Shown: positions 1-37,498 of the stretch, in pieces
How positions within the stretch are numbered: the first letter of the stretch is position 1
How the letters are laid out: each line of letters begins with the position of its first letter
Origin: an uncultured Elusimicrobium sp.
GTDB lineage: Bacteria; Elusimicrobiota; Elusimicrobia; Elusimicrobiales; Elusimicrobiaceae
NCBI GenBank assembly: GCA_947305555.1
Contig: CAMZDW010000007.1
Location: forward strand, 1 to 37,498
DNA length: 37,498 nt
Direction of reading: 5' to 3'
Notes under the pieces: generated by a model
The model's input: only the letters and a program-made list of their open reading frames with translations
Database searches by the model: none
What the model was told of the DNA's origin: nothing
Translations under genes and position numbers: made by a program

Positions 1-332
1 CCGGCCGGCCACAAAAATCGGCGCCCGGCCATTAAGTGAAAGTGTAAATGGTCCACACTTTGCCCGGCCCCTTTACCGTTGTTGGTAACAAGGCGGAAAT
101 CCTTTAGGTCAAATTTTTCGGCCAGTTTTTTAGCCACCAGCAAAACGTGGCCTAAAAGGGCTTGGTCCTGTTCCGTTGCTTCCGTAAGCCGCGCAATATG
201 TTTGCGCGGAATGATGAGCAGGTGCGTCGGTGCTTGAGGATTTAAATCCTTAAACGCCACGACTTGGTCATCTTCATAAATCAGTTGGCTGTTAACGGTG
301 CCATCTGCAATACCGCAAAAGATACAATTCAT
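1..332 (-). CDS. HIT (histidine triad) family hydrolase, 3' end cut by window edge
   Basis: A HINT-type purine nucleotide phosphoramidase/hydrolase, cytoplasmic. Translation from the ATG at 332-330 begins MNCIFCGIADG, with the N-terminal CxxC usual in bacterial HINT proteins, followed by VVAFKDLNPQAPTHLLIIPRKHI, of which the PxAPxHxLxIPRKHI pattern is diagnostic. The catalytic triad HLHFHLMAGR sits about ten residues before the window edge, and the last visible residues WPAG match the usual HINT C-terminus (WPPG), so only the last few residues are missing. The start has no Shine-Dalgarno; an extended -10 lies 6 bases upstream, so a leaderless mRNA is expected. HINT proteins are usually about 110-115 residues and about 110 are visible. 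Confidence 0.93.
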   Translation of the reverse strand, partial: MNCIFCGIADGTVNSQLIYEDDQVVAFKDLNPQAPTHLLIIPRKHIARLTEATEQDQALLGHVLLVAKKLAEKFDLKDFRLVTNNGKGAGQSVDHLHFHLMAGRRFLWPA

Positions 333-338
333 AACTTT

Positions 339-347
339 ATTATAGCA
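339..347 (-). promoter_or_regulatory. Extended -10 (TGCTATAAT) of the HIT gene, leaderless
   Basis: On the minus strand TGC-TATAAT ends 6 bases before the ATG at 332. With standard spacing the first transcribed base is the A of the start codon. No clear -35 is visible, which fits an extended -10 promoter. It lies in the 19-base gap between the sulfatase stop and the HIT start. Confidence 0.65.
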
Positions 348-351
348 ATTA

Positions 352-2145
352 TTATTTGTAAAAACGGCTAAATGCCTTTAGCCCTTCTTTTAAAGTTTCC
401 GGGTCCGGGGGAGTTTGGATGGGCGTTAAACGATTGTCGTATCTATTTAAACTGCCGAATTTATTTAATACGGTAATATCGTCGCCGGAGCGTATTACTT
501 TTTCGGTGTGCCCGGCTAGTACGGTAAACGGGCGGGGAGTTGGGTCAAAAAGGGACCTTCCCAACGCATAATCCGCCGGCGGATTGGTGCAACCATACAC
601 TTCTTGCAACAGGGTGGGGACGACATCATGATGAGAAGTGCGGTAATCGTAAGATGCCGGCTTTGCACGCGAAGCATCATACAGAATAAAGGGAACTTTT
701 GTTTGGTAATCGGTAAAATTGCTGTTATGGCCCCAAAAATTTTGGTGCGAGTCATTAAGTTCCTGTCCGTGATCCCCGGTTAAAATAACCAGGGTATTGG
801 ATAACAAGTTTTGCTTTTCCAATGAAGTCAAAACCCGGTCAATCAGCGCGTCGTTAAAATAGACGGCATTTTTATATTGGTTTGCGTATGGGGTCGGATC
901 CGTCCGGTTATTCAGGAGCAAATAGTTCATGGGTTTAGCCGGCGTAAAACGGGCATATTCGGACGGATAGTCATACGCATGGGGGGCATCTAAAAAGATA
1001 AAACCGAAGAAAGGATGCTGTTGGTTGCGAGTCTGCAGGAATTTTTCAAAATCATCCACCGCGTTGATGTCCCGCGCCCAACTGGATTTGCCGGCCGAGC
1101 CCAAGCGCAAGTTAGAAATGGCGGAGAAAACATTGCGGTAAAACTCCGGGCTGGAAAGACTACTGCTGGCAAAAATGCCCGGCTCGTAACCGCGTTTTAA
1201 TGCCTCGGTAATAAGCACAGGGGATTCTTGCCGGGAGGTAAAATCATCCCAGTACGAGTGCGGCAGCGCGTAGAACAGGGAGAAAACTCCGCCCGTGGTG
1301 GAGTTCCCGCCGGATAAATGGTTGGTAAATACCTGCATGCCGGGGCGTTGGCTCCAGGCCGATAGTTTGGGCATTACCTGCGGGGTGAACGTGTCAGCCC
1401 GCCAAGAATCCAACATAATAATGAGTATATTTTTTAACGGTGCGGAAGGGGAACACGTAAGCGGATGCAAGGGATAATTTAAAAAGCCCTTATGCGGAAG
1501 TTGATAAGGCTTTTGAGAAGGGGTAAACCCCCATTTTTCTAACCGGCGGTTGGCTGAGAGCGGATAGGCCAAGGGCAACACCGCTTGTTGGGCTACCACG
1601 GAGGGAATCATTTTAAATTTTCCCCAGGCGTATGTGGCGTTATAGGCCATAAAAAATAGTGTCCATAAACCTAAGAGGATGAGAAGTGTTTTATTGGAAA
1701 AAGTGAATTTTTTGGATAAACGTACAAGGGTTATTTCCAGCGCAATAATCAGTAGGGCCAGAAACCCAATCAGTAGCCACATGCCCCAAGAAAAAATAAA
1801 AATTTCCCGCCCGGCCGGGCCGAAAAATAATTCCAGTAGCGACAGCCCAATGTGAAAACGATATTGTGCAAATACCACTATATCCGCTAGCAGGAAAAAG
1901 GAAAACAGTCCGCCCGCGGCCACGCAAGCCGTTGTTAGGGTGCGTTTTCCCACCCACTTAACAGGAAAGCACAGTAGCCCTATTAACCAAGCAAACATAA
2001 ATAAGTGGGCGGGAATAAACAGCAGGGTAAAGAGCAAGCCCCAGGGGTCGGTATAAAAACCGCTGACGTAAAAGTAACCCAAGGCGGCCAAACACCACAC
2101 CAGTCCTTGGAATAAGGAAAAGGAAAACAACTGTCGGGGGGTCAT
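352..2145 (-). CDS. YejM/PbgA-like inner-membrane sulfatase-fold protein
   Basis: 597 residues, the same length and layout as enterobacterial YejM/PbgA (LapC): five predicted membrane helices in residues 1-172, a linker, then a periplasmic alkaline-phosphatase/sulfatase-fold domain from about 238. Similarity to YejM includes QAVLPLAYPLSANRRLEKWG after the last helix, QVMPKLSAWS and SGGNSTTGGVFSLFYALPHS. In enterobacteria YejM senses LPS in the periplasmic leaflet and controls LpxC stability through LapB and FtsH; that role is family knowledge and not shown here. Unlike E. coli YejM, which has lost metal ligands, this protein keeps MLDSWRAD (Asp246), NSTT (Thr283/284), GDHGQE (Asp458, His459) and WGHNSNF (His473), so it may be a catalytically active phosphoglycerol or phosphoethanolamine transferase or hydrolase. 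The ATG at 2145 has no Shine-Dalgarno and sits 6 bases after a -10. Confidence 0.85.
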   Translation of the reverse strand: MTPRQLFSFSLFQGLVWCLAALGYFYVSGFYTDPWGLLFTLLFIPAHLFMFAWLIGLLCFPVKWVGKRTLTTACVAAGGLFSFFLLADIVVFAQYRFHIGLSLLELFFGPAGREIFIFSWGMWLLIGFLALLIIALEITLVRLSKKFTFSNKTLLILLGLWTLFFMAYNATYAWGKFKMIPSVVAQQAVLPLAYPLSANRRLEKWGFTPSQKPYQLPHKGFLNYPLHPLTCSPSAPLKNILIIMLDSWRADTFTPQVMPKLSAWSQRPGMQVFTNHLSGGNSTTGGVFSLFYALPHSYWDDFTSRQESPVLITEALKRGYEPGIFASSSLSSPEFYRNVFSAISNLRLGSAGKSSWARDINAVDDFEKFLQTRNQQHPFFGFIFLDAPHAYDYPSEYARFTPAKPMNYLLLNNRTDPTPYANQYKNAVYFNDALIDRVLTSLEKQNLLSNTLVILTGDHGQELNDSHQNFWGHNSNFTDYQTKVPFILYDASRAKPASYDYRTSHHDVVPTLLQEVYGCTNPPADYALGRSLFDPTPRPFTVLAGHTEKVIRSGDDITVLNKFGSLNRYDNRLTPIQTPPDPETLKEGLKAFSRFYK

Positions 2146-2151
2146 ACTTAT

Positions 2152-2157
2152 ATTATA
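2152..2157 (-). promoter_or_regulatory. -10 TATAAT of the YejM-like gene, leaderless
   Basis: Minus-strand TATAAT followed by six bases (ATAAGT) and the ATG. Predicted transcription start coincides with the start codon. It is divergent from, and about 65 bases away from, the -10 of the acyl-CoA dehydrogenase operon. Confidence 0.6.
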
Positions 2158-2221
2158 CCTTTTCCGGGGGAATCATGGTGTGATTTTGTTCTCCGGTGCG
2201 TTTTACGCCGGATTTATTTTG

Positions 2222-2227
2222 TATAAT
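2222..2227 (+). promoter_or_regulatory. -10 TATAAT of the acyl-CoA dehydrogenase/Etf operon
   Basis: TATAAT in an AT-rich stretch, with no good -35 at 17 bases. Predicted start near 2234 leaves a leader of about 24 bases with TTGGAGA (2243-2249) as ribosome binding site before the ATG at 2258. This promoter lies inside the longer reading frame that opens at 2180, which argues against the 2180 start. Confidence 0.55.
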
Positions 2228-2257
2228 ATATCTATATTGTATTTGGAGACCAAACAC

Positions 2258-3901
2258 ATGGCTAAAAATGACCTCACTACCCGCAACCTCATGCTGGATA
2301 GTTTGAAGCAATATGCGAAAAACCGGATTTCGTTTAACTTCATTCGCGAACATGATGCTAAAAACGAAATTCCGTTAGACATTTTGAAAGAGATGTACGA
2401 CCATAATATTTTGGGCGTACATTTGTTGTTAATCCCCGAAGAATACGGCGGTTTAGGCGGCCAAACGACCGAAATTTACCGCATCTGTGAGCAACTCGCC
2501 CGCATTGACCTGGGCATTGCTACTGGCGTATTTGCTACTTTTTTAGGTAGTGACCCATTGAATGTGGGCGGTACCCCGGAACAAAAAGCCAAATGGTTTA
2601 AGAAAATTGCGCACGAAAATAAACTCGTGGCTTATGGTGCTACCGAAGCCGATGCGGGCAGTGACCTTGTCTCTCTGCGCACACGTGCCGAACACGTAGT
2701 CAAAGATGGAAAAGTGGTTGGTTATAAAATTACCGGTAGCAAAATGTGGATTTCTAACGGTGGTGTGGCCGATATCTATACTGTTTTAGCCCTGGCACCC
2801 GGCGGCCCTTCTTGGTTTATTGTAGAGAAAGGAACGCCCGGTTTTACGCAGGATGCCCACGAAGATAAACACGGGATCCGCTTGTCTAACACGGCCGGGT
2901 TGTCCTTCGATGAAGTATATGTGCCGGCGGAAAATTTAATTGGGCTTAAAGAAGGCCAAGGTTTCTTGCAAGCGCAGGCTGTATTTGGCTACACGCGACT
3001 TATGGTGGCGGCGTTTGGGTTAGGTGGTGGAGAAGAAGCCGTTGAAACTGCGCTGGAATATGCCGGGCAACGTATTCAAGCCGGTGGTCCGCTTTCACAA
3101 AAACAAGGGTTTATGCTTAAACTCATTACCCCGCATTACGTGCGTTTTGAAGCGGCGCGTGCATACATTGACTGGACGGCTAAACAACTGGAAGTTAATA
3201 ATCACGGGCTTGCTACCGAAGGCGCTATTGCCAAATTGTACGCTACTGAGTCGGGTAACAAAGCGGCCGAAGATGCCATCCAAGCGATGGGCGGATTTGG
3301 CTATACCAAAGAATTTGCGGTTGAAAAAATTAAACGTGATGTCAAAATTACTTGCATCTACGAAGGTACCAGCGAAGTGTTGGAAATGACCATTTTCCGC
3401 GGTCGCTGGCAAGAACATTTAAAATCACGCGGTCAATACTACCTCAGTCAAGCGGCTGAATTTGATACGATTCATGCCCAAAATCCCAACGTTGGTGCCG
3501 ATAGTGTGGCGTTAGGTTTCCGGGCGTTGGCGCGTGTGTTGGAGGATTGCCGCGCTAATAAACTTACGCGTCACCAATATGTTACGTTTATGTTAGGCGA
3601 CCTAATCAGTGAAATGGAAGTGGCTGCGGTGTTTACGCGCGAATGTGCCAACAAACGTGTAACTGAAGGTAGCCGCTTTGATATTGCTACTTTATCCACC
3701 ATGGCCCGTGTCAATGCACGCCAAAGTGCATTTAAAACGGCCAGCGAAGGCTTGCGCCTAATCTTGGGTACTTGCCCGACGATCAATACTGCCGAGGTCA
3801 GCCAGGCCGTCAACTTGGTTGGCATTGAAGACAAAATGCGCGGACTTATCGACGATATGGATACGGTTTCCGCTAAGTTACGTGAAATTTTTAAGAAATA
3901 G
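2258..3901 (+). CDS. Acyl-CoA dehydrogenase family flavoprotein
   Basis: FAD enzyme that oxidises acyl-CoA or reduces enoyl-CoA, exchanging electrons with the Etf encoded just downstream. From MAKNDLTTRN it has 547 residues: N-terminal helical domain, central beta domain with YGATEADAGSDLVSLRT (127-142, flavin contact), C-terminal helical domain with IQAMGGFGYT (341-350) and the catalytic base in IYEGTSEV (Glu369, the SCAD/MCAD position). About 150 further residues after the catalytic motif resemble the C-terminal extension of long ACADs (FadE of Bacillus, VLCAD/ACAD9 type) and are longer than the roughly 380-residue short-chain enzymes. An in-frame start at 2180 would add 26 hydrophobic residues but spans the promoter, so 2258 with its ribosome binding site is chosen. 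Substrate cannot be read from sequence; no thiolase, crotonase or hydroxyacyl-CoA dehydrogenase lies nearby. Confidence 0.93.
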   Translation: MAKNDLTTRNLMLDSLKQYAKNRISFNFIREHDAKNEIPLDILKEMYDHNILGVHLLLIPEEYGGLGGQTTEIYRICEQLARIDLGIATGVFATFLGSDPLNVGGTPEQKAKWFKKIAHENKLVAYGATEADAGSDLVSLRTRAEHVVKDGKVVGYKITGSKMWISNGGVADIYTVLALAPGGPSWFIVEKGTPGFTQDAHEDKHGIRLSNTAGLSFDEVYVPAENLIGLKEGQGFLQAQAVFGYTRLMVAAFGLGGGEEAVETALEYAGQRIQAGGPLSQKQGFMLKLITPHYVRFEAARAYIDWTAKQLEVNNHGLATEGAIAKLYATESGNKAAEDAIQAMGGFGYTKEFAVEKIKRDVKITCIYEGTSEVLEMTIFRGRWQEHLKSRGQYYLSQAAEFDTIHAQNPNVGADSVALGFRALARVLEDCRANKLTRHQYVTFMLGDLISEMEVAAVFTRECANKRVTEGSRFDIATLSTMARVNARQSAFKTASEGLRLILGTCPTINTAEVSQAVNLVGIEDKMRGLIDDMDTVSAKLREIFKK

Positions 3902-3910
3902 GATAAACGC

Positions 3911-4699
3911 ATGAATATTATTGTATGTATTAAACAAGTTCCCGATTCTACCCAAGTTAAAGTAGATCCCAAAACCGGTACACTCATTCGTGCGGGTGTG
4001 CCCAGCATTTTAAATCCGTACGACCATTTTGCCTTGGAACGTGCGTTAGATATTAAAGCCAAAACCGGGGCGAAGGTTACCCTGCTTTCTATGGGGCCCA
4101 ATCAAGCCACCGCAGTGCTTCGCTTGGGGTTAGCGTTAGGTGCTGATGAAGGGGTACTCCTTAGCGATCGCGCTTTTGCCGGATCGGATACATGGGCCAC
4201 ATCCTATGCACTCGCTACTGCGATTAAAAAAATCGGCGGATATGATTTAATTTTATGCGGACAGATGGCCATTGACGGCGATACGGCGCAAACCGGTCCC
4301 GGTATTGCCTATCATTTAAACATTCCGCAAATTACATTCTGCGAATCTATTGATGCCAGCGGCAATCAGGTAGTTGTCAAAAAACTGATTGAAGGCGGTC
4401 ATCAAATTTTGGAAGCGGATTTGCCGGTACTTGTTACGATGACAATGCCGCCCGATTACGTGGCAAAATATCCATCTTTTATGGCGGCACACAAGGCACA
4501 AGACAAAACGATTCATACGTGGACAGCTGCCGATATTGGTGCGGACCCAAGCAAACTGGGTTTAAACGGTTCGCCCACGCGCGTGGACCGCATTTTCCCG
4601 CCGCCGGCACGTGCCAAAGGGGAGATGTTCTCCGGTTCGGCCGTAGAACTGGCTAATAAATTTGTTGAAATTTTGAAAAAGGAGAGTGTGCTCAAATGA
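3911..4699 (+). CDS. etfB: Electron transfer flavoprotein beta subunit
   Basis: 262 residues, full length for EtfB. It starts MNIIVCIKQVPDST, standard for the family, and carries the nucleotide-binding signature CGQMAIDGDTAQTGPG (116-131). In ordinary Etf the beta subunit binds AMP, while in bifurcating Etfs it binds a second FAD that takes electrons from NADH. Which of these applies cannot be settled by eye, but pairing with a ferredoxin-fused EtfA favours the bifurcating type. It lies nine bases after the dehydrogenase stop with AGGAT as ribosome binding site, and its stop overlaps the next start (ATGA at 4696), so the subunits are translationally coupled. Confidence 0.93.
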   Translation: MNIIVCIKQVPDSTQVKVDPKTGTLIRAGVPSILNPYDHFALERALDIKAKTGAKVTLLSMGPNQATAVLRLGLALGADEGVLLSDRAFAGSDTWATSYALATAIKKIGGYDLILCGQMAIDGDTAQTGPGIAYHLNIPQITFCESIDASGNQVVVKKLIEGGHQILEADLPVLVTMTMPPDYVAKYPSFMAAHKAQDKTIHTWTAADIGADPSKLGLNGSPTRVDRIFPPPARAKGEMFSGSAVELANKFVEILKKESVLK

Positions 4700-5880
4700 T
4701 TCAAATTAGTGAAAAATGCGTTGGGTGCGGCAAATGTACCACCGTGTGTCCGTTTGGGGCGCTTTCTTTAGTCAATCGCAAGGCAGTGGCTTCAGCCGCG
4801 TGCACCATGTGCGGTGCGTGTGTCAGTCAATGCCCGGTCAAAGCACTGTCTTTGCCACAAACCGGCGCGGCGAAGAAGGATTTATCCGCCTATAAAGGTG
4901 TATGGGTATTTGTGGAAATTGCCAATGACGGCCGCACGCAAAAAGTGCGCCCGGTCGGGTTTGAGCTTTTATCCAAAGGGCGAGAACTGGCTACCCAACT
5001 GGGTGAAGAATTATGCGCTGTAGTGATTGGGTACGGCACACAACCGTTCTTTGCGGAACTTTCCCAGTATGGGACCGATAAAATTTACTCAGTAGATGGG
5101 CCGGCTTACGCACAATACAATACGATTGCATATGCCAATGCGCTTGTTACGCTTATTGAAAAATATAAACCAAGTGTGGTGCTCTATCCTTCTACTTACA
5201 TTGGGCGTGATTTATCGCCGCGGATTTCCTCGCAATTATTTGTGGGGTTGACGGCAGATTGCACGGGTCTTTCCGTAAAAGAGGGGAATTTAATTCAAAC
5301 ACGTCCGGCCTTTGGCGGTAACATTATGGCGGATATTAAATGCCCGGATTACCGGCCGCAAATGTCCACTGTGCGCCCCAATGTATTTAAAAAAGCAGTT
5401 ACTACTCCGGGGCGAATGGCAGCAGTTGTTACGGAATCCATTCCGGTTCCGCCGCAAGCAGCCAAAGTGCGTGTGGTAAATACACACATGGATCCGCCGG
5501 CCAGCGGTATGAAATTAGATGAAGCGGAAGTGGTTATAGCCGGTGGGCGCGGAATGAAAGATAAAGCTGGGTTTGACCTATTAGAAGATTTAGCCAAAGA
5601 GTTAGGCGGCACCGTAGGTGCTTCTCGCGCGGCGATTGACTTGGGCCTTAAAGACAAAGACCAGCAAATCGGTCAAAGCGGGGTAACCGTTTCTGCTAAA
5701 CTGTATGTGGCGTGCGGAATCTCCGGCGCAGTACAGCACGTAGTGGGGATGGAACACAGCGATGTAATTATTGGCATTAATAAAGATGCCAATGCACCCA
5801 TATTCAATGTGTGCAAGTACGGTTTTGTGGGAGATGCAAGCCAAATCCTGCCCCGTATTTTGGAACAGCTGAAGAAATAA
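4696..5880 (+). CDS. etfA: Electron transfer flavoprotein alpha subunit with N-terminal 2[4Fe-4S] ferredoxin domain
   Basis: 394 residues. Residues 1-60 are a bacterial-type two-cluster ferredoxin: Cys8, 11, 14, 18-Pro and Cys36, 39, 42, 46-Pro. The rest is EtfA: an N-terminal Rossmann-like part (about 65-260), then the FAD domain with AGGRGM (about 278), GQSGVTV and LYVACGISGAVQH, and the C-terminal NKDANAPIFNVCKYGFVGD. This fusion is the architecture of CarE in the caffeyl-CoA reductase/Etf complex of Acetobacterium woodii and of related bifurcating lactate dehydrogenase/Etf complexes. Inference: it forms a complex with the EtfB and acyl-CoA dehydrogenase next to it, coupling NADH, ferredoxin and an acyl-CoA substrate. 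GGAG at 4681-4684 is the ribosome binding site. Confidence 0.93.
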   Translation: MIQISEKCVGCGKCTTVCPFGALSLVNRKAVASAACTMCGACVSQCPVKALSLPQTGAAKKDLSAYKGVWVFVEIANDGRTQKVRPVGFELLSKGRELATQLGEELCAVVIGYGTQPFFAELSQYGTDKIYSVDGPAYAQYNTIAYANALVTLIEKYKPSVVLYPSTYIGRDLSPRISSQLFVGLTADCTGLSVKEGNLIQTRPAFGGNIMADIKCPDYRPQMSTVRPNVFKKAVTTPGRMAAVVTESIPVPPQAAKVRVVNTHMDPPASGMKLDEAEVVIAGGRGMKDKAGFDLLEDLAKELGGTVGASRAAIDLGLKDKDQQIGQSGVTVSAKLYVACGISGAVQHVVGMEHSDVIIGINKDANAPIFNVCKYGFVGDASQILPRILEQLKK

Positions 5881-5917
5881 TTAATAACCACTATTTATCA
5901 GCTATATAAATGTATAC

Positions 5918-5955
5918 AACGGCACAAACAAAAAGGTTTGTGCCGTTGTTATTTT
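5918..5955 (+). terminator. Intrinsic terminator after the Etf operon
   Basis: A 12-base-pair perfect stem (AACGGCACAAAC with GTTTGTGCCGTT, loop AAAAAG) followed by TGTTATTTT. It lies 38 bases after the etfA stop and between convergent genes, so it may also stop transcription of the minus-strand gene at 5975. Confidence 0.8.
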
Positions 5956-5974
5956 AAATTCTGTTTATTATATC

Positions 5975-6226
5975 TTAACTATATACAGCATAGGTAATGT
6001 GACCAGGTTCCGGTGGAGGGGGAAGTCCTCTGCGCTGGGCCAGTTTTTCTTGACGGCGTTGTATGTTCAGAAAACGAAAAGTTTCTTCCTCGATGACCGC
6101 TTCCTCGCGGGAAGAAAGTTTAATCAACTCTTCCTGCACGTGCATGCGGCGCAAGGTTTTGAGCCGGATAGTTTCCTCGTTTTCTTCTGCCATATTTTCT
6201 TCAAATTCGTTTAAAATTGTTTTCAT
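5975..6226 (-). CDS. Small Glu/Arg-rich protein, unknown function
   Basis: 83 residues, not recognised. It is highly charged (NEFEENMAEENEE near the start, then LKLSSREEAVIEEETF-like helical text) and predicted almost wholly alpha-helical, perhaps coiled coil from about 5 to 66, ending in a proline run (GLPPPPEPG, 67-75) and a short aromatic tail. No signal peptide, membrane segment or Cys. It stands alone on the minus strand between the Etf operon and a histidine kinase, with its own -10 six bases before the ATG and no Shine-Dalgarno, so it should be translated from a leaderless mRNA. Support for a real gene is the clean start signal and compositional bias; homologues would settle it. Confidence 0.6.
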   Translation of the reverse strand: MKTILNEFEENMAEENEETIRLKTLRRMHVQEELIKLSSREEAVIEEETFRFLNIQRRQEKLAQRRGLPPPPEPGHITYAVYS

Positions 6227-6232
6227 ACTTAT

Positions 6233-6238
6233 ACTGTA
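6233..6238 (-). promoter_or_regulatory. -10 TACAGT of the small Glu-rich gene, leaderless
   Basis: Minus-strand TACAGT then ATAAGT then ATG. The six-base gap, and the spacer ATAAGT itself, are the same as at the YejM-like gene (2146-2151). No convincing -35. Confidence 0.45.
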
Positions 6239-6258
6239 TTGGTTTTTGACAAGTAAAA

Positions 6259-6317
6259 CCAGGGTCCTTGGACCTGGACTCTTAGAAAAAAAAGGCCTAT
6301 TTCAAAATAGGACTTTT
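6259..6317. repeat. Two inverted repeats in the divergent promoter region
   Basis: The first is CCAGG-g-TCC / GGA-CCTGG (6259-6277, two-base loop). The second is AAAAG-g-CCTATT, loop TCAA, AATAGG-a-CTTTT (6290-6317), an 11-pair stem with one mismatch and A/T-rich flanks on both sides like a two-way terminator. They sit upstream of both divergent promoters, where no gene end needs a terminator, so they may bind a regulator or insulate the two transcription units. Confidence 0.5.
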
Positions 6318-6329
6318 GAGAAGTGTATA

Positions 6330-6358
6330 TTGGCCGTCTTCTTGTGAATTGATATAAT
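6330..6358 (+). promoter_or_regulatory. Promoter of the histidine kinase operon
   Basis: -35 TTGGCC (6330-6335), 17-base spacer, -10 TATAAT (6353-6358). The leader is about 10 bases, with AGAGGG before the ATG at 6375. Confidence 0.65.
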
Positions 6359-6374
6359 GTAACACAGAGGGATT

Positions 6375-8084
6375 ATGTCTTTATTTTCAAAACTTTTTAA
6401 AATGTTTCTGGCTGTAGTGCTCATGCCGTTTGTTCCCATGATGTTACTATTGGCCTACTACCAGGTACATTTAAAAGATAATATCTTGGAAACGCATGCT
6501 AATTTAGCACAGATGGTTTCCGCTTCTATCAACCAGCATATTGAAGATTTGGGTTGGCGTTTGGCGTTTGCCCAAAATGTAGAAGAATATTTACAGCAGA
6601 AGAAAAATCCACAGTCTATTTTAGAAGACGCCTTGATGGCAAACCCTGATTTTTTGATGTTAGCTGTTTTATCTCCCCAGGGGAAAGAATTATATCGGGC
6701 CGGCGATAAACAAGTTTTAAGCCAAATAGAATCGTTAGATTTAAGTGCAGATGTTACTTTGTCGCAATTGGCCAAAGAACGGCGCATTTCTGTTAGCCGT
6801 TTTGAAATTATTTCCGGTCGGCCGATCAGCGAATTTATTTATCCCATGCCCAACGGAGATTTTTTGTATGGTATTTTGAGCTTTTTTAGTTTCTTGGCGC
6901 GTGTACAGGAACAACGAATCGGCAGTACCGGCCATATTTATATTGTGGACCAAGAAGGTCAAACGTATGCCAGCGATTATCTATACAAACCAGCATTTGA
7001 TACAGCGGATCTTCAACAAGCATTTGCCAGCAAATCGCACCTGATTAAAAAATTAAAAACGCCGCAAGAAGTGTACGTGGGAGCTTATGCCTCTACTCCG
7101 ATTTTAGGTGCGTATGTAGCGGTGTTACAACGCAAAAGTGAAGCTTATCGAAGTATTTATTATACCAATGTTATTTTAGCTTTATTTTTGCTGACAATAG
7201 CCACACTGTCTTATTTTGGAGCTCTTACATTTGCAGAACAGTTAGGTAAACCCATCGAAGCTCTCTCCCATGCGGCTAAAGAAGTGAGTCAAGGAAATTT
7301 TGATGAAAAAATTGACCCAGAAATCGGCTGGGGGGAATTTAAGGGACTCATTAATTCCTTTAACCAAATGACCTCTGATTTAAAAGACTACCAAGTGCTC
7401 CAATTAGAGCAGCAAGTCAGCGAGATGAAAGAACAGGTTTTCCGTGCGGTAGCTCATGATTTGCGTGCACCGCTGCTAGGCTTGCAAGGATATATCTACA
7501 TTTTGCAAAGTGGAAAAGTGTCTAAGGAAGAGGAAAAAAATTATTTAGAACTGATGAGCCAAGCGGCCCGGAATCTGTCTTCACTTTTAGAAGATGTGCT
7601 GGATGTATCCCGGGTACAGGCAGGGATGCGTACCCCGCAAAAACAGGCGGTAGATTTGCGGGCCCTGGTTCAACACGTGGTGGAAACGTTGGCCCCAACG
7701 GCTGCTGAGAAAAAATTATCCTTGGAAGTGAATGTACCTTCGCTTCATGTTCCTGCGGACCTGAAACTACTGCAGCGTGTAATTACAAATTTAGTGTCTA
7801 ATGCAATTAAATTTACAGAAAAAGGTTTTGTGCGGGTTTGTGCAAATGAAGAAGAAAAATGCTACTGTATAACGGTGGAAGACAGTGGTATTGGAATGAC
7901 AGCGCAAGAAGTAAAGGGGTTATTCCAAAAATTTCACCAGCTTCATCCGGAACAACCAGGGTATGGTCTGGGATTGTTTATCAGCCGCCAGATTATAGAA
8001 GCGCACGGGGGCACGTTGCAGGCCAGTAGTACGCCTGGGAAGGGAAGTGTATTTACAATCCAGCTCCCTAAGGAGGAAAAATGA
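6375..8084 (+). CDS. Membrane sensor histidine kinase (orphan)
   Basis: 569 residues. Helix at about 8-29, periplasmic sensor region about 30-260 (Cache-like by layout, with a GHIYIVDQEGQTYAS stretch at 186-200 typical of dCache membrane-proximal lobes), second helix 263-285, HAMP 286-340, HisKA with phospho-acceptor His361 in VAHDLRAPLLG, and HATPase_c with N-box LVSNAIKFTEKG, G1 DSGIGM and G2 GYGLGLFISR. The kinase is intact, yet no response regulator is encoded anywhere in the window, so the partner must be elsewhere. Its stop overlaps the start of the next gene (ATGA at 8081). The ligand cannot be inferred. Confidence 0.92.
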   Translation: MSLFSKLFKMFLAVVLMPFVPMMLLLAYYQVHLKDNILETHANLAQMVSASINQHIEDLGWRLAFAQNVEEYLQQKKNPQSILEDALMANPDFLMLAVLSPQGKELYRAGDKQVLSQIESLDLSADVTLSQLAKERRISVSRFEIISGRPISEFIYPMPNGDFLYGILSFFSFLARVQEQRIGSTGHIYIVDQEGQTYASDYLYKPAFDTADLQQAFASKSHLIKKLKTPQEVYVGAYASTPILGAYVAVLQRKSEAYRSIYYTNVILALFLLTIATLSYFGALTFAEQLGKPIEALSHAAKEVSQGNFDEKIDPEIGWGEFKGLINSFNQMTSDLKDYQVLQLEQQVSEMKEQVFRAVAHDLRAPLLGLQGYIYILQSGKVSKEEEKNYLELMSQAARNLSSLLEDVLDVSRVQAGMRTPQKQAVDLRALVQHVVETLAPTAAEKKLSLEVNVPSLHVPADLKLLQRVITNLVSNAIKFTEKGFVRVCANEEEKCYCITVEDSGIGMTAQEVKGLFQKFHQLHPEQPGYGLGLFISRQIIEAHGGTLQASSTPGKGSVFTIQLPKEEK

Positions 8085-8794
8085 TTGTATTTTGGCGTTT
8101 GTTTTTAGCCTATTTTTTAACCGATTTTGTGTTTTATTTTGAACCGGCAGATAAATTGCGCACAGACAGCCGTGTCAAACGGATGTTGTGCCGGGGAAGT
8201 GTGTTCCTCGTATGGGCGCTTATTTTGTGTTATGGATATTTGACTATGCCTTGGCCGTTTTTGGACATGGTGGATTTGCCCGGCTGGATGTGTATTATTC
8301 TATTTACGCTTTTTTATGTGTTTACAGAGGGATTTTTTGATTTTGGCGGAAAAATTAAACATGGGTATTTTCTGTCATTTGCGTTAAAAACGTTTGTTAA
8401 TTTATTATTCCTGTTTTTGTGTGTGCCGTTTCATGTACTGTATGAAACCGGTAATTTTTTTGCGGAGCCCTGGATTATTTTCTGTGCAGGTTTAGTATTG
8501 GCAACGCGTGTATCGGGCTGGGTTATTTTTACCATCGAACAAGACCGCTACGGACGGGATTACCCCACATTTGATGAACGGTGGCTACTCATGATGGTGC
8601 GCGCGATTTTCTTTCTCGTCATGATGTTGCCCGGTTGGCGTTGGGTGGTGCTACTGTTGGTATGGGGAGTGGCTTGTATGTACGCGCGGAAAATCCGCTT
8701 GATGGATGTATCCAACTTGGCCTTTTATGGGGGTATATTTGCGGCTATTTTCTTTGGGTTTTTAGTGCGGCTTCGCTTTTATTTGGTGTGGTAA
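8081..8794 (+). CDS. Polytopic membrane protein, possibly DUF3307-like
   Basis: 237 residues with about six hydrophobic helices and basic connecting loops. The N-terminus RLFLAYFLTDFVFYFEPADK resembles the start of DUF3307 proteins (AHLLxDFxxQ), but the usual His is replaced by Tyr, so the assignment is weak. It follows the kinase with a four-base overlap and precedes the exonuclease by one base, so it belongs to the same transcript. It could be an accessory of the sensor kinase; nothing in the sequence proves that. Confidence 0.75.
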   Translation: MIVFWRLFLAYFLTDFVFYFEPADKLRTDSRVKRMLCRGSVFLVWALILCYGYLTMPWPFLDMVDLPGWMCIILFTLFYVFTEGFFDFGGKIKHGYFLSFALKTFVNLLFLFLCVPFHVLYETGNFFAEPWIIFCAGLVLATRVSGWVIFTIEQDRYGRDYPTFDERWLLMMVRAIFFLVMMLPGWRWVVLLLVWGVACMYARKIRLMDVSNLAFYGGIFAAIFFGFLVRLRFYLVW

Positions 8795-8795
8795 T

Positions 8796-9404
8796 ATGGA
8801 ATTATCTTCTATTAAATTTGCTTGCTTAGATACCGAAACAACTGGCCTTTATGCTACCCAAGGCGGTAAAATTTGCGAACTGGCGGTATCGGTTTCGCAA
8901 AATGGGAAAGTGATAGAGGAGTTTTCTACCCTCTTAAATCCGCAAATGCCCATGTTGCCGGAGGTGATTGCTATTCACGGCATTACTAACGAAATGGTCA
9001 AAAATGCCCCCACCTTTGCCGATATTTTGCCGCGCGTGGTTAGTTTATTAGACGGCTGTGTGTTGGTAGCCCATAATGCAGATTTTGATTTGTCTTTTCT
9101 AAAAGCAGAATTTGAAAATTGCGGACTCCGGTTTCCGGATTATCCGGTAGTGGACACACTTAAATTGGCACGCAAAAGCGGTCGTTTTGCCAGCAACCGA
9201 TTGGGAAATATCGCCCAAGAACTGGGCATCAGCTGTGCCGGGTGGCACCGTGCGATGGCGGATACCAAAATGGCGGAACAGATTTTTTATTATTTTTTAA
9301 ACACCTTAACACAACAAGGCGTACACACATTGGAACAATTAAATCAGTTCCAACAAAAACGCTGGAAGGAAGCTGTGGGGGTAACTAAGGAGAACGTATT
9401 ATGA
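8796..9404 (+). CDS. DEDDh 3'-5' exonuclease (DNA polymerase III epsilon-like)
   Basis: 202 residues, a single exonuclease domain. All catalytic motifs are present: Exo I CLDTETTG (Asp and Glu about 10-12), Exo II VAHNADFDLSFL (Asp about 92), Exo III with GWHRAMADT (His and Asp about 150-155). The PEVIAIHGITNEMV text is typical of the DnaQ family. It may be the stand-alone proofreading subunit or a DinG/RNase-T-like nuclease; it lacks the C-terminal polymerase-binding tail of E. coli DnaQ (243 residues). It sits in the kinase-to-gpmI run, and its stop overlaps the gpmI start. Confidence 0.9.
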   Translation: MELSSIKFACLDTETTGLYATQGGKICELAVSVSQNGKVIEEFSTLLNPQMPMLPEVIAIHGITNEMVKNAPTFADILPRVVSLLDGCVLVAHNADFDLSFLKAEFENCGLRFPDYPVVDTLKLARKSGRFASNRLGNIAQELGISCAGWHRAMADTKMAEQIFYYFLNTLTQQGVHTLEQLNQFQQKRWKEAVGVTKENVL

Positions 9405-10963
9405 AAAAAGTAGTCTTGATTATTCGCGACGGTTGGGGGAATGCGAAAGCAGGGCCGTACAACGCAGTCAGTAACGCAAAAATTCCGAATATTACAAAAT
9501 ATTTGGCAAACTATCCGCATACGCAAATTGAAGCATCCGGAGAACAAGTAGGGCTTCCGGCCGGGTATATGGGTTCCAGCGAAGTAGGGCACCTGAATAT
9601 GGGGGCCGGTCGTATTGTTATCCAAGAACTCAAGCGTTTAAAAGATACGATTGAAGATGGTTCTTTATTTAAGGCAGCTCCGTTTGCGGCGTGTATTGAA
9701 AATTGTTTGAAAAATCACAAACCGCTACACGTAATGGGGCTTGTGCAAGATGAAGGCGTCCATGCTCACCAGGACCATTTGCACGCGATTATCAAATTTG
9801 CCGCTGAACAGGGTATTAAGGAAGTTTATGTGCACTTTTTTGCAGACGGCCGCGATACGCCGCCGCAAAGCTCTATCGGCTATATCCGCACATTGGAAGA
9901 AAAAATGAAAGAGTATGGGGTAGGTAAAATTGCCACTATCCAGGGCCGTTACTACGCCATGGACCGCGGCGAAGATTGGAACTTGACCGATAAAGCGTAT
10001 AACCTTATTGTACGCGCGCAAGGCTTACACGGAACAACTGCCGAAGAAGTAGTGGCCGAAGATTATAAAACCTTAAAAACGCCGGACGGCGGCCCGATGG
10101 TGGACGAATATATTCCGCCGACCGTGTTGGGTGATTATAAAGGAATGGAAGAAAATTCATCCGTCATTTTCTTTAACTTCCGCCAGGACCGCGCTATCCA
10201 ACTCACCCGTGCTTTTATTGATGATGACTACCCGGGCAAAAACCGCGGTACTCGCGTTCCGTGTGTGTACTGTGGGTTAACGAAATATTATGATGCCTTC
10301 CCGTATAACGCCTTGCCTTCTATGACAGACGGCGGCGGCATGGATAATTTGCTCGGCGAAGTAATTTCCAAAGCCGGCCTCAAACAACTGCGCTTGGCGG
10401 AAACGCAAAAATTCAAACACGTAACTTCCTTTTTTAACGGGAAGCTTATTAAACCCTATCCGGGGGAGGACCGTATTGAGAAAAAAGGACGCTTTGACCC
10501 TGCTACCTTTGCCGAACATCCGGAAATGGAAGCGTATATCGTGAAGGACGAAGCCATTAACCAAATCAATTCCGGCAAGTATGATTTTATTGTCATTAAC
10601 TTTGCCAACTGCGATATGGTGGGCCACACCGGCAATTTGAAATCTGTTATCAAGGCCGTAGAAGTAGTGGACGAATGTACCGGGGCAGTCGCCGAAGCCG
10701 CATTAGCCAAAGATTACGCGGTGTTTATCACGGCTGACCACGGCAACGCGGAAGAAATGTGGGACGAAAAAATCAATATGCCCAAAACGGCTCACACGAC
10801 CAATTTGGTAGATTTTATCTACTTAAATAAGGATGATCTGCATGCTCAAATGCAACCCACCGGGAACTTGGGCGATATTGCTGTAACGGTGCTGGATGTG
10901 ATGGGAATTGAGAAACCGGCCGATATGACGGCGCGGAGCTTGATTGCTAAACACAGTAACTAA
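9401..10963 (+). CDS. gpmI: 2,3-bisphosphoglycerate-independent phosphoglycerate mutase
   Basis: Glycolytic enzyme interconverting 3- and 2-phosphoglycerate with two Mn2+ ions. 520 residues, slightly above the usual 510-515. Metal-site Asp10 is in LIIRDGWG, the phospho-Ser is Ser60 in GSSEVGHLNMGAGR (most homologues have Asn before this Ser; here it is Ser), and the second metal cluster includes FANCDMVGHTG and ITADHGNAEEM. HQDHLHAI and FFADGRDTPP are also conserved. It is the last gene of the kinase run, coupled by ATGA, and followed by a terminator. Confidence 0.97.
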   Translation: MKKVVLIIRDGWGNAKAGPYNAVSNAKIPNITKYLANYPHTQIEASGEQVGLPAGYMGSSEVGHLNMGAGRIVIQELKRLKDTIEDGSLFKAAPFAACIENCLKNHKPLHVMGLVQDEGVHAHQDHLHAIIKFAAEQGIKEVYVHFFADGRDTPPQSSIGYIRTLEEKMKEYGVGKIATIQGRYYAMDRGEDWNLTDKAYNLIVRAQGLHGTTAEEVVAEDYKTLKTPDGGPMVDEYIPPTVLGDYKGMEENSSVIFFNFRQDRAIQLTRAFIDDDYPGKNRGTRVPCVYCGLTKYYDAFPYNALPSMTDGGGMDNLLGEVISKAGLKQLRLAETQKFKHVTSFFNGKLIKPYPGEDRIEKKGRFDPATFAEHPEMEAYIVKDEAINQINSGKYDFIVINFANCDMVGHTGNLKSVIKAVEVVDECTGAVAEAALAKDYAVFITADHGNAEEMWDEKINMPKTAHTTNLVDFIYLNKDDLHAQMQPTGNLGDIAVTVLDVMGIEKPADMTARSLIAKHSN

Positions 10964-10985
10964 TCTATATTGGCATGTTGTTTAC

Positions 10986-11018
10986 AAAAGGCAGCTCGGG
11001 AAGGACTGCCTTTTATTT
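10986..11018 (+). terminator. Terminator after gpmI
   Basis: AAAAGGCAG (10986-10994) pairs with CTGCCTTTT (11006-11014) and is followed by ATTTATT; it starts 22 bases after the gpmI stop. Confidence 0.75.
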
Positions 11019-11028
11019 ATTAAAAAGA

Positions 11029-11034
11029 TACAAT
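11029..11034 (+). promoter_or_regulatory. -10 TACAAT of the DUF167 gene, leaderless
   Basis: TACAAT, six bases (ATCCTT), then the ATG at 11041. No Shine-Dalgarno is present. Confidence 0.6.
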
Positions 11035-11040
11035 ATCCTT

Positions 11041-11265
11041 ATGGAACAATACCTCAAAGTCAAAGTGCACGCGGACGAAAAGAAAAACAAAATCGTCCAA
11101 AAAAATCCGGACACGTTTGAAATTTGGGTCAAGGCACCTGCCGAACAGGGTCGCGCCAATGAAGCCGTGCGGGCACTTTTGGCTCAATACTTGGGCCTAC
11201 CGGAAAATAAACTCTCCTTAATAAAGGGGGCCACCAGCCCAGCCAAGATTTTTCTAAAACGGTAG
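11041..11265 (+). CDS. DUF167/YggU family protein
   Basis: 74 residues, normal for the family. The text EQYLKVKVHADEKKNKIV, then WVKAPAEQGRANEAVRALLA and LSLIKGATSPAKIFLK, matches the YggU fold: KVxPxAkkxxI, pAxdGkANxalixlLA, vxixxGxtsrxKxv. Function is unknown; YggU proteins are small alpha/beta proteins of uncertain role. The frame stays open upstream to 10975, but that would run through the gpmI terminator and this gene's own -10, so the 11041 ATG is used. Confidence 0.88.
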   Translation: MEQYLKVKVHADEKKNKIVQKNPDTFEIWVKAPAEQGRANEAVRALLAQYLGLPENKLSLIKGATSPAKIFLKR

Positions 11266-11287
11266 AAAGTATGTGATTGGGCCTTCT

Positions 11288-11311
11288 GACCTAGCAGTTT
11301 CTAGGTCTTTT
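11288..11311 (+). terminator. Terminator after the DUF167 gene
   Basis: GACCTAG, loop CAGTTT, CTAGGTC, then TTTT. A second short hairpin CCCCTG-GA-CAGGGG follows at 11313-11326. Confidence 0.7.
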
Positions 11312-11316
11312 GCCCC

Positions 11317-11345
11317 TGGACAGGGGATTTCCGAATACATATACT
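11317..11345 (+). promoter_or_regulatory. Promoter of the exported protein gene
   Basis: -35 TGGACA (11317-11322), 17-base spacer, -10 TATACT (11340-11345). The -35 lies inside the short CCCCTG/CAGGGG hairpin, so the palindrome could be an operator. Confidence 0.5.
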
Positions 11346-11373
11346 ATATGTAGATGTTAAGGTGGGAGTATAT

Positions 11374-12450
11374 ATGCAACGAATTATTTTAATAGTAGGA
11401 ATACTTGCCGTAAGTTGTTCTTTTGGTTTTGCCCAAAACCCTAGATCAGTTCAGAAAGCTGTCGAGACTATCGCTGCAAAGCCGGGGCCTCTTTCCGCGG
11501 CCGAAATCAGACAGATTGAACGGAATATCATGCGTTTGACCAAGCCCGTTTATCAATCCCCCCAGATGTATCCCACCGTACTTACACCAGTACAAGTTTT
11601 GAGAGAAGATCCGGAAGCTTTGCTGTTTCACAATAGCCGCCAGTACGTCCTAACCGGTTTAAAAGATTTGTTGAAGAAAGATGCGGCTCTTTTAGAACTT
11701 GTCACTCAAATTGAAAAAAAACCACCAACCAATTATATAACTGCTCATGACGTTCGAAGAGAGTTGTGGAAGAGATTGGGGCAAGCCTCTTTCCAGGGAA
11801 ATTACGCCCTGGAAAGTGCGTTAGCGCAACAAATTATGCCCAATACCGTTTTGCCGAATGATTTGGTTTATGTCCCATTCACTCATAGTAGTTCCGTGGC
11901 CTACGTGGGACCTCGCCAGTGGGTACTGGGTACCCCGGGGAACCTGCCGGAATGGGTTGGTATGCTGGATACACAAGAGGCGGTAGGTGTAATTATTTTA
12001 GTCAAGCGGGATGGAAAAGTGATTCAGTCTGGGTTAACGGTTATAGATGCAAAGACCGATTTAAAGCGTTCGGCTGATTTTTTCTATTCCGCTACTTATG
12101 TGTCCACGACGGACCAAACAGAGGTGTATGTGTTATCCCAAAATTCCCCGTGGGAACAAGTGCAGCGAGTGGTACAATTTGTAAGGGGCATCAGCCCGGA
12201 TGAAACCCTCTATTACATGGATTTGCATAGTCCGGGGCGCGCGGCCTTAAATACACAGACGGGTAAAATTAGTACGGATTTTGGATGGGAAGATATGGCA
12301 CCCAGTCAGCAGCTGGAAAAAGACTTTGATTCGACCGGGAAACGTTGGAATCACCCTATCTCTCACTGGGATTTGCGCCCTGGGGAGATTATGCAGCAGT
12401 GGTATCCGCAACGTTTTGGTGTTCAATCGCCCGTTCCGCCAGAACGATAA
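11374..12450 (+). CDS. Exported protein of unknown function
   Basis: 358 residues from the ATG at 11374, which has AAGGTGGGAG (11359-11368) at proper distance; a GTG at 11362 in frame lies inside that site and is rejected. A clear signal peptide, MQRIILIVGILAVSCSFGFA, with cleavage before QNPRS. The mature part is alpha-helical at first (about 25-150), then mixed, with WVLGTPGNLPEWVGML, a beta-rich part (GVIILVKRDGKVIQSG) and a Trp/Pro-rich tail. No membrane helix beyond the signal, no lipobox and no motif I recognise. Monocistronic by its own promoter and terminator. Probably periplasmic or surface-released. Confidence 0.85.
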   Translation: MQRIILIVGILAVSCSFGFAQNPRSVQKAVETIAAKPGPLSAAEIRQIERNIMRLTKPVYQSPQMYPTVLTPVQVLREDPEALLFHNSRQYVLTGLKDLLKKDAALLELVTQIEKKPPTNYITAHDVRRELWKRLGQASFQGNYALESALAQQIMPNTVLPNDLVYVPFTHSSSVAYVGPRQWVLGTPGNLPEWVGMLDTQEAVGVIILVKRDGKVIQSGLTVIDAKTDLKRSADFFYSATYVSTTDQTEVYVLSQNSPWEQVQRVVQFVRGISPDETLYYMDLHSPGRAALNTQTGKISTDFGWEDMAPSQQLEKDFDSTGKRWNHPISHWDLRPGEIMQQWYPQRFGVQSPVPPER

Positions 12451-12462
12451 AATTTGCAAACT

Positions 12463-12499
12463 CCCTCCTATGCTTTTGATAGGGGGGAATTTCCTTTTT
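12463..12499 (+). terminator. Terminator after the exported protein gene
   Basis: CCCTCCTAT, loop GCTTTTG, ATAGGGGGG (nine pairs including one G-U), then AATTTCCTTTTT. Confidence 0.75.
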
Positions 12500-12509
12500 A
12501 GATGTTTTT

Positions 12510-12518
12510 TGTTACAAT
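12510..12518 (+). promoter_or_regulatory. Extended -10 (TGTTACAAT) with no assigned gene
   Basis: The same TGN-TACAAT form as the promoters at 14587, 16613, 36133 and 36454. It points into 12525-12711, which has no recognised gene. Confidence 0.5.
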
Positions 12519-12524
12519 AAGGAA

Positions 12525-12711
12525 CCTAGCAACGTGTTTAAAACGGGATTTTGACAGCCCCCAACCAACAACCGTTGATTCTGGACAAAGCCGGCCGGTG
12601 AAAGAAACGCGCACGGAATCTACTTCCCGTTCTAATTACGTAGATGATGATTTGTGGTAAAGTAAAATTTGGCTCTTGTACAAACGCCCGCAGAAAACTG
12701 TGGGCGTTTGT
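12525..12711 (+). ncRNA. Possible small RNA or short gene, unidentified
   Basis: The 361-base gap between the exported protein and rpsF has a promoter-like -10 at 12510 and, at its end, a perfect 14-pair stem (ACAAACGCCCGCAG, loop AAAA, CTGTGGGCGTTTGT; 12680-12711, one G-U) without a T-run. Inner pairings are possible (AACGGGA near 12543 with TCCCGTT near 12637; ATCTAC with GTAGAT near 12630-12655). A reading frame of 52 codons opens at an ATG at 12502, before the -10, and ends YVDDDLW at 12660; it is not convincing because the promoter would lie inside it. It is not tmRNA, SRP RNA, RNase P or tRNA as far as I can see. Confidence 0.3.
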
Positions 12712-12728
12712 GATAAATGAATAAAATT

Positions 12729-12737
12729 TGTTATAAT
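12729..12737 (+). promoter_or_regulatory. Extended -10 (TGTTATAAT) of the rpsF operon
   Basis: TGT-TATAAT; the predicted start near 12744 coincides with the first base of the leader hairpin. Confidence 0.65.
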
Positions 12738-12744
12738 AACTATA

Positions 12745-12784
12745 GGGTAAAAACCGCAAGGAATACCTTGTGGCTTTTTTGCCC
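12745..12784 (+). promoter_or_regulatory. rpsF leader hairpin, possible autoregulatory attenuator
   Basis: GGGTAAAAA (12745-12753) pairs with TTTTTGCCC (12776-12784). Inside, CCGCAAGG (12754-12761), loop AATA, pairs with CCTTGTGG (12766-12773); C774 and T775 bulge. The inner stem followed by C and six T also reads as an intrinsic terminator. rpsF leaders in many bacteria bind the S6:S18 complex and carry a CCG motif; the CCG at 12754 is compatible, but I cannot confirm a match to that model. The rpsF start has only a weak ribosome binding site, which fits a controlled leader. Confidence 0.55.
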
Positions 12785-12811
12785 GCAAAACGCAATAAAG
12801 AAATTGGTATT

Positions 12812-13132
12812 ATGAGAACTTACGAAAGTGTAATTATCGTTAAACCCCAACTCTCCGATGGAGAAGTGGGCGAATTCGTGAATAAAGCAAAAGCTTTTAT
12901 CACGGGTAAAGGCGGAGAAGTAACCAGCGAAGAAAAATTGGGCAGAAGAAAATTCACCCATGAAGTAAATCACGTTCGCGATGGTTTCTATCTCTACTTG
13001 AAATTCAAAGCCGAACCCAATGTCATTAAAGAATTGGACAATGCTTTGAAACTCAACGACCAAGTGCTTCGCTCTATGACGATGCTCGCCACAGAAGTGA
13101 AAGCCAAACCGGCTCCTATCGTTAGCAAATAA
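12812..13132 (+). CDS. rpsF: 30S ribosomal protein S6
   Basis: 106 residues, normal length. It starts MRTYESVIIVKPQLSD and carries the S6 signature around EEKLGRRKFTHEVN and DGFYLYLKF. S6 binds S18 and 16S rRNA in the 30S platform. The frame is open upstream to 12770, but that would fall in the leader hairpin; the ATG at 12812 gives the family N-terminus. First gene of rpsF-ssb-rpsR-rplI. Confidence 0.97.
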   Translation: MRTYESVIIVKPQLSDGEVGEFVNKAKAFITGKGGEVTSEEKLGRRKFTHEVNHVRDGFYLYLKFKAEPNVIKELDNALKLNDQVLRSMTMLATEVKAKPAPIVSK

Positions 13133-13142
13133 AGGTCAACTT

Positions 13143-13589
13143 ATGTCAGCACAAATCAAACTACCGGAACAAAACATGGTCCTTCTAGTCGGACGGTTAA
13201 CACGTGACCCAAACGTATCTTTTACGCAGAAGGGTCAGGCAGTGTGCCGTTGTGATATTGCGGTAAACCGCAGATATTTGGATGCTACCACAAACGAGTG
13301 GAAAGATGACACTGTTTTCGTACCCGTAGTGGTTTGGGGCTCGGCAGCCGAACGGTGTAAAGACCGGGTGAAAAAAGGTACTCCCATTAGCGTGGAAGGC
13401 CGCCTCACCTCTAGCGAATATACCGATAAAACAACGGGCCAAACTCGCCGTTCTATGCAAGTAACAGCCCGACGGATTCAGATTCTGGAATCCGGTGCCG
13501 CCGGAGGCACCTACAATGACGGTGCACAAGCGGCTGCAAAGGACGACATTCCCACCACAGATGTGATGGAAGATGACGTGCCTTTTTAA
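13143..13589 (+). CDS. ssb: Single-stranded DNA-binding protein
   Basis: 148 residues: an OB-fold (about 8-115) with NMVLLVGRLTRDPNVSFT and the FVPVVVWGSAAERC strand, then a linker and the acidic tip DVMEDDVPF, the conserved contact for SSB partner proteins. It binds ssDNA as a tetramer in replication and repair. Its place between rpsF and rpsR is the common bacterial order. Confidence 0.96.
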   Translation: MSAQIKLPEQNMVLLVGRLTRDPNVSFTQKGQAVCRCDIAVNRRYLDATTNEWKDDTVFVPVVVWGSAAERCKDRVKKGTPISVEGRLTSSEYTDKTTGQTRRSMQVTARRIQILESGAAGGTYNDGAQAAAKDDIPTTDVMEDDVPF

Positions 13590-13612
13590 ATTAACCTAAA
13601 AAGAGGAATTCA

Positions 13613-13921
13613 ATGTCCGAAGAAACGAATGTAACCCCCACGGAAACCGCAGCCCCGGCTGCACGGCCTGAAAGACCGGCCCGTCCGTTTGGGAAAAAGC
13701 GCTTTGAAAGCAGAAGAAAAGTCTGCAAAGTATGCGCTGAAAAAATTGATAACGTGGACTATAAAAACTTTCAGTTTGTAAAGTCCTTCACCATGGAAAG
13801 CGGCAAAATCCTTTCCAGAAGAATTACCGGCACCTGCGCCAAGCACCAACGCCAAATCACCAAAGCAATTAAACGTGATCGCAACTTGGCTATCTTGCCG
13901 TATTCCTTGCCCAAAAAATAA
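13613..13921 (+). CDS. rpsR: 30S ribosomal protein S18
   Basis: 102 residues. An Ala/Pro/Arg-rich N-terminal extension of about 35 residues precedes the S18 core RRKVCKVCAEKID and ILSRRITGTCAKHQRQITKAIKRDR. The CxxC plus C-x-x-H of a zinc-binding (C+) form is present. AGAGGA is the ribosome binding site. Confidence 0.97.
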   Translation: MSEETNVTPTETAAPAARPERPARPFGKKRFESRRKVCKVCAEKIDNVDYKNFQFVKSFTMESGKILSRRITGTCAKHQRQITKAIKRDRNLAILPYSLPKK

Positions 13922-13935
13922 GACGGAGTGAAAGT

Positions 13936-14436
13936 ATGAAAGTAATCTTGAAACAAAACGTCAAAAATTTGGGTATGGTGGGAACCGTGGTCGACGTAAA
14001 ACCCGGCTATGCCCGTAACTTTTTAGTCCCGCACCGCTTGGCGGAAATCGCCACCGAAGGTGCTATTAAGAATTGGCAATTAGGCGCCCAGCGCCGCCAA
14101 AAACGCATTGAAGCCGAACTCGCCGAGGCGCGTGCCATCGCCGAAAAACTCACCGGTGTTGTATTGCCGTTTACCAAAACGGTCAATAGCGACGGTGTGG
14201 TGTTTGGTTCCGTTAACAAAGCTGATATTTTCAAAGCTTTGACCGCTTTAGGCCACAAAATTGCCAAAGATGCGATTGAACTCAACATGCCGATTAAAGC
14301 TTTGGGTGAAACCGAAGTAGGCATTTATTTGAAACCGACCGTTACTGCTACGATCAAAGTACAAATTAATCCTTTGACCACCGTAGAAGAAAAAATTGCT
14401 GATGCTAAACCGGCTGAAGCAACGGAAACCAAATAA
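13936..14436 (+). CDS. rplI: 50S ribosomal protein L9
   Basis: 166 residues. The N-terminal domain MKVILKQNVKNLGMVGTVV and GYARNFLVPHRLA is the L9 signature, followed by the long connecting helix (about 41-75) and the C-terminal RNA-binding domain; a short Ala/Glu/Lys tail extends the usual roughly 150 residues. Last gene of its operon, closed by a terminator. Confidence 0.97.
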   Translation: MKVILKQNVKNLGMVGTVVDVKPGYARNFLVPHRLAEIATEGAIKNWQLGAQRRQKRIEAELAEARAIAEKLTGVVLPFTKTVNSDGVVFGSVNKADIFKALTALGHKIAKDAIELNMPIKALGETEVGIYLKPTVTATIKVQINPLTTVEEKIADAKPAEATETK

Positions 14437-14456
14437 ATACATAAATTGCGTTTTGA

Positions 14457-14492
14457 AAAACCTCCCTGGTTGATATGAACCGGGGAGGTTTT
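14457..14492 (+). terminator. Terminator of the rpsF-rplI operon
   Basis: AACCTCCC-T-GGTT, loop GATATG, AACC-G-GGGAGGTT (one G-U pair), A-run before and TTTT after. Confidence 0.85.
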
Positions 14493-14586
14493 ACATTATG
14501 GAAAGAAAATATTGGTCAATGAGTAGGAATTTAATAGAGAAGCCAACCTAAAATAGGCAGTGAAAATTATTTATTACAATATAAAT

Positions 14587-14595
14587 TGCTACAAT
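14587..14595 (+). promoter_or_regulatory. Extended -10 (TGCTACAAT) of the LtaS-like gene
   Basis: TGC-TACAAT, 34 bases before the ATG at 14630, with only a weak GAGAA as ribosome binding site. A TTGACA at 14608 lies downstream and has no -10 at proper spacing. Confidence 0.5.
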
Positions 14596-14629
14596 AATAA
14601 AATACGATTGACACGAGAACGTACTATTT

Positions 14630-16552
14630 ATGTATAAATTGGGATTATTTTTACTTTTTTGGAGTTGGGCTGCCTGGAAACGTGGAGACTGGGTACGTTC
14701 CAAACAAACTCTGTTTATTTTGGGAATGTTTCTAGGGATCCCACTCGTTATTCGAATATTATTATTGATTTGCTACCCTTCTTTGTTCAGTTCGTTGCAA
14801 CTGTCAGATATAGGGCTGGGTATCCGGCAAGGCTTTGTAGGGGACCTATCAATGCTAGCGCTGTGGGGAGGAGGGAGTTTATTATTAGTAAATTTCCCCA
14901 TTTCTTCCGTTTCTTATCGTAAATGGATAGGCGTTTTCACGATATTTATTTGGGACTGTTACGTATGGATTCTACTGGCAGATCTCATCTATTTTCGCTA
15001 TATTGGAAGGCATACCGGTCCAGATATTTTTAATTTCTTTTTATCGGCCACGCTCGTGCTAAAAACAGCATTTTATTCATATAAGTGGGTGCCTATTTTG
15101 GGAACGATTTGGTTTGCAGGTAGCTTCTATGTCGCGTGGAAGTATATGCAACGGGAAAAACAACTGCACCGTGGTTCAGTATTTTATGAAGTATTTTGTA
15201 TAGGAATAATTATTTTCTTTATTTATTTTTCCGAGAGAGGATATTTTTTTAGCAAGGATCCTTTGGTTCCACAGCAAACGTATGTGGCGGGACGTGCTCA
15301 AGGACATTTTGCGCTCAATGGCGTATTTAGCATGGTGTATAATTTAATGCCCGCGCACTACATTCGTTCCACAAAGAATAAATTGTCACATCCTAGTTTG
15401 AATGAGTTAAGTGAGGAGAAAAGTTTGAGTCTGGCTCAGCAATTGGTTATCTCGTCCAATGAACAAGTTCCGGATCCAAAATTCCCTCTGCAGCGCGTGC
15501 GGCATAAATTTACTTACCCACAAACTAAGAAACATTTAATTATCTTGGCTTTTGAAAGTTTGGATTACCGCCAGATTGATTTTTGGGCAGGCACTAATTA
15601 CGGGGCGACACCGCATTTGGATTCTCTATTAAAACAAGGTCAATTATTTGATTATTTTTATTCTTGTTCTGAAAATTCTAGTTTATTAGGGGTTGGAACC
15701 GTCATGTCCGGTTTGTGTTGGGTGTCGGGAATCCCTTACTTTTCCCGTGGGCTGGAGCAAACAAATCAGCGAGGATTGGGCCAGTTATTCACATCGGCAG
15801 GTTATCGGTCTGTTTTTGTGCGTGCTTGTGAAGATTCCACTATGTATATAGGGCCTTTGAGCCGCTTGATGGGGTATGATTCTTTTGGAAGGGAGCGCAT
15901 TAAAAAGGAATACGGCAAAAAACAAGTATACGATGCGGAAGCCTTGGAAGTGTTAGCTGACCAATTTAAAAAAAGTAAGCAGCCTTTTTCCGGTTTTTTC
16001 TTTTCAACAGCTACGCACGAACCGTTTGATTTATGGACGCCAAAAGAGTTAAATCCGGTAATAGAGAAAAAATTCAAAAATGATCCCTATCTCCGCGCGC
16101 TGGCTTATACTGATGAAGCGGTAGGCCAATTTCTCCGGACTTTACAGGAAAACGGATTATACGAAGATACCGTGTTTATTTTAGTAGGCGATCATCCTCA
16201 GCGGGAAATAAACCATGCAGGTCAAGAAAAATACCACGTTCCTTTTGCGTTAATTGCACCGGGGATTATTCCTGCCAAACGAAGTCAAACGATAGGCGGA
16301 CAAGCAGATGTGCTTCCTACGATTATAGATTTATTTCATATTTCAGAGCCATATGCGGCATTAGGCACCAGCTTGTTGGAAGATACCTCCAAGGAATGGG
16401 CTTATGTTACGCAAGAAGAGGGGAATGATTTTTCATTCATTACTCCCTTGGGACTCATTCCGGAAAATCAGCCGTCTTCTTATCATCAGCAGATGGTAGG
16501 GTTAAATACAGCGGCCTACACAATTCTACACAAGAATGCATGGGTGCAATAG
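14630..16552 (+). CDS. LtaS/OpgB-like sulfatase-fold membrane transferase
   Basis: 640 residues: about five to six membrane helices in 1-205, a linker, and an extracytoplasmic alkaline-phosphatase-fold domain from about 300. Family members (LtaS, OpgB/MdoB) move phosphoglycerol from phosphatidylglycerol to a glycan or lipid acceptor. Visible metal-site residues are Glu309 (ILAFESLDYR) and Asp521-His522 (LVGDHPQRE). The nucleophile, Thr in LtaS (FYS-x4-T), aligns here with Ser350 or Ser351 in YSCSENSSLLG, an unusual change. THEPFDLW (462-469) is the usual histidine motif. It has its own promoter and stands between rplI and dnaB. Acceptor unknown; a periplasmic glycan or surface polymer is the natural guess. 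Confidence 0.85.
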   Translation: MYKLGLFLLFWSWAAWKRGDWVRSKQTLFILGMFLGIPLVIRILLLICYPSLFSSLQLSDIGLGIRQGFVGDLSMLALWGGGSLLLVNFPISSVSYRKWIGVFTIFIWDCYVWILLADLIYFRYIGRHTGPDIFNFFLSATLVLKTAFYSYKWVPILGTIWFAGSFYVAWKYMQREKQLHRGSVFYEVFCIGIIIFFIYFSERGYFFSKDPLVPQQTYVAGRAQGHFALNGVFSMVYNLMPAHYIRSTKNKLSHPSLNELSEEKSLSLAQQLVISSNEQVPDPKFPLQRVRHKFTYPQTKKHLIILAFESLDYRQIDFWAGTNYGATPHLDSLLKQGQLFDYFYSCSENSSLLGVGTVMSGLCWVSGIPYFSRGLEQTNQRGLGQLFTSAGYRSVFVRACEDSTMYIGPLSRLMGYDSFGRERIKKEYGKKQVYDAEALEVLADQFKKSKQPFSGFFFSTATHEPFDLWTPKELNPVIEKKFKNDPYLRALAYTDEAVGQFLRTLQENGLYEDTVFILVGDHPQREINHAGQEKYHVPFALIAPGIIPAKRSQTIGGQADVLPTIIDLFHISEPYAALGTSLLEDTSKEWAYVTQEEGNDFSFITPLGLIPENQPSSYHQQMVGLNTAAYTILHKNAWVQ

Positions 16553-16612
16553 ATGTTTTTTCTGTATACCCCTTTTTAGTGCATAAGGGCCGTTTTACTT
16601 TGTTTTCGAAAT

Positions 16613-16621
16613 TGCTACAAT
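16613..16621 (+). promoter_or_regulatory. Extended -10 (TGCTACAAT) of the dnaB-radA run
   Basis: TGC-TACAAT with TTTTAC at 16593-16598 as a poor -35 (17-base spacing). Predicted start near 16628. Confidence 0.55.
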
Positions 16622-16630
16622 AAATAGAGT

Positions 16631-16654
16631 CCCTTTTTGTCCCCACAAAAAGGG
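16631..16654 (+). promoter_or_regulatory. 5'-end hairpin in the dnaB leader
   Basis: CCCTTTTTGT, loop CCCC, ACAAAAAGGG: ten perfect pairs starting about three bases after the predicted transcription start. It is followed by TGGATTTTCTG, a poor T-run, so it is more likely an mRNA 5' stabiliser or binding site than a terminator. Confidence 0.5.
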
Positions 16655-16685
16655 TGGATTTTCTGTCACTATAGAGGTTGTTGTT

Positions 16686-18104
16686 ATGGTTCGTAATTTA
16701 GTAGAAGAACGTATTCCGCCGCAAGCAATAGATGCGGAGATGGCCGTTTTGGGCTCCATGCTTTTGGAATCTGAGGCCGTGAGCGATGCTTTGGAAATTT
16801 TAAAACCGGAACATTTTTACAAAGAGGCCCATCAAAAAATTTTTAACGCGATGAAAACACTCGCGGACCGTGGGCAGGCCGTGGATATTGTTACCGTTAG
16901 CGAGGAGCTTAAAAAGAATAATTTGCTCGCCCAATTGGGTGGCGAAGTGTATTTAACGCAGTTGGTAGATAAAGTGGCTACCGCGGCCCACGTGAAACAT
17001 TATGCCGAAATTGTATATAAGAAATACGTGGTGCGTGATTTAATCCGTACGGCCACCGGGCTCGTACAGCGTTGCTACAAAGAGGAAGAAGATAATCCCC
17101 AACTTTTAATTGATAGCGCTGCGGATCAAATCTACAAATTGAGCCAAAAACAAAAATTATCTGGGTTTATATCGTCTAAAGATTTGGCCCCGGAAGTCAT
17201 GGATTTATTAGAAAAAGCCAGCCAAAACAAGAATGCAATTCAGGGTGTTCCCACGGGGTTGGATGCGTTTGACCACCGCACGGGGGGACTTCGCAAATCT
17301 GACCTCATTATTCTGGGAGCTCGTCCCAGTCAGGGGAAAACGGCCCTGGCCCTAAATATTGCTCACCACGCATGTGTAGAATGTGGAATTCCGGTGGCAT
17401 TTTTCTCGCTGGAAATGGGGAGACATAGCATCTTTGAACGTATGCTGGGGGCTTCAGCGATGGTGGAAATCCATAAATTGCGTACCGGTTGGTTTGACCG
17501 CAGTAAATGGTCGGATTTGACACGCGAATTGGGGCGCTTATCCTCGGCTCCTTTTTATATTGATGATACGTCCGGTATTTCCATTACGGAGCTCCGGATG
17601 CGTTCACGGCGTTTAGCCAGCGAACTTAAAAAACAAGGCAAAGAGTTGGGGCTTATTGTTATTGATTATTTGCAGCTGATTCGGGGTGGCGAACGACGTA
17701 CAGAAAGCCGCCAACAAGAAGTGAGTGAAATTTCCCGTATGCTTAAAGATTTGGCGCGTACGCTCAATGTGCCGGTATTGGCGCTTTCCCAATTAAGCCG
17801 TAAAAATGAAGATAAAGCACGTACGGATAATAAACCACAACTTTCCGATTTGCGTGAATCAGGCTCTATTGAACAAGATGCCGACGTAGTCGCACTCATT
17901 CACCGGGATTGGTATTACAAACGGGAGGATGAATCGCTTAAAAATAAAGCTACGCTCATTATTGCCAAACAGCGTAACGGCCCAGTGGGAGATATTGATT
18001 TAGCCTTCTTTGGCGAGTATGCCCTCTTTACCAACCCGGCTCCGGAGCACATGGAAACGGAACAAAATAGGGGTGGTAATACGATGATGGAGCTGCCAGA
18101 ATAA
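16686..18104 (+). CDS. dnaB: Replicative DNA helicase DnaB
   Basis: 472 residues. The N-terminal domain begins PPQAIDAEMAVLGSML; the RecA-like C-terminal domain has Walker A GARPSQGKTA (211-220), FFSLEMG, the Walker B text LIVIDYLQLI, and the DnaB signature LSQLSRKNEDK, followed by SDLRESGSIEQDAD. Unwinds DNA at the fork as a hexamer. Ribosome binding site AGAGGTT before the ATG. It heads a run with alr, mlaE, mlaF, mlaD and radA. Confidence 0.98.
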   Translation: MVRNLVEERIPPQAIDAEMAVLGSMLLESEAVSDALEILKPEHFYKEAHQKIFNAMKTLADRGQAVDIVTVSEELKKNNLLAQLGGEVYLTQLVDKVATAAHVKHYAEIVYKKYVVRDLIRTATGLVQRCYKEEEDNPQLLIDSAADQIYKLSQKQKLSGFISSKDLAPEVMDLLEKASQNKNAIQGVPTGLDAFDHRTGGLRKSDLIILGARPSQGKTALALNIAHHACVECGIPVAFFSLEMGRHSIFERMLGASAMVEIHKLRTGWFDRSKWSDLTRELGRLSSAPFYIDDTSGISITELRMRSRRLASELKKQGKELGLIVIDYLQLIRGGERRTESRQQEVSEISRMLKDLARTLNVPVLALSQLSRKNEDKARTDNKPQLSDLRESGSIEQDADVVALIHRDWYYKREDESLKNKATLIIAKQRNGPVGDIDLAFFGEYALFTNPAPEHMETEQNRGGNTMMELPE

Positions 18105-18107
18105 CTT

Positions 18108-19214
18108 ATGGAAAGCCCGATTTTACGACCGACGGTGGCAGAAGTTGACCTGACAAAACTGGCCCGTAACTTACAAAAAGTACGCGGATTGGTGAAGCCG
18201 GGCGTCAAACTGCTCACTTTGGTTAAAGCCAATGCATACGGGCACGGAGCCGTGGCAGTCAGCCGCTATCTGGAGCAGAATAAATTATGTGAATTCTTTG
18301 GGGTTGCTTCGGTAGAAGAAGGGCTCCTATTACGTGCGGCCGGGCTCAAAAATTCTATTTTGGTGTTGGGAAGTATTTATCCGTTTGAAGCGTTTGAATA
18401 TGCCATCAAAAACAATTTGGCTATTACGATAGCCAGCCAAGCCGCCGCGGAAGCGGTGTGTAAAATTGCTGAGAAGTTAGGCCAAAAGGCGTTTTGCCAT
18501 GTGAAACAAGATACGGGGATGGGGCGTATCGGCACACGCCGCGGTAAAGTGGTGGGGGTAATTGAAACTTTAGCCCAAAATCCTCACATAGTCTTGGATG
18601 GACTTTATACCCATTTATCCAGCGTGGATAGTGACGCAGCTTTTACCGAAGAGCAAATTGGCTATTACCGTGACACGTTGACGCACGTGCAGTTGCAAGG
18701 AATTCGCATCAATCATTGTCATGTGGCGGCGAGTACGGCTATTGAGGCTCGGCCCGATGTGCATTATGATATGGTTCGGCCCGGTCATAGCGCGTATGGG
18801 CTAGAAAAAGGATATGAACCAATTCTTTCTTTGAAAACCCGGATTGTGTATGTAAAGGATGTTCCGGCAGGGGGAAGCATCAGTTATGGGCGTAGTTTTA
18901 TAGCTCCGGCTCCCATGAAGGTAGCTACACTTCCGTTAGGATATGGGGATGGATATTTACGGGCGCTTTCTAATAAAGGGGAAGTGCTGGTGCGCGGAAA
19001 ACGGTGCCGGGTATTAGGGAATGTAACGATGGATATGTTGATGATAGACATTACGAACGTTCCGGGGGCTGCCGTAGGAGACGAAGTAATCGTCGTTGGT
19101 AAACAAGGGACGGATGAAATTACGCTAGCGGAGGTAGCCCGGAAGGCAGGCACGATTGATTATGAGCTTTGCACCCTTCTAATGCCGCGCGTACCGAGGA
19201 TTTATAAAGAATGA
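18108..19214 (+). CDS. alr: Alanine racemase
   Basis: 368 residues. PLP-binding Lys40 in LVKANAYGHGA and the second catalytic base Tyr in SISYGRSF (about 258) are present, with HVKQDTGMGRIG and the C-terminal Greek-key domain. Makes D-alanine for peptidoglycan. It starts three bases after the dnaB stop, and its own stop overlaps the mlaE start. Confidence 0.97.
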   Translation: MESPILRPTVAEVDLTKLARNLQKVRGLVKPGVKLLTLVKANAYGHGAVAVSRYLEQNKLCEFFGVASVEEGLLLRAAGLKNSILVLGSIYPFEAFEYAIKNNLAITIASQAAAEAVCKIAEKLGQKAFCHVKQDTGMGRIGTRRGKVVGVIETLAQNPHIVLDGLYTHLSSVDSDAAFTEEQIGYYRDTLTHVQLQGIRINHCHVAASTAIEARPDVHYDMVRPGHSAYGLEKGYEPILSLKTRIVYVKDVPAGGSISYGRSFIAPAPMKVATLPLGYGDGYLRALSNKGEVLVRGKRCRVLGNVTMDMLMIDITNVPGAAVGDEVIVVGKQGTDEITLAEVARKAGTIDYELCTLLMPRVPRIYKE

Positions 19215-19987
19215 TAAAGCGAATAGGTAAATATGTGGCAGGGCTGTTAGCGCAGGTGGGTGAAGCGACTGAAATGATTCGCTCTTCATTCTTCTGGCTC
19301 TTTCGCTCTAAATTCGAATTTCATCAAGCTATGAATCAAGGCGTGGCTATAGGGGTAAATTCGTTTGGGGTTACCGCCTTAACCAGTCTATTTACCGGAA
19401 TGGTGCTTGCACTACAAGCAGGTAATACCATTAACAGCATTTTTGGCGATCCGATTTTTGTGGGAACGATTGTGGCGTTCTCATTAATTCGTGAACTAGG
19501 CCCGGTACTGACTGGGGTGGTTGTTTCCGGCCGGGCGGGAGCAGCGGTTACGGCACAGATCGGTACGATGGCAGTTACCGAACAGATTGATGCTCTTTAC
19601 ACATTAGGCACTAACCCCATCCGGTACTTGGTAATTCCGCGTATGTTCGGGTTTGTTCTTACCATACCAATCTTGACGCTTTTTTCCAACGTATTTGGTA
19701 TTATTGGCGGCTATTTGGTGGCCGTATATGCGTTGGGAGTTCCCGGCGAAATCTACATGACGGATATCACCACCTTTATGGATGTGGCCGATTTTCTCCA
19801 TGGATTTATTAAATCGTTTATCTTTGCATTTATGATTGGAACGGTTTGTTGTTACAAAGGAATTAGCACGCGCGGCGGTGCCGAAGGGGTAGGGAAATCT
19901 ACTACCGGGGCTGTGGTTACTACCATTGTGCTTATTTTGGTGCTGGATTACTTCTTAACAGCTATTTTGACCGCTTTGGGGATTTAA
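19211..19987 (+). CDS. mlaE: MlaE-type ABC transporter permease
   Basis: 258 residues, the size of MlaE. The family core ELGPVLTGVVVSGRAGAA, then TAQIGTMAVTEQIDALYTLG, and NVFGIIGGYLVA are all present; about five to six membrane helices. It forms the inner-membrane channel of the Mla lipid transporter with MlaF (next gene) and MlaD. Coupled to alr by ATGA. Confidence 0.95.
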   Translation: MIKRIGKYVAGLLAQVGEATEMIRSSFFWLFRSKFEFHQAMNQGVAIGVNSFGVTALTSLFTGMVLALQAGNTINSIFGDPIFVGTIVAFSLIRELGPVLTGVVVSGRAGAAVTAQIGTMAVTEQIDALYTLGTNPIRYLVIPRMFGFVLTIPILTLFSNVFGIIGGYLVAVYALGVPGEIYMTDITTFMDVADFLHGFIKSFIFAFMIGTVCCYKGISTRGGAEGVGKSTTGAVVTTIVLILVLDYFLTAILTALGI

Positions 19988-19988
19988 G

Positions 19989-20753
19989 ATGATAGAGATT
20001 AAAAACCTTCATAAAAACTTTGGTGAAAAAGAAGTGTTAAAGGGTATTAATTTACAGATTCCCGAAGGTAAAGTGACGTGTATTTTAGGGGGGTCCGGCT
20101 GCGGGAAAAGTACGCTTATTAAGTGCTTAATTCGTTTGGAAGAACCGACTTCCGGCCATATTTTGGTAGATGGCAAAGATATTACACATTTACAAAATGA
20201 AATCCGTTTAGCGGCTATTCGCCGTCACTTTGGATACTTGTTTCAGGAAGGGGCTCTATTTGACTCCATGACGGTTGGGGAAAATGTGTCGTTTGGGCTT
20301 AAATATTTAACCCGCATTCCGGAGAGCGAATATCCGCGTATCATTAAAGAAAAATTAGCGTTGGTGGGTTTGCAGGAAGACGTTGCAAAGTTAAATCCAA
20401 GTGAACTTTCCGGCGGGATGAAAAAACGTGTATCGCTGGCGCGGGTGTTGGCGGTGAACCCTAAAGTTATTTTGTACGACGAGCCAACCACCGGGTTGGA
20501 CCCGATTATGTCCGACATTATTAGTGATTTAATTTTAGATTTGAAAGAAAAACTGAAAGTGACTTCCGTAGTCATCACGCACGATATGCACTCGGCTTTT
20601 AAAATTGCCGACTATATCGCATTTTTATATGAAGGAAAAATTTTGCTTCACGGTACGCCCGAAGAATTTAGGAAAACGGATAATCCGTACGTAAAGCAGT
20701 TTGTCAGCGGTTCGAGTCACGGGCCGATTCAAATGAAACTGATGAAAGAATAA
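19989..20753 (+). CDS. mlaF: MlaF-type ABC transporter ATPase
   Basis: 254 residues. Walker A GGSGCGKST, Q-loop LFQEGALFDSMTV (the phrase GALFDSMTV is typical of MlaF), ABC signature LSGGMKKRVSLAR, Walker B VILYDEPTTGLDP and H-loop VVITHDMHS. It powers phospholipid movement through MlaE/MlaD at the inner membrane. Confidence 0.96.
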   Translation: MIEIKNLHKNFGEKEVLKGINLQIPEGKVTCILGGSGCGKSTLIKCLIRLEEPTSGHILVDGKDITHLQNEIRLAAIRRHFGYLFQEGALFDSMTVGENVSFGLKYLTRIPESEYPRIIKEKLALVGLQEDVAKLNPSELSGGMKKRVSLARVLAVNPKVILYDEPTTGLDPIMSDIISDLILDLKEKLKVTSVVITHDMHSAFKIADYIAFLYEGKILLHGTPEEFRKTDNPYVKQFVSGSSHGPIQMKLMKE

Positions 20754-20767
20754 GTAAGGGGAAATAC

Positions 20768-22063
20768 ATGAAACCAGAAATAAAATTAGGTATTTTTGCG
20801 ATATTAGGATTATGCATTTTTGGATATTCGCTTTATTTTTTAGGCGGAATTTCCGTTACGCGCACGTATGACTTGAACGTCAAATTTCAAGACGTTTCGG
20901 GCTTGCCCGTTAAAGCGCCGGTAAAACTTTCCGGTGTGGAAATTGGTAAAGTAAAGCAAATTAAAATTGAAGAAGGCGACGTAATCGTTGTGGCCGAGAT
21001 CAATAAAGGGCAAGAAATTCGCCATGGGGCACAATTTTCTGTTGTGATGACGGGGATTATCGGTACAAAATACTTGCGTGTGGTACAAGGACCTTCGGGC
21101 GAAAGTGCCTATAAAGCCGGTGATTATATTTTAGGTACGGACGAAATCCCGATGGATGTGATGATTACACAAACCATGGCGAGTATCAAGGGTTTTGTAG
21201 ACAGCGTTAATAACCAAGGTGCGTTTGGCGACCGATTAAATGATACGATGACCCAAGTGCGTCAACTTTCTACCAATTTAAACCAAATGGTAGCAACCAT
21301 GCGTCCCTACATGACGCGCACCATGCAAAATTTGGATGTTGCCAGCGCGCGGTTAAACGAATTAATGGCTAGGGCGGATTCGCTTCTGGAAGGCTTAGAA
21401 AATGGGGAAGGCGTCATTGGCGGATTATTAAAAGACCCGGAAATGAAAGAGGACGTGAAAGAAAGTGTGAGTGACTTGAAAAGTACCATGGCTGAAGTAA
21501 AAACATTTGTAGGCAAAATGAGTCGCTTCCACGTATATTGGGATTACGACTTCTTCTATATGCCCGAGGATCACTTAACTTCTAGCGATTTGGCGCTTGA
21601 AATTTTCCCATCTAGCGGTTACACATTCTACCGCGTAGGGATGGCAAACTTGGGCAATGAAGAGGACCGCTTGCATGACAAAGATTATTTAGAAAAGAAC
21701 AAATTTGACGTGCGTTTTGGGTTGTATAACGACTGGGCAAAATTCTCGGCCGGGTTAATTCGCGGTGGTGGTGGGGTGGCTTTGGAATTAAAGCCTTTCC
21801 ACGATCAAGAATTCTTCAACCGCTTTACATTTACCGGGGAATTTTATGACTGGGGACGTGACCGTACCATTAATGGCCATTACTTCAATAAACCAAACCT
21901 CAGTTATGGGGTAGATTTCCGCTTTAACCGGTATTTCTCTGTAGGCGCGTGGGCACGTGACGCATTAGAAACGAATGATTTCGCGGTGAAGGCAAACGTG
22001 TCGTTTAACGACGAGGATATTACGTCATTCTTCGGTTTAGCGGCGGTGGCAGGTTCTAGATAA
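20768..22063 (+). CDS. mlaD: MlaD-type MCE protein with C-terminal beta-barrel-like domain
   Basis: 431 residues against about 180 in E. coli MlaD. Anchor helix 8-26; one MCE domain about 35-115 (DVSGLPVKAPVKLSGVEIGKV); a helical stretch about 130-250 with heptad-like spacing that could form a tube; then about 180 beta-rich residues (252-431). This last part has amphipathic strands such as FDVRFGLYNDWAKFSAGLIR, GGGGVALELKP, FTFTGEFYDWGRD and NLSYGVDFRFNRYFSVGAWARDAL, matching the outer-membrane barrel tail of MCE proteins of some other diderms. Inference: one protein spans from inner to outer membrane, replacing MlaC and MlaA, neither of which is encoded here. AAGGGGAA is the ribosome binding site. 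Confidence 0.9.
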   Translation: MKPEIKLGIFAILGLCIFGYSLYFLGGISVTRTYDLNVKFQDVSGLPVKAPVKLSGVEIGKVKQIKIEEGDVIVVAEINKGQEIRHGAQFSVVMTGIIGTKYLRVVQGPSGESAYKAGDYILGTDEIPMDVMITQTMASIKGFVDSVNNQGAFGDRLNDTMTQVRQLSTNLNQMVATMRPYMTRTMQNLDVASARLNELMARADSLLEGLENGEGVIGGLLKDPEMKEDVKESVSDLKSTMAEVKTFVGKMSRFHVYWDYDFFYMPEDHLTSSDLALEIFPSSGYTFYRVGMANLGNEEDRLHDKDYLEKNKFDVRFGLYNDWAKFSAGLIRGGGGVALELKPFHDQEFFNRFTFTGEFYDWGRDRTINGHYFNKPNLSYGVDFRFNRYFSVGAWARDALETNDFAVKANVSFNDEDITSFFGLAAVAGSR

Positions 22064-22065
22064 TT

Positions 22066-23433
22066 ATGAAATTTAAAACGGTTTTCGTGTGCCAAAAGTG
22101 CGGGTTTGAAGCTCCTAAATGGGCTGGTAAGTGCCCCGATTGTGGGGAGTGGAATAGCTTGGTGGAAGAAGTCAAGCAACAGGAAAGTAAAAAAGCACCT
22201 GCCCGCACGCGCAGCTTTACGGATTTTTCTTCGGAAGTAGTAAAATTGTCAGAAAGTAAAGCGGTGCATGAAGCCCGTATCCAAACTCATCTTACCGAAT
22301 TTGATCGCTTGTTGGGGGGAGGCCTTGTCAAAGGGCAACTGACGCTTTTGGCCGGCGCGCCCGGTATTGGCAAATCCACCCTCATGCTACAAGTAGCAGC
22401 CGAGCTTTCTAAGCAATTCAAAGTGCTTTATATTTCCGGGGAAGAAAGCACCGGCCAAATCTCCGGCCGTGCGCAACGGTTGGGTGTCAACGGTGATAAT
22501 ATTTATTTGCTGTGTGAAACGGATATTCAAAAAGTAGTGGAAGCGGTAGAAAATATCAAACCCGAAGTGTTGATTTTGGACTCCATTCAAACGGTATATC
22601 ACCCGGAATTTACCTCCTCAGCCGGAACGGTGGCCCAGGTGCGAGAGTGCACCAGCGAACTAGTACGATTGTGTAAGCCCAAAGGAATTATTACGTTCGT
22701 TTTAGGACACGTGACTAAGGATGGAGAGTTGGCTGGGCCGAAAATTTTAGAGCATATGGTGGACTGTGTGTTGTATTTTGATACGGAAAAAGACAATGTG
22801 CTCCGGCTACTACGCCCGCATAAAAATCGTTTTGGTTCTACGGGAGAAATTGGTCTTTTTAAAATGACGGGAAAGGGGTTAGAATCAGTAGAAAATGCCA
22901 GCGAATATTTTGCCCAAACTTCGCGTCAAAGTGCACTGAAAGGGCGTGCTTATTCGCTCGCGTTAGAAGGTTCCCGGCCGATTTTAACCGAAGTACAAGC
23001 GCTCGTTTCTCCCACGCGTTATCCGTTTCCGCGTCGTGTGGCTACGGGGATTGATTTGAACCGCTGTTTAATGCTTTTTGCGGCGCTGGAAAAACACATT
23101 GGTTTGCCGCTAGACAATAAAGATATTTTTGTCAGTTTGGCCGGGGGCGTAAAACTGAAAGACCCAGCACTTGATTTGGCTGTTTGCGCGGCGGTGATTA
23201 GTTCGTGCAAAGATATTGCTTTGCCGCATGATAGTCTATTTATGGCCGAAGTGGGCATTTTGGGTCAAGTAGCTAAAGTTCCACTTGTAGACCGTCGGTT
23301 GGATGAAGCCCAACGCCTTGGATTTAAGAAAGCCTATGGGGCTGTTGTCACTAAGACCGAAAAACAAAAACTTAAAGAAATGACACTACTTGAACTAGCC
23401 GACCTGAACGATTTGACGATGAAGTTAAGATAA
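22066..23433 (+). CDS. radA: DNA repair protein RadA (Sms)
   Basis: 455 residues: zinc finger Cys9, 12, 23, 26 (CQKCGF and CPDCGEW), RecA-like core with Walker A GAPGIGKST (97-105), the RadA-specific KNRFG motif (HKNRFGSTGEIGLF) and a Lon-protease-like C-terminal domain with VSLAGGVKLKDPALDLAV. It promotes branch migration in recombination. It starts two bases after the mlaD stop and is the last gene of the run; only a weak AGGG/CCCT inverted repeat (near 23463-23478) follows. Confidence 0.97.
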   Translation: MKFKTVFVCQKCGFEAPKWAGKCPDCGEWNSLVEEVKQQESKKAPARTRSFTDFSSEVVKLSESKAVHEARIQTHLTEFDRLLGGGLVKGQLTLLAGAPGIGKSTLMLQVAAELSKQFKVLYISGEESTGQISGRAQRLGVNGDNIYLLCETDIQKVVEAVENIKPEVLILDSIQTVYHPEFTSSAGTVAQVRECTSELVRLCKPKGIITFVLGHVTKDGELAGPKILEHMVDCVLYFDTEKDNVLRLLRPHKNRFGSTGEIGLFKMTGKGLESVENASEYFAQTSRQSALKGRAYSLALEGSRPILTEVQALVSPTRYPFPRRVATGIDLNRCLMLFAALEKHIGLPLDNKDIFVSLAGGVKLKDPALDLAVCAAVISSCKDIALPHDSLFMAEVGILGQVAKVPLVDRRLDEAQRLGFKKAYGAVVTKTEKQKLKEMTLLELADLNDLTMKLR

Positions 23434-23522
23434 CCGTAAGAATAAGGTGCTAATAAAATTCAAGGGATTGATACCCTAAAATGAAAAGTTATTTTCTTAC
23501 ATGCTCACTAAAGGAAATTTTT

Positions 23523-23779
23523 ATGAAGAAACAGCCGATAGTGAGAGCCGGATTTCTTATTTTTGCTTTATTTATCCTATCCCATTGTTTTGCTTTGCTC
23601 AGATAGAAGCAACTATAAACACAGAACTTGCTAATAGATTGGTTGCTGCGGATGTGCAAAGTAAAGTTTTTGTCGCTCTGTCGAAAGATGATTGGGAAAT
23701 GTTTTGGAATATATACCAACAAGAACCTCGTATTGTAAATTTATCTTTTAGTACTGCTCGCAAGTACCCCGAACGTTAG
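23523..23779 (+). pseudogene. Frameshifted, truncated exported protein
   Basis: From ATG 23523 (ribosome binding site AAAGGAAA) the frame reads MKKQPIVRAGFLIFALFI, then LSHCFALLR and a stop, a full signal peptide with nothing behind it. The downstream frame, which opens at 23501, continues FAQIEATINTELANRLVAAD to a stop at 23779. The two join at a tandem duplication of five bases (TTTGC TTTGC, about 23590-23600): removing one copy gives an unbroken signal peptide ending CFA followed by QIEAT. The reading frame then ends within a hairpin of the following repeat cluster (CCC GAA CGT TAG). The parent protein is not recognised; its style (signal peptide ending FA-Q) resembles the exported protein at 11374. 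Confidence 0.6.
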
Positions 23780-23902
23780 TTCGAGGGGTGGAGCGTGCGA
23801 ACCCGCTACTAGAAAACTTTGTTTTTTGGGTAGTTAGTAGCGGGCAAAATCAAGCGGAGCTGAGATTTTGGAGCAAAAGAAACCCCGAGCGTGAGCTCGG
23901 GG
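23767..23902. repeat. Cluster of four hairpins bounded by related CCCC/GGGG palindromes
   Basis: H1 23767-23788: CCCC-GAAC-GTTA-GTTC-GA-GGGG. H2 23802-23844: CCCGCTACTA with TAGTAGCGGG, 23-base loop. H3 23845-23870: CAAAATC-a-AGC-GGA-GCT-ga-GATTTTG. H4 23883-23902: CCCC-GAGC-GTGA-GCTC-GGGG. H1 and H4 share one design with each other and with 36059-36080. There is no coding frame. The structure recalls REP/BIME-like or other small palindromic elements. The rest of the 616-base gap 23434-24049 holds the pseudogene before it and, after 23902, about 90 bases with no feature seen before the yacL promoter. Confidence 0.6.
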
Positions 23903-23994
23903 AGTGTCATTCGTTAGAGAGAAGGTTTGCTCCCTATAAGTGGGTTCTTATACCGCACGCGTTCTAAAAAAAATTCCTCCATATAATCAAAAAG

Positions 23995-24008
23995 TGCTAA
24001 AATATAAT
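23995..24008 (+). promoter_or_regulatory. -10 region of the yacL operon
   Basis: TGC-TAAAAT (23995-24003) overlapping TATAAT (24003-24008); the predicted start is near 24015, just before the leader hairpin. Confidence 0.5.
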
Positions 24009-24018
24009 AGTATATCTA

Positions 24019-24030
24019 GGGGTGCGCCCC
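24019..24030 (+). promoter_or_regulatory. 5'-end hairpin in the yacL leader
   Basis: GGGG-TGCG-CCCC a few bases after the predicted transcription start, then GTAATTTTTT and the ribosome binding site GGAGGA. The hairpin plus T-run also resembles an attenuator. Confidence 0.4.
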
Positions 24031-24049
24031 GTAATTTTTTGGAGGATAA

Positions 24050-24994
24050 ATGCCGATTTGGATTTTTCGTATTGCTACGTTAGCAGCTTTTCCATTTCTT
24101 ACCTACAATTTTATCAAACCAGACTGGATGACTTTTTTAGGAGGTCTTCTTTGTGGGGCGATTGTTGTAGCCGGCGAAGTGTTATTTAAACGCTTACGCC
24201 TAATCAAAATTATGATTGCTTGCACGGGCCTTATTTTAGGCTATGTGCTTTTTGTGTTATTTGATTACGGAATACACAATTTTTTCCCGGCGGATGTTTC
24301 TTGGTGGAATGTGCACGCCTTTAAAGCGGAAATTCTATTGATTGTTTTCGGGGTACTTGCCTGCGTATTTAAAGCGCGTGATTTGGAAGGCCTTTCTTAT
24401 ACGGGACACCACCTAAAAGTGGCGGATTTATCTGCTCTAATGGATGGGCGCATCATTGACTTGTGCGAGATTAATTTCCTTTCCGGAGTTATTGTGCTGC
24501 CAGTATTTGTGTTGGACGAACTGAACAAAATGGTGGCTTCCAAAGATCCCTTGGAACGTGCGAAAGGCCGCCGAGGATTGGACGTGGCCACTCGGCTGCA
24601 GGAGTTAAAAGAAATCACGACCCGGATTACTAACAAGAATCCAAAAGGCGCTACGCTGGAAGAAAAAACAGTAGCGCTTGCTAAAAATTTAGATGCTGAA
24701 ATTGTGACGTTGGATTTTAATATTAGCAAAGCTGCTTTGCTTAAAAATGTCATTGCCTTAAATGTAGCGGATTTGGCTACAGCTCTTAAACCAGTGGTGT
24801 TGCCCGGGGAAACCATGTCCTTGTTCATCATGAAAGATGGAAAAGAGAAAGAACAGGGAATCGGATACCTGGATGATGGAACCATGGTCGTTGTTGAAGA
24901 AGGACGTAAACATATTGGCAAGCGGGCGGAAGTTTCGGTTTATTCTATTTTGCAAACTTCTTCCGGACGGATGATTTTTGCCAAAATTAAATAA
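24050..24994 (+). CDS. yacL: YacL-like membrane PIN/TRAM domain protein
   Basis: 314 residues. Four hydrophobic helices in about 1-125, a PIN nuclease-like domain about 140-255 (LMDGRIIDLCEINFLSGVIV, VFVLDELNKM, RAKGRRGLDVATRLQE, AEIVTLDFNISKAALLKNV) and a C-terminal TRAM domain about 265-314 with GIGYLDDGTMVVVEEGRKHIG. PIN acidic residues (Asp in MDGR, Glu in LDEL, Asp in TLDFN) are kept. YacL proteins are suspected RNases; their role is not established. It is next to ispD as in Bacillus. Confidence 0.92.
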   Translation: MPIWIFRIATLAAFPFLTYNFIKPDWMTFLGGLLCGAIVVAGEVLFKRLRLIKIMIACTGLILGYVLFVLFDYGIHNFFPADVSWWNVHAFKAEILLIVFGVLACVFKARDLEGLSYTGHHLKVADLSALMDGRIIDLCEINFLSGVIVLPVFVLDELNKMVASKDPLERAKGRRGLDVATRLQELKEITTRITNKNPKGATLEEKTVALAKNLDAEIVTLDFNISKAALLKNVIALNVADLATALKPVVLPGETMSLFIMKDGKEKEQGIGYLDDGTMVVVEEGRKHIGKRAEVSVYSILQTSSGRMIFAKIK

Positions 24995-24997
24995 CTT

Positions 24998-26149
24998 ATG
25001 AAATCAACTCAGGGTTTTTTTGCTTCAGCGGTAATTGTGGCAGGCGGTAGCGGAAGTCGTATGGGCCGTCCAAAGCAAATGTTGCCGCTAGGGGGAAAAC
25101 CAGCGCTAGTTCACACGATTGAAGCTTTCAAAAAGGTCCCACAAATCGGCGAGATTATTGTGGTCACTCCACCCGAAAATCGTGCCGTATTAAATACCTA
25201 CTTTTCAGGATTAATTTTCGTAGACCCAGGAAGCACACGATTGGAATCTGTTAAAAATGGTTTCTATAAAACTTCGTCATCTGCTGCAGTAGTTGCGGTG
25301 CATGATGGAGCGCGTCCTTTAGTAAATCCCGTCCGAATTGCCGACTGCTTGCAAGCCGCCCAAGCATACGGCGCGGCTGTTTTAGCGGTACCGGTAAAAG
25401 ACACAACGAAAGTTGGAAAAGATGGTTTTGTTTCCCAAACGTTGGATCGTTCTTCTTTATGGGCGGCGCAAACGCCGCAAGCCTATCGTCGGGAAATATT
25501 GGAATCAGCTTTGGAAAAATACGGCCACGAAACGGATGCTACGGATGAATCACAATTAGTGGAAAAAACAGGTGTGCAAGTTCGTTTGGTTCCTTCGGAC
25601 TATAAAAATAATAAAATTACCACACCAGAAGATTTAATTTTTGCGGAGGCTCTTTTGAATCGTCAAACTATGCTTCGTACGGGTTTTGGTTTTGATTTGC
25701 ACCGGCTGGAAGCCGGGCGCAAATTTATCGTGGGAGGAATAGAAATTCCACACACCAAAGGTTTTTTGGGCCATAGCGATGGGGACCTGGTGCTTCATGC
25801 GCTGTGTGATGCTATTTTAGGGGCACTTTGTGCCGGAGAAATTGGTATTTTCTTTCCTCCGACAGATGAAAGTATCAAAGGCATTTCCAGTGTTACAATT
25901 GCAAAAAAAGTGCTGGAGGTAGTGCGTAGCCATCAAGCGGAGATTGTACATCTGGATGCAACCCTCATTACGCAGGAACCCAAAATTAAACCGCATTACG
26001 AAAAAGTACGTGCTAGCTTGGCTTCCATTTTTGAGATTCCACTAGAAAATATTAGTTTTAAGTCGAAAAGCCACGAACATGTGGGTGAAATTGGCCGCGG
26101 AGAAGCTGCGATGTGTCATGCGGTTGCTACGGTAAAAATTAGTGAGTAG
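24998..26149 (+). CDS. ispDF: Bifunctional IspD/IspF (MEP cytidylyltransferase and MECDP synthase)
   Basis: 383 residues, a fusion of two steps of the MEP isoprenoid pathway. Residues 1-225 are IspD: VIVAGGSGSRMGRPKQMLPL (13-32), VHDGARPL, AAQTPQAYR, with ATDESQLVE. Residues 227-383 are IspF: zinc ligands in GFGFDLHRL (Asp233, His235) and LVLHALCDA (His267), GHSDGD, and the C-terminal SKSHEHVGEIGRGEAAMCHA. The two steps are not consecutive (IspE lies between), but the fusion is well known in alpha- and epsilonproteobacteria and others. It starts three bases after yacL. Confidence 0.96.
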   Translation: MKSTQGFFASAVIVAGGSGSRMGRPKQMLPLGGKPALVHTIEAFKKVPQIGEIIVVTPPENRAVLNTYFSGLIFVDPGSTRLESVKNGFYKTSSSAAVVAVHDGARPLVNPVRIADCLQAAQAYGAAVLAVPVKDTTKVGKDGFVSQTLDRSSLWAAQTPQAYRREILESALEKYGHETDATDESQLVEKTGVQVRLVPSDYKNNKITTPEDLIFAEALLNRQTMLRTGFGFDLHRLEAGRKFIVGGIEIPHTKGFLGHSDGDLVLHALCDAILGALCAGEIGIFFPPTDESIKGISSVTIAKKVLEVVRSHQAEIVHLDATLITQEPKIKPHYEKVRASLASIFEIPLENISFKSKSHEHVGEIGRGEAAMCHAVATVKISE

Positions 26150-26156
26150 GAGAATT

Positions 26157-26720
26157 ATGAAAAAATATCATTGGTTATTTTTAGGATTTGTCCTTCTGGT
26201 CAGTGCCTGTGCTGGAAATTCAAATAAAAAAGTAACACAGGGAATTGATTATTCGCGCTATCCCTACCGGGAAGCTTATTACGAATTTACTTCGCCGGTT
26301 CCTATGAATAATAATTTCGTTCCGCCCGAAGAAAGTACGCCCGCTGTGGAGGAAGAGACTCTGGGAGAAGATGAAGATTTTACTTCTGAAAATTTAACTA
26401 GTTCGTATCGGAATTATGGAGATGTAGTTGCTACCGTGGCTACTCGCAAGTTTAAGCTGGGAGAACAGGCTTCCCGTCAAGAAATGACGGCTTTAATGAA
26501 AGCGGTGGAATCTGCTTATTCCCAAACTCTTCGTACATACCGCCCTAGTGGATTTACCTATTCGCTTAGTAGTGTGGGTGCAGTGAATCCTCTTTCTGAG
26601 GTGCAAGTGTACTGTCGTATGAGTGAGAATTCAGCAAATCAAGTAGGGCAATCTGCTTGTACGCAATTTTTTAATTCAATCCGAACCCGTTATATACAGC
26701 TTATGCAAGAGGCCAAATAA
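26157..26720 (+). CDS. Putative lipoprotein, unknown function
   Basis: 187 residues from the ATG at 26157, preceded by AGGAGA; an upstream in-frame ATG at 26142 lies inside ispDF and would spoil the signal sequence. Lipobox LLVSAC puts the lipidated Cys at residue 18. After it come a linker rich in Glu (VEEETLGEDEDF), then a folded part with FKLGEQASRQEMTALMKAVE and two later Cys (CRMSEN, SACTQFF) that could form a disulfide. No known domain recognised. It is tightly placed between ispDF and cysS. Confidence 0.82.
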   Translation: MKKYHWLFLGFVLLVSACAGNSNKKVTQGIDYSRYPYREAYYEFTSPVPMNNNFVPPEESTPAVEEETLGEDEDFTSENLTSSYRNYGDVVATVATRKFKLGEQASRQEMTALMKAVESAYSQTLRTYRPSGFTYSLSSVGAVNPLSEVQVYCRMSENSANQVGQSACTQFFNSIRTRYIQLMQEAK

Positions 26721-28123
26721 TGATGATGAAGCTTTATAATACTGCCACCCATCATAAAGATGAATTTACTCCGCAAAATGCGCAGAATGTAACGATGTAT
26801 TGTTGCGGTCCGACTGTGTACAATTTCGCCCATATCGGCAACTTACGTACATATATTTTTGAAGATTTGCTTTCGCGTACCATTCGTTTACATTATCCGC
26901 TTACTCACGTGATGAATGTAACGGATGTGGGGCATTTGGTATCTGATGCAGATGACGGCGAAGATAAAATGGAACTGGGTGCTGCCCGGGAAGGGAAAAC
27001 AGCATGGGAAATTGCTAAATTTTACGAAGAAAAATTTTGGCAGGATTATGATGCCTTGCATTGTACTCGGCCCACGATCATCAGCCGTGCTACAGCACAT
27101 ATTCCCGAGATGATTGCACTGGTTAAAACATTGGAGGAAAAAGGGTACACCTATCGGACCAGTGACGGAATTTATTACGATACATCCAAATTTGATCACT
27201 ATGATGCACTAGTAGGTCATGCACGTATTCGCGGTTTGCAGGGCGGGGCCCGGGTAGAAATGAGTGATGAAAAACGCAACCCGACCGATTTTGCTTTGTG
27301 GAAGTTCTCTCCTAAGGATAAAAAGCGCCAGATGGAATGGGACAGCCCGTGGGGGATCGGATTTCCGGGTTGGCACATTGAATGCTCAGCGATGGCTATG
27401 AAGTATTTGGGCCATACGTTAGATATCCATTGCGGAGGGATTGATCACGTTACCATTCACCATACCAACGAAATTGCTCAAAGTGAAGCTGCAACCGGCC
27501 AAAAGTATGTGAATTATTGGGTGCATGGTGAATTTTTGATTTTACGTTCGGGAAAAATGTCGAAGTCAGGCGGTACTTTTGTGACGGTAGATGTACTTAA
27601 AGAAAAAGGATATGAACCGCTTGCCTATCGTTATTTATGTTTAAGCGCCCACTACCGCACGCAGTTGGAATTTTCCTATGAAAGTATGGACGGCGCCACG
27701 AAAAGTTTAAAAAACTTACGTGCGTTATCCTGCCAAATCAAACGGGAAGCATCCGGCGCAAAAGAAACGGCCGCTTCCAGCGAATGGAAGAAAAAATTTA
27801 CCGCTGCGATGGAAGACGATTTGAATGCACCCAAAGCATTGGCTATTACTTGGGAAGTGGTAAGAAATAACCAATTATCGGCCTCTGAAAAATTGGATTT
27901 TTTACAATTTGCAGATACGATACTCGCTTTGGATTTATTTAGCGAACCGGCTCCGGAAACGGCGGTAGTTCTGCCAGCGGAAATTCAAGCACTGGTGGAT
28001 GAACGAGCTCAAGCTCGTGCTGCGAAAGATTGGAAAAAATCCGATGAATTGCGTCAAGCCATTGCCCAAGCCGGGTACCAAGTGAAAGACACGCCTAAGG
28101 GACAAGAAGTAACGAAAAAATAA
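26720..28123 (+). CDS. cysS: Cysteinyl-tRNA synthetase
   Basis: 467 residues, class I synthetase. Zinc/Cys and HIGH region: MYCCGPTVYNFAHIGNLRTY; KMSKS loop GKMSKSGGTF; FPGWHIECSAMA and CGGIDHVTIHHTNEIAQSEA also conserved. Three ATG codons stand in a row (26720, 26723, 26726 region); the first overlaps the lipoprotein stop and has AGAGG upstream, but the exact start is uncertain by a few codons. Confidence 0.97.
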   Translation: MMMKLYNTATHHKDEFTPQNAQNVTMYCCGPTVYNFAHIGNLRTYIFEDLLSRTIRLHYPLTHVMNVTDVGHLVSDADDGEDKMELGAAREGKTAWEIAKFYEEKFWQDYDALHCTRPTIISRATAHIPEMIALVKTLEEKGYTYRTSDGIYYDTSKFDHYDALVGHARIRGLQGGARVEMSDEKRNPTDFALWKFSPKDKKRQMEWDSPWGIGFPGWHIECSAMAMKYLGHTLDIHCGGIDHVTIHHTNEIAQSEAATGQKYVNYWVHGEFLILRSGKMSKSGGTFVTVDVLKEKGYEPLAYRYLCLSAHYRTQLEFSYESMDGATKSLKNLRALSCQIKREASGAKETAASSEWKKKFTAAMEDDLNAPKALAITWEVVRNNQLSASEKLDFLQFADTILALDLFSEPAPETAVVLPAEIQALVDERAQARAAKDWKKSDELRQAIAQAGYQVKDTPKGQEVTKK

Positions 28124-29343
28124 TGAAAAAAATTCCTATAGAATTTTTGCGTCGAATTCCTAAAGCGGACTTGCATGTTCACTTAGGAGGGTCGTTGCGT
28201 CTTGCTACTCTTATTGAACTAGCCCAAAAAGAAGGAGTAGAGTTACCTTCTTATACAGAAAAAGGTTTGCATCGGTTAGTCTTTAAGGATAAATATAAAT
28301 CACTGGTGGAGTATTTAGCTTGTTTTCAGTATACGGAAGCTGTTTTGCAACGGGCAGAAAATATTGAACGGGCTGCTTACGAATTAGCGCAAGATGTTTT
28401 GGCAGACGGAGTCCGGTACTTGGAAGTGCGTTTTGCACCTCAGCGTTATGCGAATGAAACGTTGTCTGCCGCGGAAGCCTGCCGCGCACTTGCCCGCGGA
28501 TTGCAACGGGCACAAAAAGAACATAATCAGTCTGTTGCTGTTAAAAATAAAGAAGATTTACCTTTTTATTGTGGAATTATTGCGTGTGCGTTGCGAAGTT
28601 TTAACCAAAATACCTCTCACTATTATTCCTTATTATGTAAAGCATTGGCCAATTCCCGTAAGCGTGAAATTTCGGCGGTTGCTTCGTTGGAACTAGCAAA
28701 ATTAATTGTAAAGCTCGTTAAGGAAGAAGGTGTGCCTATCGTGGGGTTTGACCTGGCTGGCGAAGAGGCTGGTTATCCGGCGGCAGACCATATTGAAGCT
28801 TTTCAATACATACATAAAAATTTTTTACGAAAGACTGTTCATTCGGGCGAGGCTTATGGGCCAGAATCTATTTTCCAAGCATTAACCGATTGCCACGCTA
28901 ATCGTATTGGACATGGCACGCATTTATTTTCTGCACATCTGATTAAAAACCGAAAAATCAATAAACAAGAATTTGTGGATGCTTTGGCGGATTATATTGC
29001 GAGCGGACGAATTGGGATTGAAGTTTGTTTAACCAGTAATTTACAAACACTGCCGGAAATTAAATCCGTCCAACATCACCCGATACGTGAAATGATTCGC
29101 CGCGGTTTACCGGTGAGCATCTGCACGGACAATCGACTCGTTTCCAATACGACCCTTACCAAAGAATTGGAACTTTTGGTGCGCCATGTGGATTTAACAC
29201 CGAAACAGTTCAAAGATTTGATTATTGCCGGGTTTAAGGGAGGGTTCTTCCCTGGGAATTATTTGGAAAAAAGGGATTATGTCCGGCAAGTAATTGAACG
29301 CTATAACGCCTTGGCCCAAGAATATCATATCCCTCTGTTTTGA
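28123..29343 (+). CDS. add: Adenosine deaminase family protein
   Basis: 406 residues. Zinc ligands in KADLHVHLGGSL, catalytic HSGEAYGPESI (Glu), RIGHGTHL (His), CLTSNLQT, and ICTDNRLVSNTTLTKELELL (zinc Asp). TDNR instead of TDDP occurs in many bacterial members. It hydrolyses adenosine to inosine in purine salvage if the assignment holds; adenine or other aminohydrolase activity is possible. Longer than E. coli Add (333), mostly through an insertion around 125-180. Its ATG overlaps the cysS stop (TAATG). Confidence 0.88.
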   Translation: MKKIPIEFLRRIPKADLHVHLGGSLRLATLIELAQKEGVELPSYTEKGLHRLVFKDKYKSLVEYLACFQYTEAVLQRAENIERAAYELAQDVLADGVRYLEVRFAPQRYANETLSAAEACRALARGLQRAQKEHNQSVAVKNKEDLPFYCGIIACALRSFNQNTSHYYSLLCKALANSRKREISAVASLELAKLIVKLVKEEGVPIVGFDLAGEEAGYPAADHIEAFQYIHKNFLRKTVHSGEAYGPESIFQALTDCHANRIGHGTHLFSAHLIKNRKINKQEFVDALADYIASGRIGIEVCLTSNLQTLPEIKSVQHHPIREMIRRGLPVSICTDNRLVSNTTLTKELELLVRHVDLTPKQFKDLIIAGFKGGFFPGNYLEKRDYVRQVIERYNALAQEYHIPLF

Positions 29344-29396
29344 TTTATTAATTTTCTTTTGATTCCGAAAAAAAGGCTCAGATTTGGTTTTTTTGA

Positions 29397-29407
29397 TACA
29401 ATATAAT
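29397..29407 (+). promoter_or_regulatory. -10 region of the first pilin gene
   Basis: TACAAT and TATAAT overlap (29397-29407). No good -35. Leader of about 30 bases with AGAGGGGTG (29428-29436) as ribosome binding site. Confidence 0.5.
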
Positions 29408-29442
29408 CTGGTTTGTAAGATTATACAAGAGGGGTGTAAAAA

Positions 29443-29997
29443 ATGAAAAAAAATCGCGAATTAACAGCAATAAGTGGTTTCACGTTAATTGAGTTATTAG
29501 TTGTAGTTTTAATTATTGGCATTTTAGCCAGTGTTGCTTTGCCACAATATCAAAAAGCGGTAGAAAAAAGCCGCGCGGCCGAAGCGTGGGTGATGCTTCA
29601 AGCCATCAATGAGGCAGAAAAACGTAAGAATTTGGAGGAAGATACGTCCGGAGTTCTCTATAACTTAGACGATCTGGATATCGGTTTTGATAATGTGACT
29701 ACTCATTCAGGGGATATTGTAACCTCAGGATTTATAACCAAAGATTTTGGTTATGGAATTGGTGGCCATTGGATACCTGCCGCCAACACAGCAGAACCGG
29801 CAATGGCGGTTCGTCTTCCTCACACAAATCAAAATTGGTATGGCGACAGCAAATTTTACTATACCTTAAGTTTCAAGAACGGGAAAAAAATGTGCGCGAA
29901 TGGTTATGAGGAAACTACCGATTGGTGTAAAATGATATTGGGAAACACTATTTCTGCAACGGGTTGTATTAGCGGCGGAGCATGTTTTAGTGAATAG
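29443..29997 (+). CDS. Type IV prepilin-like protein 1
   Basis: 184 residues. Short positive leader, cleavage Gly12^Phe13, then FTLIELLVVVLIIGILASVA with Glu at mature position 5, and the family phrase PQYQKAVEKSRAAEA. The C-terminal globular part has three or four Cys (KMCANGYEETTDWC, ATGCISGGAC), likely disulfide loops. It would be processed by a prepilin peptidase and assembled in a type IV pilus or a type II-like pseudopilus; no assembly gene (PilB, C, D, M-Q) is in the window. Monocistronic: own promoter and terminator. Confidence 0.92.
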   Translation: MKKNRELTAISGFTLIELLVVVLIIGILASVALPQYQKAVEKSRAAEAWVMLQAINEAEKRKNLEEDTSGVLYNLDDLDIGFDNVTTHSGDIVTSGFITKDFGYGIGGHWIPAANTAEPAMAVRLPHTNQNWYGDSKFYYTLSFKNGKKMCANGYEETTDWCKMILGNTISATGCISGGACFSE

Positions 29998-30019
29998 ATA
30001 ATTTGATAAGCAGAAAAAA

Positions 30020-30046
30020 GCCGGAGATTTTCTCCGGCTTTATTTT
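30020..30046. terminator. Bidirectional terminator between pilin 1 and the ClC gene
   Basis: GCCGGAGA, loop TTT, TCTCCGGC, with TTTATTTTTT on the plus strand and a run of six T on the minus strand. It serves both convergent genes; the ClC stop codon lies in the plus-strand T-run. Confidence 0.88.
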
Positions 30047-31413
30047 TTGTCCGTAGAGTTAGGAAAAACCAAATGTTTGGTCAGTTCCTTAAAGGCTTTT
30101 TTGAAAGCAGTTTTGCGCGTACGTACCAGAACTTGGCGATCCGTGGCCCGGCGTCCGTAATTAATGGGAACGGCCGGATGTTCATCCGGGGTTTTTCCGC
30201 TGTCCCACGAAATGCGTTGGCTCGGATAGACACTTTGTTGCCCGGTAATTAAAAAGCTGATAACACAAGCGACGGTGGCATATGGAGCAATGGCCGGCCC
30301 AAAAAGTTCAATAGCCATAATGCTGGCTGCCAGAGGGGTATTAGCCGCTCCGGCAAGTACGGCCACAAGTCCCAGGGCTGCTAGGGTGGCCGGGTCTACG
30401 GCTAAAAAGTCAGAAAGCATGGAACCCGCTTGGGAGCCCACGAAGAAAATAGGCGTCACAATTCCGCCAATTCCTCCGGCAGCAAAAGTGATGGAGGTGG
30501 TTAATATCTTATACAAAAAGCCGAAAGGAGATTGTAAAGGTTGACCACTCAAAGCTCCTTCAATGCCCGGCATTCCCAGCCCCAAGTAGAGAGGAGAGGT
30601 CACCGCCGCGATGGTAATTAATAGAAGCCCTCCAACAAAACAAGAACCAAAGAGCGTTAATTTTTGGTTTAAGTAACGAAATACCACGCGTGTAAATTTG
30701 GAAATTTCAATAAATAGCAAAGAAATTAATCCAAAGAACATACCGGCGATAATTACTTTTAAGAAAAATTGTTCCGAAAACACAGGTACGAAATGAAGAG
30801 GATGATAGATATAGTTTACGCCCAGGTAACTGGTAATTTGAAAAGCGGTAATTCCTGCTACGAGTGCTGGGAACATCACTTCATAAAAAATATGCCCCAC
30901 CCACAAAACTTCCAGTCCGAACAACGCACCGGATATCGGCACCCCAAACACCCCGGCAAACCCGGCACTTACGCCGCAAATCATCATTTTGCGCTGGTCT
31001 TCCAAATCCATGTGAAATACGCGGGAAAGCAGAGAAGAAATTCCGGCCCCGACGTCCGCGCAAGGGGCTTCTTTCCCGGCTGAACCACCGGTAACCATCG
31101 TTACAATGGGGAGAAAAAATCCCTTAACAATAGAAATAAAAGAGATCGGTTGATACAAGTTAATCTTGTGAATGACTGCATCGGTGGAAAAATCTTTATG
31201 TTTAGGCGCTGCTTTTCGTGATAAAAGCGCCACTACGTACAAAGCCAGCGGGAGCCCCAAATAAAACAAGGGAATTTGGTTGCGTAGGGCGAGGGATTTT
31301 TCCAATGTTTTCAAGAAAACAGCATCCAACACGCCCACCACTACTCCCACAAAAGTAGCTAGTACAAACCACTTAATAATATTAAGGACATTATTTTTAC
31401 CGACGTTAAACAT
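30040..31413 (-). CDS. ClC family chloride channel/transporter
   Basis: About 457 residues, ten or more hydrophobic helices. ClC selectivity and gate text: TGGSAGKEAPCADVGAGIS (gating Glu in GKEAP, the GREGP motif), SAGFAGVFGVPISGALFGLEV, and AAGGIGGIVTPIFFVGSQAG. The gating Glu suggests a Cl-/H+ antiporter or F- exchanger; substrate is not certain. A short C-terminal basic tail, no CBS domains. Two starts are possible: ATG at 31425 (adds MIVH) and ATG at 31413, which lies seven bases after a TATGAT; neither has a Shine-Dalgarno, and 31413 fits the leaderless pattern of the region. Confidence 0.9.
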   Translation of the reverse strand: MFNVGKNNVLNIIKWFVLATFVGVVVGVLDAVFLKTLEKSLALRNQIPLFYLGLPLALYVVALLSRKAAPKHKDFSTDAVIHKINLYQPISFISIVKGFFLPIVTMVTGGSAGKEAPCADVGAGISSLLSRVFHMDLEDQRKMMICGVSAGFAGVFGVPISGALFGLEVLWVGHIFYEVMFPALVAGITAFQITSYLGVNYIYHPLHFVPVFSEQFFLKVIIAGMFFGLISLLFIEISKFTRVVFRYLNQKLTLFGSCFVGGLLLITIAAVTSPLYLGLGMPGIEGALSGQPLQSPFGFLYKILTTSITFAAGGIGGIVTPIFFVGSQAGSMLSDFLAVDPATLAALGLVAVLAGAANTPLAASIMAIELFGPAIAPYATVACVISFLITGQQSVYPSQRISWDSGKTPDEHPAVPINYGRRATDRQVLVRTRKTAFKKAFKELTKHLVFPNSTDKK

Positions 31414-31420
31414 ATGTACT

Positions 31421-31426
31421 ATCATA
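31421..31426 (-). promoter_or_regulatory. Possible -10 TATGAT of the ClC gene
   Basis: Minus-strand TATGAT followed by seven bases and the ATG at 31413. Weak because the alternative start at 31425 overlaps it. Confidence 0.3.
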
Positions 31427-31484
31427 CTAAATTGAGGGGAAAGTGTAAAAAAATAATTAACTAAAAAAAAGTTTAGATTCCTAC

Positions 31485-31512
31485 TTGTTTATAAGTTATT
31501 TTTTGCTATACT
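31485..31512 (+). promoter_or_regulatory. Promoter of the MarC-family gene
   Basis: -35 TTGTTT (31485-31490), 16-base spacer, extended -10 TGC-TATACT (31504-31512). Leader of about 38 bases with GGGAG before the ATG. Confidence 0.55.
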
Positions 31513-31556
31513 AACTATAAGGGGAGTGTTGGCTTTTAATCCTCGGGAGTAATTTT

Positions 31557-32144
31557 ATGGATTCTTTTATTTCTTCGGTTATTACATTGGCGTTAGTAAT
31601 GGATGGTTTTGGAAATATTCCGCTTTTTATTGCAGCACTTAAGAAGGTAGCTCCGGAGAGACGCAAGACGGTATTAATTCGCGAATTATTAATTGCGCTC
31701 GTTATTATGGTAGGTTTTTTATTTGCGGGGAAATGGTTTTTGAATGCGTTTGGTATACACGAGTATTCACTTAGCATTGCCGGGGGAATTATTTTATTTA
31801 TGATTTCGATTCCTTTAGTATTTAGTACAGAGGAGGAACCCAAGAACGACCCCAAAGAGGATGAACCGTTTATTGTGCCGTTAGCGATTCCGCTTGTGGC
31901 AGGCCCGGCGGCCCTGTCGATGGTGATGATTACCTCGGCGCAGCAGTCCAATAAATGGGTTACATTGGCAGCCGTATTGATGGCCTCGCTTATTAACTCC
32001 ATTATTTTGATGTCTTCATTTCCGCTTAGCAAATTGTTGGGGAAGCGAGGTTTAGCGGCCATTGAACGACTTACGGGAATGATTCTGGTGCTGATGTCGG
32101 TGGATATGGTGATGGAAGGAATAGGTGCATTTGTGAGTTTGTAG
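31557..32144 (+). CDS. MarC family integral membrane protein
   Basis: 195 residues with six predicted helices. Family phrases: ALVMDGFGNIPLFIAAL near the start (DPxGNIPxF in most members), SIAGGIILFMISIPLVF and PLAIPLVAGPAALSMVMI, and LTGMILVLMSVDMVMEG at the end, where MarC/YhgN members have an equivalent. Function of the family is unresolved; the old link to multiple antibiotic resistance has not held. It has its own promoter. Confidence 0.9.
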   Translation: MDSFISSVITLALVMDGFGNIPLFIAALKKVAPERRKTVLIRELLIALVIMVGFLFAGKWFLNAFGIHEYSLSIAGGIILFMISIPLVFSTEEEPKNDPKEDEPFIVPLAIPLVAGPAALSMVMITSAQQSNKWVTLAAVLMASLINSIILMSSFPLSKLLGKRGLAAIERLTGMILVLMSVDMVMEGIGAFVSL

Positions 32145-32153
32145 AAGTTTTTG

Positions 32154-32159
32154 TACAAT
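32154..32159 (+). promoter_or_regulatory. -10 TACAAT of the second pilin gene
   Basis: TACAAT ten bases after the MarC-family stop; the leader of about 14 bases carries AAGGATG as ribosome binding site. Confidence 0.5.
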
Positions 32160-32179
32160 AAAAAAAGGATGATGCTTTT

Positions 32180-32734
32180 ATGAAAAGCATAAAAAATAAA
32201 CGCGGTTACACGTTACTAGAATTATTGGTGGTTGTGCTGATTATTGGGATACTTGCGGCAATGGCTTATCCCTACTACAGTCGTGCCATTGAACGCTCGC
32301 GCATCATGGACATGCTGGTGTTACTAGGGACGGAACGCGCCTCGCAGGAGCGTTATAAGTTAACGAAACACCATTTCACCAGATATTGGCATAATTTGGA
32401 TGCGGCACCGTTTCGTGTTTCGCCTCCCGGTACAGATAACGATTATTTTAATGCAGACCGTACCGAATTCTACACGCGCGGTGGTTTTTTGTCGCAAAAG
32501 TTTTGGCCTAGTTATAAAGTATATTTTGACCAGAAAGAAGGCGACCATTGGTTTCTCGTGGCAGAACGTATTGGCTGGGGGGGATACGATTATACATTCG
32601 TCCGTTCATTTGATGATACACTCGCGATTTGTGTTCCCAATCCGGATCATGCGGATAGCGTTACGCTATGTACTGATTTTATGGGGGTAGATAGCTTGGA
32701 TAAATTACCCGGGGACCCCCGTGAAGGCCTGTAA
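32180..32734 (+). CDS. Type IV prepilin-like protein 2
   Basis: 184 residues. Cleavage Gly9^Tyr10, then YTLLELLVVVLIIGILAAMA with Glu at mature position 5, followed by YPYYSRAIERSRIMDMLVLL. The globular part is rich in aromatic residues and ends with two Cys around PNPDHADSVTLCTDFMGVDS, similar to the C-terminal loop of the 35375 pilin (LCxxxxxEARxLCADFCGLD). This makes it more like pilin 3 than pilin 1. It could be a minor pilin. Confidence 0.92.
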   Translation: MKSIKNKRGYTLLELLVVVLIIGILAAMAYPYYSRAIERSRIMDMLVLLGTERASQERYKLTKHHFTRYWHNLDAAPFRVSPPGTDNDYFNADRTEFYTRGGFLSQKFWPSYKVYFDQKEGDHWFLVAERIGWGGYDYTFVRSFDDTLAICVPNPDHADSVTLCTDFMGVDSLDKLPGDPREGL

Positions 32735-32756
32735 CCGGGATTCTATTTTATAGCAA

Positions 32757-32794
32757 GGGGCGGAGATGAAGTTTGATCTTTGCCCCGGTTTTTT
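32757..32794 (+). terminator. Terminator after the second pilin gene
   Basis: GGGGC-GG-AGAT, loop GAAGTTTG, ATCT-TT-GCCCC (eleven pairs including two G-U), then GGTTTTTT. The next gene follows after 16 bases, so some read-through or an unseen promoter must drive it. Confidence 0.75.
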
Positions 32795-32810
32795 GTAGGA
32801 GAGAAGTAGC

Positions 32811-34319
32811 ATGAAAATTTCTCGCATCTTAACGGTGGCCTCGGTTCTGGTTTGCACGGTACTGGGTATACACATGTTTATGGCTCGTTTTTATCGATTG
32901 GATGTGGGTCTACAATATGATGAACTCTACTCCATCGCTACAGCCTTACCCACGCTTCCGTTTTCGGTTATTTGGCACGACATGCTACTGCGTGATGTAA
33001 ACTTACCTCTCTTTAATATACTCTTTTATGGTTGGAATCATTTTTTTCCGCCCACGCCTTTTTATGGACATTTATTCAGCGCTATTTTAGGTGCCTTAGC
33101 CGTTATTGCGGGGGGAGTGCTGGCGCCCAAAAGTTGGCCACTGCTTAAACGCTTCTTTTTCGTAGTACTTATGAGCGGTAGTTTTATTTTGGTGGCTTAC
33201 GGTTCCAACATGCGTTCCTATTCGCTTTCTGTGTTGTTGGCAACAAGTTTTACCTTATTAGCGTTGCGAATTATAGATCATTTTGAACAGGCCACGCGTC
33301 CTTCTGTTTTCTTATGGCTCAGTTTTTTGGGGACCGGTTTATTAGGGGCGTACAGTCATTATTTTTGTGCAGCAGTATTTTTTATTGCGGCATTGGTTGT
33401 GTTTTTGTATGCCTGTTATTATCGTCGTGGGCGTGCGTGGAGTTTTTGGGGAACGGCCCTTGTTTTTTTACTTTGGATTGCTTGGCCTATTCATGTAGTT
33501 GCCTTGATGAAGGGGGGCTCTCTTTTGGCAGAGGGGGACATGGGTTCCTGGTGGTATCAAACGCCTTTTTTAGCATCCTCCTGGACAATTATTGTTTTTT
33601 TGTTAGGGTATCCAAAACTTGTTGCCGGGTTATTGTGGGTAGCGGTGGTGGCGGCTGTTTCGTTAGGATTTACCTACAAAAGCCGAATATTTAGGCAGGC
33701 AGATATTATGCTCCCGTTGGCTCAAGTAATTTTATTATGTGCGGTGTTGGCGGTAGTTTCTTCTTGGTTTAATTTATGGATGGACCGTTATTTTTTACCT
33801 GTTTTGCCTTCTATTCTCATTTTACTGGCGGGGATATTTTATCATTTGCAAGCTCGGCATAAAATATTTATTTTATTAGTGCCGACGTTGTTGGCGTTTT
33901 GGTTTCACTTGGGGATAGAGACGGTATACAGCCGTCCGCCTGAGTATATGGGGATGAATAACGCCTTTCGTTATTTGGAAAAGAATCACATTACTCGGGT
34001 CTTGCTGGATAGTGTACATCTGACCTATCCTCCTCGTGCGGTGGAAGAGATGTTATCGTATTATCAACATCCCGGTCAAGAGTTGGAATTGATTCCGTTA
34101 AATGAAGAGAATGTATCGCTGGCGTGGAACAGCGAGCCGAAGGTGCCGATTTTAATTATATTGTGTTCCCGAGTATATATTTTAGATGTGATGAGCCGGT
34201 TGCGTGCAGAGCCGGATTCCAGAGCGGTTGCATTTGCGGGGGATACATGTTTGTATACCGCACGTTACTTAAAACGGAATGATTCAGCAGAGGGAGCTCA
34301 AGGGGAAGATAAAAAATGA
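32811..34319 (+). CDS. GT-C fold membrane glycosyltransferase (PMT/ArnT-like)
   Basis: 502 residues with about 11-12 helices in the first 360 and a soluble C-terminal part. The first external loop has LQYDELYSIATA (about 35-45), the acidic pair typical of GT-C enzymes that use polyprenyl-phosphate sugars, and LLRDVNLPLFNILFYGWNHF resembles the next conserved loop of GT39/GT83-like proteins. Such enzymes glycosylate proteins or lipids on the periplasmic side. It overlaps the next glycosyltransferase by ATGA, and both lie between two prepilin genes, so pilin glycosylation is a reasonable inference. Ribosome binding site AGGAGAG. Confidence 0.82.
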   Translation: MKISRILTVASVLVCTVLGIHMFMARFYRLDVGLQYDELYSIATALPTLPFSVIWHDMLLRDVNLPLFNILFYGWNHFFPPTPFYGHLFSAILGALAVIAGGVLAPKSWPLLKRFFFVVLMSGSFILVAYGSNMRSYSLSVLLATSFTLLALRIIDHFEQATRPSVFLWLSFLGTGLLGAYSHYFCAAVFFIAALVVFLYACYYRRGRAWSFWGTALVFLLWIAWPIHVVALMKGGSLLAEGDMGSWWYQTPFLASSWTIIVFLLGYPKLVAGLLWVAVVAAVSLGFTYKSRIFRQADIMLPLAQVILLCAVLAVVSSWFNLWMDRYFLPVLPSILILLAGIFYHLQARHKIFILLVPTLLAFWFHLGIETVYSRPPEYMGMNNAFRYLEKNHITRVLLDSVHLTYPPRAVEEMLSYYQHPGQELELIPLNEENVSLAWNSEPKVPILIILCSRVYILDVMSRLRAEPDSRAVAFAGDTCLYTARYLKRNDSAEGAQGEDKK

Positions 34320-35284
34320 AGAAAAAAATTTCCATTGTTTCCAGCGCATATAATGAGGAAGGAAACGTAGAATTATTGTGCAAGCAGGTCCAAGAGCAAA
34401 TGAGCGCCTGGGCGGACCAGTACGATTACGAACAAATTATTTTGGATAATGCTTCCACCGATGGCACGCTGGCTAAACTGCGCCAACTGGCTACGCAGGA
34501 TAAACATATAAAGGTAATCGTCAATGTACGCAATTTTGGGCATATTCGCAGTCCCTATTATGGGATGCTGCAAGGCACGGGGGATGCCGTTATTTATATG
34601 GCCTCCGATTTGCAAGATCCTCCCGCTTTGATTAGTGAATTTATCAAACAGTGGCAAGCCGGCTACAAAGTAGTGTTGGCCCAAAAGGTGCATAGCCGGG
34701 ATGGTTTTTTACTAAGATTTATGCGCAAGTTATATTATTACTTGCTTAATTTAGTAAACGATACCGGGGCCGAACTGGTACCCAACTGCACGGGGTTTGG
34801 TTTATTTGATAAAGAAGTGATAGATCAAATGCGCCGCTTGGAAGACCCATACCCGTATGTGAGAGGCCTGGTGTGCGAGCTGGGATACCCCAAAGTGCTT
34901 GTGCCGTTTGAGCAGCCGTCGCGCAAGTGCGGGCTAACCAAAAATAATTTTTATACCTTATATGATAACGCCATGATTGGGTTTACCAATCATTCCAAAG
35001 TACCGCTACGTTTAGCGGCGTTAGGCGGCTTTGCATTAAGTGCGGTTAGCTTTGTGTTGGGGTGTGTGTACTTGGTATTAAAATTGTTGTACTGGAATTC
35101 ATTCCCCATGGGTACAGCGCCCATTTTACTGGCGGTATTATTTTTTGCTTCGGTGCAATTATTGTTCTTGGGAATTTTGGGGGAATACATTGGGGCTATT
35201 CTTACGCAAGTGCTCAAACGCCCGTTAGTGGTGGAAAAAGAACGCCTGAATTTTGACGATAAACCCGGGGCCCATAAAAAATAG
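34316..35284 (+). CDS. GT2 polyprenyl-phosphate glycosyltransferase (DPM1/GtrB/ArnC-like)
   Basis: 322 residues. The GT-A domain has VSSAYNEEGNVELL, IILDNASTDGT, RNFGHIRSPYYGM and ASDLQDPP (the DxD-equivalent of this subfamily), followed by two C-terminal membrane helices (about 230-290) and the GEYIGAILTQVLKRP tail, all as in GtrB/ArnC-type enzymes. It would load a sugar from a nucleotide donor onto undecaprenyl phosphate at the cytoplasmic face, giving the donor used by the GT-C enzyme encoded just upstream. Sugar identity not predictable. Confidence 0.93.
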   Translation: MKKKISIVSSAYNEEGNVELLCKQVQEQMSAWADQYDYEQIILDNASTDGTLAKLRQLATQDKHIKVIVNVRNFGHIRSPYYGMLQGTGDAVIYMASDLQDPPALISEFIKQWQAGYKVVLAQKVHSRDGFLLRFMRKLYYYLLNLVNDTGAELVPNCTGFGLFDKEVIDQMRRLEDPYPYVRGLVCELGYPKVLVPFEQPSRKCGLTKNNFYTLYDNAMIGFTNHSKVPLRLAALGGFALSAVSFVLGCVYLVLKLLYWNSFPMGTAPILLAVLFFASVQLLFLGILGEYIGAILTQVLKRPLVVEKERLNFDDKPGAHKK

Positions 35285-35287
35285 GTC

Positions 35288-35316
35288 TTGATTTTTAAAA
35301 ATTTTAGTGGTACACT
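35288..35316 (+). promoter_or_regulatory. Strong promoter of the third pilin gene
   Basis: -35 TTGATT (35288-35293), 17-base spacer, extended -10 TGG-TACACT (35308-35316). One of the best -35/-10 pairs in the window. Confidence 0.7.
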
Positions 35317-35322
35317 AAAAGA

Positions 35323-35338
35323 GTAACCGAAAGGTTAC
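35323..35338 (+). promoter_or_regulatory. 5'-terminal hairpin of the third pilin mRNA
   Basis: GTAACC, GAAA tetraloop, GGTTAC, beginning at the predicted first base of the transcript. A stem at the very 5' end commonly protects abundant mRNAs from decay. Confidence 0.55.
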
Positions 35339-35374
35339 GCAACTTAACTTATATATAAAACTGTAGGAGGTTTT

Positions 35375-35971
35375 ATGAATAATAAGAAGGGTTTTACCCT
35401 GATCGAATTACTGGTGGTGGTCCTCATCATCGGTATCTTGGCCGCGATGGCCATGCCGCAATATTTCAGAGCGGTGGAACGCTCCCGCATGACGGAAGCT
35501 GTTACCTTGCTCGGTAATATTGCCCAGTCTGAACAACGCAAATACATGCAAATCAACCACTACACTGCATCTTTCCAAGCGTTGGATGTTGCTCCGAGAG
35601 AAGCTGGTGCCATTAACGCTTATTGTACGAAAGGTACCCAGCCTGCTGCAAGTGAGGCAGCAGCGATTGCTCCTGCTGCTAACGTTGATAAATGCGGTGA
35701 TGGTAATGGTTTCATTATCAGATTGGATGGTACCGACCTTAATACCGGAAACGCGGTAGCTACCCGCACTGGTAATAACGTATTGCAATATCCGTATTCG
35801 TTAACGCGCTTCTACGGTGGTACCGGAACCTTGTGTACGGGTGCCAATGACGAAGCTAGAGCTTTGTGCGCTGACTTCTGCGGTTTGGATGCACTTACAG
35901 AAGCCCAAGCTTCTTGCTGCAGTGATGGTAGCATCGGTGCAACCGGCGCCTGTGCCGCACCTGCTGCGTGA
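35375..35971 (+). CDS. Type IV prepilin-like protein 3, candidate major pilin
   Basis: 198 residues. Five-residue basic leader, cleavage Gly6^Phe7, FTLIELLVVVLIIGILAAMA with Glu at mature position 5, then PQYFRAVERSRMTEAVTLLG. The globular part is Ala/Gly/Thr-rich and ends with several Cys (LCTGANDEARALCADFCGLD and SCCSDG, GACAAPAA). A perfect AGGAGG (35365-35370), a strong promoter, a 5' hairpin and a tight terminator all suggest high expression, as for a main structural pilin. It follows two glycosyltransferases and has many Ser/Thr/Asn that could carry sugar. Confidence 0.94.
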   Translation: MNNKKGFTLIELLVVVLIIGILAAMAMPQYFRAVERSRMTEAVTLLGNIAQSEQRKYMQINHYTASFQALDVAPREAGAINAYCTKGTQPAASEAAAIAPAANVDKCGDGNGFIIRLDGTDLNTGNAVATRTGNNVLQYPYSLTRFYGGTGTLCTGANDEARALCADFCGLDALTEAQASCCSDGSIGATGACAAPAA

Positions 35972-36006
35972 TCCTAGCTTAGTCTAGCGTTCTTAGTTTT
36001 AGAACA

Positions 36007-36037
36007 CCCGGCGGTTTTTTAACCGCCGGGATTTTTT
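36007..36037 (+). terminator. Terminator of the third pilin gene
   Basis: CCCGGCGGTT, loop TTTT, AACCGCCGGG (ten perfect pairs), then ATTTTTT. Confidence 0.92.
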
Positions 36038-36058
36038 ATAACTACTGCTCACAATAAA

Positions 36059-36092
36059 CCCCGGGCGTAAGCCCGAGGGGTTTTATTTTATT
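36059..36092 (+). terminator. Second terminator-like hairpin, member of the CCCC/GGGG family
   Basis: CCCC-GGGC-GTAA-GCCC-GA-GGGG (36059-36080) followed by TTTTATTTTATT. It has the same two-base GA bulge on the 3' arm as the hairpin at 23767, with a different but still paired inner stem. Confidence 0.7.
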
Positions 36093-36094
36093 AC

Positions 36095-36115
36095 TTCTAC
36101 TGTGACCAAAAAGCG
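36095..36115 (+). repeat. 21-base direct repeat, copy 1 (copy 2 at 37106-37126)
   Basis: TTCTACTGTGACCAAAAAGC+G; copy 2 differs in one base (CGG for CTG). Both copies directly follow the T-run of a terminator. The inner GTGACCA is related to TATAGTGTCCA at 36399-36409 and 37186-37196. Confidence 0.6.
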
Positions 36116-36132
36116 TATTGCAAGCAAATATG

Positions 36133-36141
36133 TGTTACAAT
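36133..36141 (+). promoter_or_regulatory. Extended -10 (TGTTACAAT) of the Cys-rich gene, leaderless
   Basis: TGT-TACAAT, seven bases, then ATG at 36149. No Shine-Dalgarno. Confidence 0.6.
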
Positions 36142-36148
36142 AACTATT

Positions 36149-36355
36149 ATGAACGCAAAAGAATTTTGTACCTGTAAAAATACCAAATGTAAATACCATC
36201 CTTTAAATCACGATTTGGGGTGTACGCCTTGTATTGAGATAAATTTGAAAACAAACGATATTCCTAATTGTTATTTTGAAAAGATTGACCCGGAACACAA
36301 ACACAAGGGAACAAAAATTAAAGATTTCGCAGAATTTGTTCTCAACAATAAATAG
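36149..36355 (+). CDS. Cys-rich small protein, DUF6485-like
   Basis: 68 residues with the pattern CTCKNTKCKYHPLNHDLGC, then TPCIEINLKTNDIPNCYFE: Cys and His spaced as in the small DUF6485 proteins (CxCxxxxCxxxGxCxxCxxYHxxxxxLPACFF). This is recognised by eye and not certain. It probably binds a metal or an iron-sulfur cluster in the cytoplasm; no signal peptide. Function unknown. It has its own leaderless promoter and terminator, and lies between copies of short repeats. Confidence 0.8.
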   Translation: MNAKEFCTCKNTKCKYHPLNHDLGCTPCIEINLKTNDIPNCYFEKIDPEHKHKGTKIKDFAEFVLNNK

Positions 36356-36363
36356 CGTGACAG

Positions 36364-36394
36364 CCGCTCCTAGCAATAGGGGCGGTTTTTTTTT
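36364..36394 (+). terminator. Terminator after the Cys-rich gene
   Basis: CCGCTCCTA, loop GCAA, TAGGGGCGG (one G-U pair), then nine T. Confidence 0.9.
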
Positions 36395-36398
36395 AGGT

Positions 36399-36409
36399 TA
36401 TAGTGTCCA
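36399..36409 (+). repeat. TATAGTGTCCA repeat, copy 1 (copy 2 at 37186-37196)
   Basis: An exact 11-base match to 37186-37196. Copy 2 is followed at once by AACTGTGACCAG, tying it to the GTGACCA repeats. Confidence 0.5.
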
Positions 36410-36453
36410 CAAGTATGTAGGTTGGCATAATAACAGCGGATTTGCCGCATAAT

Positions 36454-36462
36454 TGCTACAAT
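36454..36462 (+). promoter_or_regulatory. Extended -10 (TGCTACAAT) of the flavin reductase gene
   Basis: TGC-TACAAT, leader of about 13 bases with GGAGG (36473-36477) before the ATG at 36482. Confidence 0.6.
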
Positions 36463-36481
36463 GATTTTATATGGAGGAAAT

Positions 36482-37045
36482 ATGAAAAAAGAACTTGGTG
36501 TAAAACCATTTTTATTCCCTATGCCGGTACTGCTGATAGCCACGTATAACGAGGATGGTTCGGTAGACGTGATGAACATGGCGTGGGGTGGCATTTGTGA
36601 CCATGACAAAGTAGCTCTTAACTTAGAAGAAAGCCATAAAACGGTAGCCAACATTAAAGCACGTAAGGCATTTACAATTAGTATCGCCGATACGGAGCAT
36701 TTGGAAGCGGCGGACTATTTTGGTATCGTTTCTGCTAATACTGTCAAAGATAAATTTGAGAAATCAGGTTTGCATGCGGTTAAAAGTACACGGGTAGATG
36801 CCCCCATTGTAGAGGAATTTCCGCTTACGTTGGAATGCGAAGTCGCAGAAATCCAACCGGATGGATTCCGTGTGGTGGGTAAAATTGTCAATGTACTTGC
36901 AGATGAAAAGGTGGTAACTGATAAGGGTACCGTAGATCCTACGAAATTAAACGCTTTTGTGTTTGACCAGTTCCAAGGCGGTTATTACAAAATTGGTGAA
37001 AAAGTAGGTCAAGCATGGAATAGTGGCAAAAAATTAGTTAAATAA
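36482..37045 (+). CDS. Flavin reductase family protein (FMN-binding split barrel)
   Basis: 187 residues from MKKELGVKPF. The text PFLFPMPVLLIATYNEDGSVDVMNMAWGG is typical of flavin-reductase-like (FlaRed) proteins, with the FMN-contact loop VALNLEESHKTVANIKARKAF and DYFGIVSANTVKDKF. Probably an NAD(P)H:FMN oxidoreductase-like enzyme or a flavoredoxin that passes electrons in anaerobes; substrate is unknown. An in-frame ATG at 36461 overlaps the -10 and is rejected. Monocistronic. Confidence 0.93.
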   Translation: MKKELGVKPFLFPMPVLLIATYNEDGSVDVMNMAWGGICDHDKVALNLEESHKTVANIKARKAFTISIADTEHLEAADYFGIVSANTVKDKFEKSGLHAVKSTRVDAPIVEEFPLTLECEVAEIQPDGFRVVGKIVNVLADEKVVTDKGTVDPTKLNAFVFDQFQGGYYKIGEKVGQAWNSGKKLVK

Positions 37046-37072
37046 ATACAAGTTATATTTGTATTTCGTTTG

Positions 37073-37103
37073 CCCCTTACTTAACTGTAGGGGGATTTTT
37101 ATT
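37073..37103 (+). terminator. Terminator after the flavin reductase gene
   Basis: CCCCTTAC, loop TTAACT, GTAGGGGG (one G-U pair), then ATTTTTATT. Confidence 0.82.
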
Positions 37104-37105
37104 GT

Positions 37106-37126
37106 TTCTACGGTGACCAAAAAGCG
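37106..37126 (+). repeat. 21-base direct repeat, copy 2
   Basis: See 36095-36115; 20 of 21 bases match. It is followed by CGCGCA/TGCGCG, a six-pair inverted repeat near 37124-37147. Confidence 0.6.
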
Positions 37127-37185
37127 CGCAGGGCACAATAAATGCGCGAAATTTAAACACAAGACAACCGGAAAAACCATGCGGA

Positions 37186-37208
37186 TATAGTGTCCAAACT
37201 GTGACCAG
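37186..37208 (+). repeat. TATAGTGTCCA copy 2 joined to a third GTGACCA copy
   Basis: TATAGTGTCCA (37186-37196) followed directly by AACTGTGACCAG. Both motif forms seen separately at 36095 and 36399 are side by side here. Confidence 0.5.
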
Positions 37209-37255
37209 TATATTTATAGTTTTGGCAAAAAAATTTAGTAGTTTTTATAGTTCCT

Positions 37256-37464
37256 CGACGAGAAGTAATAATTATAGTATGTAAAAAAATCGTGGGAATT
37301 TAAGTGGCGTGGATGTAGTTGGTAGAAAAAGGGGGGATAATTTAGATTTTGTCGACGAGAAATTAAGAAATAAAAGCGTTTACTGTACACCATAAAAGGG
37401 TCCACTAACAATATACAAGATTTGCGTAATTTTGCTCATTTTACTCAAAAAACACCGACGAGAA
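37256..37464 (+). repeat. CGACGAGAA direct repeat, three copies about 100 bases apart
   Basis: Exact copies at 37256-37264, 37353-37361 and 37456-37464 (97 and 103 bases apart), in an AT-rich non-coding stretch. A partial inverse copy, TCTCGTC (37484-37490), follows the third. The 453-base stretch 37046-37498 has no gene I can support. Confidence 0.5.
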
Positions 37465-37498
37465 AGGATAAAAAAATACCCACTCTCGTCTGAGAATG

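What the first reader, a model, noticed from the sequence alone, without database searches (positions are those of the whole stretch)
2258..5880. Acyl-CoA dehydrogenase, EtfB and ferredoxin-fused EtfA: a candidate bifurcating complex with no beta-oxidation partners
Seen: EtfA carries eight Cys of two [4Fe-4S] clusters, EtfB is coupled by ATGA, and the dehydrogenase keeps catalytic Glu369. Known: the same fusion occurs in the caffeyl-CoA reductase/Etf complex (CarCDE) of Acetobacterium woodii, which couples NADH oxidation to ferredoxin reduction. Inference: this organism may use an unknown enoyl-CoA as electron sink. The long dehydrogenase with about 150 extra C-terminal residues differs from the short CarC/Bcd type, so the complex may be a distinct variant.
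Basis: partly seen in the sequence, partly recalled or inferred. Interest (0 to 1): 0.7.

Follow-up and report, generated by a model that had tools for sequence, protein, structure and literature searches.

The report
Bifurcating flavoprotein complex with long dehydrogenase
Rumen and gut bacteria of the phylum Elusimicrobiota carry a three-gene unit that looks like an enzyme which uses NADH to saturate an unknown CoA-bound acid and, in the same act, makes the high-energy electron carrier reduced ferredoxin, built from a known engine joined to an unusual long dehydrogenase.

Summary
Window 2258-5880 encodes an acyl-CoA dehydrogenase (ACAD, 547 aa, Glu369), EtfB and an EtfA with an eight-Cys 2[4Fe-4S] domain, followed by a terminator. 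The genome is a rumen/gut Elusimicrobiota MAG (Candidatus Avelusimicrobium group). EtfB and EtfA carry every residue motif shown by mutagenesis to be needed for bifurcation in the A. woodii Ldh-EtfAB complex. The long ACAD tail is not a new domain: an AlphaFold model (pLDDT 88) matches VLCAD/ACAD9-type dehydrogenases over its whole length. The EtfBA of these long ACADs form their own clade (100/100), apart from CarDE and other Elusimicrobiota Etfs. True thiolase and crotonase are missing from the genus. At least two near-complete relatives (99%) lack the complex, so it is dispensable. Best reading: a lineage-specific NADH- and ferredoxin-dependent enoyl-CoA reductase; substrate unknown. New variant of a known kind. 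Side finding: a second ACAD-EtfB-EtfA operon in which, in 14 genomes including this one, EtfB and the EtfA base are lost and the EtfA FAD-shuttle domain is fused to the dehydrogenase.

The parts
2258..3901 (+). Long acyl-CoA dehydrogenase (547 aa): ACAD core 1-381 with Glu369, plus VLCAD/ACAD9-type C-terminal helical domain ~390-546
3911..4699 (+). EtfB (262 aa), bifurcating class: RAFAG 87-91, DGDTAQTGP 122-130, SPT 221-223
   Evidence: motif functions PMC9232219, PMC12630350
4696..5880 (+). EtfA (394 aa) with N-terminal 2[4Fe-4S] ferredoxin domain (Cys 8,11,14,18,36,39,42,46), Arg203, and alpha-FAD domain
4696..4699 (+). ATGA stop/start overlap of EtfB and EtfA
   Evidence: 47 of 47 loci
5916..5949 (+). 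Intrinsic terminator-like hairpin (14-bp stem, T-rich tail) closing the three-gene unit

Best explanation
The three genes encode a flavin-based electron-bifurcating enoyl-CoA reductase complex. Proposed mechanism: NADH gives a hydride to the FAD of EtfB. One electron goes through the two [4Fe-4S] clusters of the EtfA ferredoxin domain to free ferredoxin. The other goes to the FAD on the mobile domain II of EtfA, which swings to the dehydrogenase FAD. After two rounds the dehydrogenase reduces a 2-enoyl-CoA to the acyl-CoA. Reduced ferredoxin can feed the [FeFe] hydrogenases found in the genome. Shown here: gene content, motif completeness, fold of the dehydrogenase, conservation, and absence of EtfQO and of a thiolase/crotonase pathway. 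Inferred: binding of the second FAD, the direction of flow, the enoyl-CoA substrate, and that the VLCAD-type domain makes the assembly a 2:2:2 complex rather than the four-fold complexes of CarCDE and Bcd-EtfAB.
For: All EtfB motifs whose mutation destroys bifurcation in Ldh-EtfAB (DGDTAQVGP, RXFXG, SPT; PMC9232219) and EtfA Arg203 are present in the window. DGDTAQTGP and SPT are kept in 52/52 and RAFAG in 45/52 EtfBs of the genus; the Fd domain with eight or more Cys and RPAFGG in 55/55 EtfAs. EtfA best hit is CarE. EtfB is far closer to bifurcating than to canonical Etfs. EtfQO 0/23. Two [FeFe] hydrogenases in the own genome and in each of the seven other genus genomes tested. A long-ACAD match in 61/61 relatives searched, though in a few only fragments or weaker hits. 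ACAD fold confident.
Against: No biochemistry. Close relatives of bifurcating Etfs can be non-bifurcating (Clostridium propionicum acryloyl-CoA reductase, PMC9232219). Sister-family EtfBs with the same long ACAD carry Met or Ala at the NAD-site Arg87. Two relatives of another genus have EtfA without the Fd domain (G097, G099). No gene that would make an enoyl-CoA lies next to the unit, and none was found by the thiolase, crotonase or HGD-D searches.
Confidence: 0.66

Rival explanations
1. Same complex run in the confurcating direction: an acyl-CoA (for example from fatty acids activated by the FadD-like ligase, or from 2-oxoacid oxidation) is oxidised to enoyl-CoA, with reduced ferredoxin helping to reduce NAD+, as in the Ldh-EtfAB complex.
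For: A long-chain-type CoA ligase (PRK06187-like, 466 bits, just under its cut-off of 476) is in the genome, and AMP-binding proteins are in all 22 genomes tested. The VLCAD-type fold belongs to enzymes that oxidise long-chain acyl-CoA. E. minutum is said to make acyl-CoA from amino acids (PMC11257099).
Against: No crotonase or thiolase to use the enoyl-CoA. It would consume low-potential electrons in a fermenter. No ligase or lyase gene is linked to the unit.
Confidence: 0.17
2. Non-bifurcating NADH-dependent enoyl-CoA reductase of the Clostridium propionicum acryloyl-CoA reductase type; the Fe-S domain is ornamental or regulatory.
For: NCBIfam's AcrA and AcrC models are the best hits of EtfA and ACAD, though far below their cut-offs; AcrB is second for EtfB. 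PMC9232219 notes non-bifurcating Etfs closely related to bifurcating ones.
Against: That paper ties non-bifurcation there to an insertion that may block ferredoxin; the window EtfB has the length of the bifurcating ones (262 aa) and an intact eight-Cys Fd domain is kept in 55/55 EtfAs.
Confidence: 0.1
3. Respiratory Etf that passes electrons from acyl-CoA oxidation to a quinone through EtfQO.
For: The ACAD is of the VLCAD/ACAD9 kind used in respiratory beta-oxidation.
Against: EtfQO 0/23 genomes; Gly123 rather than the bulky residue of canonical EtfB (PMC12630350); canonical Etfs score lowest.
Confidence: 0.02
4. The complex is the enoyl-thioester reductase of fatty-acid synthesis, replacing FabI/FabK.
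For: No FabK over the cut-off in 23 genomes and only 21-35% matches to E. coli FabI, below 57 bits. A gene block whose sizes fit plsX-fabG-acpP is present.
Against: G073 (99% complete) lacks the EtfA and ACAD as well as FabI and FabK, so another reductase must exist there or fatty acids are taken up. FabV and FabL were not searched.
Confidence: 0.05

Closest known systems
CarCDE, caffeyl-CoA reductase/Etf complex of Acetobacterium woodii (6FAH)
   Same: EtfA with N-terminal 2[4Fe-4S] domain aligned over its whole length (E=1e-112); EtfB motifs; Arg203; dehydrogenase-EtfB-EtfA gene order
   Different: CarC is a short 379-aa ACAD; the window ACAD has a VLCAD/ACAD9-type C-terminal domain; EtfBA in a separate 100/100 clade; no adjacent CoA transferase or ligase
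Bcd-EtfAB, bifurcating butyryl-CoA dehydrogenase (5OL2, 4KPU/4L1F)
   Same: Bifurcating EtfB motifs, ACAD core, catalytic Glu
   Different: No Fd domain there; short Bcd; the butyrate pathway enzymes are missing here
Long ACADs: 3OWA (Bacillus anthracis), 2Z1Q, VLCAD, ACAD9
   Same: Whole-length fold including the C-terminal helical domain (TM-score by target up to 0.79)
   Different: To my knowledge these work with canonical Etf or in complex I assembly, not with bifurcating Fd-Etf; 22-25% identity; the tail has no sequence-level match
LctBCD, Ldh-EtfAB of A. woodii (7QH2)
   Same: EtfB motifs and a Fe-S domain on EtfA
   Different: Lactate dehydrogenase instead of ACAD; one cluster instead of two
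Short-ACAD EtfBA units of other Elusimicrobiota (Endomicrobia-type genome G081, sister-family genomes G037, G043)
   Same: Same gene order, Fd-EtfA, bifurcating motifs
   Different: Short ACAD (385-400 aa, 37-42% identity) and a different Etf clade

Membership tests
Bifurcating EtfAB | DGDTAQVGP beta-FAD motif with Gly123 | tested here: met
   DGDTAQTGP at 122-130; 52/52 genus EtfBs
Bifurcating EtfAB | RXFXG NAD site and SPT at the EtfB arm anchor | tested here: met
   RAFAG 87-91, SPT 221-223; 45/52 and 52/52 in the genus; Arg87 lost in sister-family G037, G053, G057
Bifurcating EtfAB | EtfA Arg at N5 of beta-FAD (CarE Arg203 / Ldh-EtfA Arg205) | tested here: met
   Arg203, alignment; RPAFGG in 55/55
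Bifurcating EtfAB | Two FAD per EtfAB and coupled ferredoxin reduction | not testable with these tools
   needs purified protein
CarCDE | EtfA with N-terminal eight-Cys 2[4Fe-4S] domain | tested here: met
CarCDE | short (~380 aa) dehydrogenase CarC | tested here: not met
   547 aa with VLCAD/ACAD9-type domain
CarCDE | Etf subunits group with CarDE | tested here: not met
   separate 100/100 clade; CarDE pairs with C. difficile Etf 95/92
CarCDE | linked carA/carB (CoA transferase/ligase) | tested here: not met
   none among the neighbours annotated by family
CarCDE | acts on caffeyl-CoA | not testable with these tools
   assay needed
VLCAD/ACAD9-type long ACAD | C-terminal helical domain after the ACAD core | tested here: met
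   AF2 pLDDT 88, pTM 0.90; Foldseek 2z1q, 3owa, 7s7g, 8phe over >540 columns
VLCAD/ACAD9-type long ACAD | sequence-level homology of that domain | tested here: inconclusive
   profile search stops at about residue 403
Canonical Etf feeding EtfQO | EtfQO in the genome | tested here: not met
   0/23 genomes
Butyrate / beta-oxidation Bcd-EtfAB | thiolase and crotonase in the genome | tested here: not met
   absent in the genus; both present in G167, G171 and some sister-family genomes

The most novel reading that the evidence does not exclude
In these small genomes the enoyl-CoA/acyl-CoA pair is not a fermentation intermediate but a catalytic redox shuttle: the window complex saturates it with NADH while making reduced ferredoxin, and the second dehydrogenase, fused to an EtfA shuttle domain, re-oxidises it toward another acceptor (O2, as in the Fusobacterium Bcd-EtfA-rubredoxin protein, or an envelope-linked reaction suggested by its operon). 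Alternatively the complex is the missing enoyl reductase of fatty-acid synthesis.
Probability: 0.08. Interest if true: 0.85.

Novelty: new variant of a known kind. Interest (0 to 1): 0.45.

Why it matters
Electron bifurcation sets the energy budget of anaerobes. A bifurcating Etf with its own ferredoxin domain, paired lineage-wide with a VLCAD-type dehydrogenase, would widen the range of bifurcating partners and predict a different complex stoichiometry. It would also give poorly known rumen/gut Elusimicrobiota a ferredoxin source and an electron sink. Because thiolase and crotonase are missing, identifying the substrate would expose an unknown part of their metabolism.

Tried and rejected
Respiratory Etf: rejected (EtfQO 0/23; motifs). 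A substrate gene conserved beside the unit: not found; neighbours in relatives are FTCD, TPR protein, sigma factor, histidine kinase, phosphoglucose isomerase. 2-Hydroxyacyl-CoA dehydratase (PF06050) as source of enoyl-CoA: 0/22. FabI/FabK: none convincing, but not decisive because FabV and FabL were not searched and G073 lacks all of them. My first trees of fused versus separate ACAD2 used wrongly oriented loci and were redone. The E. minutum genome paper and one presumed Elusimicrobia comparative paper were not in the library.
Full report
What is there. The window (contig C7 of a 1.36-Mb, 80%-complete MAG) holds at 2258-5880 three adjacent genes on the + strand: a 547-aa acyl-CoA dehydrogenase, EtfB (262 aa) and EtfA (394 aa), the last two joined by ATGA. 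A GGAG lies upstream of ATG 2258 and a 14-bp-stem terminator at 5916-5949 closes the unit. Related contigs are titled Elusimicrobium, Elusimicrobiaceae and Candidatus Avelusimicrobium, mostly from rumen and gut.

EtfB and EtfA. By sequence the best solved relatives are all bifurcating: EtfB against 5OL2, CarD, A. fermentans EtfB, LctB and 7KOE scores 249 to 196 bits, while canonical Etfs score at most 86.5. EtfA aligns with CarE over its whole length including the ferredoxin domain (E=1e-112). Mutagenesis of the A. woodii Ldh-EtfAB complex showed that DGDTAQVGP (beta-FAD), RXFXG (NAD) and SPT (arm anchor) of EtfB and Arg205 of EtfA are needed for bifurcation or confurcation (PMC9232219), and Gly123 separates bifurcating from canonical EtfB (PMC12630350). 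The window has DGDTAQTGP, RAFAG, SPT and Arg203. Over 62 contigs of the genus and its near relatives, DGDTAQTGP and SPT occur in 52 of 52 EtfBs found, RAFAG in 45 of 52, and the Fd domain with RPAFGG in 55 of 55 EtfAs found. EtfQO was absent from 23 genomes of the phylum, while control genomes rang.

The dehydrogenase. Residues 1-381 are a normal ACAD with Glu369 in IYEGT. Residues ~390-546 match no Pfam family, and the PDB profile search stops at about residue 403. An AlphaFold model on 26 sequences (pLDDT 88, pTM 0.90) matches long ACADs over its whole length: 3OWA, 2Z1Q, VLCAD and ACAD9. The tail is thus the VLCAD/ACAD9-type domain. From general knowledge, in VLCAD this domain occupies the place of the second dimer of tetrameric ACADs; I therefore predict a 2:2:2 complex (inference).

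Family tree and distribution. EtfBA units that go with a long ACAD form one clade (100/100) containing the window's genus, its family and the sister family. CarDE, C. difficile Etf and the Elusimicrobiota Etfs next to short ACADs lie outside it; deeper branching is unresolved. A long-ACAD match was found in 61 of 61 relatives searched, mostly at 63-97% identity, with only fragments or weaker hits in a few. It is not universal: G073 (99% complete) gave no EtfA match, and G073 and G235 (both 99%) gave no ACAD match at all, so the complex is dispensable. Variation: sister-family EtfBs have Met or Ala at Arg87, and G097 and G099 have EtfA without the Fd domain.

Partners. Crotonase gives no match in the genus, and thiolase only weak partial hits that fit ketosynthases; both are present in the larger relatives G167 and G171. 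HGD-D dehydratase is absent. A long-chain-type CoA ligase is present, as are [FeFe] hydrogenases, two in the own genome. No enoyl-CoA-producing gene sits beside the unit.

Second system. The genome's other ACAD (G000:C10:26049-27743) is fused to an EtfA FAD domain (PF00766, E=1.6e-34). In most relatives of the genus it is instead the third gene of an operon: SpoIID/LytB-domain protein, glycosyltransferase, ACAD2, EtfB2, EtfA2. In 14 genomes EtfB2 and the EtfA2 base are gone from that place and ACAD2 runs in frame into the shuttle domain. On the ACAD2 tree fused and separate forms need five changes, and one clade of fused forms is rejected (AU p=0.0004), although the linkers look alike. EtfB2 has DSDTGHIGP, in the genus CPT, and usually Met87, so it is probably not bifurcating. 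In the own genome the window's EtfBA is then the only Etf base found. A comparable fusion with rubredoxin is known in Fusobacterium nucleatum, where with a flavodiiron protein it oxidises butyryl-CoA with O2 (PMC12288474); no rubredoxin domain was found here.

Mechanism and confidence. That the Etf is of the bifurcating class is well supported (about 0.85). That it works as an NADH/ferredoxin-linked enoyl-CoA reductase in vivo is the best reading (0.66). The substrate cannot be named; the fold and the CoA ligase point weakly to longer acyl chains. Confurcation, a non-bifurcating reductase and a role in fatty-acid synthesis remain as rivals with the evidence listed.

Verdict. A real, conserved and well-formed complex; a new variant of a known kind. 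The mechanism is known; the pairing, clade and missing pathway are the interest.

Noticed in passing
L130:6050-7744 (G000:C10:26049-27743); other fused loci L156-L168: Second ACAD fused in frame to the EtfA FAD-shuttle domain, with EtfB2 and the EtfA2 base lost from the operon, in 14 genomes of the genus; fused and separate forms are intermixed on the ACAD2 tree (AU p=0.0004 against one clade). No rubredoxin domain found, unlike the Fusobacterium fusion.
   Followed up: partly
L195, L196, L197, L198, L199, L200 and others: Conserved operon SpoIID/LytB-domain protein - GT4 glycosyltransferase - ACAD2 - EtfB2 - EtfA2; in genus g12 (G063, G067, G070) ACAD2 stands there without any Etf. A link of an acyl-CoA dehydrogenase with envelope-type genes is unexplained.
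   Followed up: partly
EtfB2 of L195, L196, L198, L199, L200, L203: EtfB2 has DSDTGHIGP instead of DGDTAQVGP, in the genus CPT instead of SPT, and mostly Met at the NAD-site Arg: a probable non-bifurcating Etf derived from a bifurcating one.
   Followed up: partly
L139, L141, L143 (G037, G053, G057): Sister-family EtfBs beside the same long ACAD have Met or Ala at NAD-site Arg87, so the electron donor may differ.
   Followed up: no
23 genomes: No convincing FabI or FabK in most Elusimicrobiota tested, including the E. minutum-like single-contig genome G090; the enoyl-ACP reductase is unidentified (FabV, FabL not searched).
   Followed up: partly
window 352-2145 (-) and 14630-16552 (+): Two sulfatase-family proteins; the first is LapC/YejM/PbgA-like (DUF3413 + Sulfatase) and divergent from the ACAD gene.
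   Followed up: no
window 8081-8794, 11362-12450 and 32811-34319 (+): Proteins of 237, 362 and 502 aa without a Pfam match at the thresholds used.
   Followed up: no
L228 (G000:C29:5000-20000), L233: Cluster with FabF-like ketosynthases, an AMP-binding-like protein and large proteins, resembling a secondary-lipid or aryl-polyene-type cluster.
   Followed up: no

What the first reader, a model, noticed from the sequence alone, without database searches (positions are those of the whole stretch)
19211..22063. MlaEFD with a long MlaD that seems to end in an outer-membrane beta-barrel
Seen: MlaD is 431 residues, with a helix anchor, one MCE domain, about 120 helical residues and about 180 beta-rich residues. 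mlaA, mlaB and mlaC are absent here. Known: a barrel-tailed MlaD acting as a trans-envelope bridge was described in the diderm Firmicute Veillonella parvula. Inference: the same single-protein bridge would operate here, supporting the idea that it is an ancestral form.
Basis: partly seen in the sequence, partly recalled or inferred. Interest (0 to 1): 0.65.

Follow-up and report, generated by a model that had tools for sequence, protein, structure and literature searches.

The report
Barrel-tailed MlaD lipid bridge in Elusimicrobiota

Summary
The window is from a gut Elusimicrobiaceae genome. 19211-22063 encodes MlaE, MlaF and a 431-residue MlaD: anchor helix, one MCE domain, about 120 helical residues, and a tail that AlphaFold2 models as ten strands (pLDDT 83), closest to ten-stranded outer-membrane barrels (OpcA, Pla/OmpT). 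An MlaD match is found in 266 of 285 genomes of the phylum. All 17 distant loci I opened keep the tail, and the order dnaB-alr-mlaEFD-radA reaches into other classes, so it is old within Elusimicrobiota. MlaA and MlaC were not found in the window's genome. This matches the bridge described in Veillonella parvula; the phylum is not mentioned in that paper's main text.

Two additions. (1) The genome also has a second MCE transporter with a PqiC-like lipoprotein, so this is not the cell's only candidate bridge. (2) In one sister family mlaEFD is missing from its slot between alr and radA, and an mlaA-mlaC-MMPL/RND cassette sits exactly there. Two other genomes have an empty slot and the cassette elsewhere. 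That swap suggests the two sets do the same job. Exceptions carry both.

Bridge function, hexamer, direction and localisation remain inferred. New member of a known kind, with an informative natural replacement.

The parts
16686..18104 (+). dnaB, replicative helicase; upstream neighbour that marks the conserved slot
   Evidence: PF03796 1.5e-97; order kept in relatives
18108..19214 (+). alr, alanine racemase; overlaps mlaE by 4 nt
   Evidence: PF01168/PF00842; ORF list
19211..19987 (+). mlaE, permease
   Evidence: PF02405 9.8e-75; TIGR00056 243 bits, over cut-off
19989..20753 (+). mlaF, ABC ATPase
   Evidence: PF00005 4.2e-37
20768..22063 (+). mlaD, 431 aa, long barrel-tailed form
   Evidence: PF02470 3.5e-15; model
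20774..20842 (+). MlaD residues 3-25: inner-membrane anchor helix
   Evidence: AF2 helix, block pLDDT 42-57
20861..21139 (+). MlaD residues 32-124: MCE domain
   Evidence: PF02470 on 32-108; PDB MlaD chains by phmmer
21140..21520 (+). MlaD residues 125-251: helical stretch, proposed periplasmic tunnel
   Evidence: AF2 helices 129-251, mostly pLDDT under or near 50
21530..22009 (+). MlaD residues 255-414: ten-stranded barrel
   Evidence: AF2 tail model pLDDT 83.3; fold searches; alternation test
22013..22054 (+). MlaD residues 416-429: C-terminal helix after the last strand, next to conserved D415/D417/G423
22066..23433 (+). radA, downstream neighbour that marks the conserved slot
   Evidence: Pfam hits (gene name by recall); conserved next to mlaD

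Best explanation
MlaEFD here is a minimal phospholipid transporter of the Veillonella type. MlaE and MlaF form an ABC transporter in the inner membrane. Six MlaD copies (inferred from known MCE proteins) sit on it; their helices build a hydrophobic tunnel across the periplasm; and each C-terminal ten-stranded barrel anchors that tunnel in the outer membrane. So no shuttle (MlaC) and no outer-membrane lipoprotein (MlaA) is needed. The likely task is lipid transport that keeps the outer membrane asymmetric (most likely retrograde, by analogy). Shown here: genes, domain order, predicted barrel, phylum-wide conservation, absence of MlaA/MlaC in the genome as held, and displacement by an mlaA-mlaC-RND cassette in relatives. 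Inferred: hexamer, spanning, substrate and direction.
For: Domain calls; tail model ten strands, pLDDT 83.3, pTM 0.76; best structural matches are outer-membrane barrels OpcA Z 14.8 (152 aligned, 3.3 A), Pla Z 12.9 (140 aligned, 3.1 A), designed ten-strand TMB Z 11.2 (132 aligned, 3.0 A); amphipathic alternation, 0 of 20000 shuffles; in the tail the polar face is as conserved as the hydrophobic one (entropy 1.24 against 1.35), unlike the MCE domain where the hydrophobic core is the conserved face (0.76 against 1.72), as expected if the hydrophobic side faces lipid. MlaD profile matches in 266 of 285 phylum genomes and full tail in 17 of 17 distant loci opened. MlaA in 12 of 285. In-slot replacement by mlaA-mlaC-RND in G201, G118, G266 and by at least its RND end in G265; slot empty with cassette elsewhere in G194 and G268. 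V. parvula precedent with fractionation: PMC10665443, sections 8 and 9 and first part of the Discussion read.
Against: The helical stretch is mostly at or under pLDDT 50. No multimer could be modelled. The V. parvula authors themselves say that their barrel is too narrow for a phospholipid and that a ring of six barrels seems unlikely from predictions, so the barrel may only anchor. Soluble barrels also score (BFA1 Z 10.4, DUF3598 Z 9.7). Complementarity with MlaA is incomplete: six of the 12 MlaA-positive genomes also match MlaD (one of them, G267, only weakly), and five order-level relatives have MlaC-like genes without MlaA. The face-conservation inversion alone is not significant (4084 of 20000).
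Confidence: 0.75

Rival explanations
1. The tail is an outer-membrane barrel that only anchors or caps the helical needle; lipids leave or enter at the needle tip or side and the barrel conducts nothing. (A variant of the best explanation, not exclusive of it.)
For: Ten strands make a narrow barrel; the V. parvula paper calls its barrel too narrow for phospholipid and mentions anchoring as an option. The second system of this genome has a PqiC-like lipoprotein instead, a cap without a barrel.
Against: Nothing found here separates it from a conducting role; strong conservation of polar-face residues may be more than an anchor needs.
Confidence: 0.5
2. The tail is a soluble periplasmic lipid-binding barrel (nitrobindin- or lipocalin-like) that hands lipids over at the outer membrane.
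For: Some soluble barrels score in the same list (BFA1 Z 10.4, DUF3598 Z 9.7, nitrobindin Z 8.0).
Against: Outer-membrane barrels rank above them (OpcA Z 14.8, Pla 12.9; top Foldseek rows); the glycine- and charge-rich polar face is conserved, whereas soluble barrels are expected to conserve the hydrophobic core as the MCE domain does.
Confidence: 0.1
3. The transporter moves another lipid or works outward (inner to outer membrane).
For: Direction and substrate are not read from sequence; Mla direction was long disputed (PMC10212509, title and abstract start in a search listing).
Against: Where mlaEFD is lost outside reduced genomes, a cassette with MlaA and MlaC is present in 6 of 7 informative genomes (in G265 only the RND end is seen), and MlaA/MlaC are parts of the retrograde system in E. 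coli (PMC10665443 abstract). But that cassette's own direction is unknown.
Confidence: 0.25

Closest known systems
Veillonella parvula MlaEFD with barrel-tailed MlaD (PMC10665443)
   Same: Three genes only, MlaD of similar length (419 against 431), anchor, one MCE domain, long helix, C-terminal ten-stranded barrel, no MlaA or MlaC
   Different: Other phylum; neighbours are dnaB-alr and radA rather than tolC and tamB; helical stretch about 120 rather than about 150 residues; sequence homology of the two tails not tested; a second MCE system is present in this genome
E. coli Mla system (MlaFEDB-MlaC-MlaA-OmpC)
   Same: MlaE, MlaF and the MCE domain of MlaD
   Different: MlaD is more than twice as long and below the TIGR04430 cut-off (69 of 135 bits); no MlaA, MlaB or MlaC at the locus, no MlaA or MlaC found in the genome
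Brucella Mpc and E. coli Pqi systems (PMC12436622)
   Same: Resembles the second locus of this genome: extended MlaE, MlaF, an MCE protein (267 aa) nearest to PqiB, and a PF03886 PqiC-like lipoprotein
   Different: That is another locus; the window's MlaD ends in a barrel instead of pairing with a lipoprotein
HpnN/HpnM hopanoid transport (RND plus MlaC-like protein)
   Same: The displacing cassette has an MMPL/RND transporter and an MlaC-family protein
   Different: Far below the HpnN/HpnM cut-offs (88 of 752 and 54 of 160 bits) and includes MlaA

Membership tests
V. parvula-type barrel-tailed MlaD | N-terminal membrane helix and a single MCE domain | tested here: met
   Helix 3-25 (low pLDDT); PF02470 56.5 bits, one stretch
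V. parvula-type barrel-tailed MlaD | Long helical region between MCE domain and tail | tested here: met
   Helices 129-251 predicted, low confidence
V. parvula-type barrel-tailed MlaD | C-terminal ten-stranded outer-membrane barrel | tested here: met
   By prediction only: ten strands, pLDDT 83.3; OpcA Z 14.8, Pla 12.9
V. parvula-type barrel-tailed MlaD | mlaE and mlaF adjacent, no mlaA or mlaC in the genome | tested here: met
   genome 80% complete, so relatives used as well
V. parvula-type barrel-tailed MlaD | Tail homologous in sequence to the V. parvula tail | not testable with these tools
   No Veillonella MlaD could be fetched; the only genome-contig scan returned Elusimicrobiota; plasmids gave no tail match in the 40 of 154 records shown
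V. parvula-type barrel-tailed MlaD | Tail located in the outer membrane, function in lipid asymmetry | not testable with these tools
   Needs fractionation and mutants
E. coli-type OM_asym_MlaD (TIGR04430) | Score over the curated cut-off, short MlaD | tested here: not met
   69.1 bits against 135; 431 aa
E. coli-type six-part Mla system | MlaA and MlaC present | tested here: not met
Mpc/Pqi-type system (second locus, not the window) | PqiC-like auxiliary lipoprotein next to MCE protein, MlaE, MlaF | tested here: met
   PF03886 2.6e-24, PF02470 1.7e-9, PF02405 3.1e-65
Mpc/Pqi-type system (second locus, not the window) | STAS domain fused to the permease | tested here: inconclusive
   Extra N-terminal residues, STAS-like by eye, no Pfam STAS hit

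The most novel reading that the evidence does not exclude
In Elusimicrobiota the barrel-tailed MlaEFD bridge and an mlaA-mlaC-MMPL/RND cassette are interchangeable, complete routes for the same lipids, and one has displaced the other in place. If so, MlaA and MlaC can work with an RND pump (proton-driven, by recall of the family) instead of an ABC/MCE complex, which would mean that the MlaA-MlaC shuttle is a separate module that can replace a bridge outright.
Probability: 0.4. Interest if true: 0.7.

Novelty: new member of a known kind. Interest (0 to 1): 0.55.

Why it matters
The V. parvula paper places barrel-tailed MlaD in diderm Terrabacteria and in some Proteobacteria and close relatives, and finds none in the PVC and FCB groups. 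A phylum-wide, slot-conserved barrel MlaD in Elusimicrobiota (placed among Gracilicutes by recall) widens that distribution and bears on the ancestral claim. The in-place swap for MlaA-MlaC-RND is a natural replacement that points to shared function, and offers a pair of gene sets whose exchange can be tried in the laboratory.

Tried and rejected
MlaC in the window's genome: a 16.3-bit match was checked and lies in a triosephosphate isomerase frame (recognised by recall): chance.

Same-genus genome G011 (99% complete) seemed to lack MlaD. It also lacks RadA, so the whole region is missing from that assembly; I do not count it as a loss. The same holds for G165, G261, G263, G279, G159 and, with a RadA fragment only, G243: 7 of the 19 MlaD-negative genomes are uninformative. 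G263 still counts in the raw table (6 of 12 MlaA-positive against 13 of 273 MlaA-negative genomes lack MlaD, Fisher p 2.8e-5), which is not corrected for kinship.

Plasmid records as a source of tails in other phyla: 154 records; of the 40 listed none reaches beyond residue 304, nearly all end at 245. Papers: no held paper joins Elusimicrobia, outer membrane and lipid asymmetry; the five with 'Elusimicrob' and 'mlad' look unrelated from titles and abstract starts; none joins MlaA, MlaC, gene cluster, RND transporter and phylogeny terms; searches gave no report of such a cassette in the listed titles and abstract starts.

Not done: tail status in the weaker matches (families f3, f4, f6, f9, f12-f14, f16, f19, f20), whose places were not printed; TamB, Lol and LPS genes; any multimer model. 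Coordinates of the models were not available, so which face of the barrel points out was not read directly.
Full report
What is there. The three frames at 19211-22063 are mlaE, mlaF and mlaD, in a tight run alr-mlaE-mlaF-mlaD-radA (overlap 4 nt, gaps 1, 14 and 2 nt). Pfam and NCBIfam name MlaE (PF02405, TIGR00056 over cut-off), an ABC ATPase, and an MCE domain on residues 32-108 of the third protein; the libraries know nothing on the rest except sub-cut-off MCE and coiled-coil similarity. The nearest named genomes are gut Elusimicrobiaceae MAGs (88% identity of MlaD to uncultured Elusimicrobium sp. RUG14017). The window's genome has 1.36 Mb in 60 contigs and is 80% complete.

The tail. Eighty homologous rows (33-88% identity to the window protein, A2) gave a full-length model with anchor helix, MCE domain, helices 129-251 and ten strands 255-414 (mean pLDDT 62.6). 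The tail alone (A3) gave pLDDT 83.3 and pTM 0.76 with the same ten strands and a final helix. Foldseek's best PDB rows are membrane barrels with modest scores (a designed barrel 7.7e-4, invasin 9.0e-4, OmpA 3.5e-3). The second look by VIA-align puts OpcA first (Z 14.8, 152 residues, 3.3 A), then Pla (12.9), OpcA and Pla again (12.1), a designed ten-strand membrane barrel (11.2); soluble barrels follow (BFA1 10.4, DUF3598 9.7). That OpcA and Pla/OmpT are ten-stranded is recalled. The strands alternate hydrophobic and polar: mean difference 3.59 against 1.41 +/- 0.32 on shuffling within strands, 0 of 20000; with 15 distant rows alone 3.70, also 0 of 20000; the MCE strands, a positive control for any amphipathic sheet, are reached by 88 and 63 of 20000. 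What can separate a membrane barrel from a soluble one is which face is kept. In the MCE domain the hydrophobic face is kept (entropy 0.76 against 1.72); in the tail the polar face, rich in G, D, R and E, is kept at least as well (1.24 against 1.35; the difference by itself is not significant, 4084 of 20000). I take the tail to be an outer-membrane barrel at about 0.9.

Distribution. MlaD matches 40 of 41 near genomes (two of them only in pieces at contig ends), and the profile A1 matches 186 of 198 and 266 of 285 genomes of the phylum. Not every such match is shown to be full length: coordinates of the weaker ones were not printed. I opened 17 loci from other genera, families and classes; all 17 hold a frame of 417-449 residues whose tail aligns with this one at 22-50% identity. 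In 80 named loci MlaF lies beside MlaD in 77, MlaE in 75, RadA in 76, Alr in 68, DnaB in 62; most misses are contig ends, but L084, L087 and L105 lack a neighbour in spite of flank. The complete order dnaB-alr-mlaE-mlaF-mlaD-radA is seen in 8 of the 17 distant loci, including the single-contig genome G062 of another class. So mlaEFD with the barrel in this slot is old within the phylum.

MlaA and MlaC. The window's genome has no MlaA match and only a chance MlaC match. Across the phylum MlaA is found in 12 of 285 genomes and MlaC in 9 of 198. Five of those nine are order-level relatives with MlaC-like genes but no MlaA (G027, G031, G034, G202, G206); I looked at two, only as far as 25% identity to the cassette's MlaC.

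The swap. Of 19 genomes without an MlaD match, 7 also lack RadA or have a fragment and say nothing. The other 12: in G201, G118 and G266 (one family, f8) the slot reads dnaB-alr-mlaA-mlaC-MMPL/RND-radA-PIN-ispDF on single contigs; in G265 the RND end abuts radA at a contig start. In G194 and G268 alr and radA are adjacent, with no gene between, and the cassette lies elsewhere. Five small genomes (0.6-0.8 Mb) of another class keep dnaB-alr-radA without mlaEFD, and one (G136) has an MlaE remnant with stops in the slot: plain loss in reduced genomes. G076 has neither, and no dnaB or alr beside its radA. So outside reduced genomes 6 of 7 informative losses have the cassette (G265 by its RND end only). 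G267 has MlaA alone in the slot and a weak MlaD match. In the RadA tree family f8 is a clade (98/97) nested among lineages with mlaEFD in the slot; G268 (empty slot, cassette elsewhere) is sister, same genus, to G269 (mlaEFD in the slot, no MlaA) (100/100). This suggests that mlaEFD was lost in at least three lineages that hold the cassette. Against a simple either-or: G200, G284, G278 and G264 have mlaEFD and the cassette (for G264 the contig begins inside mlaD), and G188 has mlaEFD with MlaA-RND. The cassette's proteins are MlaA (PF04333), MlaC (PF05494) and an MMPL transporter (PF03176); the HpnM/HpnN models hit far below cut-off.

Second system. Contig C35 of the same genome encodes an MlaE with an N-terminal extension, an ABC ATPase, a 267-aa MCE protein nearest to PqiB, and a PF03886 lipoprotein. 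This resembles the Brucella Mpc system (PMC12436622; passages only). Two genus mates examined have MlaE and MCE matches of this second kind too (the full set read in one). One cell thus seems to hold two answers to the same problem: an MCE bridge ending in a barrel, and one ending in a lipoprotein cap.

How it works. By analogy with V. parvula (PMC10665443: sections 8, 9 and the first part of the Discussion read): ABC core, MCE hexamer, helical tunnel, barrel anchor. About 123 helical residues at 0.15 nm each give some 18 nm, plus the MCE ring; this is my estimate and would fit a periplasm a little narrower than that of V. parvula. Steps shown: genes, domains, predicted barrel, conservation, displacement. 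Steps inferred: hexamer, tunnel, spanning, substrate, direction, whether the barrel conducts or only anchors.

Novelty. Long barrel-tailed MlaD is published. The main text of that paper does not mention Elusimicrobia (0 occurrences); its supplement was not readable here, so the phylum may be listed there. I found no paper on the swap.

Noticed in passing
L158 (G000 contig C35) 4368-7662: Second MCE transporter in the window's genome: long MlaE, ABC ATPase, 267-aa PqiB-like MCE protein and a PqiC-like lipoprotein; genus mates G011 and G015 have matches of the same kind.
   Followed up: partly
L161, L162, L185, L207: mlaA-mlaC-MMPL/RND cassette (in L207 only its RND end) in the exact alr-radA slot where other Elusimicrobiota have mlaEFD.
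   Followed up: yes
L211 5201-5718: Stop-riddled MlaE remnant between alr and radA in a 0.8 Mb genome (G136): mlaEFD decaying in a reduced genome.
   Followed up: partly
L170, L171: MlaC-like genes without MlaA in genomes of the same order that also carry the long MlaD (G027, G034; also G031, G202, G206); role unknown.
   Followed up: no
14630-16552 +: Membrane sulfatase-family protein (PF00884) just upstream of dnaB, possibly an envelope phosphotransferase of the EptA/LtaS kind (by recall).
   Followed up: no
32180-32734 +: Protein with a type IV pilin-like methylation motif (PF07963).
   Followed up: no

Follow-up and report, generated by a model that had tools for sequence, protein, structure and literature searches.

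A probable remnant of an acquired exported-protein gene, broken in frame and ending in a PATE-like mobile element, in an uncultured Elusimicrobium

Between a radA/sms-like gene and a gene for a PIN/TRAM-type protein, the window analyzed here (a whole contig of 37,498 bp; the draft genome to which it belongs has 60 contigs totalling 1.36 Mb and is 79.94% complete) carries an insert that holds a mobile element and two overlapping reading frames, the latter with no detectable relatives in the collections searched. We consider it probable that this segment is the remnant of an acquired orphan gene for an exported protein, broken in frame and cut at its 3' end, i.e., a pseudogene. In the proposed course of events, this lineage would have gained a small orphan exported-protein gene at the site that separates radA from the PIN/TRAM gene, and a short tandem duplication (of TTTGC or of the neighbouring 5-bp pair) in or near the signal-peptide region would have thrown the signal peptide out of frame. 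A palindrome-associated transposable element (PATE) related to IS200 would have inserted into the 3' end of the gene or immediately next to it, and the remaining frame would now run into the PATE and stop there. That the gene, presumably a pseudogene now, was once intact we infer from its two frames, since no unbroken allele and no relative was found. Nothing that was found points to a reversible or regulated break. The features of the region are collected in Table 1.

Table 1. Features of the insert and its two neighbours, in window coordinates.
Feature	Position	Strand	Remarks
radA/sms-like gene, left neighbour, 455 aa	22066..23433	+	Zn-ribbon and AAA_25 matches
Insert, about 507 bp net	23434..23957		missing in the three nearest relatives
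Overlapping open frame with putative mature part (about 23597-23751)	23501..23779	+	tail from about 23752 is mobile-element sequence
Putative signal-peptide frame with Shine-Dalgarno sequence	23523..23606	+	ends at TAG 23604
Second 5-bp tandem pair	23573..23582	+	inside the frame overlap
TTTGC TTTGC tandem pair	23589..23598	+	sole copy in the window
PATE-like element, about 160 bp	23752..23910	+	two near-terminal hairpins, inner stem, AAAATC/GATTTT stem
PIN/TRAM-type protein gene, right neighbour	24050..24994	+	TRAM domain match

An earlier note on this DNA had placed the signal peptide and the mature part of one protein in different frames, and this placement was confirmed. The ATG at 23523 (+) opens MKKQPIVRAGFLIFALFILSHCFALLR in a frame that ends at TAG 23604-23606, and the rest is held by the 92-aa ORF at 23501-23779 (+), which contains ...CFAQIEATINTEL... 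and has its stop codon at 23777-23779. The view that these are the parts of a broken exported-protein gene also held up when the segment 23434-23751 was compared with 3000 of its own dinucleotide shuffles, none of which gave the combination of a signal peptide, a Shine-Dalgarno (SD) sequence and, in a second frame, an open run of 50 codons or more. A signal-peptide-like ATG arose in 24 of the 3000 shuffles, 4 of these with an SD, and an open run of 90 codons was obtained in 8 of 3000 shuffles on the plus strand and in 46 of 3000 when both strands were counted.

The start sites were compared by their predicted anti-SD pairing, which is -5.7 kcal/mol for ATG 23523 and -0.6 kcal/mol for ATG 23501, against a median of -6.3 for 29 ORF starts; only 3 of these 29 have an SD as weak as that of ATG 23501 or weaker. 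The SD of 23523 is not exceptional when taken alone, since one of equal or greater strength is found at 20% of 671 plus-strand ATGs. The combined filter for signal peptide and SD is passed by 5 of 670 plus-strand ATGs of the window. Apart from 23523 itself, these are two pilin-type starts, one ATG just inside ORF 26142-26720 and the ATG that opens a histidine kinase gene. Together, the shuffle and start-site results make it likely that the segment is a former or present gene. The promoter and terminator scan was uninformative, with one promoter-like site (23468-23495) against 1.5 expected in shuffles.

Codon usage separated the frames in the mature part and did not do so in the signal-peptide part, which is a caution against over-confidence. 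Across 23597-23752 the mature frame scored -0.06 bits per codon and the two remaining frames scored -0.35 and -0.56, and across 23523-23594 the signal-peptide frame scored -0.106 versus -0.028 for the alternative frame. Relative to shuffles, the mature part stood at the 97.5th percentile and the signal-peptide part at the 85th. Relative to in-frame pieces of the window's own genes, the two parts ranked at the 2nd to 4th percentile (the mature frame at only the 2nd), and among off-frame pieces they ranked at about the middle. The low score of the mature frame would fit foreign or decayed coding and would also fit a non-gene.

These scores bear on a quite unlikely alternative, namely that the 92-aa ORF is itself translated from ATG 23501, or that the segment was never a gene and the signal peptide is a T-rich coincidence. 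ORF 23501-23779 is open without any change, the codon scores show no preference for the signal-peptide frame with both parts scoring like off-frame sequence, T-rich codons yield hydrophobic peptides in more than a single frame, and homologues were not found in the collections searched, all of which agrees with this alternative. It is opposed by the near absence of an SD at 23501, where that of 23523 is normal, and by the failure of all 3000 shuffles to produce the full combination.

The earlier note had the two frames join exactly at TTTGC TTTGC. The pair does lie at 23589-23598, but the exactness was not upheld, as the signal-peptide frame and the alternative frame are both open across 23523-23603 and any indel of the right size within that stretch would separate them. 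This overlap of about 80 bases, together with the second pair at 23573-23582, renders the junction ambiguous. A third 5-bp tandem pair lies beyond the overlap at 23658-23667, and the presence of three such pairs (23573-23582, 23589-23598 and 23658-23667) within about 95 bp amounts to a local excess in the 523-bp insert. Over the window as a whole, 5-bp tandem pairs are as common as in shuffles (33 versus 33.0 +/- 5.4 (s.d.) in 20 shuffles), and the TTTGC pair is therefore unremarkable. A slippage-type indel, as had been suggested, is a fair reading of the frame break.

In the opa genes of Neisseria, known for pentanucleotide phase variation, the pentanucleotide repeat is placed in the signal-peptide region. 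The segment described here likewise has its 5-bp unit where the signal peptide of an exported protein would be encoded; it differs in having two units instead of at least five, and in that no family was found. The suggestion of a phase-variable switch, in which slippage between one and two TTTGC units would toggle secretion of the protein, was thus poorly supported, and we regard it as highly improbable. A 5-bp unit would shift the frame, the product would be exported, and phase-variable proteins mostly face the environment of the cell according to the available excerpt of a survey (PMC3711429), which counts in favor of a switch. Published surveys, in the excerpts available, call pentanucleotide tracts phase-variable from at least five units (the PhasomeIt cut-off; PMC5953494, PMC6321876), and the two units present here make phase variation unlikely. 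Further points against it are the chance-level number of 5-bp pairs in the window and the nature of the gene, which is an orphan whose 3' end falls inside a mobile element. We likewise give very little credence to the specific form of a low-copy reversible switch, in which, very short as the repeat is, the presence of one or two 5-bp units would decide whether a lineage-specific small protein is secreted.

The reading of the segment as the remnant of an orphan gene was accompanied by negative searches for relatives. The 92-aa ORF matched only itself in 66 genomes of the genus (E <= 0.01) and in 340 genomes of the phylum (E <= 0.001), and it had no match in genome_contigs, viral_contigs, phages or plasmids; the scans of genome_contigs and viral_contigs depend on exact short peptides and are insensitive to distant relatives. 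There was no match below E 0.02 in Pfam, PHROGs or NCBIfam, and the best in PDB was no better than 0.14. At the DNA level, 23434-23751 returned nothing below E 0.5 from the fetched loci (the window's own excluded), and no internal repeats were detected in 23400-24060 at default settings. A few weak candidates were rejected. The tblastn search of the 92-aa ORF against the fetched loci gave a best E of 0.007 (G029, 26% identity over 72 residues) followed by 0.012 (G018), and the signal-peptide frame alone gave a best E of 0.056 against the same loci; these were deemed chance. Weak matches to the 92-aa ORF in 4 of 40 other genomes (G018, G003, G029 and G006, E 0.03-0.1), all four of which are represented among the fetched loci, were also set aside as chance.

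The left neighbour, for which the name radA would follow from its Zn-ribbon and AAA_25 matches, shows 92% identity to its counterparts in the three nearest relatives. The right neighbour is present in 65 of 66 genus genomes; the search returned TRAM and no PIN match for it, and the PIN part of its name is what we assume from the usual architecture. Its closest named relatives are in MAGs labelled uncultured Elusimicrobium sp., with others labelled Elusimicrobiaceae, Elusimicrobiales or Candidatus Avelusimicrobium, several of them from rumen or gut. The gap between the two genes measures 616 bp in the window versus 105-112 bp in G054, G064 and G018, so that about 507 bp were gained in the window. 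The left part of the insert (23434-23751) has 33.6% G+C compared with 44.3% for the window, and a strip of about 45 bp separates the element from the conserved region upstream of the PIN/TRAM gene.

Thirty loci around the PIN/TRAM gene were compared, the window's own among them, and 7 of these had no radA in the stretch. In the 22 other loci with radA upstream, the gap was 105-168 bp in 20, the two exceptions being G022 (300 bp) and G048 (735 bp). The 735-bp gap holds a gene on the opposite strand that is pilin-like by eye. Among 75 loci from genome_contigs, which are partly the same genomes, 43 gaps were measured. Forty of these fell within 0-168 bp, and the other three came to 239, 300 and 742 bp; the remaining 32 loci gave no gap value, as 31 lacked radA in the stretch and 1 lacked the gene start. 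A gene that is pilin-like by eye was also seen in the 742-bp gap. The gaps in L053, L099 and L030/L070 hold different material in other species, twice a pilin-like gene (by eye). Given this varied material, the site between radA and the PIN/TRAM gene seems to accept insertions.

The last codons of the 92-aa ORF, from about 23752, and its stop codon at 23777-23779 fall within a dispersed element. With its 3' end inside such an element, the gene shows the second lesion or truncation looked for in a pseudogene. The earlier note had named further decay of the downstream frame as a sign that would weigh against it; this is seen at the 3' end, inside the IS200-related element, but not in the preceding part, where the mature part is free of internal stops up to the element and decay is accordingly not advanced.

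Evidence for the dispersal of the element came from DNA and covariance-model searches. With 23434-24049 as the query, matches (E <= 0.01) were obtained in 30 of 61 genus genomes, own genome included, many of them in 23752-23911 and some elsewhere on the query, and the copies in G070 and G044 show 84-85% identity over about 160 bp. Folded as single-stranded DNA, the copy in the window reaches -40.2 kcal/mol (z = -7.03), and in an alignment of 11 copies compensatory changes keep 16 of 43 predicted pairs. A covariance model built from these 11 copies, the window's being one of the seeds, matched 59 of 66 genus genomes at E <= 0.001, with many of the listed matches weak. Among the matches listed, 26 in 14 of the 66 genomes reached at least 100 bits, the 11 seeds being included by construction, and the window's copy, itself a seed, scored 150.1 bits at 23745-23917. 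The own genome had one further covariance-model match, outside the matches listed. No match to Rfam was found for 23400-24060, which includes the window's element copy, up to E = 1. The PATE-like family is recorded at 23752-23910 of the window and in the loci L007, L008 and L142-L155.

The element has near-terminal palindromes, contains no transposase and is too short to encode one. Its ends are clearly similar to those of Y1_Tnp-bearing elements in 2 of 6 stretches compared. In G060:C1 the right end matches at 86.7% over 45 nt and the left at 80% over 40 nt, and in G001:C9 the right end matches at 88.9% over 36 nt with a weak left end (72%, E 0.033). The Y1_Tnp stretch of G076 gave a weak left-end match alone (73%, E 0.033), and those of G052, G020 and the second of G060 gave no end match to the element. 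Of the 66 genus genomes, 13 gave a Y1_Tnp match at E <= 0.001 (12 above the cut-off); the window's own, about 80% complete, gave 0 matches. Altogether, the family fits an assignment to IS200-related PATEs. An empty site was sought with the G057 flanks in 10 genomes, where the flanks were too diverged for an exact site, and the boundaries 23752 and 23910 are therefore good to a few bases.

Several observations concern the family beyond the window. Related elements (L018, L019, L021 and L064, in G052, G067 and G063) keep the outer hairpins and differ in the middle, which resembles the 3' end of a transposase gene by eye. Many element matches in G063 and G067, and some in G052, are at contig ends, and such elements may thus break assemblies. 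In a sample of the best copy per genome (L142-L155, the window's included), 7 of 14 copies passed a terminator test directly upstream, a few more would do so by eye, and the window's copy failed; the background was 141 of 2100 for random stretches and 21 of 106 for stretches that follow ORFs. A preference of the element for sites after terminators is suggested.

The draft state of the genome also raises the alternative of an assembly or binning error or a minority allele, whereby the short exported protein would be uninterrupted in the species and only this assembly would contain the 5-bp duplication. We judge this unlikely. The genome is incomplete and no stop interrupts the mature frame ahead of the element, as this alternative would expect. 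Against it, both neighbours are intact, each aligning over its full length with its counterpart in the nearest relative (radA 1-455, PIN/TRAM 1-314), and the 3' end lies in a mobile element irrespective of the duplication. To our knowledge, base-calling errors do not typically take the form of a 5-bp tandem duplication, which also counts against it.

The available excerpt of the GeneTack survey (PMC3711429) gives sequencing errors, orphan pseudogenes, overlapping orphan genes and programmed frameshifts as the likely sources of frame breaks that do not cluster. The remnant proposed here resembles the orphan frameshifted pseudogenes in that excerpt (singleton 'fs-genes') in having overlapping frames one indel apart and no relatives found, and it differs in two ways, as its 3' end falls within a mobile element as well and, judged against the nearest relatives, all of the segment is inserted DNA. 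PATEs, related to the IS200/IS605 group, are described in Haloquadratum in the available excerpt of PMC3119063. The present family is like them in its near-terminal palindromes, a length too short for a transposase, Y1_Tnp-like ends in the same genus and dispersed copies. Unlike the haloarchaeal PATEs of that excerpt, it occurs in Elusimicrobiota and has conserved inner stems with compensatory changes. A further difference is that half of the sampled Elusimicrobiota copies (7 of 14) follow a terminator-like hairpin; the window's copy does not.

The gene was apparently imported, the insert being missing in the three nearest relatives, and it looks like an ordinary dead gene and not an on/off switch. 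Two copies of a short repeat where a frame breaks are what chance would be expected to give and carry no implication of phase variation, which is a caution for similar cases. The IS200-related PATE family in one gut Elusimicrobiota genus is a by-product of this analysis that is modestly useful and more reusable than the broken gene; open frames can terminate in its members, and draft assemblies may be interrupted by them.
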